Part shown: piece after piece, positions 1 to 37,663 of the stretch | Layout of the letters: every line of letters starts with the position of its first letter | Numbering within the stretch: the first letter of the stretch is position 1 | Translations under genes and position numbers: made by a program | Assembly: GCA_028718185.1 (NCBI GenBank) | Contig: JAQUMH010000009.1 | Location: 1 to 37,663, forward strand | Source: Elusimicrobiota bacterium | GTDB lineage: Bacteria; Elusimicrobiota; UBA8919 | Length of the DNA stretch: 37,663 bases | Reading direction: 5' to 3' | The notes under the pieces: generated by a model | The model's database searches: none | What the model was told of the DNA's origin: nothing | Seen by the model: only the letters and a program-made list of their open reading frames with translations

Positions 1-115
1 CCAATATTACCAACCTGTCTTCTCCGTAAAAATCAGGCAAAGTATATTCATCACCTGTAAATTTTACTGCATATTTCTTTCCTCTCTTTGATGATGGCGA
101 TGAATCCTGCGACAT
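1..115 (-). CDS. DUF4912-like protein, N-terminal fragment
   Basis: An open frame runs leftward from ATG at 115 to the window edge (38 codons). A purine-rich GGGGGAAAGT lies just upstream of the ATG and is a good ribosome binding site. The peptide starts with a polar Ser/Lys-rich tail and then reads YTLPDFYGEDRLVIL. That pattern resembles the start of DUF4912 domains, where a 'YG-x-x-R-hydrophobic' strand precedes a Trp-rich AYWE segment. The diagnostic Trp-rich part lies outside the window, so the family call is an inference from a short match. It is the gene just downstream of the EIIA-Ntr gene, 46 bases away on the same strand. Confidence 0.5.
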   Translation of the reverse strand, partial: MSQDSSPSSKRGKKYAVKFTGDEYTLPDFYGEDRLVIL

Positions 116-161
116 ACTTTCCCCCAACTATAAATAGATTTTTAATTAATAACTTACACTT

Positions 162-644
162 CTAATCTTTCTGATTTTGGACATTTGTTGCATTCGTTGC
201 ATCTTCTATTATTTTTATAATATCTTGTGACGTTTGTGCATCCATTATTAACTGCCTGAATAGTTTGTTTTTTAAAAGACATGAAATTTTAGCAATTGCC
301 TGTAAATGCTCACTTGTTGAATCAGGCGGCGTTACCATTAAAAACACTATATATACCGGTTCTCCGTCTAAAGAATCAAAATCAATACCTGTTTTTGATA
401 TTCCTAATGAAGCTACAATTTTAGAAACACTATCACTTTTAGCGTGCGGGATAGCAACACCCTGACCAATCCCGGTAGAACCCGTACTTTCTCTTTTCAT
501 GATAGCTTCAATAGTTTTATCAACACTCTTAGTAAGTTTATTTTTTGCCAGGATATTTACAAGTTCCAGAATAACTTCTGCCTTTGTTTTCCCTTTTAAT
601 TCAGATAATATACAATCTTTAGATAAAAAATCCATTATTTTCAT
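162..644 (-). CDS. PTS EIIA-Ntr-type (PtsN-like) protein
   Basis: A 160-residue protein with the fold signature of the fructose/nitrogen-type phosphotransferase EIIA domain. The phospho-accepting histidine is His67, in the motif GVAIPHAKSD. The downstream segment from DGEPVYIVFLMVTPP to EHLQAIAKISCLL is typical of the family, and the length is normal for a stand-alone EIIA-Ntr. Such proteins receive phosphate from an NPr/HPr-like carrier and usually act by regulatory protein-protein contact, not by sugar uptake. No EI, NPr, EIIB or EIIC gene is in the window, so a regulatory role is more likely than transport. AAGGGTTATTAATA precedes the ATG as a loosely spaced ribosome binding site. The neighbouring signal-transduction genes fit a regulatory cluster. 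Confidence 0.85.
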   Translation of the reverse strand: MKIMDFLSKDCILSELKGKTKAEVILELVNILAKNKLTKSVDKTIEAIMKRESTGSTGIGQGVAIPHAKSDSVSKIVASLGISKTGIDFDSLDGEPVYIVFLMVTPPDSTSEHLQAIAKISCLLKNKLFRQLIMDAQTSQDIIKIIEDATNATNVQNQKD

Positions 645-748
645 ATTATTAATAACCCTTTTTTAAAATAATTTTCTTCTCACTTTGGAAAAAATAAAAA
701 AAATAAATTCCGTATTAAGCTTATACCAGTTGAATCAAATGAGCGGAA

Positions 749-825
749 CGATACAAAATATCGATAATACAAAGAATCGATGATACAACAAATTAATAAT
801 ACAAAATATTGATGATACAACAAAT
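749..825. repeat. 16-bp tandem repeat
   Basis: Four complete and one shortened 16-bp units related to CGATGATACAACAAAT lie head to tail. They alternate between a gatacaaca form and an aatacaaaa form. The array runs into the stop codon of the response-regulator gene (TGA, 825-827). It fills most of the gap between that gene and the EIIA-Ntr gene; the rest (645-748) shows no gene or clear hairpin. Confidence 0.75.
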
Positions 826-1187
826 CAATATCCTTCTATTTTAGCAATTACTTCTAAAGGATTAAGCGGTTTTTCAAGGCATGTTTTTATACCACAAATA
901 TCCATCAAAGAAATGTAATGCTCATCTTTTGCAAAACCACTGATAGCAACTACCGGAATATTTTTATACTTAGGAGAATATTTTAATTCAGTTGCAATTT
1001 CAAATCCACTTTTATTTGGCATATTAAGATCTAATAATATAATATCCGGTTTTGCTGTATCTATCATCTCAAAAGCAAAAGCAGCACCATCACTGACTTC
1101 TACCTTATAGCCGCTTAAAATCAACACTTCCTTTAGTTCTTCCAAAAACTCCTTATCATCATCTACTATCATTATTTTCTTATTCAT
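825..1187 (-). CDS. single-domain response regulator (CheY-like)
   Basis: A 120-residue stand-alone receiver domain. The acidic pocket is IMIVDDDKEF near the N terminus, the phospho-acceptor is Asp53 in IILLDLNMP, and the conserved Lys-Pro is in CLEKPLN. There is no output domain, so it must act by binding a partner, as CheY or Spo0F do, or sit inside a phosphorelay. I start it at 1187 (MNKKIMIV) because AGTGAGGG lies at proper spacing; four extra upstream codons come from a repeat. Histidine kinases at 2214-4232 and 16012-17481 are possible partners, but nothing in the sequence links them. Confidence 0.9.
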   Translation of the reverse strand: MNKKIMIVDDDKEFLEELKEVLILSGYKVEVSDGAAFAFEMIDTAKPDIILLDLNMPNKSGFEIATELKYSPKYKNIPVVAISGFAKDEHYISLMDICGIKTCLEKPLNPLEVIAKIEGY

Positions 1188-1189
1188 AA

Positions 1190-1292
1190 TAACCCTCACT
1201 TAGTTCGGAAACACGAATTGTCACGAATTTCATAACATCTCACGAATAAGTCATCACAAATACTCTAATTTATTCGCGTACATTCGCATGTA
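1190..1292 (-). repeat. 'cacgaatt' repeat, copy 1, upstream of a response regulator
   Basis: About 100 bp built of direct repeats of cacgaatt/cacgaataag, ending in attcgcg units. It matches 9048-9160 almost base for base over its first 70 bases. On the minus strand the repeat ends in AGTGAGGGTT, which is the ribosome binding site of the gene at 825-1187. It fills the gap to the TPR gene. Confidence 0.75.
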
Positions 1293-1316
1293 TCATTGAA
1301 ACTCTGATACTAAAAA

Positions 1317-1949
1317 TTATTTCGGCGAGGATTTTACTACAACATCTTGCAAATATATATAACCGTTATTTTTTGCTTTTTCAAAATCGTTTTTTGCTTC
1401 AACATATTGTCCTTTTTTATAATATGTAATTCCACGATTATGATAAGCATTTGCATAATTAGGTTTTAATGAAATGGCATTATTGTAATCTATAATAGCT
1501 TCACTATATAAACCAATATCATCATAAGCAACACCTCTATTGTTATATGCTCCTGAAAAATTAGGATTCAATTCAATTGCCTTGTTATAATCACTTATTG
1601 CTTCATTACACATCTTTTTGCGATAATATATATTTCCCCGCATAGCATACGCATCAGCATATTTTGGATTTAACATAATTACTGTAGTATAATCGTTTAT
1701 GGCATCATTAAGTGAAGATAAAGAAGCAAATGCTAAACCACGATTATAATATACCTTTACCTTGTTTTCTATTCCAAAAGAATCCTCCCACTTATTAATC
1801 GCCTGTGTATAACACTCTATTTGACTTTTACTATCTACAGAATTAAGTCCTTTTTCAAACCAATAATTAAAATTTTTACTTTTAGAACTTGGAAAAGCAA
1901 AATTAAGTGTTAATGCTAATCCAACAAAAAAAATACCAAATGTACTCAT
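1317..1949 (-). CDS. exported TPR-repeat protein
   Basis: About 210 residues. The N terminus (MSTFGIFFVGLALTLNFAFP) is a signal peptide or membrane anchor. It is followed by about four tetratricopeptide repeats, seen as recurring YADAYAMRGNIYYRK, SGAYNNRGVAYDDIG and ANAYHNRGITYYKKG helices, each followed by an AI-x-DY-x-x-AI second helix. TPRs are protein-protein scaffolds, and here the protein should sit in the periplasm. I prefer the start at 1949 because AAGGGG lies nine bases before that ATG; two upstream in-frame ATGs are less well placed. A consensus sigma-70 promoter at 2072-2100 points at this gene, leaving a 5' leader of about 115 bases. The binding partner is unknown. Confidence 0.8.
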   Translation of the reverse strand: MSTFGIFFVGLALTLNFAFPSSKSKNFNYWFEKGLNSVDSKSQIECYTQAINKWEDSFGIENKVKVYYNRGLAFASLSSLNDAINDYTTVIMLNPKYADAYAMRGNIYYRKKMCNEAISDYNKAIELNPNFSGAYNNRGVAYDDIGLYSEAIIDYNNAISLKPNYANAYHNRGITYYKKGQYVEAKNDFEKAKNNGYIYLQDVVVKSSPK

Positions 1950-2071
1950 TTCTTTCATCCCCTTAACAACCCGCCACAAAATGTTGACAAATTACAATTC
2001 ATACATACTGAATTAACTTTTTATAATTTTGATTCTTTAGATGCAACCTTGAAAAAAAGCTCTTTTCAGTA

Positions 2072-2100
2072 ATTATACCTAATTCAAAAAAACCTGTCAA
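2072..2100 (-). promoter_or_regulatory. consensus sigma-70 promoter
   Basis: On the minus strand TTGACA (2100-2095) is followed after exactly 17 bases by TATAAT (2077-2072). Both hexamers match the consensus perfectly. Transcription would start near 2065 and run into the TPR gene. The rest of the 1950-2213 gap shows no convincing gene. Confidence 0.85.
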
Positions 2101-2213
2101 GTGGCAAATTCCACTTTTTTCTGACTTTATTCCACCATGAAAATAAACGAGTTTTATTAGATTTCGGCGAGAATAACCCAACCTTTCTAAAGAACTTTTC
2201 AGAAATAGCAGGA

Positions 2214-4232
2214 TTAATTCTTTTTTTTGACTGGTATTTTTAAAGTAAGAACTGTTCCTTTACCTTTTGTACTCTGAATTTTTATTTCACCATTATGAAG
2301 ATTAACTAATTCATTACATATTGTAAGTCCCAGTCCCGTTCCTTTGGGCTTTTTAGTAAAAAATGGGTCAAATACTTTTTCAATATCTTTCTCATCTATA
2401 CCTACACCATTATCACTGATAGTTAAAACGATAAACTCCTTTTTGACAAGCCTGGCAGCTACTTCTATTTTTCCTTTTTTATCTACGACAGATTGATATG
2501 CATTACTTAAAATATTATTTAATATTTCTGATATCTGATAAGAATCTGCATCAATATATTTTAATTTAAGAGATTTAAACTTTTCAACGACCGTAACATT
2601 TTGTTTACAAAATATTTTTTTCGTAAAAGAAATACTTTCTTTTAATATATCATAAATCCGAACTTTCCCATAATTCGGAATTTTCAATTTTGAATAATTT
2701 AAAAGATTGTTTATTATCTGTTCAGACTCCATTAATTTCTTTTCTACATTGACAATGTGACTCTCCAGCGATTTATTAGTATTTTTTTTACTCATATTAT
2801 AAATCGCTAATCTGATAACTCCCAAAGGATTACGCAGTTCATGTGCAACCGTTGCCGCAAGTGTACCTATATCAGAAAGACGTTTTACCTCAGTTAATTT
2901 CTTTTTAATTTTTACCAGCTCTCCAACTCTTTTATTGGCAATATATTCAATTTTTTCTTTATCATTTTTTAATATTTGCTCTATTTTCTTACGTTCAGTA
3001 ATATCGGTTATTATCCCGAGAACAGCATTTCCTTCTTCATATTTTATTATTTTTGTTGCAATTATTACCGGGATTATTTTTCCCTTTTTAGTAAAAATCT
3101 GATATTCATACGTACCGACTTCTTTGCCATTCAGATGATTATTATAAGATTTCATTACAAATTCTTTTGATTCCGGCGCGATTAAAGTCAGAAAATCAAA
3201 ATCCGGAGAAGTCAACTCATCTTTTTTATATCCAATAATCTCTTCACATCTTTTGTTTGCATATACCACTTTACCCTGCTTGTTGATAAAAATCATATTA
3301 GGTGAATATTCAGCAATAGTTCTGAATTTCTGTTCACTTTCCAATAATGATACTTCTACATACCTTCGACTTTCTTCTATTCCAATTGCAAGCGCAACAA
3401 TTTCTAAAAGTTTCTTTTCGTTTTCGGTAGGAATAACATCTCGCTGACAAACAATACATAATGAACCAACAGATTTTTTATTAAATTTTACCGCTATACC
3501 AATATATGTCTGCAGCTTATATCGGATAACATTTGGATCAGTTTTAGCATAGTGGGTTTCAGGCAGATTGCGTATAACGAAAACATCATTCGCGACATTT
3601 TTAATTACATCATAGCAAATATGTCCGTCCGGCTTGTCAACGGGATTAAAATCCGGCGGTGTATGCCATTGACCTAATGAACGAAGCACTCCTTTATCTA
3701 AACGATTATAAAGTGCACAATCAGCATTAAAAAGTTTTCCAACATAACTAATAAGACGATTAATGTTATCTAAAGGATTTGACGAAAAACCAAGAAAACA
3801 TTCATTCAATTCTATTAATCGTTCTTCAGCTTGTTTGGGTTTAGTAATATCAATAGATACTCCATGATAACCCAACAAAGCACCTTTTTCATCTAAAACC
3901 GGCATACCAGCTGTTTTTAAAACAATTATATTACCATTTTTGCTTAAATTATAATTAACAAAATCAATATAAGATTCCCGATTATTATAAATTTTAAATA
4001 AGTATTCTTTTAATTCTTTTTTTCTATCGGCCACGAAAAAATCGTAAAAATATTTTTTACCAACAATCTCTTCAGGCTTAAAACCAAATATTCTTTCAAC
4101 TGCAGGACTTGAATAAACATATAAACCATTAACATCTGTTTCCCAAATCCACATATTAATTAATTCGGCAATCTGCTTAATACTTTCATCAGTTTTTGTA
4201 AATTTATTTTCTAATTCTTTTCGAATAATCAT
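2214..4232 (-). CDS. cytosolic PAS-GAF-PAS sensor histidine kinase
   Basis: A 672-residue hybrid sensor without membrane segments. A PAS domain at about 20-130 (WIWETDVNGLYVYSSPAVER) is followed by a GAF-like domain at about 140-290 and a second PAS at about 298-415 that ends in the usual GIITDITERKK. A coiled linker leads to HisKA with phospho-accepting His464 in ATVAHELRNPLG. The ATPase follows, with N box NNILSNAYQS, G1 box DNGVGI, F box FDPFF and G2 box GTGLGL. Four bases separate its ATG from the stop of the AraC-type regulator at 4237-4971, so the two are almost certainly a cognate pair in one operon. The signal is cytosolic or membrane-permeant; its identity cannot be read from the sequence. 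Confidence 0.93.
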   Translation of the reverse strand: MIIRKELENKFTKTDESIKQIAELINMWIWETDVNGLYVYSSPAVERIFGFKPEEIVGKKYFYDFFVADRKKELKEYLFKIYNNRESYIDFVNYNLSKNGNIIVLKTAGMPVLDEKGALLGYHGVSIDITKPKQAEERLIELNECFLGFSSNPLDNINRLISYVGKLFNADCALYNRLDKGVLRSLGQWHTPPDFNPVDKPDGHICYDVIKNVANDVFVIRNLPETHYAKTDPNVIRYKLQTYIGIAVKFNKKSVGSLCIVCQRDVIPTENEKKLLEIVALAIGIEESRRYVEVSLLESEQKFRTIAEYSPNMIFINKQGKVVYANKRCEEIIGYKKDELTSPDFDFLTLIAPESKEFVMKSYNNHLNGKEVGTYEYQIFTKKGKIIPVIIATKIIKYEEGNAVLGIITDITERKKIEQILKNDKEKIEYIANKRVGELVKIKKKLTEVKRLSDIGTLAATVAHELRNPLGVIRLAIYNMSKKNTNKSLESHIVNVEKKLMESEQIINNLLNYSKLKIPNYGKVRIYDILKESISFTKKIFCKQNVTVVEKFKSLKLKYIDADSYQISEILNNILSNAYQSVVDKKGKIEVAARLVKKEFIVLTISDNGVGIDEKDIEKVFDPFFTKKPKGTGLGLTICNELVNLHNGEIKIQSTKGKGTVLTLKIPVKKKN

Positions 4233-4236
4233 ATTT

Positions 4237-4971
4237 TTAAATCCCGGTCCCTTTTTTTACTATTTTATATTTTTTTCTATATTCTGTGGGAGTACAGTTA
4301 GTAAATCTTTTGAACTGCCTTATAAAGGATTCTGCATTTTCATAGCATAATTTATATGCAATCTGGTTTACATTATAATCATTTTTAAACAAATATTTCT
4401 TCGCTTTTTCTACTTTTTTTCTTATTTTATACTGGCTAAAACTTTTCCCGGTATTCTCTTTAAATATCCTGCTTAAATACTTGGGACTTAAACAAATCAT
4501 ATCTGCTGCATCATTTAAGCATATTTTTTTACAACAGTTCCTTTCAATAAAACGTTTTACTTTCGCAATCTTATCTTTTACGCTAATAATCTCTATGTCT
4601 TCAGCATTTTTTTTAATTTCTAACACTTTCTCAACAGTTTCTTTTACTTTGTTTATATCTAACGGTTTCTCTAAAAAATCATCTGCCCGTCCTTTTAACG
4701 CTTCAATTACTACATCTTTTGAACTATAACCGGTTAAAATAATAATACCCAAAGCAGCATCTATTTTCTTAATTTCCCTTAAAACTTCTAAACCATTTAA
4801 ACCAGGCATCATTACATCTAAAATAACCAGGTCTACTTCGTTTGGTTTTCTAAGTATTTTTAAAGCATCTTCGCCATTACCGACATCTACTACTTCATAT
4901 TCTTCAAGGTAATCCTTAAGTTCTTTCCTGAACTCCGTATCATCATCCACAATTAATATTTTCTCTGTCAT
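4237..4971 (-). CDS. response regulator with AraC-type DNA-binding domain
   Basis: A 244-residue protein. The N-terminal receiver domain has acidic residues in ILIVDDDTEF, phospho-acceptor Asp52 in LVILDVMMPG and the KP pair in FLEKPLD. A linker leads to an AraC/XylS double helix-turn-helix at about 140-238, with the family signature from ICLSPKYLSRIFKENTGKSF through QIAYKLCYENAESFIRQFKR to CTPTEYRKKY. It should activate transcription when phosphorylated by the kinase encoded just downstream. I use the start at 4971 (MTEKILIV), preceded by AGTGAGGGTT, because three upstream codons are repeat-derived. Target promoters are not evident. Confidence 0.93.
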   Translation of the reverse strand: MTEKILIVDDDTEFRKELKDYLEEYEVVDVGNGEDALKILRKPNEVDLVILDVMMPGLNGLEVLREIKKIDAALGIIILTGYSSKDVVIEALKGRADDFLEKPLDINKVKETVEKVLEIKKNAEDIEIISVKDKIAKVKRFIERNCCKKICLNDAADMICLSPKYLSRIFKENTGKSFSQYKIRKKVEKAKKYLFKNDYNVNQIAYKLCYENAESFIRQFKRFTNCTPTEYRKKYKIVKKGTGI

Positions 4972-4973
4972 AA

Positions 4974-5037
4974 CCCTCACTTCGTTCGGGAACGCGAATT
5001 AGTGCGAATCTAAGGCATATTATCGCGAATTATTCGT
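4974..5037 (-). repeat. 'cacgaatt'-family repeat, copy 2, short and diverged
   Basis: Reads cctcacttcgttcgggaacg and continues with gcgaatt/tcgcgaattattcg units. It is shorter than the copies at 1190 and 9048 but keeps the gene-proximal end intact, and that end supplies AGTGAGGG for the AraC-type regulator. It occupies the whole gap to coaE. Confidence 0.65.
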
Positions 5038-5640
5038 TTATATCGGACTAAACCCTAATTTAAATAGTTCGTCTTTTAACCTTTTAACTTGTTTTTTTGT
5101 TTTTAACATCTCTTTTGAATTATCTATTATATAATCAGCCATTTTTGCTTTCTCAATAAGAACTATCTGTGAATTAACTCTTCTTAAAGACTCCTTCTTG
5201 GAAATATTATCACGTTTAGATAATCTTTCAATCTGCTGGCTTTTTTTACAATAAACAACAATAATTTTATCAAACATATTCTGGATCTTTGCTTCATATA
5301 AAAGAGGCACATCAACAACAATTGAAGATTGAAGATTGAAGATTGAAGATTGAAAATTAAGTTCTTTAAGTATTTTTGGATGCATGATTTTTTCCAGTTG
5401 TCTTCTTTTCCTGCTATTAGAAAAGATTATATTTGCGATTTCTTTTCTGTTTAACGTCCCAAAAAGTTTTTTTATCTTTACCTGGACATCTGTATAGTAA
5501 TATACTTTTTTAGCAATATCGTCGCAGGAAATAGTTTTTATGCCTAACTTTTTAAAGTAATTTAAAACTAACGTCTTTCCGGATGCAATTCCACCCGTGA
5601 GTCCTATCACTCTTGTTTTATAATTAATTTTATTTATCAT
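5038..5640 (-). CDS. coaE: dephospho-CoA kinase
   Basis: About 200 residues. It catalyses the last step of coenzyme A synthesis, ATP-dependent 3'-phosphorylation of dephospho-CoA, in the cytosol. The P-loop GLTGGIASGKT lies close to the N terminus, followed by SCDDIAKKV with the acceptor-side aspartate, the MHP motif, and VDVPLLYEA of the CoA-binding region. Starting at 5640 (MINKINYKTR) removes eight codons that belong to a repeat flanking the transposase gene. A heptamer tandem repeat (5321-5358) encodes residues between MHP and VPLL. Compared with E. coli CoaE from memory, the segment length is nearly unchanged, so the enzyme is probably active. Beside polA, as in many bacteria, it would form a polA-coaE operon if the transposase gene were absent. 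Confidence 0.93.
   Translation of the reverse strand: MINKINYKTRVIGLTGGIASGKTLVLNYFKKLGIKTISCDDIAKKVYYYTDVQVKIKKLFGTLNRKEIANIIFSNSRKRRQLEKIMHPKILKELNFQSSIFNLQSSIVVDVPLLYEAKIQNMFDKIIVVYCKKSQQIERLSKRDNISKKESLRRVNSQIVLIEKAKMADYIIDNSKEMLKTKKQVKRLKDELFKLGFSPI
5321..5358 (-). repeat. heptamer tandem repeat inside coaE
   Basis: About five copies of the 7-mer ATTGAAG (minus strand CTTCAAT) lie wholly within the coaE frame. They are read as a heptapeptide repeat of the form LQSSIFN. The same octapeptide IFNLQSSI is encoded in the signal peptides at 15331-15365 and 22033-22065. Confidence 0.85.
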
Positions 5641-5644
5641 TTTG

Positions 5645-5660
5645 CGATTGGGGACGGTCC
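5645..5660. repeat. left flanking inverted repeat of the transposase gene
   Basis: Reads ttggggacggtcctca. It is the inverted copy of aaggaccgtccccaatt at the other side of the transposase gene (6363-6379). The pair marks the probable ends of the inserted unit. Confidence 0.75.
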
Positions 5661-5665
5661 TCAAT

Positions 5666-6349
5666 TCAACCGTTATTATTTCTTATTTTTTGCCCAGGCT
5701 TCCAACCTTTACCTGTAAGTCCAACAAATTTAAGTTTATCTCCATAATCTTTACTTCCATAATAACCGTTCCTAAAATTTCTTTTTATATCCCTTTTTTC
5801 CCTTAATCCATCCTTTATAAACTCTATATATAATTTTTGACGATTAAAAATATTTTCCGATAAACCAATGTATTCTGGTGATCGCTGTACTAAAACATTA
5901 CTTTTTGTAAAAGCATAAAACATATAACTACTCCATTTATACTCTTTGGCATCTTTTACCAACCCAGCCCGAATTGGATTTAGTTCAATATATCTACCGC
6001 ATTCAAGAAGATATATTCCATTTTCAACAACAAAACTTCTGAATCTATCTTGCCACAAATGCCCGCAACCACCATACTTTTTTCTGAAATACTGTACATA
6101 AGATTGGTTCAGATATTTTACACCATCACTTAGATTTCCGTGTTCGCTATTAAAAATAATTAAATGGTAATGATTATTCATTAAAACATAATGATGGACT
6201 TTCCATTTAAATTTTTCAATACATTTCTCTACGATTCTTAGAAAAAATTCATAATCTTCATCTTCAATAAATACTTTTTGCCTGTTGTTACCTCTTGACA
6301 CTATGTGAAAATATGAATTAGAAGGATTAAATCTTGCTAATCTTCCCAT
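5666..6349 (-). CDS. REP-associated tyrosine transposase (RAYT, Y1_Tnp / TnpA-REP type)
   Basis: A 227-residue HUH single-strand nuclease of the REP-associated family. The HUH motif is His60-Tyr-His62 in NNHYHLI. The nucleophilic tyrosine is most likely Tyr120 in GRYIELNPIRAGLV, followed by the typical YKWSS segment. GHLWQDRFRS and the N-terminal HIVSRGNNRQ are also family landmarks. RAYTs are single-copy domesticated relatives of IS200/IS605 transposases that nick GTAG/GGAC-marked REP hairpins. The start is fixed by AGGAGGATAAAA before the ATG. The gene is bracketed by ggggacggtcc inverted repeats and interrupts the polA-coaE pair. The GTAG hairpins scattered over the window are its possible substrates, but a substrate relation is inferred only. 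Confidence 0.9.
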   Translation of the reverse strand: MGRLARFNPSNSYFHIVSRGNNRQKVFIEDEDYEFFLRIVEKCIEKFKWKVHHYVLMNNHYHLIIFNSEHGNLSDGVKYLNQSYVQYFRKKYGGCGHLWQDRFRSFVVENGIYLLECGRYIELNPIRAGLVKDAKEYKWSSYMFYAFTKSNVLVQRSPEYIGLSENIFNRQKLYIEFIKDGLREKRDIKRNFRNGYYGSKDYGDKLKFVGLTGKGWKPGQKIRNNNG

Positions 6350-6362
6350 TTTTATCCTCCTT

Positions 6363-6379
6363 TAAGGACCGTCCCCAAT
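6363..6379. repeat. right flanking inverted repeat of the transposase gene
   Basis: Reads aaggaccgtccccaatt, complementary to the left copy near 5645-5660. It lies between the end of polA and the ribosome binding site of the transposase gene. Confidence 0.75.
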
Positions 6380-6381
6380 TG

Positions 6382-9045
6382 TTAATTTTTAAGTTCTTTT
6401 AAATCAGCCCAGTTTTTACCTACTTTTGCATCAACAATAACAGGGATATCCAGTTTTACGGCATTTTCCATCTCTGATTTTATAACGGGCAAATATTGTT
6501 GCAGTAATCCTTCAGTAATTTCAAATAACAAATCATCGTGCACCTGCAACAACATTTTGCATTTATCCAGCAAATTCTGTTTTTTTAATTTTTCATATAT
6601 TTTTATCATTGCAACCTTTATTATATCTGCCGACGTTCCTTGTATAGGTGTATTTACAGCAGTCCTTTCAGCAAAACCACGAATCTGCTGGTTCTGACTC
6701 TTTATTTCCGGTAAATATCTTATTCTGCCTAAAAGCGTTGATACAAAACCTGTCTCTTTAGCTTTAGCAATTGTTTCTGAAATCCATTTTTTCACACCTT
6801 TGTATTTTTCAAAATACTGGTCAATGTAAGTCTGTGCTTCTCGCGGTGAGATATCAAGTTGTTGTGACAACCCATACGCTTGTTGTCCATAAACAATACC
6901 AAAATTTATTCCCTTAGCCCGATTTCTCATTTCTTTTGTAATTTCTTCTTTTTTCAATCCAAAAACTTCAGCAGCAGTAGCTGTATGAATATCCTCTCCC
7001 TGTCTAAACGCATTACACAGTGTTATATCTTTGGTTACATGTGCTAATACTCTCAAATCAATCTGTGAATAATCAAAAGATGCAAATATGAATTTCTTAT
7101 CAGTAATAAATCCGCGCCTTATTCCTTTTCCCAATTCCGTTTTCACCGGAATATTCTGCAGATTAGGCTCTGAAGACGATAATCGCCCTGTCAAAGTAAC
7201 AGTTTGATTAAAAGACGTATGCAACCGTTTTGTTTCGGGATTTATTTTTTCTATAAGAGCATCTACAAAAGTTGACTTGAGCTTTGATATTTCGCGATAA
7301 TTTAATAAAACTTTCGGAAGTTCGTTTGTCTGAGCAAGAGTCAGCAAAACTTCCTCGTCGGTAGAATAACCTGTTTTAGTCTTCCGGACAGGATTTAATC
7401 CAAGCTTATCAAAAAGTATATATGCTAATTGTTTGGGAGAGTTTATTTTAAATTCTTCTCCCGCAAGAGAATAAATTACTTTTTCATATTCTTTAAGTTT
7501 ATCGGAAAATTCCAAAGATAATTTTTTAAAATATTCTTCATCCATCAGAATCCCGCTCTTTTCCATCATATATAAGATATTAACCAAAGGCATTTCGATA
7601 TCCCAAAAAAGCGGGAGCAATTTTTTGCCGGCAAGTTTTTCTTCAAGTACTTGTTTTGATTGCATAATAAAATCAGAACTTTCACAAAATATATTTTTCG
7701 CTTCATCAATCTCAATGTTCTCCACATTATCCTTAAAAGTATTTTTTTCTTTCTCGCCGGGGTTACGAAGAACTATTCCAAGTTGTTCTATAAAAACATC
7801 TTCTGACGAATTGTTTTTCTGAGACGGGTTTAAAACATATGATGCAATAGATGTATCAAAATATTTATCAGAAACAAAAATATTTAATTTTTCAAGTACT
7901 TCAATCTGAGATTTCAAATTATGGGTAATTTTTACAATACCGCTGTTTTCGAAGAATGATTTTAGGTAGTTCTTAACGATTTCTATCGGCAGTTGATTGC
8001 AAGACGTAAGTGTTCTATGCCCGATAGGTATGTAGAATCCTTCTTCCTTTTTAGCAGATATAGCTAACCCAACCACTAACTTATCAGTGGTTAAAGCAAA
8101 ATTAAATGAGAACTCATTTTTTGTATTTAGATAACCGGCTAATTTTTTAAGTTCCTCTTCTGTTAAAATTGTTTCATATTTAATTTCTCTGGCAGATGTC
8201 CCCTCCTTAACAAGTAACTTTATAAGAGAATAAAATTCCAACCGCTTTAATATATTAAGAAGTCTTGAATTATCAGGACTTTGTGGTTTTAATTTTTCAA
8301 AATCAATATTTATCGGTATGTCTTTTACCAGCGTTGCAAGTCTTTTAGAAAGTATCGCCGATTCCGAGTGTTTTTTAACAAGCAATCCCAACTTTCCGTC
8401 AATTTGACTACAATTTTTTATAATATTTTCAATATTCCCGCATTGTTTTATAAGTTTTATTGCCGTTTTCTCGCCTATCCCGGGTACTCCGGGTATATTA
8501 TCAGAAGAATCACCTGCTAAAGCCAAAAAATCCGTTATATTATCCGGCATAATATCCCAACCTTTAATAACCTCTTCTTTATCATAAAGAATATTTTTCG
8601 GTTCATTTAGAACCTTTATATTTTTATTGACAAGCTGAAGAGCATCTTTATCACCGGTAACAATCACTACTTCTAATCCATTGTTTTCTGCTTTTTGTGA
8701 AATGGTTGCAATCAGGTCGTCAGCTTCGAAACCTTCTTTTTCGTAAATTGTAATATTTAATGCAGATATAATCTCTTTTATGAACGGAAACTGGTTTTTA
8801 AGTTCCAAGTCGGTTTCTTTTCTGTTTAATTTATACTCTGAAAACTCTTTATGCCTGAATGTCGGGGCAGGATAATCCATACATACTGCAAGGTAATCCG
8901 GATTGTGTTCTTTTAGTATTTTAAGCAACATCCGGGTAAAACCATAAACAGCATTTACTGATTCACCTTTAGAAGTTGTAAGATTTTTTATAGCGTGGTA
9001 TGCCCTGTGAATATAAGCATTTCCGTCGATAAGATAAAGAGTCAT
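6382..9045 (-). CDS. polA: DNA polymerase I
   Basis: 887 residues. It fills gaps and removes RNA primers in replication and repair. The 5'-nuclease domain spans about 1-290 (TLYLIDGNAYIHRAYHAI, TGDKDALQL, GDSSDNIPGVPGIGEKTA). The 3'-5' exonuclease-like domain (about 295-470) has lost its catalytic acids: DxE of motif I reads Asn315-Phe-Ala317, and the 'LKYD' aspartate is Ser, so proofreading is most likely absent, as in Taq-type enzymes. The polymerase domain has motif A DYSQIDLRVLAH (Asp658), motif B around Lys711, Phe715 and Tyr719, and motif C VHDDLLFE (His836-Asp837). The usual Glu of motif A and of motif C is Asp in both. I start at 9045 (MTLYLIDG), with AGTGAGGA upstream; eleven upstream codons are repeat sequence. 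Confidence 0.96.
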   Translation of the reverse strand: MTLYLIDGNAYIHRAYHAIKNLTTSKGESVNAVYGFTRMLLKILKEHNPDYLAVCMDYPAPTFRHKEFSEYKLNRKETDLELKNQFPFIKEIISALNITIYEKEGFEADDLIATISQKAENNGLEVVIVTGDKDALQLVNKNIKVLNEPKNILYDKEEVIKGWDIMPDNITDFLALAGDSSDNIPGVPGIGEKTAIKLIKQCGNIENIIKNCSQIDGKLGLLVKKHSESAILSKRLATLVKDIPINIDFEKLKPQSPDNSRLLNILKRLEFYSLIKLLVKEGTSAREIKYETILTEEELKKLAGYLNTKNEFSFNFALTTDKLVVGLAISAKKEEGFYIPIGHRTLTSCNQLPIEIVKNYLKSFFENSGIVKITHNLKSQIEVLEKLNIFVSDKYFDTSIASYVLNPSQKNNSSEDVFIEQLGIVLRNPGEKEKNTFKDNVENIEIDEAKNIFCESSDFIMQSKQVLEEKLAGKKLLPLFWDIEMPLVNILYMMEKSGILMDEEYFKKLSLEFSDKLKEYEKVIYSLAGEEFKINSPKQLAYILFDKLGLNPVRKTKTGYSTDEEVLLTLAQTNELPKVLLNYREISKLKSTFVDALIEKINPETKRLHTSFNQTVTLTGRLSSSEPNLQNIPVKTELGKGIRRGFITDKKFIFASFDYSQIDLRVLAHVTKDITLCNAFRQGEDIHTATAAEVFGLKKEEITKEMRNRAKGINFGIVYGQQAYGLSQQLDISPREAQTYIDQYFEKYKGVKKWISETIAKAKETGFVSTLLGRIRYLPEIKSQNQQIRGFAERTAVNTPIQGTSADIIKVAMIKIYEKLKKQNLLDKCKMLLQVHDDLLFEITEGLLQQYLPVIKSEMENAVKLDIPVIVDAKVGKNWADLKELKN

Positions 9046-9047
9046 AT

Positions 9048-9160
9048 CCTCACTTCGTTCGGAAGCACGAATTGTCACGAATTTTATAACATCTCACGAA
9101 TAAGTCATCACAAATACTCGGGTTTATTCGCGACTTTCTTATTCGCGTCAATTCGCGCGT
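9048..9160 (-). repeat. 'cacgaatt' repeat, copy 3, between polA and motB
   Basis: Nearly identical to the copy at 1190 over cacgaattgtcacgaatt and the following cataacatctcacgaataag stretch. It then runs into attcgcg units. One end supplies the ribosome binding site of polA. The other end is read as the last codons (ARAN, stop) of the MotB protein, so the element has trimmed or replaced that C terminus. Confidence 0.75.
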
Positions 9161-9939
9161 GCCGGATTGTATGGTACTAATATTTCTGTTCCTTTCGGGA
9201 TATTTCCGTTAGTGTCTATTTTTTCTTTATTTAATTCGCGAATTTGCTGTGAATAAGTCTCGTTTCCAAAAAATCTTTTTGATATTTCAGAAATATTTTC
9301 AACATCAACGGTTTTATAGTAAATAAATCTTTCGGTCTCTTTCATATTTGTTCTTACTATTGTCATTTCTATTCTTCTGTTTTTTGCACGACCTTCTTCA
9401 GTATCATTTCCCGCTACCGGATGAAATTCACCATAACCGCGAATTTGAAATCGTTTAGGGTCAATACCACTTTTTATAAGTTCATTTGCAACACTCCATC
9501 CTCTTTCTGCAGAAAGATACCAGTTGTCTTTATATTTACCTCTATTCAGCGGTACTGCATCTGCGTGCCCTGATACAATAATAGTACCGGTATTATCATT
9601 TATAAACTTGTTAACCTCCGCAAGAACTTCTGTAAATCCGGACTTTAATTCTGCACTCCCTGCTTTGAATATTATATCCTGCTGTAATGTTACATTTATC
9701 TTTTCAGCAGAAACAGTAACAGCTCCATATTTCTCAAGGTTTTTTACAAGTATTTTCTGTTCATCTTCCTTTTCTATAACAGTTTTCGGCTTAATTGAAG
9801 AAAGCGCAAAAAGCATAAGAAAAAATATCATCAGATTGGTCATAAGATCGCCATATGACACTATCCAAAGATTAGGATCTACTTCTGCTGATTCACCGTA
9901 TCTTCTTCCAAAAAGGATTGATTTAGATTTTCTTGCCAT
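9148..9939 (-). CDS. MotB-type stator protein with OmpA-like and LysM domains
   Basis: 263 residues. A short cytosolic tail precedes one membrane helix carrying the ion-binding aspartate, Asp31, in VSYGDLMTNLMIFFLMLFAL. This is the counterpart of E. coli MotB Asp32. An OmpA-like peptidoglycan-binding domain follows at about 85-197 (FKAGSAEL, GHADAVP, RGYGEFHPV, AKNRRIEM). Unusually, the C terminus (about 207-256) adds a LysM-like module, ISKRFFGNE to KGTEILVPY, giving a second peptidoglycan grip. The protein should be the anchored half of a MotA-MotB ion channel in the inner membrane. AGAGGATTAT before the ATG supports the start. It is the last gene of the FliFG-MotA-MotB-MotB series. The final residues come from a repeat. 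Confidence 0.9.
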   Translation of the reverse strand: MARKSKSILFGRRYGESAEVDPNLWIVSYGDLMTNLMIFFLMLFALSSIKPKTVIEKEDEQKILVKNLEKYGAVTVSAEKINVTLQQDIIFKAGSAELKSGFTEVLAEVNKFINDNTGTIIVSGHADAVPLNRGKYKDNWYLSAERGWSVANELIKSGIDPKRFQIRGYGEFHPVAGNDTEEGRAKNRRIEMTIVRTNMKETERFIYYKTVDVENISEISKRFFGNETYSQQIRELNKEKIDTNGNIPKGTEILVPYNPARAN

Positions 9940-9958
9940 ATAATCCTCTGATTATTAA

Positions 9959-9981
9959 GCACCTTAAGATGGTGCAACTAC
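9959..9981 (-). repeat. GTAG-type REP hairpin between the two motB genes
   Basis: On the minus strand GTAGTTGCACCATCTTAAGG begins a stem with arms GCACC and GGTGC. Just beside it, attccatgtcaagcatggaat (9985-10005) is a second, unrelated palindrome. The two fill most of the 97-base gap. Confidence 0.7.
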
Positions 9982-10036
9982 CAGATTCCATGTCAAGCAT
10001 GGAATGACAACATCACATGTTGTTTCAAAAAATCAA

Positions 10037-10690
10037 CTATTTTTCCCAATAAACAATGTTGATTTCTATTCTCCTGTTTAATTGCCTGTGTTCTTCAGTA
10101 TCATTTGGATAAAGCGGTTGATGTTCACCATATCCCGCAAGAACCAATCGTTTCGGATCTATACCTTTATTTTGTAAAAATATTACTACGCTTCTTGCTC
10201 TATCTATAGATAATTCCCAATTTGACGAATATCTTTTTGTTATAGGTGTATTGTCTGTATGTCCTTCAACGATAACAGTATATGGTACATCATTTAGCCA
10301 ACTTGCAAGTTCTGATAGTGTTTCTGTTGCAGATGATTTCAAATCCGCTTTCCCTGAATCAAAAAAAATCGGCGCATTGAAAACTATCCGTATACCTTCC
10401 AAATCAGATTTCGGTTTTGTTACCGCTCTGAAGTTTTCCGGTACATTTTCTTCTTTTACTTCATACTTTGGTTCTTCTTTTACTGCTTCTACTTTTTGTT
10501 TTGTTATTCTTTCCTGAATCGATTTTGTAGCTTCTGTATATGTTTCAAATGAAGATTGTGATAGTCCCCAAAGCATAAGAAAAAACAGCATAAGGTTTGT
10601 CATAAGGTCGGAGTAGATAATCAACCATATAGATGAAGAACTCTGATCGCTATCATCTCCAAAATCTCTTATTTGAAATATTTTTCGCAT
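10037..10690 (-). CDS. second MotB-type stator protein
   Basis: 217 residues. One membrane helix has the ion-binding aspartate Asp28 in IIYSDLMTNLMLFFLMLWGL. A charged Lys/Glu-rich linker (about 50-95) follows, then an OmpA-like domain (about 100-215) with FDSGKADL, EGHTDNTP, AGYGEHQP and NRRIEINIVYWEK. Unlike its downstream paralogue it has no LysM module and ends soon after the OmpA fold. Two different MotB proteins beside one MotA suggest either a mixed MotB dimer in the 5:2 channel or two alternative stators. The ribosome binding site is weak. It is separated from motA by 130 bases of palindromic repeat. Confidence 0.9.
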   Translation of the reverse strand: MRKIFQIRDFGDDSDQSSSSIWLIIYSDLMTNLMLFFLMLWGLSQSSFETYTEATKSIQERITKQKVEAVKEEPKYEVKEENVPENFRAVTKPKSDLEGIRIVFNAPIFFDSGKADLKSSATETLSELASWLNDVPYTVIVEGHTDNTPITKRYSSNWELSIDRARSVVIFLQNKGIDPKRLVLAGYGEHQPLYPNDTEEHRQLNRRIEINIVYWEK

Positions 10691-10705
10691 ATAAAGTTAA
10701 TTTTT

Positions 10706-10810
10706 GAGATTGCTTCACCTTCGGACTGCCTACCGCCAGGCAGGTTCGCAATGACACTCTCTTTAGTCATTGCGAGGGATTCACGATGCTTGGGATAATG
10801 AAGCAATCTA
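10706..10810. repeat. 'cattgcgag/gcaatgac' palindromic repeat between motA and motB
   Basis: A composite of inverted units: gattgcttcac then gttcgcaatgac, and gtcattgcgag then gaagcaatct. The inner palindrome ctgcctaccgccaggcag lies between them. It fills the gap between the two stator genes and may fold strongly in the mRNA. The same family is found inside genes farther right in the window. Confidence 0.75.
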
Positions 10811-10820
10811 TTTGCGAATT

Positions 10821-11582
10821 TTATTTTTTTCTCATTCTATACGCAAGATATGCTTCCAATTTTCTTCTTAAAATTAAAGGTATGTCGCCGGATTGAATGG
10901 AAAGAATCCCTTCAATCATAACCTCTTTTACGAGAATTTCGGCTTCGGAAAGTGCATTAAGTTTCGATGCAATCGGTAAGAAAATAAAATTAGTGGAAAA
11001 TATTCCATAAAATGTCGCTGTTACTGCAATAGCCATTGAAGCACCCATTGTTTTCGGGTCAGCAAGATTTTTCAATACCTGAATAACTCCGATAAGGGTT
11101 CCTAAAAGTCCAAATATAGGTGCATATGCCCCCATAGTCCTAAAAACAGAAGAGTTTGCACTGTGTCTCCTGCGAACAAAAACGATTTCTGTTTCAAGAT
11201 TATCTCTGATTAAATCAGGCGAGAGCCCGTCAATTAACAGATGGAAACCTTCTTTTAAAAATCTATCGTCCATTTTTAAAATATCATCCTGCAATGAATC
11301 AATACCAGTTCGTTTTGATTTTTCACAAAGAGTTATCAATGTATTTATTACTACTTCCGGACGCTGTTTAGTCTTATAAGAAAAAATAGTAAAAAATGAA
11401 GCTCTTATCGAACTTTTTAACTGTGCATATGGAACTGAAATGAGTGTTGAAGCAAAAGTACCTCCAAAAACAAGTATAGCAGCATACTTATCAAAAATTA
11501 TATTCATAATCCCACCATGCTGCATCACTATATAAACAGTTCCAACTCCCATAGCCAGACCAAGTAATGTTAAAATATCCAT
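10821..11582 (-). CDS. MotA-type stator channel protein
   Basis: 253 residues with the four-helix MotA/PomA layout: helices near 1-20 and 33-52, a large cytosolic loop, then helices near 150-170 and 183-206. The functional prolines are kept, Pro155 in YAPIFGLLGTLIGVI and Pro203 in FLPIASKL, and the C-terminal GDIPLILRRKLEAYL is typical. In the loop that touches FliG in flagellar motors, the position of E. coli Arg90 is Lys90 and that of Glu98 is Gln98 (KSKRTGIDSLQDDI). It would form the ion-conducting pentamer around MotB helices in the inner membrane. It lies between the FliF-FliG fusion gene and the two motB genes, all on one strand. Confidence 0.92.
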   Translation of the reverse strand: MDILTLLGLAMGVGTVYIVMQHGGIMNIIFDKYAAILVFGGTFASTLISVPYAQLKSSIRASFFTIFSYKTKQRPEVVINTLITLCEKSKRTGIDSLQDDILKMDDRFLKEGFHLLIDGLSPDLIRDNLETEIVFVRRRHSANSSVFRTMGAYAPIFGLLGTLIGVIQVLKNLADPKTMGASMAIAVTATFYGIFSTNFIFLPIASKLNALSEAEILVKEVMIEGILSIQSGDIPLILRRKLEAYLAYRMRKK

Positions 11583-11645
11583 AGTAATTAACCAATCAAA
11601 GATTTAAGATTCTTACTTCTTTAATCTTCCAATCTTCAATTGTCT

Positions 11646-13295
11646 CTAACCTCCTCGCTCTTTTTTTAATCGTTCTTTTATTCTTGCAAGCCGTTCATCT
11701 CTGGTTTCAGTTTTCATATCATCCGCATCTGATTTAGTTTCCGGTTCTAACTCATGTTTTGCTACATTTGAAACATTTTCTTCTATTATTTCGGTCTTTA
11801 CAATCGTAATTCTTCCTTCATCTCTAAGTTTTCGCATTGTCATTATAATCTTTCTCTCTTCTTCATCAATCTTAACCGGAGAAACCATTTGATTAAGGTC
11901 TATTTCCTGCTTTAACATTTCAGCAGCTCCGGAAGGCAGCATTTTCAGGATTTTCTCACGGGTAACATCTTTTGCTGCTTTCAGCCCTATTGCCCATGAC
12001 GGAAGCGGAATCTCTCTGAAAACCGTTCTTAATTCTGTAGGGTCAATAAAATATAAATCATTTATATCAAGAAGCTGTGATTTAACATGTGCCGCTAATT
12101 CGGGATTTGATAACGTAAGAGAAGATAAAATATTCTCACGGGTTTTTTTATCTGATCTTTCACATAATTCTATAACCTGAGCAGTACCGCCTATTAAATA
12201 GTCAATTTTCTTTTTAAGCTCTAATTCCATCATTTCCACATCATCAGGCTCAAGTTGTTTTACATTTACAAGTTCCATTGCAACCCTTGCCTGTATTTCC
12301 GGAGCTAATTGCGACATAACAAAAGACGCCCAATCTCTTCTTAAATAACTTAAAACGAGAGCAATCCTATCCGGTGTTTCATCTTTTAAAAGATAAGCAA
12401 GATTTTTTATATTTCCTTCACTTATGAACGGAAAAAGACTGGGTCTTACTGACTTACTGTCATCAAGCGACATTATCAAGTTACCACTCATACCACCACC
12501 ACCGCCGGAAGATTGCTGTTGTGGTTGCCGGTTTACCATATTTTCCGGCATCTGAAGTTGTGTCGGCGGCGGTTTTACAGCGAGCGTCCTTAAAAGATGC
12601 TTAAAAAATATATTGAGCGGACCAAATAAGAAAAAAGCAAAAAGCATAATTCCCATAAACCAAATCATTGATTGTAAATTCAAAAAAGCCTGCCACCAAT
12701 ATGTTTGCTTTTTATAAAATTCAGTTTTTTCAACTAATAACGTATCACCTCTATCAACGTTGATATCAACAAGCCCTGTTATTACTTTTTTAGCTTCTGA
12801 AACAATACCTTCCGGAACATTTTTATCAAATTTAATTATAATTGTTATTTTTTTTATAAATTGCCTTAAAACATCGGATTCTCTGTTAGCAGAAGGCATT
12901 ATTACCTGAACAGGAGATTGTTGTATGTTTTCCTGTTCTCCAAGATTTTTCTTTGTCGGGACACCCGGCAGAATATAATCCTTAGTTGTTTTCCTGGGTT
13001 CCTGAACCTGCAGTTGTTCTATCTGCATTTGCTCTCCTGCTTTTAAATTACCTGCTTGTTCAACAATCGGTTCTATATTAACTATAACGATGAAATCCTG
13101 AGAACTTAAAAGTTTTGAAAGTGCTTCTGTTATTCTTTTTTCAATATTTGTCTCTAATGTGAGTTTTTCACGGTCAATATTATTATCTACTCCGTGACTA
13201 AAATCATGAATCATGAAGCATGAAGCAAGAAGCAAAAAAATAATCGCGGATATTTTCCAATTTCTATTTTTTTGCTTAAGTAAGATATTTATCAT
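11646..13295 (-). CDS. FliF-FliG fusion: membrane ring plus rotor protein
   Basis: 549 residues. Helix 1 (about 13-33) is a signal anchor. The periplasmic part (34-205) contains FliF-like pieces: EKRITEALSKLLSSQDFIVI at 52-71 and the late FliF segment at about 145-193, ending in VDRGDTLLVEKTEF. Helix 2 is about 206-230. After a Gln/Gly-rich linker (240-280) comes FliG middle and C-terminal domains at about 287-500: FPFISEGN, ETPDRIALVLSYL (EHPQ-type motif altered), the Gly-Gly of YLIGG, FREIPL and SGAAEMLKQEI. The FliG N-terminal domain, which normally binds FliF, is missing and is replaced by the covalent link. FliF ring-building domains 1 and 2 also seem absent. The last 50 residues are charged. 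This would be a minimal rotor for the adjacent MotA/MotB stators. Confidence 0.88.
   Translation of the reverse strand: MINILLKQKNRNWKISAIIFLLLASCFMIHDFSHGVDNNIDREKLTLETNIEKRITEALSKLLSSQDFIVIVNIEPIVEQAGNLKAGEQMQIEQLQVQEPRKTTKDYILPGVPTKKNLGEQENIQQSPVQVIMPSANRESDVLRQFIKKITIIIKFDKNVPEGIVSEAKKVITGLVDINVDRGDTLLVEKTEFYKKQTYWWQAFLNLQSMIWFMGIMLFAFFLFGPLNIFFKHLLRTLAVKPPPTQLQMPENMVNRQPQQQSSGGGGGMSGNLIMSLDDSKSVRPSLFPFISEGNIKNLAYLLKDETPDRIALVLSYLRRDWASFVMSQLAPEIQARVAMELVNVKQLEPDDVEMMELELKKKIDYLIGGTAQVIELCERSDKKTRENILSSLTLSNPELAAHVKSQLLDINDLYFIDPTELRTVFREIPLPSWAIGLKAAKDVTREKILKMLPSGAAEMLKQEIDLNQMVSPVKIDEEERKIIMTMRKLRDEGRITIVKTEIIEENVSNVAKHELEPETKSDADDMKTETRDERLARIKERLKKERGG
13203..13238 (-). repeat. heptamer repeat in the FliF-FliG signal anchor
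   Basis: Imperfect 7-mers (catgaat, catgaag, caagaag) are read in frame as LLLASCFMIHDF, the end of the first membrane helix. Confidence 0.7.
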
Positions 13296-13333
13296 TTTAT
13301 TTTAATACCCGCCCTTTGGCGTATTTTATTAGG

Positions 13334-13421
13334 GCACCGCAAGGCGGTGCGGCTACATAATTACGGAAGCAGTGTGGAACCGTAGGTCCCGCATATTTGT
13401 TGTGCGGGACTCTGCCGCTAC
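13334..13421 (-). repeat. pair of GTAG-type REP hairpins upstream of the FliF-FliG gene
   Basis: Two palindromes in the same orientation. 13334-13356 has arms GCACCGC/GCGGTGC. 13385-13421 has arms GTCCCGCA/TGCGGGAC around an AT-rich loop. On the minus strand each begins with GTAGC. A further palindrome (ccactgaatctttggcggg, about 13459-13477) follows. Together they fill the 244-base gap to the PorV-like gene, in which I see no gene. Confidence 0.8.
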
Positions 13422-13539
13422 ATACTTGACTTTCGACATTGGACATCGGACTTCGCCCTCCACTGAATCTTTGGCGGGCAGGGACTTCAGACGCCTTTGC
13501 CACACTCAATTTTACTTTTTTAACCGCTTTTTGTCAACT

Positions 13540-15441
13540 CTATGGAATTACCAATTCCTGACCGACAACGAGAGACCAGCGATTAGGGAGTTTATCTTTA
13601 TTTGCTTCGTATATTTTACCCCAACTTGTTTTATTCCCGTAGAATTTCACTGAAAGACTTTGAGGAGAATCTCCTCTCAGAACAACATATTTCCTAATCA
13701 ACGGTTTCTCTCCCAACTTTTCTACTTTTGGAACTGTTGCTTCCCCTGCAAGAAATTCCGATATTTGTTTATTATTAGGTTCTAATTTTAATCCTATTTT
13801 CCACACTGATTTAGCTTTTTCAACACTGCCGATTGCCCAATAAGCAGAACCAAGCCGCATTAAAGCTAAAACATTGTCTTCCTCTAAATCTAAAACGGTG
13901 TTACATTCTGAAATAGCCTGGACATATTTGCCTTCATAAATATTTTCAAGTGCCTTCTGAAGTTTCATACCAACAAGATTTAGACCGGGAATTGACTCTT
14001 CTTTAGATGCAACATCAGGGAATTCCTTAGATATCAAATCATACAATTGCTGTAATGCCAAATCATCCGGTAATAATTCAGTGGCGTATTTTATCGCATT
14101 AAAAGAAAGAGTAGGATTATTCTCTATATATGCAGTTATCCCTTTTCTAATAATACGAGATGCTTTTTCCATGTCGGTTTTTTCAGAAAGAACAGAAGCT
14201 ATTGACTTTATTTTCTTCTTAATCATTTTTGCACCCTGATGTTCAGGGTTTAACTCAAGTACTCTTGTTATATTTTCATCTGCACTTGAATACAATCCTT
14301 TCCTATAAGCTTCCTGGACATTTTTCATCATAAGTTCAGCAGCACGTTTATTCTCTTCGGTAACTATATTTTTAGGTAATTCCTCTTCCACGTTTTCCTC
14401 TTCTGCCACTTCCCCGGGAAACTCAGGTTTTAGTTGTTTAACATTAGGTAATGGACCAAACATAAAAGAAACAGATATTTTATGGCTTCCATATGTATTA
14501 TTTATCCCTACAAGAGGAAAGATAAATGCATAATCAACTTTATATTTTGCCTGATTTATACCTAACCCGACACTCAATCTTCGTAAGTCCCTGCTGCCGA
14601 AAGTCAAGGCACCTCTTAACGCAAGAAGTCTTTCTGAAAAATACTTTTCAAATCCTGCAATAAAATCTGTATCACTTGCTTTTGACAATACTTCGAGCGA
14701 TAAACTTGCTGTCTTCGGTATATAGGCAAAACCTAACCTGACGGTTTTTTCAACTTTATCACTTTCCTGCAAACCAATATCGGGTGAATTAAAGTTTTGA
14801 ATAGCCAGTCCAAGATTGTATTTTGATGCCGGTCTGTAAAAAATCCCAAAATCTGCTGAAAGTTTTGATTTGCTTTTCCCTTGCGAAAAAACAGGGTCAG
14901 GTCCTGAAAGTGATGTTCCATCATCACTAATAGCATTTTCTGTATAGTCGTCAGCACCAAATTTATGGGAAAGTGACTTCATAGTCAAGCCAATCCCCAA
15001 TTTTGGTTTTATCCTAATTCCATATGAAAATAATATCATTTTCTCGGAGTATAAACTTGAAAGTGAAATTGTTCTAATTCCCATACCGACAGTTCCATAT
15101 TCTCCAAATGGATTTATGTATGATATAACCGAATCCGAAATATTCGAGTTATCTGTAAGTCCATAATAAAGCCTGCCAAATGATGCACTAAATTCATTGT
15201 TTTTTATAAGATAAAGTCCTGCAGGATTATAAAATATAGCATTAGAATCATCAGAAATAGCCGTAAAAGCACCTCCCATAGATGCAGGTCTTATCCCGGG
15301 AGCAATGTCGTCGAAAGCAGCGAAAACATAATTGAAGATTGAAGATTGAAGATTAAAGATTAAAAGTAAGAACAGAGCTATCCTTTGCCACTTTTTAATG
15401 GCTTTTAAAGAATTTAATATATGGCTAAAATTTTTGTTCAT
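13540..15441 (-). CDS. PorV/UPF0164-like outer-membrane barrel with TPR and LysM domains
   Basis: 633 residues. The signal peptide (1-42) ends in YVFA-A. The barrel domain (about 43-335) opens with the family signature IRPASMGGAFTAISDDSNAI, then FYNPAGL, and continues as alternating strands to SVSFMFGPL. After an acidic linker (EVAEEENVEEELP) come about 220 residues of TPR-like helices (NPEHQGAKM, EDNVLALMRLGSAYWAIGSV). The C terminus is a LysM domain: RGDSPQSLSVKFYGN to LVVGQELVIP. So one protein joins an outer-membrane barrel to peptidoglycan. PorV in Bacteroidetes shuttles T9SS cargo; here it precedes the motor genes and follows a stand-alone C-terminal-domain protein. The barrel could instead be a general UPF0164 protein of unknown role. 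Confidence 0.85.
   Translation of the reverse strand: MNKNFSHILNSLKAIKKWQRIALFLLLIFNLQSSIFNYVFAAFDDIAPGIRPASMGGAFTAISDDSNAIFYNPAGLYLIKNNEFSASFGRLYYGLTDNSNISDSVISYINPFGEYGTVGMGIRTISLSSLYSEKMILFSYGIRIKPKLGIGLTMKSLSHKFGADDYTENAISDDGTSLSGPDPVFSQGKSKSKLSADFGIFYRPASKYNLGLAIQNFNSPDIGLQESDKVEKTVRLGFAYIPKTASLSLEVLSKASDTDFIAGFEKYFSERLLALRGALTFGSRDLRRLSVGLGINQAKYKVDYAFIFPLVGINNTYGSHKISVSFMFGPLPNVKQLKPEFPGEVAEEENVEEELPKNIVTEENKRAAELMMKNVQEAYRKGLYSSADENITRVLELNPEHQGAKMIKKKIKSIASVLSEKTDMEKASRIIRKGITAYIENNPTLSFNAIKYATELLPDDLALQQLYDLISKEFPDVASKEESIPGLNLVGMKLQKALENIYEGKYVQAISECNTVLDLEEDNVLALMRLGSAYWAIGSVEKAKSVWKIGLKLEPNNKQISEFLAGEATVPKVEKLGEKPLIRKYVVLRGDSPQSLSVKFYGNKTSWGKIYEANKDKLPNRWSLVVGQELVIP
15331..15365 (-). 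repeat. heptamer repeat forming a signal-peptide core (PorV-like protein)
   Basis: Units attgaag, attgaag, attgaag, attaaag, attaaaa. They are read on the minus strand as LLIFNLQSSIFN immediately before the cleavage region. Confidence 0.85.
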
Positions 15442-15472
15442 ATTTTTTTAATCTTTCAATTTCTTATTATTA

Positions 15473-15530
15473 GGCAGACCAAGGTCTGCCACTACATAGT
15501 TACTGAAGCAGAGCTTTGCTCTGCGGCTAC
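15473..15530 (-). repeat. pair of GTAG-type REP hairpins
   Basis: 15473-15495 has arms GGCAGACC/GGTCTGCC, and 15508-15530 has arms GCAGAGC/GCTCTGC. Both are marked by CTAC on the plus strand (GTAG on minus). They lie in the 139-base gap before the PorV-like gene, among octamer-like 'taatctt' runs. Confidence 0.8.
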
Positions 15531-15580
15531 TATCAATCCTTTTAATCCTGAATCTTTAATCTTAAATCTTTTAATCGTAG

Positions 15581-16009
15581 TTACTTTGCCACTACTACTG
15601 TTCCGTTAAATACTTTACCTTCTGCTTCTATTTGGTAAATATATATTCCGGACGGAACAACTTTACCGCTGCTGTCTTTACCATTCCATATCATTTTAGG
15701 GTTATCACCTTCACTGTCAACAGAAAGCATATTTGCAACAAAAGAACCATTAAGTGTTAATATCTTTCCATCTACTTGTGAAGAATAATCTGTCTCATAT
15801 GGAACAATAAAAATATCATTTTTATGGTCACCATTAGGAGTAATAATTTTAGGTTTTGTTTCACCAAGCTGGAAACCTTGAGCATAGAGACTGTCCGATG
15901 TCCAAAGTCCGAAGTCCGAAGTCAATAATATGACAAAAATAATAAATATAAGCCATCGACATCGGACATTGGACATTGGACATTGGACATTTTTTTTATA
16001 ATTTATCAT
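15581..16009 (-). CDS. small exported protein consisting of a FlgD-Ig/T9SS-like C-terminal domain
   Basis: 142 residues. The signal peptide reaches about residue 44 (SLYA-Q). The rest is a single domain: ITPNGDHKNDIF, then strands, then IWNGKDSSGKVVPSGIYIYQIEAE and the ending GKVFNGTVVVAK. The last twelve residues are identical to the end of the fn3 protein at 19450-22179. Such domains resemble the FlgD-Ig/'TPNGDG' C-terminal domains that direct T9SS export or surface attachment. Here there is no passenger, so the protein may be a free decoy, pilotin or adaptor, or a remnant of a deleted larger protein. It starts two bases after the kinase stop codon with GGAGGATAG overlapping, so it is translationally coupled to the kinase. 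Confidence 0.8.
   Translation of the reverse strand: MINYKKNVQCPMSNVRCRWLIFIIFVILLTSDFGLWTSDSLYAQGFQLGETKPKIITPNGDHKNDIFIVPYETDYSSQVDGKILTLNGSFVANMLSVDSEGDNPKMIWNGKDSSGKVVPSGIYIYQIEAEGKVFNGTVVVAK
15892..15990 (-). repeat. two heptamer repeat tracts flanking a membrane helix
   Basis: tgtccgatgtccaaagtccg-type 7-mers at 15892-15921 and ggacatt 7-mers at 15958-15990 surround the signal-peptide hydrophobic core of the 142-residue protein. They encode SNVRCR and LTSDFGLWTSDS. Confidence 0.8.
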
Positions 16010-16011
16010 AT

Positions 16012-17481
16012 CTATCCTCCGGTCGGCAATTTTATTGTAAATGTTGCGCCTTTTCTTTCACCTTCGCTTGAAATTAATATTTTCCCCTTATGTCTTTGTA
16101 CTATTCCAAAAGATATTGCCAACCCAAGTCCTGTACCTTTACCCGGGTCTTTCGTTGTAAAAAACGGTGTAAATATTTTTGTCAGATTTTCTTTGGTAAT
16201 TCCCGTGCCCATATCAACAAAAGTCACATTAACATATGTTGGTAATACCATTGCATCACGACTGGTTGTTACTGTAAGCACCCCTCCGTGAGGCATTGCC
16301 TGTATTGCATTTGTAATAATATTTAAAAACACCTGCTGAATATGCGGGGTAGATATGGCGACCTTGGGCATATTTTTACCGTAATTTTTAACAATATTTA
16401 TTTTTGACGCTGTTAAATCAGACGATGAAATTCCCAAACAAGTATCAATCACTTCAGTAATACTAACTTGTTCAAAATGATAATCCTTTTGCCTGGAAAA
16501 ATCCAGAAGATCTTTTGTTATTTTCCTGCACCGCTCTGCCGCTCTAGCTATTTTCTCAATTGTATCTCTTAACGGATCTGTAGGTGAAAGTTTCTCGAGA
16601 ATTCTTTGTGACTGTCCTAAAACACCCGTAAGAGGATTATTGAGCTCGTGAGCAATACCTCCTGCAAGCCTACCAAGAGATGCCATTCTATCCATCTGTA
16701 TTATTTGAGTTTCCGATTTTTTTAAATTCTGTGCCATTTTATTAAATACTTTCGCAAGCAAAGTAAGCTCGTCATTGCCTGAAAGCTTAACCTCATAACT
16801 AAAATCACCATTACCTATCCTTTCTGCACCTTCCCGCAACCTGGAAAGCGGACTTGAAATGGAACGGAATAACATTATTGAAAGGATTATTGCAAGAACA
16901 ACCGCCATAACAGACAAACCTGATGATATTAAAAAGTTTATTTGTTCAATTTCCAGTGACCTTTTTTCAGCAACTTTAAAATCAGATGCCTTTTCTTCGT
17001 AAATATCTTTAATGTTTTTTCTGGTTTTATTTAAATAGGGAATAATGTCCTCATCAACCGCAGAAATTGCTTTCCCTTTTTTACCACTTGCGTAAATAGC
17101 TATAATATTTTTATACTTTGCTACCAAAGTATCGCACAAATTAGCAATTTCCACATATTCGTTATACTCATTTTTACTTATTTTATAATTTTTTAACTGA
17201 GCTAAATAACTATCGTTTTTTTCTTTTAGCATTTGTGAGAATTCATAAAACCTGCTCTCCTCGGATTCCTCGCCTAATACAAAATAAAAATCACAAGCAG
17301 ATACAGATTTATCAAGATAATACTGTATCTCCCTGATGCCTGCCATAAGCGAATAACTCTGAGCTGACTGCATAAGATAATATCTCAGTATTTTTCCCCG
17401 CATAGAAAGAACCACTGCTATAAACACTACTATGATAAGCATTGATGCAAACGAAATAATTAACCGGTTTTTTATGGTCAT
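16012..17481 (-). CDS. membrane sensor histidine kinase with HAMP domain
   Basis: 489 residues. Helix 1 (8-26) and helix 2 (about 184-206) bracket an all-helical periplasmic sensor of about 155 residues, like four-helix-bundle ligand domains of chemoreceptors. HAMP follows at about 204-258 (SPLSRLREGAERIGNGDF). HisKA has phospho-accepting His278 in LAGGIAHELNNPLTGVLGQ. The ATPase has NIITNAIQAMP, DMGTGI, FTPFFTT and GTGLGLAIS. It phosphorylates an unknown response regulator; none is adjacent, and the single-domain regulator at 825-1187 is one candidate. It is encoded between the second PorV-like gene and the C-terminal-domain protein, which suggests it senses envelope or surface conditions. 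Confidence 0.93.
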   Translation of the reverse strand: MTIKNRLIISFASMLIIVVFIAVVLSMRGKILRYYLMQSAQSYSLMAGIREIQYYLDKSVSACDFYFVLGEESEESRFYEFSQMLKEKNDSYLAQLKNYKISKNEYNEYVEIANLCDTLVAKYKNIIAIYASGKKGKAISAVDEDIIPYLNKTRKNIKDIYEEKASDFKVAEKRSLEIEQINFLISSGLSVMAVVLAIILSIMLFRSISSPLSRLREGAERIGNGDFSYEVKLSGNDELTLLAKVFNKMAQNLKKSETQIIQMDRMASLGRLAGGIAHELNNPLTGVLGQSQRILEKLSPTDPLRDTIEKIARAAERCRKITKDLLDFSRQKDYHFEQVSITEVIDTCLGISSSDLTASKINIVKNYGKNMPKVAISTPHIQQVFLNIITNAIQAMPHGGVLTVTTSRDAMVLPTYVNVTFVDMGTGITKENLTKIFTPFFTTKDPGKGTGLGLAISFGIVQRHKGKILISSEGERKGATFTIKLPTGG

Positions 17482-17509
17482 GGGGTTTAGTCCTTAGTAG
17501 CTACATTTA

Positions 17510-17563
17510 GCACCGCAAGGCGGTGCATCTACACTATAAGGCTTGCCAAGGGCAAGCCGCTAC
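17510..17563 (-). repeat. pair of GTAG-type REP hairpins
   Basis: 17510-17532 has arms GCACCGC/GCGGTGC and 17540-17563 has arms GGCTTGCC/GGCAAGCC, both with GTAG on the minus strand. A bare gtagctac remnant lies just before them (17497-17504). They occupy the gap upstream of the kinase gene. Confidence 0.8.
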
Positions 17564-17589
17564 ATAAAAGAAACTACTTCAACTATGGA

Positions 17590-19182
17590 TTATTTAATCG
17601 TGCTTAACTCTTTTTCGGCTTCTGAAATATTTACTCCTTTGCCTTTATATTTTTCAATTATCTTCAAAAGAAGTATTTTCTTTTCCTGTTCTGTAGCACC
17701 TCTTTCTTTAAGCCGTCTGTAATAATCAAATGAAGAATCGTAATCACTCTTCGCCTGCATCTGTATTTTTATTACTGTTTCCTTTTCTTTATAAGCATCT
17801 GATATGTCTATACTTCTATTTTCGTATTTTTTTATGACTTTGTCAAGCAATAAAAGTCTTTCAGGCACTTCAGCATCCTGTGCGACTCTCTTTTGATAAT
17901 AAAGCATTGCATCTTTATACGATTTTTCTAACTCATCTTTTTTCTTAATTTTCTCTATTTCCAAATCCTGTGTAGTATTTGTTTTTTGCAGTTTCCTGGA
18001 TTCTTCTTCTACTTTTGCAGCTTCTTTAAGTTTGGTTTCCATTTCCAGTTTTATTTTTTCAGCTTCTTTCTGGAACTTTTCTGCATCAAAAAGCGCCTTT
18101 TTCGCTTCCAACTCAGCCTTAACTTTCGCTGCTTTTTCTTCGCGTAAATTCTGTTCATCTTTTGTCAATCGTAGTCTGCCAAATTTTATATTAAGCGCAA
18201 TCTTATGAGTACCAAGTGTATCTTTTATACCTGAAAGCTGCCATAACAACGCATAATCAAACGAAAAATTATCAAATTTTACTGTTAATCCGCCTGTTAT
18301 GTTATTCCATCTGCGACTTCCAAGCGACAAACCGCCTCTTAACCCGATATTTTTTTCTGCAAACCATTTTTCTCCGCCTAAAAGAACATTCAAATCACTG
18401 CCTTTGCTAACCGTTTCAAGTGAAAGTAGATAACTAAGTTTATTATATGCTGCACCTATCCGATAAACTGAAGGAATCTTATCTTCACCTGAAAGACCAA
18501 TATCAGGTTTTGTAATATTTTGTGCAGAAAACCCGAAAGAAAGACTGCTTGAATGTAAATATAGAATACCGAAATCGCCGCTGAAAGCAGATGATTTTTT
18601 ACCTTTATCAAACACAGGGTCACCCGAAATTCCTTCAATGTCAAGCCGTGTATTACCATTAGCATCAATTGCAGTTCTCGTGTAATCATCACTTCCAAAT
18701 TTTCTTGAAAGATTCTTAACTGAAATTCCTGTTGAAAGATACTTTGTAACAGGATACGCATATGACAATGCAACTGCAGTTTCATCATATAAATTAGATA
18801 ATGTAAGGTTATACCACGAGAATCCCGGTGTACCATATTTTCCAAGTGGTTGTACATAACCCAAGAAAGATGAACCTATAGAAGAATTATCGTCAAGCCC
18901 CATGAAAAGCCGTCCATAATTTGAAGTAAATTCTGCTTTTTTCAAAAGTGTCATTCCGGCAGGATTATAGAAAAGAGCATTAGCATCATTGGCAACAGCA
19001 GTAAAGGCACCTGACATACCCTGCGGTCTCGCGCCAATGTTCAGTTCATCAAAAGCGGCAAAGAGACAGGAAGTAGGAAGTAGGAAGCAGGAAGTGAAAA
19101 CAAAAATCAGGGACAGAAGTATCCTATGCCAATTTTTGATGGCTTTTAATGAATTCAATATATGGTTAAGAGTTCTGTTCAT
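17590..19182 (-). CDS. PorV/UPF0164-like outer-membrane protein with coiled-coil C terminus
   Basis: 530 residues. The signal peptide ends in SCLFA-A. The barrel (about 43-335) has IGARPQGMSGAFTAVANDAN, then LFYNPAGM, and ends KIALNIKFGRL. The rest is helical and highly charged: a predicted coiled coil at about 340-430 (Glu/Lys/Ala-rich, EKAAKVKAELEAKKAL) and two similar helical units (YYQKRVAQDAEVPERLLLLD and YYRRLKERGATEQEKKILLL). It differs from its paralogue at 13540-15441, which carries TPR and LysM instead. The coil could reach across the periplasm. AGGAAAC lies before the ATG. Two GC-rich hairpin elements precede the gene. Confidence 0.83.
   Translation of the reverse strand: MNRTLNHILNSLKAIKNWHRILLSLIFVFTSCFLLPTSCLFAAFDELNIGARPQGMSGAFTAVANDANALFYNPAGMTLLKKAEFTSNYGRLFMGLDDNSSIGSSFLGYVQPLGKYGTPGFSWYNLTLSNLYDETAVALSYAYPVTKYLSTGISVKNLSRKFGSDDYTRTAIDANGNTRLDIEGISGDPVFDKGKKSSAFSGDFGILYLHSSSLSFGFSAQNITKPDIGLSGEDKIPSVYRIGAAYNKLSYLLSLETVSKGSDLNVLLGGEKWFAEKNIGLRGGLSLGSRRWNNITGGLTVKFDNFSFDYALLWQLSGIKDTLGTHKIALNIKFGRLRLTKDEQNLREEKAAKVKAELEAKKALFDAEKFQKEAEKIKLEMETKLKEAAKVEEESRKLQKTNTTQDLEIEKIKKKDELEKSYKDAMLYYQKRVAQDAEVPERLLLLDKVIKKYENRSIDISDAYKEKETVIKIQMQAKSDYDSSFDYYRRLKERGATEQEKKILLLKIIEKYKGKGVNISEAEKELSTIK
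19068..19095 (-). repeat. heptamer repeat forming a signal-peptide core
   Basis: Four 7-mers (aggaagt, aggaagt, aggaagc, aggaagt) are read as TSCFLLPTSCL in the signal peptide of the second PorV-like protein. The sequence is different from that used by its paralogue, but the position and repeat length are the same. Confidence 0.8.
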
Positions 19183-19215
19183 ATTAGTTTCCTATCATAA
19201 ATACTAATTTTAATA

Positions 19216-19272
19216 ACTGGGCGGACAAGCAGAAATATCTTCCCCCGAAGAAAACTTCCGTGCCCGCCCAGT
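19216..19272 (-). repeat. GC-rich structured hairpin element 1
   Basis: Outer stem ACTGGGCGG/CCGCCCAGT around a core containing CTTCGGGGGAAG (minus strand). It lies 33 bases upstream of the PorV-like start codon at 19182. Confidence 0.85.
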
Positions 19273-19283
19273 AATTCATATCC

Positions 19284-19342
19284 GGACTGGCAGGTATCAT
19301 CTGTTCTTCCCCCGAAGAATTTGAGGACATCCATGCCAGCCC
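19284..19342 (-). repeat. GC-rich structured hairpin element 2
   Basis: Outer stem GGGCTGGCA/TGCCAGTCC with a G-U pair, so the stem sequence differs from element 1 but pairing is kept. The inner TTCTTCGGGGGAAGAA is conserved. Confidence 0.85.
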
Positions 19343-19449
19343 AGAAAAACTGTAATTGTTATTTATATTCAGTAAATAGTTATTAATTTTGTTTTTCATT
19401 TTATTCACCAATTCTCAACCTTTTAATCTTTTTAAGCTTTCAATTGTTA

Positions 19450-22179
19450 TTACTTCGCTACAACAACCGTACCATTAAATACTTTACCGCCCGCTTCTAT
19501 CTGATAAATATAAATTCCGGAAGAAACTGTCTTGCCTGATGAATTTTTACCGTCCCACTTCAATGAGGACTCGGTATCACCTTTAAGCATATCGGAAATA
19601 TACGCGCCATTAATATCAAAAATCTTACCGCTGAGCCCTGAGTCATTACCCTCATATATAAAGTTAGTTACATCATTCCAGCCATCACCGTTCGGTGTAA
19701 AGACTCTCGGGTAAACCTTAGATAATGTAAATCCTGCTGCTCTCATTGACTGACGGACCTGATATTTCCCGCCTTTCTTGGTTTTGATTGAAACTGTTTG
19801 TTGTGCAGTGTCAACTTCGCCGCCGATTTTCACCCATTCAACACCGTTAAACCAGAACAGCGATAAATTGTCTTTTGCCTGATTTTCAGGAATTGGCGCC
19901 ATAGACGGCGTTCTTACAACACCATTTGAAATATCGTAAGATATCTTAACATCAGCAAGCGCTCTTGAGAACAGAAGTCCCGTTATGACTTCTTCAGAAA
20001 TGGCTTTCTTAGGAATAAATGCAAACGATTTTACAATCTTTCCTGTCTCTTCAGTTGTAAGGTGAACGACATCAAAGTAAACATCTTCACCGAAAGAATT
20101 GCTTTCTTTATAAAGCACGCTACATATTGCCTTTGCAATTGAAATAGAAGTCTTTGGTTCTGTTGAATCATAGAATGAAATATATCCTTCTGGTGAAGAA
20201 TCTACCCTTGCCGATGGTATTGAAACATTCGCAGAAAGGTCGTGAGTTGTAAGCCAGTAATAATAAAGATTTCCACCTGTGTAAGTAGTTGTAGATGTTA
20301 CATTTATCGGTATTGTCCAGGTTGTTGCTGTCCCGTTTATAGCACTTGAACGATAAAGTGTGTAGTGAGAAAGGTCTGTTGCAGTGGTACCGTCTGTTGA
20401 TTTAACTACAGCATCCCAGGTAATAGTTAAATATTTATCATCTGATGAAAGGGCTACTTTCAAATCACGAGGTTCTCTTGGAGGAATCCTGTCAGTAGCA
20501 GACGGTGCAATTGCTGTTGTTGAAGCAGCAACTGAATAGTTAGGTCTTAAATCATATGCGTATGCTTTGTAATAATATTGTACTTCAGGTATTAAGTTGG
20601 AATGGACAAGCGATGTCGCTGTTCCGGTAGAAATAATATACCCATTATAATCACCAACTGAATAATTAGTCCCTGCAACAGGTATAAACGCAGAAGGTGC
20701 CCCCGTTGAATAAACAATTAAAACACCCTTAAAGTCGGCATCAGTCGGATTAGTCCAGCTAAGTTGTATTTCCCTGCCATTTGGCTCATATAGCGGTTTT
20801 GCTGCAAAATTGGATACCTTTGCAGGTGGTGTCTGGTCAGATGTTAATGCATAAGGTGAATTTGAATAACCTGACCAGTTAGGTATTTCGTCGCCAACAA
20901 CCATACAGAACCACCATGTTGTATTATCTGCAAGTCCTGTTACAGTATATGACTGAGGAGCATTGACAACGGTTGAGGTTGAAATAAACCGTCTGTTATA
21001 TACCGGAACATTCCAAGCAGTATCAGTAGGAATAGCGCCTGCTGATGAGAACCTTATATCATAATAACCGTTTGTAAGGTCTTTTGAACGACCTACATTT
21101 TCTGTTGGTGCATTCCACTTCAATTCAACTGTATTAAAACCAACGTTGCCAATTGAAAGGGTAACAGCTGCCGGAGGGTCGTCATCAATTGCAGCAGATG
21201 CAAACGCTTTTGTATTTACATTTGCGACATCTGCAGTAGAATTCCAAACTGAATATAAACCTGCGAAATCATCATCAACCGCTTTTATTGCAAACCAGTA
21301 AGATGCACCAGGTGTAAGGTCAGCTAAAAGGAACGTCCTTTGAGAAAGCGGAGGAACATTAGTTGCTGTTATTGTTATCGTAGTACCAATAGTGTTAAAA
21401 TTGCTATTTGTTATAATTTGATTAGCATATTTAATTATATATTGTCCTGTAAGATTTCCAATAGTACCATCGTCGCCAGGTGATGTCCATTGAAGCAGAA
21501 TTTCTCCTTCATAATCTCCTGTAAGTGCTGTTAAGTCAGAAATTGCCGCAGGCGGCTTTACAATAATATCCATTACAGTAGCAGATGAGATATTGAAAGA
21601 AGTCGCTAAATAATGTCCTGAATCTTCTGCCCTAATTCCCAAATAAACAACTTTACCATAATAATCTGATGTTAATGTAAGTGTTTCAAACCGTTTATAA
21701 CCATATTCATCTCCCCAACCATTATTTCCATTATTATTTCTATCACCTTGTTCTGACCACCCTTGTGGATATTCCGATGCCTGGTTCCACCATGCTGTTG
21801 TGTTGTTTGATAAATCTGACAGTGAATTAGTTGAATATCTTACCTGATACGGCCAGTCAAGCACAAGTTCGCCATACCATGGTGCCGGGTCTTCTGCCGG
21901 AACAGTAAAGCTAAGATTTATTTCTCCTTCGTTTGTTCCAATTGATGCTGCTAAATCCGTTACTGATGTCGGTGGTCCGAAGTTAGGTCTGCAACTAAGT
22001 TCTATTGAATCAGGATTTGCAGCATAAACATAATTGAAGATTGAAGATTGAAGATTAAAGATTAAAAACATGAACAGAACTATCCTTTGCCATTTCTTTA
22101 TGGCTTTTAGGATGTCATATAGACCCTGAATCAAGTTCAGGGTGACACTAAGTGTCATCTGGTTAAGAGTTCTGTTCAT
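19450..22179 (-). CDS. surface fn3-repeat protein with FlgD-Ig/T9SS-like C-terminal domain
   Basis: 909 residues. The signal peptide ends in YVYA-A, then ANPDSIELSCRP. Several fibronectin type III-like modules follow, each with PPAAISDLTA-type starts, WTSPGDDG or WTNPTDAD motifs and W/Y-rich strands. A region at about 690-815 resembles a transition domain. The C-terminal domain (about 825-909) has FTPNGDGWNDV and KWDGKNSSGKTVSSGIYIYQ and ends GKVFNGTVVVAK. The architecture is that of a secreted surface protein whose last domain directs export or anchoring. The N terminus keeps the leader shared with both PorV-like genes, but 15 codons are inserted from a palindromic repeat (22090-22160). The RBS (AGGT) is weak and lies right after hairpin element 3. 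Confidence 0.85.
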   Translation of the reverse strand: MNRTLNQMTLSVTLNLIQGLYDILKAIKKWQRIVLFMFLIFNLQSSIFNYVYAANPDSIELSCRPNFGPPTSVTDLAASIGTNEGEINLSFTVPAEDPAPWYGELVLDWPYQVRYSTNSLSDLSNNTTAWWNQASEYPQGWSEQGDRNNNGNNGWGDEYGYKRFETLTLTSDYYGKVVYLGIRAEDSGHYLATSFNISSATVMDIIVKPPAAISDLTALTGDYEGEILLQWTSPGDDGTIGNLTGQYIIKYANQIITNSNFNTIGTTITITATNVPPLSQRTFLLADLTPGASYWFAIKAVDDDFAGLYSVWNSTADVANVNTKAFASAAIDDDPPAAVTLSIGNVGFNTVELKWNAPTENVGRSKDLTNGYYDIRFSSAGAIPTDTAWNVPVYNRRFISTSTVVNAPQSYTVTGLADNTTWWFCMVVGDEIPNWSGYSNSPYALTSDQTPPAKVSNFAAKPLYEPNGREIQLSWTNPTDADFKGVLIVYSTGAPSAFIPVAGTNYSVGDYNGYIISTGTATSLVHSNLIPEVQYYYKAYAYDLRPNYSVAASTTAIAPSATDRIPPREPRDLKVALSSDDKYLTITWDAVVKSTDGTTATDLSHYTLYRSSAINGTATTWTIPINVTSTTTYTGGNLYYYWLTTHDLSANVSIPSARVDSSPEGYISFYDSTEPKTSISIAKAICSVLYKESNSFGEDVYFDVVHLTTEETGKIVKSFAFIPKKAISEEVITGLLFSRALADVKISYDISNGVVRTPSMAPIPENQAKDNLSLFWFNGVEWVKIGGEVDTAQQTVSIKTKKGGKYQVRQSMRAAGFTLSKVYPRVFTPNGDGWNDVTNFIYEGNDSGLSGKIFDINGAYISDMLKGDTESSLKWDGKNSSGKTVSSGIYIYQIEAGGKVFNGTVVVAK
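22033..22065 (-). repeat. heptamer repeat forming a signal-peptide core (fn3 protein)
   Basis: Same units and reading frame as in the PorV-like gene at 15331-15365, giving LIFNLQSSIFNYV. Confidence 0.85.
22110..22160. repeat. palindromic repeat inserted in the leader of the fn3 gene
   Basis: Contains the inverted repeat ccctgaatcaagttcaggg and gtgacactaagtgtcat. It encodes about 15 extra residues (MTLSVTLNLIQGLYD) that are absent from the otherwise parallel leaders of the two PorV-like genes. Confidence 0.75.
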
Positions 22180-22192
22180 ATTATATACCTAA

Positions 22193-22284
22193 GCGGGTGA
22201 GCAGAAGTCACGTTTCTTCCCCCGAAGAAATTTCCGCCAATGGCGAACTTTGCCAAAGACAGGAGGACTTTCGTGCCCACCCGC
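22193..22284 (-). repeat. GC-rich structured hairpin element 3 (with inserted loop)
   Basis: Outer stem GCGGGTG/CACCCGC. About 30 extra bases containing gccaatggc sit in the arm. It ends 13 bases before the fn3 gene's ATG, so folding could affect ribosome access. Confidence 0.8.
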
Positions 22285-22295
22285 AAATTATATGC

Positions 22296-22368
22296 TGCGG
22301 ACGGAACGGAGCCAGCCAAAATATCTTCCCCCAAAGAATTTTTTGAAGGACATCCGTACCCGCCCGCA
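22296..22368 (-). repeat. GC-rich structured hairpin element 4
   Basis: Outer stem TGCGGGCGG/CCGTCCGCA, nine pairs including one G-U. The core is the variant CTTTGGGGGAAG. Confidence 0.82.
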
Positions 22369-22437
22369 AAATTTATAACTGCGTTCACGTGTTCATTTGT
22401 TCTTGTGTTCTTGTGTTCATGGTTATTAGTTAAAGAA

Positions 22438-22499
22438 ACGAGCGGGAAGCAGATAGTTCTTTCTTCCCCCGAAGAATTAGGACTTCCGTTCCCGCTCGT
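22438..22499 (-). repeat. GC-rich structured hairpin element 5
   Basis: Outer stem ACGAGCGGGAA/TTCCCGCTCGT. Identical over 62 bases to elements 7 and 10, which suggests recent duplication. Confidence 0.88.
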
Positions 22500-22546
22500 A
22501 ATCTGCATAATCTGTTCTAATAATCTGTGTAATCTGCGATTTAAAA

Positions 22547-22612
22547 GGGCGGATACAGGCCTGTCAAAATATCTTCCCCCGAAGAATTCTTGAAGGACAT
22601 CCGTACCCGCCC
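22547..22612 (-). repeat. GC-rich structured hairpin element 6
   Basis: Outer stem GGGCGG/CCGCCC with an inner GTAC/GTAT arm, and core CTTCGGGGGAAG. It differs from element 8 at a single position. Confidence 0.88.
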
Positions 22613-22671
22613 CAGAGACTGCAACTGCGTTCACGTGTTCATTTGTTCTTATGTTCTTATGTTCAAAAGAA

Positions 22672-22733
22672 ACGAGCGGGAAGCAGATAGTTCTTTCTTC
22701 CCCCGAAGAATTAGGACTTCCGTTCCCGCTCGT
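22672..22733 (-). repeat. GC-rich structured hairpin element 7
   Basis: Same 62 bases as elements 5 and 10. It is preceded by the same tgttc-type heptamer tract, so the duplicated unit includes that tract. Confidence 0.88.
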
Positions 22734-22750
22734 AATCTGCGTTTTGTTTG

Positions 22751-22814
22751 TCATTGCGAGGACAAAGTCCGTGGCAATCTCATTTTTAGATTGCTTCACT
22801 TCGTTCGCAATGAC
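22751..22814. repeat. 'cattgcgag' palindromic repeat between hairpin elements
   Basis: Reads cattgcgaggacaaagtccg, then gattgcttcacttcgttcgc, ending in aatgac. It is an inverted-repeat unit of the family found inside genes at 25.3-29.5 kb. Confidence 0.8.
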
Positions 22815-22846
22815 ATTAGTATTCGGTAATTGGTTATTAGTTAAAA

Positions 22847-22912
22847 GGGCGGATACAGGCCTGTCAAAATATCTTCCCCCGAAGAATTCCTGAAGGACAT
22901 CCGTACCCGCCC
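22847..22912 (-). repeat. GC-rich structured hairpin element 8
   Basis: Near-identical to element 6. The sequence ttggttattagttaaaa in front of it is also shared in part with the flank of element 5. Confidence 0.88.
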
Positions 22913-22930
22913 CAATAAGTGAGAAAGAAA

Positions 22931-22981
22931 GGGCGGACATACAGAAATATCTTCCCCCGAAGAAAACTTCCGTGCCCGCCC
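22931..22981 (-). repeat. GC-rich structured hairpin element 9
   Basis: Short version (51 bases) like element 1, with outer stem GGGCGG/CCGCCC. It lacks the GTCC segment found in the longer elements. Confidence 0.85.
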
Positions 22982-23040
22982 ATTTTTTACCACTTAAAGT
23001 AATAAGTTTATATGTTATTGTGTTCTTATGTTCAAAAGAA

Positions 23041-23102
23041 ACGAGCGGGAAGCAGATAGTTCTTTCTTCCCCCGAAGAATTAGGACTTCCGTTCCCGCTC
23101 GT
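23041..23102 (-). repeat. GC-rich structured hairpin element 10
   Basis: Third identical copy of the 62-base unit of elements 5 and 7. It is the first element a transcript from the candidate promoter at 23116-23144 would contain. Confidence 0.88.
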
Positions 23103-23115
23103 ATTGATACCAAAA

Positions 23116-23144
23116 ATTATATATAAACAAAAAACCCCTGTTAT
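23116..23144 (-). promoter_or_regulatory. possible promoter for the fn3-protein transcript
   Basis: TATAAT (minus strand, 23121-23116) has ATAACA 17 bases upstream (23144-23139), a four-of-six match to TTGACA. The -35 lies within the terminator stem. If real, the transcript has a leader of about 930 bases carrying eight hairpin elements. Confidence 0.4.
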
Positions 23145-23155
23145 TGTAACAGAGG
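23129..23155 (-). terminator. intrinsic terminator (minus strand)
   Basis: On the minus strand CCTCTGTTA-CAA-TAACAGGGG forms a nine-pair stem with one G-U pair and is followed by TTTTTTGTTT. It should stop transcripts coming from the strongly promoted gene at 23651-24190 before they reach the hairpin array. Confidence 0.8.
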
Positions 23156-23218
23156 TAAAAATCACATCAATTATATCAATGATTAAAGATGAAACCTTTA
23201 TATCACTATAAAGAAAAC

Positions 23219-23309
23219 GAGCGGGCACGGAAGTCCTCCAATCCCAACGTTTATCGGGATTTATTCTTCGGGGGAAGAATTTTTTTTTATTTGCTTAACC
23301 AGTCCCGCC
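23219..23309 (+). repeat. GC-rich structured hairpin element 11 (opposite strand)
   Basis: The only copy on the plus strand: GCGGGCACGGAAGTCC, then TTCTTCGGGGGAAGAA, then GTCCCGC. A palindrome aatcccaacgtttatcggga is inserted in its loop. The weaker outer stem suggests decay. Confidence 0.75.
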
Positions 23310-23318
23310 TATTCTTTT

Positions 23319-23374
23319 GTAGCTGCAAAGTGAAACTTTGCTGTTTTTTAACAGAGCTAATGCTCTGCAACTAC
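23319..23374. repeat. inverted pair of GTAG-type REP hairpins (BIME-like)
   Basis: 23319-23341 (plus) is GTAGCTGCAAAGTGAAACTT with arms GCAAAGT/ACTTTGC. 23352-23374 (minus) has arms CAGAGC/GCTCTG and ends in CTAC. The two point in opposite directions, as in bacterial interspersed mosaic elements. Confidence 0.8.
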
Positions 23375-23650
23375 ATTTTAATAGACGGACTAGGCAAAAC
23401 AAACTTCTAATCTTTGATGGATTTTAACTTACCCACCTTCTTCGCGTTATAGAGTTATTGGGTTATAGGGTTAAAAACTCTATGAACTCTAAAACACTAT
23501 AACTTTGAATTTTGATGGGCAAATCAAATTCACCGGTTTTTCTGATTTACACCATACCTTTTCCTTACTTTCTCACCAGAGACATATCTGTCCCTGGTAT
23601 TTCAAAGAACAAAGGTACAAACAACCTTAACACATTAAACTGTCTTTACA

Positions 23651-24190
23651 CTAGTCAGCTGTTGCGTAAATACTTACTGTCATTGTGTGCGTAGCTGTGC
23701 CTCCTGAAGTGGTAGGCATTGAAATACGCGCCCACAATCCTACTTGCTGACCTACTGTAATACCATTGGTATACGTCATTGCTGCCTGAGATGTCGTAAC
23801 ACTACTTACATATGCACCTACAGCACCGGGTAACCATACCGGCTCCGCACCTCCACTAGATGCAGAAGTACCTATCATCAAACAATAGGTGTTGGCAGCG
23901 GCAGTGTTAGCAAGCGTCCATGTATTATCACCGACCGCGTTGTTTCCCTTAACTTCCCAGTCTGCTATGACGTTGCCGTCATTTGAGGCAGTACCTATAT
24001 AAAGCGAAGCCTGCGCACCAAGGTTAACAGAACTGAAATTACCTGTTGTAGATGCTATGTCAATTGAATAGTTAGTACCGCCTACATCAACGGTTAATGT
24101 AAAACTATCCGGGTTTGCCGTTGCATGCGACAGGGTTGATATACATACCATCATTCCAATAACCAACAATAAACTCATAATCTTTTTCAT
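23651..24190 (-). CDS. short exported surface protein sharing the giant protein's C-terminal domain
   Basis: 179 residues from ATG at 24190. The signal peptide MKKIMSLLLVIGMMVCISTL ends in SHA-T, then ANPDSFTLTVDV. The mature part is Ser/Thr/Gly/Ala-rich and low in charge, like a major surface or pilin-like subunit. Its last 130 residues align with the end of the giant protein at 30910: SNDGNVIADWEV with KNDGNVTENFAL, and GLWARISMP with NLWLRLDLP, both finishing in an I-Y-(I/A) strand. A near-consensus promoter (24360-24388) and a perfect Shine-Dalgarno (24196-24204) indicate high expression. A second in-frame GTG start at 24274 has an equally good Shine-Dalgarno. I know no named family for the domain with certainty; it recalls WxL-type domains. 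Confidence 0.82.
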   Translation of the reverse strand: MKKIMSLLLVIGMMVCISTLSHATANPDSFTLTVDVGGTNYSIDIASTTGNFSSVNLGAQASLYIGTASNDGNVIADWEVKGNNAVGDNTWTLANTAAANTYCLMIGTSASSGGAEPVWLPGAVGAYVSSVTTSQAAMTYTNGITVGQQVGLWARISMPTTSGGTATHTMTVSIYATAD

Positions 24191-24195
24191 TTTTA

Positions 24196-24204
24196 TCACC
24201 TCCT
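24196..24204 (-). promoter_or_regulatory. perfect Shine-Dalgarno for the short surface protein
   Basis: AGGAGGTGA on the minus strand, five bases from the ATG at 24190. It is complementary to nine bases of the usual 16S tail and is the best ribosome binding site in the window, together with the upstream copy at 24280-24288. Confidence 0.85.
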
Positions 24205-24210
24205 TTTTAT

Positions 24211-24267
24211 TTAGATTTTTTTCGTTCCGATTTGTCGGGACGAGTGTTCGTTCGTAATTTGTTTCAT
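24211..24267 (-). CDS. possible 18-residue leader peptide
   Basis: ATG at 24267 opens an 18-codon frame (MKQITNEHSSRQIGTKKI) ending in TAA at 24211. It lies 12 bases from the AGGAGGTGA at 24280-24288, in a different frame from the surface protein. The in-frame GTG at 24274 is better spaced (5 bases), so this leader is only one of two readings. Confidence 0.25.
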   Translation of the reverse strand: MKQITNEHSSRQIGTKKI

Positions 24268-24279
24268 TTTTCACTTTAC

Positions 24280-24288
24280 TCACCTCCT
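24280..24288 (-). promoter_or_regulatory. second perfect Shine-Dalgarno, upstream copy
   Basis: AGGAGGTGA with GTAAA before GTG at 24274. That GTG is in frame with the surface protein and would add 28 residues ahead of its signal peptide. Confidence 0.7.
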
Positions 24289-24359
24289 ATTTTTGTTTCA
24301 TCCTGTAATTTTTTCACTGCTGGGCTGAAGTTAACCTTAACTTCTCTCTTCCACTATGT

Positions 24360-24388
24360 AGTATAACACAAAAGTGTCATTTTGTCAA
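24360..24388 (-). promoter_or_regulatory. strong sigma-70 promoter of the short surface protein
   Basis: TTGACA (24388-24383), a 17-base spacer, then TATACT (24365-24360). Transcription would start near 24353, giving a leader of about 160 bases before the ATG at 24190. Nothing else is seen in the 24389-24453 stretch. Confidence 0.85.
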
Positions 24389-24453
24389 GTACTTTATTAA
24401 TTTATTAATTTTTTATATTTTTAGGTAAACCATACAGTTTAGTTCGTGTTCTA

Positions 24454-25581
24454 CTATTCACCAGTAATTACATACAGTTTGGAAACAATTTCAACCGGAA
24501 TTTCATTTATAACTTCCGCTTTTATCAGAAAAATATATTTCTTATTTTTATATTTTTCTTCATTAGGAATTTCAATGAATACATCCAGTTTTTCAATTGT
24601 CTCACCTTCCAACATAATATCTTCCGGTTTAACTTTTACAAAATCAGGGTTTCCAAGCTCATAGCCGCTTTCAACAGAACCGTACATATTAATATCATAT
24701 GTAACTGCTTTAATTTTTAACTTAAGCGTTTCGGTCGCTTTGTTGATAAGCTTGAGCCGGACATTTTTCTCTTTTTTGAGATCAATCTTTTTGCCGAGTT
24801 CAATGGCATCTTTAATTGTGATATTTACGGGGTCAAACTCAAAATTTAGTGTATGCATCTTTTTATTTTTCTTCTCTTTTTTCAGCGATTCGGGTCCCAT
24901 ACTTCCTATTGAAAATCTAAATCGCGTCTGACTACCGGTTGCTATCGTCACCTGTCCCTGCTGCCCTATAGGAGAACCTGCACTAATCAGGTGAACCTGA
25001 TAATGTTTGCCGATTAGTTTTTCATCATTGGGAATAGTAACTATAATATCGGAAATACCCTTCTCTCCTGGTCCAAGTCGAAATTTATCCGGTACAACTT
25101 TTACCCATTCCAGATCCGGTATCGCTTCATATCCCTCTTTTAATTTATCCTTTCTCGGGAAATCCACCGTTATAATAGCATCAACAGTACTACCGCCCTT
25201 GTTCTGAATAATCATCGGACATTTTTTTAGAACCCGTAAATTGTAACTCTCACCAATTTGCAGGTTTTCAAGAATAAGGTCGGCAAATGTCGCAGAAACC
25301 CCGCCAGCGTGAAGACGGGCAGTAATAAGCAGTAAAAATGTTATTGCGAGTGCAAAACCAGTGGCAATCTTAATACGAGATTCTTCCCGGAGTTTACACT
25401 GAGCAAAGCGAATGTGGTCAGAATGACTGCTTTGCCTGTCATTGCGAACCTGCCTGACGGCAGGCAGGCTGACTTTATCGTGAAGCAATCTCTCTCTTGT
25501 GTTTGGGATTGCTTCGCTAACGCTCGCAATGACATCTGATGACTCAGAATGACACTTTGCAGTACTTTTAACTTTCATCAT
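24454..25581 (-). CDS. exported DUF916-like Ig-fold protein with repeat-derived N terminus
   Basis: 375 residues. The hydrophobic export segment (IATGFALAITFLLLITARLH, then AGG) begins only after about 75 residues, and nearly all of that extension is encoded by palindromic repeats. The mature part has two Ig-like beta domains. The first runs from LQIGESYNLRVLKKCPMIIQ through IPDLEWVKVVPDKFRLGPGE to IGKHYQVHL, and the second from about residue 245 to the end (VKVKPEDIMLEG, IPNEEKYKNKKYIFLI). The pattern resembles the WxL-interacting DUF916/DUF3324 proteins of Gram-positives and COG1470-type domains, and the first domain is paralogous to the protein at 30103-30594. Likely role: periplasmic or surface partner of the large and small surface proteins. 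GGGGGAAATAAAA precedes the ATG. Confidence 0.72.
   Translation of the reverse strand: MMKVKSTAKCHSESSDVIASVSEAIPNTRERLLHDKVSLPAVRQVRNDRQSSHSDHIRFAQCKLREESRIKIATGFALAITFLLLITARLHAGGVSATFADLILENLQIGESYNLRVLKKCPMIIQNKGGSTVDAIITVDFPRKDKLKEGYEAIPDLEWVKVVPDKFRLGPGEKGISDIIVTIPNDEKLIGKHYQVHLISAGSPIGQQGQVTIATGSQTRFRFSIGSMGPESLKKEKKNKKMHTLNFEFDPVNITIKDAIELGKKIDLKKEKNVRLKLINKATETLKLKIKAVTYDINMYGSVESGYELGNPDFVKVKPEDIMLEGETIEKLDVFIEIPNEEKYKNKKYIFLIKAEVINEIPVEIVSKLYVITGE
25334..25560. repeat. palindromic repeats read as the N terminus of an exported protein
   Basis: Several 'cattgcgag...gcaatct' units lie end to end: 25340-25370, 25438-25495 and 25507-25534, with ctgcctgacggcaggcag inside. All are in frame with the gene at 24454-25581, including part of its signal-peptide core. 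Confidence 0.8.
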
Positions 25582-25583
25582 TT

Positions 25584-27818
25584 TTATTTCCCCCTTTCAA
25601 TCTCCTTAATTTTATCCGAACATACATCAAAATGGTGTTTTGCCTCATTATATTGAGGATTTATTTCCAGGGCTTTTTTGAATTGTGTAAGTGCTTCACT
25701 ATAATCGCCTTTTAAATAATATGCTGTTCCAAGCGAATCATACAATTTTTCATCTGCCGGATTCATTGAAATCATTTCTTTATAGACATTTATCGCATTT
25801 TTGAACTGACCGCTTTTTTGATAAATGTAGGAAAGCAAAAACTGCGCTTCGGGATAAACGGGTTTACGCCTAAGTGCAAATCCCACACTTTCAAGTGCCG
25901 CAACATAATTTTTCCGATTAAGATATATAACAGCAAGTCCAAGAAACGGTTCGGCGTACTTTGACGAATTTTTTATTGATAGCCGATAGCAGTTCATCGC
26001 ATCATTATATTTTTTTTCCGCCATAAAAACAGCTCCAAGATTTATATATGCCTCAACTGAATTCGGCTCTGATTCCAGCACTTTAATATAGAGCAGGCGG
26101 GCTTTTTCATATTGTTCCGTATAAAAGAAAAAATTAGCATATGAAATCATGGCAAGCAGTTTATCATATTCCGAATAACGGTCAAGATTTAATTCATTAA
26201 ACATCGGTTTGATTTTTTTTAAGTCACTTTTAACAAAAACGATCCCCCCCTCGTCAACATATACCAGTTTCCATAAATTATTTTTATACAGATGCTTTAT
26301 TAAATTTTTAGAGTGCGGCGACAGTGCCTGCAAAAGGACATAATCAATTTTGTATTTGTCGGCAATTCTCTGCCAATAAATATCCGGGTTATCCGTAACG
26401 CTTTTGTATTCTGCCAGAAACTTTTCACCGTAAATTTCCAGCCGGCCATCGGCAAAAACTTTTCTTTCAGGATAGCAGTTCCAGACAAAATATCCGCCGG
26501 GTATGGCATCGTTAAAAACGTTACCTTGCAAATTGCTGCTTTTTATAAACTCAATAGCTCCCGTAGGATACAAGATACCTATTTTGCCGATGCCGAACTG
26601 CTGGACCGACTTCTCGTGCCTGTAGTATTTGTTTGTTGTGATGTTAAAAGATAAAAATGCGGACAAAAATATCACAAAAACCATATAAATATATCCCAGA
26701 TTTTTCTGTGCTTTATCGTCAATGGGAAGCTGTAATATTTTCATTTCTTCAAAATTAACAATGGTTATTAAAGCAGATACAAAAGCAAAAAATGCCGTGT
26801 TCCTGACTGCAATGAAACCTACATATAGGAACAGAATATATACCATAAAACGAGCCAGAGAAAATTTTTTACATACGAAAAAGCTTAAAAATGAAATAAT
26901 TATTAAAATTGCAAATGCCGATTTGTAAAAACTTCCGATACCGGTTATAAGTGTCGGGGCAAGTTCGCTTACACTTTTGAAGTACGGCGATGCTATTGTC
27001 CCAACCTCTCCGGCAAGCAAAAAGGGATAAAGCGCAAGCTTGTAGCCGTAGGGGTTCACAAAACATGCTAAAGTGGATAAAATTAGTGATAATAAAATGG
27101 GGCGGATTGCCACGCCCTTCGGGCTCGTAATGACATGTAAAAATAATAATTTTTGCTGTATCAATTCGCCAATAAAATAACACCCAATTATTATTGGTCC
27201 AAAAACAAAAAATCCGTGAGTATTCGTCCAGAAAATCTGTAGAATGGGTAAAAGATATAATATTCTTTTGCGAACGCCAGTGAAGTCGAAGATTCCACTC
27301 CTGGAACAATCCCTTGAGATTGCCACGGGACTTCGTCCCTCGCAATGACAATCAAAGGATATTTGTTTTTGGAATGATTCAAGAATTACAATATATAATA
27401 TCGCGAAAAGATATGAAAACATCTCGGGTCTCATCATAAATCTTTGGTTGGCTATAATTAAAGTAAGAAAAATGCAAAAAGTTGAAATATAAAAATTTGA
27501 TTTCTTTCCCAATTTGAACAGAATGTAAAATATAGCACCTATTACCAGCAACTGGTATAAAAATATTCCAAAAAATCCCGCAATGCTATAAAAAACATAA
27601 AGTATAATCTGATAAAACCAGTGAGAATCAATATAAGGATTTACGGCAGTATATGAGAACGAATCAAGATATGGTACGCTAAAATTTTTTAAAATATATT
27701 TTCCGGCAGAAAGATGAAACCATATATCATCTTCGTGGATTTTTGCTATAAGAAAAAGCAGGGCAGTCAGCCCGAGCATTAGATAAACTATTGTTTTATA
27801 AACTTTTGATGACTTCAT
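25584..27818 (-). CDS. multi-spanning GT-C-like membrane protein with C-terminal TPRs
   Basis: About 744 residues. The N-terminal two thirds has roughly ten membrane helices and the pattern EDDIWFHLSAGKYILKNFSV, then DSFSYTAVN and DSHWFYQIILY. This 'D-D-W-H' layout is seen in uncharacterised GT-C-fold membrane glycosyltransferase-like proteins. The soluble part (IEFIKSSNLQGNVFNDAIPG onward) ends in about five TPRs (VEAYINLGAVFMAEKKYNDA, YDSLGTAYYLKGDYSEAL). I infer a lipid-linked sugar transferase acting outside the inner membrane on the exported proteins of this block. Two repeat-derived insertions (27104-27135, 27271-27352) lengthen loops. The start at 27818 is chosen for GGGGGATTTGTAAA. 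The downstream gene starts two bases before its stop region, so the two are coupled. Confidence 0.75.
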   Translation of the reverse strand: MKSSKVYKTIVYLMLGLTALLFLIAKIHEDDIWFHLSAGKYILKNFSVPYLDSFSYTAVNPYIDSHWFYQIILYVFYSIAGFFGIFLYQLLVIGAIFYILFKLGKKSNFYISTFCIFLTLIIANQRFMMRPEMFSYLFAILYIVILESFQKQISFDCHCEGRSPVAISRDCSRSGIFDFTGVRKRILYLLPILQIFWTNTHGFFVFGPIIIGCYFIGELIQQKLLFLHVITSPKGVAIRPILLSLILSTLACFVNPYGYKLALYPFLLAGEVGTIASPYFKSVSELAPTLITGIGSFYKSAFAILIIISFLSFFVCKKFSLARFMVYILFLYVGFIAVRNTAFFAFVSALITIVNFEEMKILQLPIDDKAQKNLGYIYMVFVIFLSAFLSFNITTNKYYRHEKSVQQFGIGKIGILYPTGAIEFIKSSNLQGNVFNDAIPGGYFVWNCYPERKVFADGRLEIYGEKFLAEYKSVTDNPDIYWQRIADKYKIDYVLLQALSPHSKNLIKHLYKNNLWKLVYVDEGGIVFVKSDLKKIKPMFNELNLDRYSEYDKLLAMISYANFFFYTEQYEKARLLYIKVLESEPNSVEAYINLGAVFMAEKKYNDAMNCYRLSIKNSSKYAEPFLGLAVIYLNRKNYVAALESVGFALRRKPVYPEAQFLLSYIYQKSGQFKNAINVYKEMISMNPADEKLYDSLGTAYYLKGDYSEALTQFKKALEINPQYNEAKHHFDVCSDKIKEIERGK
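27104..27135. repeat. palindromic repeat inside the GT-C-like gene, copy 1
   Basis: ggattgccacgcccttcggg continues to ctcgtaatgaca. In frame it encodes VITSPKGVAIRP, a short loop between membrane helices. Confidence 0.8.
27271..27352. repeat. palindromic repeat inside the GT-C-like gene, copy 2
   Basis: gattgccacgggacttcgtc followed by cctcgcaatgac, with extra flanking sequence. It encodes CHCEGRSPVAISRDCSRSGI, a Cys/Arg-rich loop unlike the rest of the protein. Confidence 0.8.
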
Positions 27819-27838
27819 TTTACAAATCCCCCGCAAGT

Positions 27839-29983
27839 TCACTGCGAAATGCGTGATTTTCCACTAATCTGTGAAATTACAAACTTTGCCTTTTTGTAAT
27901 CCGGGTCAAGTTTAAGTGTTGTTTCCATCTCTTTCACTGCCTCTCCGTACTCATATAACAGAAAATGCAGATAACCGATGTTAAAGTGAATTTCCGCGGA
28001 ATTGGGTCTAATTTTTGCTGCTCTTTTGAAATATTTTAACGATTTTTCAAATTTGTTTTCCTGTCCATAAATAATTCCGAGCGCATTTAAAGCAACATAA
28101 TTATCAGGGTCTGCATTTTCAGCCTTTTTATAATATTCTCCAACTTTACCAGCATCCCCTTGTCCTTCGTAAATTTCTGCAAGATAAGCATATGCATCTG
28201 CTGTCAGCGGGTTCAATTCAATCGCTCTGTTGAAATTTTCAATCGCCCGACCATATTGTTTTTTTGTCTTATACATTATTCCAAGATTTAGAAACGGTGC
28301 TTTATAAAGCATATATTTTTTATTTTCAGCCATCTCTTCATAAATTTTAACCGCTTTATCATATTCACCGGTATCCTGATAAATTGAAGCCAATGCTTCC
28401 TGACCCTCAATTAATTTCGGATCAAGTTTTAGTGCTTTATTTACATATTCAAATGCTTTTGAGAAATCTTTATTTTTTGCATAAAGCAAACCCATGGTTA
28501 CATTTGCACCAGGACTGTCAGGAACTTGCTTCAATGTTTTTGAATAAAAAGAAAACTCGTCTTTCCAGTCGCGATTACGGTTAATTAATAGAACGGAAAA
28601 AAATGCAAGAATACAAATGGCTAAATCAATACCAATATAAGCTGTCATTGCGAACATTCTATGCTTGTCATTGCGAACAGACTTATCGTGAAGCAATCCC
28701 ATAAGATTGCCCCACCACTGAAACGTTGGCGGGCAGGCACGCTCTAATTTACCCCGCAATGACAACAATTGGATTGCCCCATGGGTGGGATCTTCGACTT
28801 CGCTTACGCTCGCAATGACAATCTGTGACATTTTTAGCAATAACATCGCTAACAAAACACAGAATCCTATAAGCGGAAGATATAAATATCTTTCAGCAAC
28901 AATGTTTTGCATTGGAATTATATTGGATGTCGGTAAAAAAGTAATAAGTATCCACATCAACCAAAAGAATGTTAATTTGGACTTTTTGTAGGCATAAACT
29001 AAAATCACTAAATAAATTATTACTAATAAAAACCCTGCAATCACTTGTGTCTCTAAAAAGATAGGGACCGTCTCCATTCTATGTTCCATGCTCAAATTAA
29101 AAGGTAGAAAGATTAGTCCGGCATATATCGGTATATTTCCAAGCATTGTTAAAATGTTTGTGGTAAAACTGTTACCGGGGTATTTAACCATTGCTTCCAT
29201 CGGATGCCTGAATATAAAAAATCTTAAAATAAGATAGAAAACTGCTACTGCCAAAAACGGTAGATATTTTTTTATCCGAATTTTCTCTTTAATTATTAGA
29301 TCATACAGAATTATCACAGCAGGAAGTGTTATGGCTGTTTCTTTGGAAAAAACAGCAAGGAAATAACCTATAACGGCAAAACTGTAGGGATTGCTTCGGC
29401 GTTGCCTCGCAATGACGTCAACTTCATTAGTCATTGCGAGACCCAATTCATTGGGTCGTGGCAATCTGTTTTTTGATTTAACGTAACAAAGAAACGAGAG
29501 CAGAAAAAACATTGTGGAAAGCTGGGTTTCGTTAAATGAAACCATATTTACAACTTCGTTATTCGCAGGATGAGCAATAAAAAACAGGGCACTTAATAAT
29601 GCGACCCCCCTAGTTTTGCTCTTCAAAACTGGCAGGGGGGTGTCTTTTTCTGCGAAAAAGCACATAACCAAAAAATATAACAGTATGGCAACTGCTATAT
29701 GGAGAAAAATATTAGATAGTCTATGACCTATTGGGTTTACTCCCCACAATTTATAATTTAGAATATTAACAAGAAACGGCAGAGGTCTATATGTAAGGTC
29801 CTGAGTATATTTAAAATAATTTTTCGGCGAAAAAAATACCCAGGTATTTTCCCATTTCTTTATGAAGTTACTGTCCTTAATAAAAAATCCATCATCCCAT
29901 AAAAACGGATTTTTAAGTGTATCTGAATAAAGAAGAAAACCAAAAATAATTAAGATTAAGATTAAAATATACTTTTTATTCAT
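27839..29983 (-). CDS. TMTC-like (transmembrane + TPR) GT-C protein
   Basis: 714 residues. The signature is that of TMTC/DUF1736-type proteins: DTLKNPFLWDDGFFIKDSNF, then YRPLPFLVNILNYKLWGVNP, RLSNIFLHI, and FFIAHPANNEVVNMVSFNET. About ten membrane helices are followed by six or so TPRs (SPGANVTMGLLYAKNKDFSK, AYAYLAEIYEGQGD, AEIHFNIGYLHFLLYEYGEA). Eukaryotic TMTCs are O-mannosyltransferases; bacterial homologues are probable glycan transferases, which is inference. Repeat-derived peptides occupy two loops: about residues 172-198 (29389-29468) and 387-447 (28643-28822). It lies 20 bases before the start of the next GT-C-like gene, so the two likely act together, perhaps on the Ser/Thr-rich surface proteins. 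Confidence 0.8.
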   Translation of the reverse strand: MNKKYILILILIIFGFLLYSDTLKNPFLWDDGFFIKDSNFIKKWENTWVFFSPKNYFKYTQDLTYRPLPFLVNILNYKLWGVNPIGHRLSNIFLHIAVAILLYFLVMCFFAEKDTPLPVLKSKTRGVALLSALFFIAHPANNEVVNMVSFNETQLSTMFFLLSFLCYVKSKNRLPRPNELGLAMTNEVDVIARQRRSNPYSFAVIGYFLAVFSKETAITLPAVIILYDLIIKEKIRIKKYLPFLAVAVFYLILRFFIFRHPMEAMVKYPGNSFTTNILTMLGNIPIYAGLIFLPFNLSMEHRMETVPIFLETQVIAGFLLVIIYLVILVYAYKKSKLTFFWLMWILITFLPTSNIIPMQNIVAERYLYLPLIGFCVLLAMLLLKMSQIVIASVSEVEDPTHGAIQLLSLRGKLERACPPTFQWWGNLMGLLHDKSVRNDKHRMFAMTAYIGIDLAICILAFFSVLLINRNRDWKDEFSFYSKTLKQVPDSPGANVTMGLLYAKNKDFSKAFEYVNKALKLDPKLIEGQEALASIYQDTGEYDKAVKIYEEMAENKKYMLYKAPFLNLGIMYKTKKQYGRAIENFNRAIELNPLTADAYAYLAEIYEGQGDAGKVGEYYKKAENADPDNYVALNALGIIYGQENKFEKSLKYFKRAAKIRPNSAEIHFNIGYLHFLLYEYGEAVKEMETTLKLDPDYKKAKFVISQISGKSRISQ
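28643..28822. repeat. 180-bp cluster of palindromic repeats inside the TMTC-like gene
   Basis: Contains tgtcattgcgaacattctat, gtcattgcgaacagacttat, ccaccactgaaacgttggcg and cttcgcttacgctcgcaatg units. In frame it is read as about 60 residues (from VIASVSEVEDPTHG to SVRNDKHRMFAM) between membrane helices. Confidence 0.85.
29389..29468. repeat. inverted pair of palindromic repeats inside the TMTC-like gene
   Basis: gattgcttcggcgttgcctc then gtcattgcgagacccaattc. In frame it gives RPNELGLAMTNEVDVIARQR. A further palindrome cccccctagttttgctcttc/caggggg at 29605-29640 lies nearby in the same gene. Confidence 0.8.
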
Positions 29984-30021
29984 GTATTTTAAAAATAATT
30001 ACAATATTACCAAAAATTATT

Positions 30022-30079
30022 GTAGCCGCATCGCCTTGCGATGCTTCAATTTTATTGGCACCATGAAATGGTGCTCTAC
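30022..30079. repeat. inverted pair of GTAG-type REP hairpins (BIME-like)
   Basis: 30022-30044 (plus) is GTAGCCGCATCGCCTTGCGA with arms GCATCGC/GCGATGC. 30057-30079 (minus) has arms GCACCAT/ATGGTGC and ends in CTAC. They occupy the gap between the TMTC-like gene and the gene at 30103. Confidence 0.85.
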
Positions 30080-30102
30080 CCCGGACGCTTTTATACTTAT
30101 TC

Positions 30103-30594
30103 TTACTTTTTAATCGAAAACTTTAGTTTCGAAAGAAGCGATGGCACAAATGTAATACCACCCTTCTTTTCTACAGCAGGATAACCACATATGTTCAAAT
30201 TTACCTGAAATTTATGTCCTCTTATTTTTTTGTCTTTGGGGATTTTTATAATTACATCCGAAACTCCTGTTTGATGAGGTTCTAAAAAATACCTGTCCGG
30301 CAAAACACTTATCCATGTAATATCTTTTATTGGTTCTAAATCAGATTTTAAACTATCTTTTAGAGGAACTTGAACTACAATACGCACTTCTATTTTTTTA
30401 TCACTTCTATTCATTACTTTCAATGGTTGGTTGTATGAAATTCTAAGATTATATTCCTTGTTTATTGATAGATTAGCTATAAAAATATCAGCATAATTTG
30501 TTGAAATTCCATTGGAATGAAGAGATTGGGAAATTAAAAGATTAAAAGATTGAAAGATTAAAAAAACTAAAAGAAATTTATTGAAATTTTTCAT
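30103..30594 (-). CDS. exported single-domain DUF916-like protein
   Basis: 163 residues from ATG at 30594, chosen for AAGGAGGACA just upstream; the longer frame above it is REP sequence. The signal peptide core (FLLVFLIFQSFNLLISQSLH) is encoded by an octamer-like repeat. The mature part is one Ig-like domain: INKEYNLRISYNQPLKVMNR, IKDITWISVLPDRYFLEPHQ, and IRGHKFQVNL. It aligns with the first domain of the protein at 24454-25581 (IQIGESYNLRV-, DLEWVKVVPDKF- and GKHYQVHL-type strands) but lacks the second. It follows the giant surface-protein gene and precedes the GT-C-like genes. A chaperone- or adaptor-like role for the large protein is inferred from the WxL-operon analogy only. Confidence 0.72.
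   Translation of the reverse strand: MKNFNKFLLVFLIFQSFNLLISQSLHSNGISTNYADIFIANLSINKEYNLRISYNQPLKVMNRSDKKIEVRIVVQVPLKDSLKSDLEPIKDITWISVLPDRYFLEPHQTGVSDVIIKIPKDKKIRGHKFQVNLNICGYPAVEKKGGITFVPSLLSKLKFSIKK
30532..30575 (-). repeat. octamer-like repeat forming a signal-peptide core
   Basis: Units attaaaag, attaaaag, attgaaag, attaaaaa. They are read as FLIFQSFNLLIS. Confidence 0.75.
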
Positions 30595-30631
30595 TGTCCT
30601 CCTTACTTTGATACTTGCAAGACAACATTCA

Positions 30632-30859
30632 GCAGACCGAGGGTCTGCGACTACATAACCACGGGAGCAGAGCAGAGCCGTAGGTCCCGCATATTTGTTG
30701 TGTGGGACTCTGTGGCTACTTTTTACTTTATTAACGCTTGCCAAGGGCAAGCAACTACAACTGACATCGAAATCCACACCCACTATTTATGATTTGGTGG
30801 ACAAGAATCCTACCGATATACAACTTCAGCCCGCCACTGAATCAATGGCGGGCAACTAC
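30632..30859 (-). repeat. cluster of four GTAG-type REP hairpins
   Basis: Copies at 30632-30654 (arms GCAGACC/GGTCTGC), 30683-30719 (arms GTCCCGCA/TGTGGGAC), 30736-30758 (arms GCTTGCC/GGCAAGC) and 30830-30859 (arms CCCGCCA/TGGCGGG). All carry GTAG on the minus strand. The second copy and its flank match 13385-13421 closely, loop included. They fill the 315-base gap below the giant gene, which ends in taatctt runs and has no gene. Confidence 0.82.
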
Positions 30860-30909
30860 TTTAATCTTTAATTTTCAATCTTAAATCTTTAATCTTCTTT
30901 AATTATGAA

Positions 30910-33900
30910 TTATGGTGACTGGGCTTGTATGTATAAATATATTGTTTGTGTAGCAATAGTTGATGTCTTACCGGGCAAATCAAGCCGTAACCATAAATTT
31001 TTAGAAGTGCCTGCGGTAACACCTAATCCGTTATCATCATCTGAATATCTTCCATCTACTATAGGAAGAAGATATTCATTGTCCGAAACAATATCTCTTA
31101 AACTAAAATAATTAATTTGAGGCATAGTACTATTAAATAAAGCTTTTAAAAGAAAACTATCAAGGGTTGTTGTGGATGTTTCATTACTATACCAAGGGGA
31201 ACCTCCTGCTGTTGCTGTCTCGCATCTTAATGCAAAATTTTCCGTTACATTGCCATCGTTTTTTATCTGAATTGCTGTAACTGTTTGGGTTGAATCCCCT
31301 ATATTAACCCTTCCTAAACTTTGTGTATCACCGGCAGTAATATCGACACTTAAAGTTAGCGGCTGTGAATATGCAGTCGCCTCATTAGAAAGTGCAGACC
31401 AGTTACCTGCTTGGTCATGATACCTAATCAAATAATAATAAGTATTTTCACCAACCAAATCTGAAAAAGTTGTTGTTAAAAATGATTCCGGTGCTATTGT
31501 ATCAGTTGAAGTTGGCGAAGAAACTACTGCCATAAATGTCCATGTACGATTGGCAGTTGATGTACAGTACCTGATTTCATAATAACAGCCGTTTACAAGA
31601 TTACCCGTAGGTCCGTCACTACCGGGGGCTGACCATGCAAGTTTTATTGTTCCTGACGAAGTGGCAACAATAAGCCCTGATAGTGAAGTAATTGTATATG
31701 GTGGGACTGTATCTACATTTATTGTGTAACTAACTGACTCGGCGTAATTACCCGCTTCGTCTCTGGTTAAAAACTGTATCATGTTATTTGTACCGTGTTT
31801 AAATGGTACTGCAGAAGCCGTTGAAATCTGTAATGCCGTAGTTCCATCAGTTCCTGATGTAGACATCGTGGCTGTTGATGTTATTATCGCTGAATTAGTC
31901 CAGGCGGTTGTCGAATACTTTACAGCACAGGAATTGTACATTACTGCTATCTCTTCCGGACTCAATACTCTGTTCCATGCTCCAAATTCATCAATATATC
32001 CGCTAAAAATCTCGTGATATAATAGACTACCATTGGCACGCCCACCAATACTTAAAGGGTCTGCACTTTTTATAGTGTTAGCACCTAAATTATCATATTT
32101 GGCTGCAAGACCAATTTCAAGTCCGTCTTCGTACATCTTTACACCACTTGCTACACCTGAACCGCTATATGTTACTACATAATGATGCCAACTACCATCA
32201 TTTAATTTGGTGGCTACTTTGGAACTTACGGCAATAGATTTTGTGCCCCATGTATTATTAAGAAAGAACGATATGTAGTTTGTGACTTGGATTGAATTCA
32301 CATAATCATAATTCGTCTGGAAATTATATCCTGTAAGCGCAGCATCGGTCATGTTGCAAAATGCAATCTGAGTTAGTGTTTTATTGTTTAGATCCGGTTT
32401 AAGCCACACTGAAAATGAAAATGGGTCTGTTCGCTCAAAATTTAAATTTGACATATTTGCTGTTGGATATGTTACTGTATCAACATATACCCAGTCATCT
32501 GTTTTATCAAAATATAACGGATACTCATTACCACCTGTTGACTTCCATGTAGGGGTACTGGACCAAGTAACTCCATTCTTTCGCGTGCAATCATTCCCAT
32601 ACCCTGAATAATCTGTTGTATTCCCATTCAAATGCATCAATAAAACACAACCGGTACTCGCTATTGTCTCTGTCTGCCCTACCCGCAATCCGGAATAATT
32701 CGCATCCTGAACACTTACCTGCACTTGTGGCGTTGACACATTTACATATGTCGATGCCGTATTTTCCGCCCAAGTTTCAAACTCCCATAACGAATATCCA
32801 TTAGCTGTTCCTCTTACAGTCCCGTACATACGGATATATCTACCGCTACCACTTAATGTTATATTTTCAGTACCGCCTGTTCCGCCGGACTTTGTGTATA
32901 TTGTCGACCAATCTGTATTATTAGCTGATACTTGTATAGTATAATCTTTACCATATGCTGCTTCCCATTTAAGGACCACCTGCGTTATGTTGTATGTTTG
33001 ACCCAAATCTATGGCTATCCATTGCGGGTCACTATATGCTGATGACCAGCGTGTTGACACATCACTATCTATTGCGTTATTCGGTTGAAAATCATAGCCA
33101 TAGTTATTTTCTACAGAGGATGCTGTTGCTGACATACCTGCTACTTTCACCCGCGGATTATTACCAAATACAGCATCTGTCAAATCTAATGTGAATGACC
33201 TCGTGGAACTCCAATCGCCATATGCACCATTACTACCTTTTGTCTTTACATGCCAATAGTATTTTGTATTTTCTGATAAAGAAGTTATTATCGCTGATGA
33301 TGGCGTAACATCGCCAAAACCTGGTACAGGCGAACCAAAGTTTATATCATCATCTACTTCAAAATAATACGCAGATGCTCCTGCCACATCACTCCAATCA
33401 CAGGTATTCGCATTTGTCCAGGTCGCTGTTGATGGGTAGTATAATGTAGGCGGTGACAACACAGGCATATACACAGTACAGGAATTGGATAAATCTGACC
33501 AGTTGCCGCCTTGGTCTCTTGTCCATACCCTAAAATAATATGTTGCATTGCCTGTTAAATTTGTAAATGTATAGCAACAAAGCGATAATTGAGTTATTGA
33601 AGAGGTTGTTCCCGTATCTATTCGGACTTCTTCTGTTATTGCATGCGGTAAGGTAGTTTCATATCCAAATCCCCACTTGCTATTACTTGGAATAACCGAC
33701 CATGTAGCACGCCGGATTAAAAATTGCCCGTTAGATAAAGCATCTATCGTCCCGTCTGTACCAGGCGATACCCAGCATAGATTTATATTATTACCGCTAA
33801 CAAGTCCCGTAAGCGATGTTATCGCTGATGGTGCTACTGTATCTACATTTATTGTGTAACTGGCTGACTCGGCATAATTACCTGCTGCGTCCCGGGTTAA

Positions 33901-36900
33901 AAACTGTACCTGGTTTTTTGATAAAGTACTAAATGCAGCTGAGTTATGTATGAATGGTATTGCGGTCCCTGTTGAAAATTGCAATGTTGTTGTTCCATCA
34001 CTGCCTGTTGTAAGTACTAAAGGTTCTGTTGTTGTTGATACTACTATTGCGGAATTTGTCCATGCATTTGTTGAATACTTTACAGCACAGGAATTATACA
34101 GGACTGCTATCTCTTCCGGGCTCAATGCCCGCTCCCATATCCCAACTTCATCCAAGTATCCTGTAAAACATATTGATGTTGCCCACCCGCCAATATCTAT
34201 ATTATTAGTTGTAAGCAAATTACCTGTCGCAGCTTTCTGACTTCCTAATATTCCATCTTTATATACCCTTGCCGTTGCGCCATCATATGTAAATACCATA
34301 TGATGCCATTGATTCGCTGGTACTGCTACACCAACAGAAGGGAACCATCCTCCTGCACCTGCACCCCACGGAGAAGGTGCGTAAAAACTCCAAGTTCCGT
34401 CACCCTGATCACCAAACCGCCAATCAGTACTCCTCGCAACCGCTATTTGCTGAACTGCACCGCCTGTCCGTCTTGCCCATACTGATACCGTTAATTTGTT
34501 AGTTAAATTTGCAAAACTTGCATTAGTAGGAATATCCACATATTGAGTATTCGCAGCAACTACATTTAAAATTTTTTCAGTAGCAGCTGTTTTCTTCCAG
34601 GAAGAAACAGTTGCATAACTAGGTGAACCAACGAGTGACCCATCATTACCACAACCTGAACTATCCAAAGTATTACTATTTAAATGCCACAATCCAACAC
34701 AGCCGCTGCTCGTTACCAACTCTGTCTGACCTATCTGTAATCCGGAATATGTATCCTGAACACTTACTTGTATCTGGGGTGTAGAAACATTTACATATGC
34801 CGTATTCGGCACCCAACCTCCTGAAGATGTTGTTACCATCGGATTAGTAAATACGGCATCTGTTGTATCTAAATCGAACGAACGGGTGGAACTCCAGAAA
34901 CTATATTTACTACTACTATCTTTTGTTTTTACCCGCCAATAGTATGTTGTATTTTCTGATAAACCACTTATTGATGCAGATGATGATTTACCCTCATATG
35001 TAAAATTTACCGAACCAAAATTTATGTCGTCATCTATTTGCAGGTAATATGAAGTAGCGTTTGTTACACTACTCCAAACACATTTATTTACGTTCGACCA
35101 AACCGCCGTTGAGGGATAGTATAACGTAGGGGCTGATAATGTAGATGTACTCATATACGCTGTACATCCGTTGGACATGGCTGACCATAATGAACTATCA
35201 TCTTCTGTCCATATCCTAAAATAACTGCTTGCGGGTGTCATAAGTCCTGTAATTGTTGTATAACAATAATCACCGGGATTTACCCCGCTGGTTGATATAT
35301 ATACATTGGTTGCTCCTACTACTGAATATGTCGCCCAGGCAACAACATATGTAGAATATTGTATGGCAAATTTGCCAGGTGAAAGCGAGCCTGTGATATC
35401 ATCGTCGCCGGGTGAAGTCCACCTGAGTGTTACCTGGTCACCATAATTATATAAAGATGTTAAGTTTGTTACTGCTGCCGGGGCAGTCACATCTCCCCCA
35501 TAAAACGTACAACCATTGGAAAGGGTTGACCAGTTGCCTGCCGTGTCTTTTGTCCATACCTTAAAATAATATGTTGTCGCCGTTGATAAACCACCACTTG
35601 TATACCTACAAAGCGAACCAGCAGGTAATGCAGTAGTTGTACCTGTATCTATTATTACTTCCTGCTCTATTACTGCCGGCTTGGTGTCATATCCATATCC
35701 CCACATACTTTCCGGAGTAACTGACCATGTAGCACGCCGTATCAAAAATTGGCCGTTAGATATTGCATCTATTGTCCCGTCTGTACCGGGTGATGTCCAT
35801 GTTAGATTTACATTAGTAACACTAAGAAGACCCGTAAGAGATGTTATCGCTGCCGGCGGGACTGTGTCTACATTTATCGTGTAGCTAACTGACTCGGCGT
35901 AATTACCTGCTTTGTCACGGGCCAAAAACTGTATCCGGTTATTTGATAAAGTACCAAATGCAGATGAATTATGTTTGAATGGTATTGCGGTCCCTGTTGA
36001 AAATTGTAATGTTGTTGTTCCATCACTGCCTGTTGTAAGCACCATCGGGTCTGTTGATGTTGATGTTATTATTGCAGAATTTGTCCATGCGCTTGATGAA
36101 TATTTTACAGCACAGGAATTGTACATCACCGCTATCTCTTCCGGACTTAGGACCCGGTCCCATAAAACCACTTCATCTAAATATCCATCAAAGGGATAAG
36201 TATTACCAGACAAGGCACCAATCCATACGTGGTCAGCAGCAGTTACACTTATATTACCTGTCCTCGCTACCTCTAAAGCTAATACCCCGTCTTTATATAT
36301 CCTCCCTGCTGCGCCATCATATGTAAATATCATATGATGCCACGCATTACGTGTTGTTGAGACACCACCAACAACCCAATGATCCCCTGAAAGATTAACT
36401 GCATAAAAACCCCAATCGTGAGTTGCACCAATATCGCCAAATTCCCAATCGTTTACTTTGCTTACCGCTATCTTAAGATTAGCATTTTGTGCCGTTGTCT
36501 GATATGACCACAATGATATAGACATTTTGTTAATAAAATTTCTTAAACTTACTGCATTACCACAATCTATGCGGTCATTACTACCATTAAAAAGCAACAT
36601 ATTTTCACTACCGCCTGTTGTCTTCCACGTAGTAATACTATCCCATTGTGCTGAATCTATTGTTCCATCATTACCATAACCTGAATAATCTACGGCATTC
36701 CCATTTAAATGCCACAATCCAACACAACCACTGCTTGTTACCAACTCTGTTTTACCTGCCATTAACCCTGAATAATTCGCATCCTGTACATTTACCTGTA
36801 TCTGCGGTGTGGAGACATTTACATATAAAGTTGACGTATTTGCCACCCAGGGTCCTGTGGTTAATTTAACCTGCGGGTTACTAAATACGGCATCGGTTAC

Positions 36901-37663
36901 ATCTAAATCAAATGAACGAGTTGAACTCCATGCACTATATTTACCACTACTATCTTTTGATTTTACCCGCCAATAATATGTTGTATTTTCTGATAAACTA
37001 CTTACTGTTGCAGATGATGGGACACCTTCATACGATAAATTTAACGAACCAAAACCGACATCATCATCTATTTGCAAATAATATGAAGTAGCACTTGTTA
37101 CATTACTCCAATAACATTTATCTGCATTAGACCAAGTTGCTGTTGATGGATAATATAATGCAGGGGCTGATAACGCAGATAAACTCAGATATGCTGTACA
37201 TGCATTGGATACTGCTGACCACAAAAACGTATCATCTTGTGTCCATATATAAAAATAACTGCTTGAATTATTCATAAGTCCTGTAATTGTTGTATAACAA
37301 TACTGACCGGGATTTACCCCGCTGGTTGATATATATACATTAGTCGCTCCTACTACTGAATATGTCGCCCAGGCAACAACATATGTAGAATATTGTATGG
37401 CAAACCGGCTACCAACCGGAAGCGTGCCTGTAACATCATTATCACCAGGTGAAGTCCACCTGAGTGTTACCTGGTCACCATAATTATATAAAGATGTTAA
37501 GTTTGTTACTGCTGCCGGGGCAATTGCAACTTTCAAATATACCGTACAAGCATTGGATAAACTTGACCAGTTACCCGCTATGTCTCTTGTCCATATCCTA
37601 AAAAAATGCGTTGTATCGTTTGTTAAATTTGTAAATGTATTTGCACAATACGATAATTGTGGT
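30910..37663 (-). CDS. giant modular surface protein (fn3, LamG, F5/8C), N terminus outside the window
   Basis: The frame is open to the right-hand edge, so the gene is truncated by the window and its true start is not seen; at least 2,250 residues are visible. Three similar units of about 2.1 kb each contain fn3 modules (YYWRVKSKDSSGKYSAWSST), an Ig-like strand set (STPQIQVNVQDANYSGL) and a LamG/concanavalin-like domain (GLWHLNGN, HHMIFTYDGA, YLDEVVLWDRVLSPEEI). The LamGs lie near 36740-36110, 34715-34080 and 32660-31915. A discoidin (F5/8 type C) domain lies near 33150-32760 (AIDSDVSTRWSSAYSDPQW, FETW). The last 150 residues are the domain shared with the short surface protein. LamG and F5/8C domains bind glycans, so adhesion is likely. 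Confidence 0.88.
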   Translation of the reverse strand, partial: PQLSYCANTFTNLTNDTTHFFRIWTRDIAGNWSSLSNACTVYLKVAIAPAAVTNLTSLYNYGDQVTLRWTSPGDNDVTGTLPVGSRFAIQYSTYVVAWATYSVVGATNVYISTSGVNPGQYCYTTITGLMNNSSSYFYIWTQDDTFLWSAVSNACTAYLSLSALSAPALYYPSTATWSNADKCYWSNVTSATSYYLQIDDDVGFGSLNLSYEGVPSSATVSSLSENTTYYWRVKSKDSSGKYSAWSSTRSFDLDVTDAVFSNPQVKLTTGPWVANTSTLYVNVSTPQIQVNVQDANYSGLMAGKTELVTSSGCVGLWHLNGNAVDYSGYGNDGTIDSAQWDSITTWKTTGGSENMLLFNGSNDRIDCGNAVSLRNFINKMSISLWSYQTTAQNANLKIAVSKVNDWEFGDIGATHDWGFYAVNLSGDHWVVGGVSTTRNAWHHMIFTYDGAAGRIYKDGVLALEVARTGNISVTAADHVWIGALSGNTYPFDGYLDEVVLWDRVLSPEEIAVMYNSCAVKYSSSAWTNSAIITSTSTDPMVLTTGSDGTTTLQFSTGTAIPFKHNSSAFGTLSNNRIQFLARDKAGNYAESVSYTINVDTVPPAAITSLTGLLSVTNVNLTWTSPGTDGTIDAISNGQFLIRRATWSVTPESMWGYGYDTKPAVIEQEVIIDTGTTTALPAGSLCRYTSGGLSTATTYYFKVWTKDTAGNWSTLSNGCTFYGGDVTAPAAVTNLTSLYNYGDQVTLRWTSPGDDDITGSLSPGKFAIQYSTYVVAWATYSVVGATNVYISTSGVNPGDYCYTTITGLMTPASSYFRIWTEDDSSLWSAMSNGCTAYMSTSTLSAPTLYYPSTAVWSNVNKCVWSSVTNATSYYLQIDDDINFGSVNFTYEGKSSSASISGLSENTTYYWRVKTKDSSSKYSFWSSTRSFDLDTTDAVFTNPMVTTSSGGWVPNTAYVNVSTPQIQVSVQDTYSGLQIGQTELVTSSGCVGLWHLNSNTLDSSGCGNDGSLVGSPSYATVSSWKKTAATEKILNVVAANTQYVDIPTNASFANLTNKLTVSVWARRTGGAVQQIAVARSTDWRFGDQGDGTWSFYAPSPWGAGAGGWFPSVGVAVPANQWHHMVFTYDGATARVYKDGILGSQKAATGNLLTTNNIDIGGWATSICFTGYLDEVGIWERALSPEEIAVLYNSCAVKYSTNAWTNSAIVVSTTTEPLVLTTGSDGTTTLQFSTGTAIPFIHNSAAFSTLSKNQVQFLTRDAAGNYAESASYTINVDTVAPSAITSLTGLVSGNNINLCWVSPGTDGTIDALSNGQFLIRRATWSVIPSNSKWGFGYETTLPHAITEEVRIDTGTTSSITQLSLCCYTFTNLTGNATYYFRVWTRDQGGNWSDLSNSCTVYMPVLSPPTLYYPSTATWTNANTCDWSDVAGASAYYFEVDDDINFGSPVPGFGDVTPSSAIITSLSENTKYYWHVKTKGSNGAYGDWSSTRSFTLDLTDAVFGNNPRVKVAGMSATASSVENNYGYDFQPNNAIDSDVSTRWSSAYSDPQWIAIDLGQTYNITQVVLKWEAAYGKDYTIQVSANNTDWSTIYTKSGGTGGTENITLSGSGRYIRMYGTVRGTANGYSLWEFETWAENTASTYVNVSTPQVQVSVQDANYSGLRVGQTETIASTGCVLLMHLNGNTTDYSGYGNDCTRKNGVTWSSTPTWKSTGGNEYPLYFDKTDDWVYVDTVTYPTANMSNLNFERTDPFSFSVWLKPDLNNKTLTQIAFCNMTDAALTGYNFQTNYDYVNSIQVTNYISFFLNNTWGTKSIAVSSKVATKLNDGSWHHYVVTYSGSGVASGVKMYEDGLEIGLAAKYDNLGANTIKSADPLSIGGRANGSLLYHEIFSGYIDEFGAWNRVLSPEEIAVMYNSCAVKYSTTAWTNSAIITSTATMSTSGTDGTTALQISTASAVPFKHGTNNMIQFLTRDEAGNYAESVSYTINVDTVPPYTITSLSGLIVATSSGTIKLAWSAPGSDGPTGNLVNGCYYEIRYCTSTANRTWTFMAVVSSPTSTDTIAPESFLTTTFSDLVGENTYYYLIRYHDQAGNWSALSNEATAYSQPLTLSVDITAGDTQSLGRVNIGDSTQTVTAIQIKNDGNVTENFALRCETATAGGSPWYSNETSTTTLDSFLLKALFNSTMPQINYFSLRDIVSDNEYLLPIVDGRYSDDDNGLGVTAGTSKNLWLRLDLPGKTSTIATQTIYLYIQAQSP

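Follow-up and report, generated by a model that had tools for sequence, protein, structure and literature searches.

The window analysed here, a whole stretch of 37,663 nucleotides from an Elusimicrobiota genome (G000; 3.03 Mb, 96.7% complete), carries four consecutive ORFs on the − strand at 13295-9148, which encode a FliF-FliG fusion, MotA, MotB1 and MotB2. We consider it reasonably likely that these proteins form a non-flagellar envelope rotary motor, with MotAB turning a covalent MS-ring/FliG rotor so as to move or energise surface structures of the outer membrane, perhaps for gliding. The motor itself is well supported, whereas its output is inferred. The motor parts, their homology, their co-conservation and the lack of flagellar genes for export, switch and rod were observed; ring assembly, rotation, coupling to a PorV-TPR protein and output are inferences with no experiment behind them.

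The rotor protein (549 aa; 11646..13295, − strand) begins with a signal-peptide-like N-terminus, followed by a FliF RBM3/collar-like periplasmic domain (residues 38-192; 12720..13184), a hydrophobic TM helix equivalent to FliF TM2 with a conserved FLFGP motif (residues ~207-231; 12603..12677), the FliG middle domain with its GG linker (residues ~288-380; 12156..12434) and the FliG C-terminal torque domain (residues 392-498; 11802..12122). The first-pass annotation had described such a FliF-like segment and second TM helix joined to FliG_M and FliG_C without the FliG N-terminal domain, and Pfam, family profiles and AlphaFold/Foldseek bear this out. The FliG half was identified by FliG_C (1.5e-23) and FliG_M (8.3e-14) matches, both exceeding the Pfam cut-offs, and by counts of motifs and torque sites. 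With the window fusion sequence alone, Pfam gave no FliF match, and a family profile was needed. YscJ_FliF_C was matched by 18/30 members of the fusion family in Pfam (best 4e-10), and the family profile matched a solved FliF in a PDB profile search (1.3e-8) as well as genuine FliF proteins adjoining FliG in flagellates (E down to ~2e-18), where the matched span was the RBM3-TM2 region, FliF residues ~230-470. In Foldseek, the AlphaFold model of the window fusion, whose secondary structure agrees with this assignment, matched FliG MC (1lkv) at 5e-12 and FliF RBM3/collar (6sd1) with a probability of 1.00 but an E of only 8e-3; the collar insertion (residues 79-145) was modelled with low confidence. 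The FliF half is RBM3, collar and TM2 only, and RBM1/RBM2 are missing. FliG_N is truly absent from the fusion: the stretch from TM2 to FliG_M (residues 240-284) was modelled with very low pLDDT, and a weak FliG_N match falls within FliG_M.

Comparing the torque sites, the FliG K264 and D289 equivalents are mostly retained in the fusions, whereas the R281 equivalent is lost (G in 47/59) and that of R297 is S/T in most, so that the torque interface is unlike that of E. coli. The FliM-binding EHPQR motif is degenerate, with H126 in 0/59, as would be expected if FliM is absent. Relatives carry intact ORFs that are under purifying selection; for the fusion, dN was 0.11 and dS 0.75 in L044/L045, the only pair that is not saturated.

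The order annotated earlier, MotA and then two MotB-type proteins on the same strand as the fusion, was confirmed, with ORFs at 11582-10821, 10690-10037 and 9939-9148. MotA (253 aa; torque loop KSKRTGIDSLQDD) was assigned by Pfam (MotA_ExbB, 7e-28) and NCBIfam; in the tree it is of the flagellar type, separate from TolQ/ExbB. It is linked to the fusion, and its torque-loop charges are retained in the alignment. MotB_plug and OmpA were matched by Pfam in both MotB proteins. MotB1 (217 aa) has a TM segment with the ion-carrying Asp (IYSDLMTNL) and an OmpA peptidoglycan-binding domain, and MotB2 (263 aa), a second paralogue (SYGDLMTNL), has an OmpA domain and a C-terminal LysM-like tail that aligns pairwise with the tail of the upstream PorV-TPR-LysM protein (E 6e-8). 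In the alignment, the Asp of MotB1 is kept in 30/31 cassettes, whereas that of MotB2 has been lost repeatedly, in 19/31, and is present in the window. Judged from sequence, MotB1 and MotB2 are asymmetric paralogues whose Asp pattern suggests a heteromeric stator. The features expected of a flagellar-type rotor and stator are present, namely the torque domain of FliG together with MotA and MotB of flagellar type and the ion-carrying Asp, with the R281/R297 equivalents changed.

Directly upstream of the rotor gene lies a gene (13540..15441, − strand) for a PorV-like 14-strand outer-membrane barrel (residues 82-328) followed by TPR (362-564) and LysM (583-632), as assigned by PorV_fam, TPR and LysM matches and an AlphaFold model. 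The PorV_fam match (7.7e-18) is under the family cut-off, and Foldseek matches the barrel best to 6h3i_F, a chain of the Type 9 translocon (E 9e-11). A conserved TPR domain of ~200 aa is found in nearly all cassettes, with every locus type and each of the two phyla represented, and on this conservation it is a fifth core part of the cassette. In 38/50 loci a PorV/TPR partner lies no more than two genes upstream or four genes downstream; the whole 3.03-Mb genome has 53 PorV-family matches. Further along the − strand are a small secreted protein with a T9SS-type CHU_C sorting domain (15581..16009; 1e-7; position conserved in L042/L043/L046), a sensor histidine kinase (HAMP, HisKA, HATPase; 16012..17481) that is a conserved neighbour of type I loci, another conserved neighbour, a PorP/SprF-like outer-membrane protein of the PorV superfamily (17590..19182; PF11751 6.5e-12), and, by domain search, an fn3 surface protein with a T9SS type B-like C-terminal domain (19450..22179). 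Cassettes adjoin giant CHU_C/fn3/Kelch/BNR surface proteins and PorV/PorP proteins, and the neighbouring cargo differs by phylum, being T9SS-like adhesins in Elusimicrobiota and multihaem cytochromes in Nitrospirota, where 19-, 6- and 6-CXXCH cytochromes follow the cassette in 6/6.

To place the motor relative to flagella, we searched whole genomes for flagellar genes. FlhA, the type III export gate, was not found in G000 and 58 other genomes, and was found in flagellate controls and in G031, the one relative with a real flagellum. Likewise, no FliM/FliN C-domain (FliMN_C) and no rod/hook/basal-body N-domain (Flg_bb_rod) was detected in 60 genomes except G031, with positive controls for both. 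The absence of a flagellin filament is inferred only, since the export gate and rod are missing. The first-pass annotation, which had noted no export, rod, hook or switch genes in the window, had read the locus as a minimal ion-powered rotor serving something other than a classic flagellum, to be given up if a full flagellar set lay elsewhere in the genome or if HMMs failed to support the FliF-like half. The lack of these genes held throughout G000 and the profile searches back the FliF-like half, so the reading stands, rotation being inferred. The minimal-rotor account was incomplete in that it left out the PorV-TPR partner, the asymmetry of the MotB proteins and the existence of three paralogous locus types (I, II and III) per genome.

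G000 itself has three fusions. Among 90 Elusimicrobiota genera sampled, ~60 carry the family, with up to 4-5 copies, and it is also present in six Nitrospirota without separate FliF/FliG; the order of fusion, MotA, MotB and MotB is conserved across Elusimicrobiota and in 6/6 of the Nitrospirota. In an unrooted tree, the fusion clan is split from flagellar FliG with 100/100 support. This careful tree omitted divergent paralogues (L036, L038, L086, L087, L089, L090, L027 and others) because of their long branches, and in a quick tree six of them fall next to flagellar FliG.

In the mechanism that we propose, many copies of the fusion would assemble in the inner membrane into one covalent MS-ring/FliG rotor. 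FliF RBM3 forms rings of about 33-34, and from this the ring is inferred. Each stator would consist of MotA and, probably, a single MotB1 and a single MotB2, the OmpA domains tying it to peptidoglycan; ions would pass through it and the MotA torque loop would push FliG_C. Because a covalent link runs from FliG through TM2 to the RBM3 ring in the periplasm, FliG_N-FliF docking, a FliM/FliN switch and an export apparatus would not be needed. The turning RBM3 ring may act on the conserved periplasmic TPR, which at the window locus belongs to the PorV-like barrel with peptidoglycan-binding LysM; the RBM3/TPR contact is an inference. Most likely, the motor would move T9SS-like surface proteins or present them in an energised way, for gliding-like motility or for their export, which is the job of GldL/GldM in Bacteroidota. 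As the motor genes of many free-living, flagellum-less Elusimicrobiota are linked to genes for proteins of the outer membrane and cell surface, the motor probably turns or moves a surface component rather than a propeller. Tentatively, and with less assurance than for the motor as such, it may represent a new class of envelope machine evolving apart from the flagellum, with a covalent FliF(RBM3)-FliG rotor, a heteromeric MotA/MotB1/MotB2 stator with one dispensable ion-binding carboxylate, and a TPR adaptor that connects to outer-membrane cargo particular to each lineage (adhesins or multihaem cytochromes).

The motor might not serve locomotion but instead energise the export of large proteins across the outer membrane or their assembly on it (T9SS-like adhesins in Elusimicrobiota and, in Nitrospirota, multihaem cytochromes), a part that GldLM plays in T9SS secretion. 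The surface proteins and PorV/PorP proteins beside the cassettes, the likeness of the barrel to the T9SS translocon chain and the Nitrospirota cytochromes all suit this explanation, which we nevertheless regard as unlikely. In favour of the main reading, a distant SprA/Sov-like translocon homologue was detected in 56/60 genomes, weakly and under the curated cut-off (119.8 bits against 200 in G000); it is present in fusion-negative lineages too, so that the T9SS-like translocon does not require the motor, which counts against both readings. Against the export reading, a genome has only one or a few cassettes but dozens of PorV/CHU_C genes. Also in favour of the main reading, in a hand-picked genome set fusion-positive Elusimicrobiota had 30-53 PorV and 10-51 CHU_C matches, and small fusion-negative genomes had 1-4 and 0-1, with 15 and 4 in G047. 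The one Nitrospirota genome checked had 2 PorV and zero CHU_C matches; with its cassette beside multihaem cytochromes, a T9SS-specific role is not universal. A GldM search gave no match in 60 genomes, but none in any control either.

A role in envelope maintenance, as a Tol-Pal/ExbBD-like force transducer or mechanosensor that links the two membranes and the peptidoglycan and is scaffolded by the FliF-FliG ring, would suit the OmpA, LysM and barrel parts. We find it improbable, since a distinct TolQ-like protein is encoded in G000 as well, FliG_C and flagellar-type MotA indicate torque on a ring, and many related genomes, presumably with an outer membrane, lack the cassette. That the locus is a decaying remnant of a lost flagellum is least credible of all, even though every motor part has a flagellar homologue and G031 is flagellated: we rejected it on the wide conservation and purifying selection described above, and the constant gene order in two phyla and the separate fusion clan also oppose it. 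A Zorya system was rejected as well; the cassette resembles ZorAB only through generic ZorB/MotB similarity and matches no ZorA model.

Compared with the bacterial flagellar motor, the cassette has homologous rotor and stator parts (the FliG_C torque domain, the MotA torque loop and MotB plug/OmpA), but its FliF is cut to RBM3 and TM2 and fused to FliG_MC, it lacks FliG_N, FliM/N, export gate, rod and hook, and it has two MotB paralogues, one often without the Asp, and a PorV-TPR partner. We know of no FliG/FliF rotor in the Myxococcus Agl-Glt gliding motor, and the giant coiled-coil proteins of type III loci presumably resemble AglZ only loosely. Shared with Agl-Glt is a flagellar-stator homologue, which there drives surface movement (PMC9120999); AglRS belong to a generic ion-transporter clade (PMC12505986). 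Gliding and T9SS in Bacteroidota use the GldLM motor with PorV/SprF/SprA partners (PMC8986121, PMC12635249). GldLM is a proton-driven envelope motor, and both systems are associated with barrels of the PorV/PorP type and adhesins of the CHU_C type, in Elusimicrobiota as judged from sequence and structural similarity, whereas the cassette consists of a MotAB stator and a FliF-FliG rotor. A natural FliF-FliG fusion is known from non-flagellated Chlamydia (Bergeron 2016, PMC4768692); it has ~330 aa, its homology to FliG is confined to the M region, FlhA is kept, and a link to the T3SS injectisome was suggested (PMC4768692). Both fusions have a shortened FliF periplasmic part and a non-flagellated host, but that of the window has 549 aa with FliG_M and FliG_C, and FlhA is absent from G000.

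Elusimicrobiota have been described as a phylum without flagellar genes (PMC7031533), and we found no earlier description of the cassette in the literature, most subscription papers and preprints not being covered. A rotor, stator and outer-membrane partner conserved together in two phyla without export, switch or rod genes are a candidate for how Elusimicrobiota might move or work the cell surface. For structural studies of how torque is generated, the cassette provides a simple covalent rotor, and its natural asymmetric MotB pair tests how many carboxylates a stator needs.

Several loci were not counted as fusions or transfers. A 'Thermodesulfovibrio' contig (L050) was not counted as a transfer, being likely bin contamination; it is 90.6% identical over 3 kb to an Endomicrobia contig, and its bin has its own flagellar FliF/FliG. 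The Syntrophales FliG matches L061 and L063 were rejected as fusions on an adjoining separate FliF and further shared flagellar-type genes, as were L062 (Eremiobacterota) and L064 (Planctomycetota), where FliF and FliG are separate genes. Type III fusions are mostly without adjacent MotAB, a point against the proposed motor, and their loci include giant coiled-coil proteins. L026, initially called FliG-only, groups with the type III fusions, its N half missing in frame.

All four neighbouring minus-strand genes that the first-pass annotation had read as a non-flagellar rotary motor were present in the window, namely a 549-residue FliF-FliG fusion (13295-11646), MotA (11582-10821), MotB1 (10690-10037) and MotB2 (9939-9148). 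Pfam supported FliG_M and FliG_C in the fusion, MotA_ExbB in the gene that follows it, and MotB_plug with OmpA in each of the two MotB-type genes. The FliF half of the window fusion had no Pfam match from its single sequence, and YscJ_FliF_C was matched by 18 of 30 fusion family members (best 4e-10). The fusion-family profile matched solved FliF in the PDB (9yh6, 1.3e-8; 8z5s, 2.5e-7), SpoIIIAG (6e-5) and genuine flagellate FliF encoded directly before FliG (E down to 2e-18), and the matched FliF span, residues ~230-470, corresponds to RBM3 to TM2. The proposed FliF-like half is thus supported by the family, PDB and flagellate matches. The AlphaFold model of the window fusion, based on 17 aligned sequences, was moderate overall (mean pLDDT 68.5, pTM 0.34), with most of FliG_M/C at pLDDT 73-91, and included a small α/β periplasmic domain containing a low-confidence insertion; Foldseek matched it to FliG MC (1lkv, 5e-12) and FliF RBM3/collar (6sd1, prob 1.00, E 7.7e-3). 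Considering the profile matches, model and Foldseek matches, the predicted layout is a signal-peptide-like N-terminus, RBM3/collar, TM2, a flexible linker, FliG_M and FliG_C. RBM1/RBM2 and FliG_N are absent, the latter as originally annotated. The Chlamydia FliF-FliG fusion is a precedent for fusing both proteins, but unlike the window cassette no FliG_C or stator was reported for it (PMC4768692).

The whole source genome (3.03 Mb, 96.7% complete), whose named relatives in its phylum, Elusimicrobiota, are Elusimicrobia/Endomicrobia MAGs, yielded no FlhA, FliM/FliN C domain or rod/hook N domain, so the lack of export, switch and rod/hook genes that had been noted for the window holds genome-wide in these searches, which were positive in E. 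coli, B. subtilis, C. vibrioides, T. maritima and a flagellated relative (G031) whose sole fusion-family match is FliG-like. Flagellar genes have been reported absent from Elusimicrobia (PMC7031533). The family profile matched 122/295 genomes and 60/90 genera across the phylum, counts that take in G031 and perhaps a handful of other genomes with FliG only; two families with small genomes (f3 and f4), inferred to be host-associated Endomicrobiaceae and Elusimicrobiaceae, mostly lack it. With long-branch paralogues excluded, a single branch (100/100) split 47 fusions from 22 flagellar FliGs of several phyla, and six divergent paralogues remained unplaced; since the tree is unrooted, it does not give the order of origin. 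The fusion shows purifying selection in the only pair with unsaturated dS (dN/dS 0.15), and the MotA pair gave 0.095 at dS 1.2.

Three paralogous fusion loci occur in the source genome, on contigs C9 (the window, type I), C12 (type II) and C3 (type III). Type I runs PorP/SprF, histidine kinase, CHU_C protein, PorV-TPR-LysM (15441-13540, minus strand), fusion, MotA, MotB1, MotB2, polA. Type II consists of a ~650-aa protein that by eye resembles an outer-membrane barrel, then fusion, MotA, MotB1, MotB2 and a ~300-aa secreted TPR protein. In type III, a giant surface protein and PorV-TPR precede a fusion with extra C-terminal TPR, followed by coiled-coil proteins of 1100-1860 aa, some of which end in TPR, and others of 600-1090 aa with a Pro-rich start, all predicted to be cytoplasmic from the lack of signal peptides or TM helices; MotAB mostly lies elsewhere. 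A ~200-aa TPR domain, recognised from the window PorV-TPR-LysM protein (E 1e-90 to 1e-8), accompanies the fusion in each of these types and also in Nitrospirota. At 38 of 50 loci, a PorV/TPR-labelled gene lies on the same strand, no more than two genes upstream or four genes downstream of the fusion. The source genome has 53 PorV-family matches, ~2% of an estimated gene total of roughly 2,700, so such a gene would stand beside the fusion by chance much less often. In the AlphaFold prediction the window barrel has 14 strands, and its top Foldseek PDB match was to the Type 9 translocon structure, chain F (6h3i_F, 9e-11), which we take to be PorV.

Fusion-linked MotAs cluster with flagellar-type MotA, away from TolQ/ExbB, and mostly keep the torque loop, basic then acidic. 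Among the fusions, 48/59 have K/R at the FliG K264 equivalent and 40/59 have E at that of D289, but R281 is replaced by G in 47/59 and R297 mostly by S/T. Their FliM-binding motif, EHPQR, has degenerated (H126 in 0/59), compared with H in 23/24 and R160 in 23/24 flagellar FliGs. MotB1 and MotB2 are old paralogues. The ion-carrying Asp is retained by MotB1 in 30/31 cassettes with two MotBs, that is, in every core cassette except an odd pair at L041 (window 9148-10690, L022-L171). MotB2 has lost it repeatedly: 19/31 carry another residue (N in 11, T in 6, S in 1, A in 1), and the tree shows six D/non-D changes, one being the L041 pair; window MotB2 still has it. The two proteins could alternatively form separate stators, but an Asp-less MotB2 homodimer would not be expected to conduct, and the simplest reading is a putative MotB1-MotB2 heterodimer that can do without the second carboxylate. 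Stators have been divided into flagellar and generic groups in a MotAB evolution paper whose text does not mention Elusimicrobiota or FliF (PMC12505986), and no earlier description of the fusion-MotA-MotB1-MotB2 cassette was found in the literature searched.

The same fusion and gene order recurred across Elusimicrobiota and, outside the phylum, in six Nitrospirota genomes with full fusions (L058:9833-17915, L060:1-7921, L168-L171). Each carrier had a single family match and hence no separate FliF/FliG; in the remaining matching genomes of that sample, flagellar FliF and FliG are generally separate. The order in 6/6 is fusion, MotA, MotB1, MotB2, secreted TPR, a 19-CXXCH cytochrome c and two 6-CXXCH cytochromes c, and one genome checked had 2 PorV matches and no CHU_C match. 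Fusion, MotA, MotB1, MotB2 and TPR therefore make up a portable core, beside which surface cargo varies. Nitrospirota fusions sat among Elusimicrobiota type II in a quick tree, suggesting transfer. On a contig binned as Thermodesulfovibrio, L050 (JANXBR010000109.1), the cassette is Endomicrobia-like and shares 90.6% identity with L052; this was rejected as likely bin contamination.

Beyond the observed parts, their homology and conservation, and the missing flagellar genes for export, switch and rod, the mechanism is inferred. Following the flagellar paradigm, MotAB ion flow would turn FliG_C, and torque would reach the RBM3 ring through the covalent link without FliF-FliG docking. From co-conservation only, the ring may act on TPR and, in Elusimicrobiota, also on PorV-type outer-membrane and T9SS-like surface proteins. 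Two main candidates remain for the output, gliding-like movement and energised export. SprA-like proteins also occur in fusion-negative genomes and the Nitrospirota cargo is cytochromes, so the motor cannot be tied to T9SS alone. Rotor proteins without filaments have been raised as an open question (PMC12199754).

Several further features were observed. A distant SprA/Sov-like protein of ~1,700-1,900 aa (in the source genome at G000:C12:19434-22466; L071:3126-8306) occurs in 56/60 sampled Elusimicrobiota, including genomes without the motor, and GldM was not detected in the sample by a search that gave no match in controls either; whether this is an unrecognised T9SS-like system is a question. 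The Nitrospirota neighbourhood possibly links a rotary motor to extracellular electron transfer. Giant type III coiled-coil proteins without signal peptides directly follow the FliFG-TPR fusion (L023:10837-14328, L029:11289-16082, L031:498-8824, L025:3047-7852), some intermediate-filament-like and some with C-terminal TPR, and are a possible cytoskeletal track or scaffold. A stand-alone MotA-MotB pair with no fusion nearby (L166:7614-9062, on G000:C1) might serve the type III rotor, itself without adjacent MotAB. An IS200-like (Y1) transposase lies downstream of polA (5666-6349). Several secreted proteins share odd leaders ahead of the signal peptide, e.g. NHILNSLKAIKNWHRI and VQCPMSNVxxxW, at window N-termini 15441, 19182 and 22179 and in L022 (8041, 12119); these leaders resemble short interspersed DNA repeats that have been translated.
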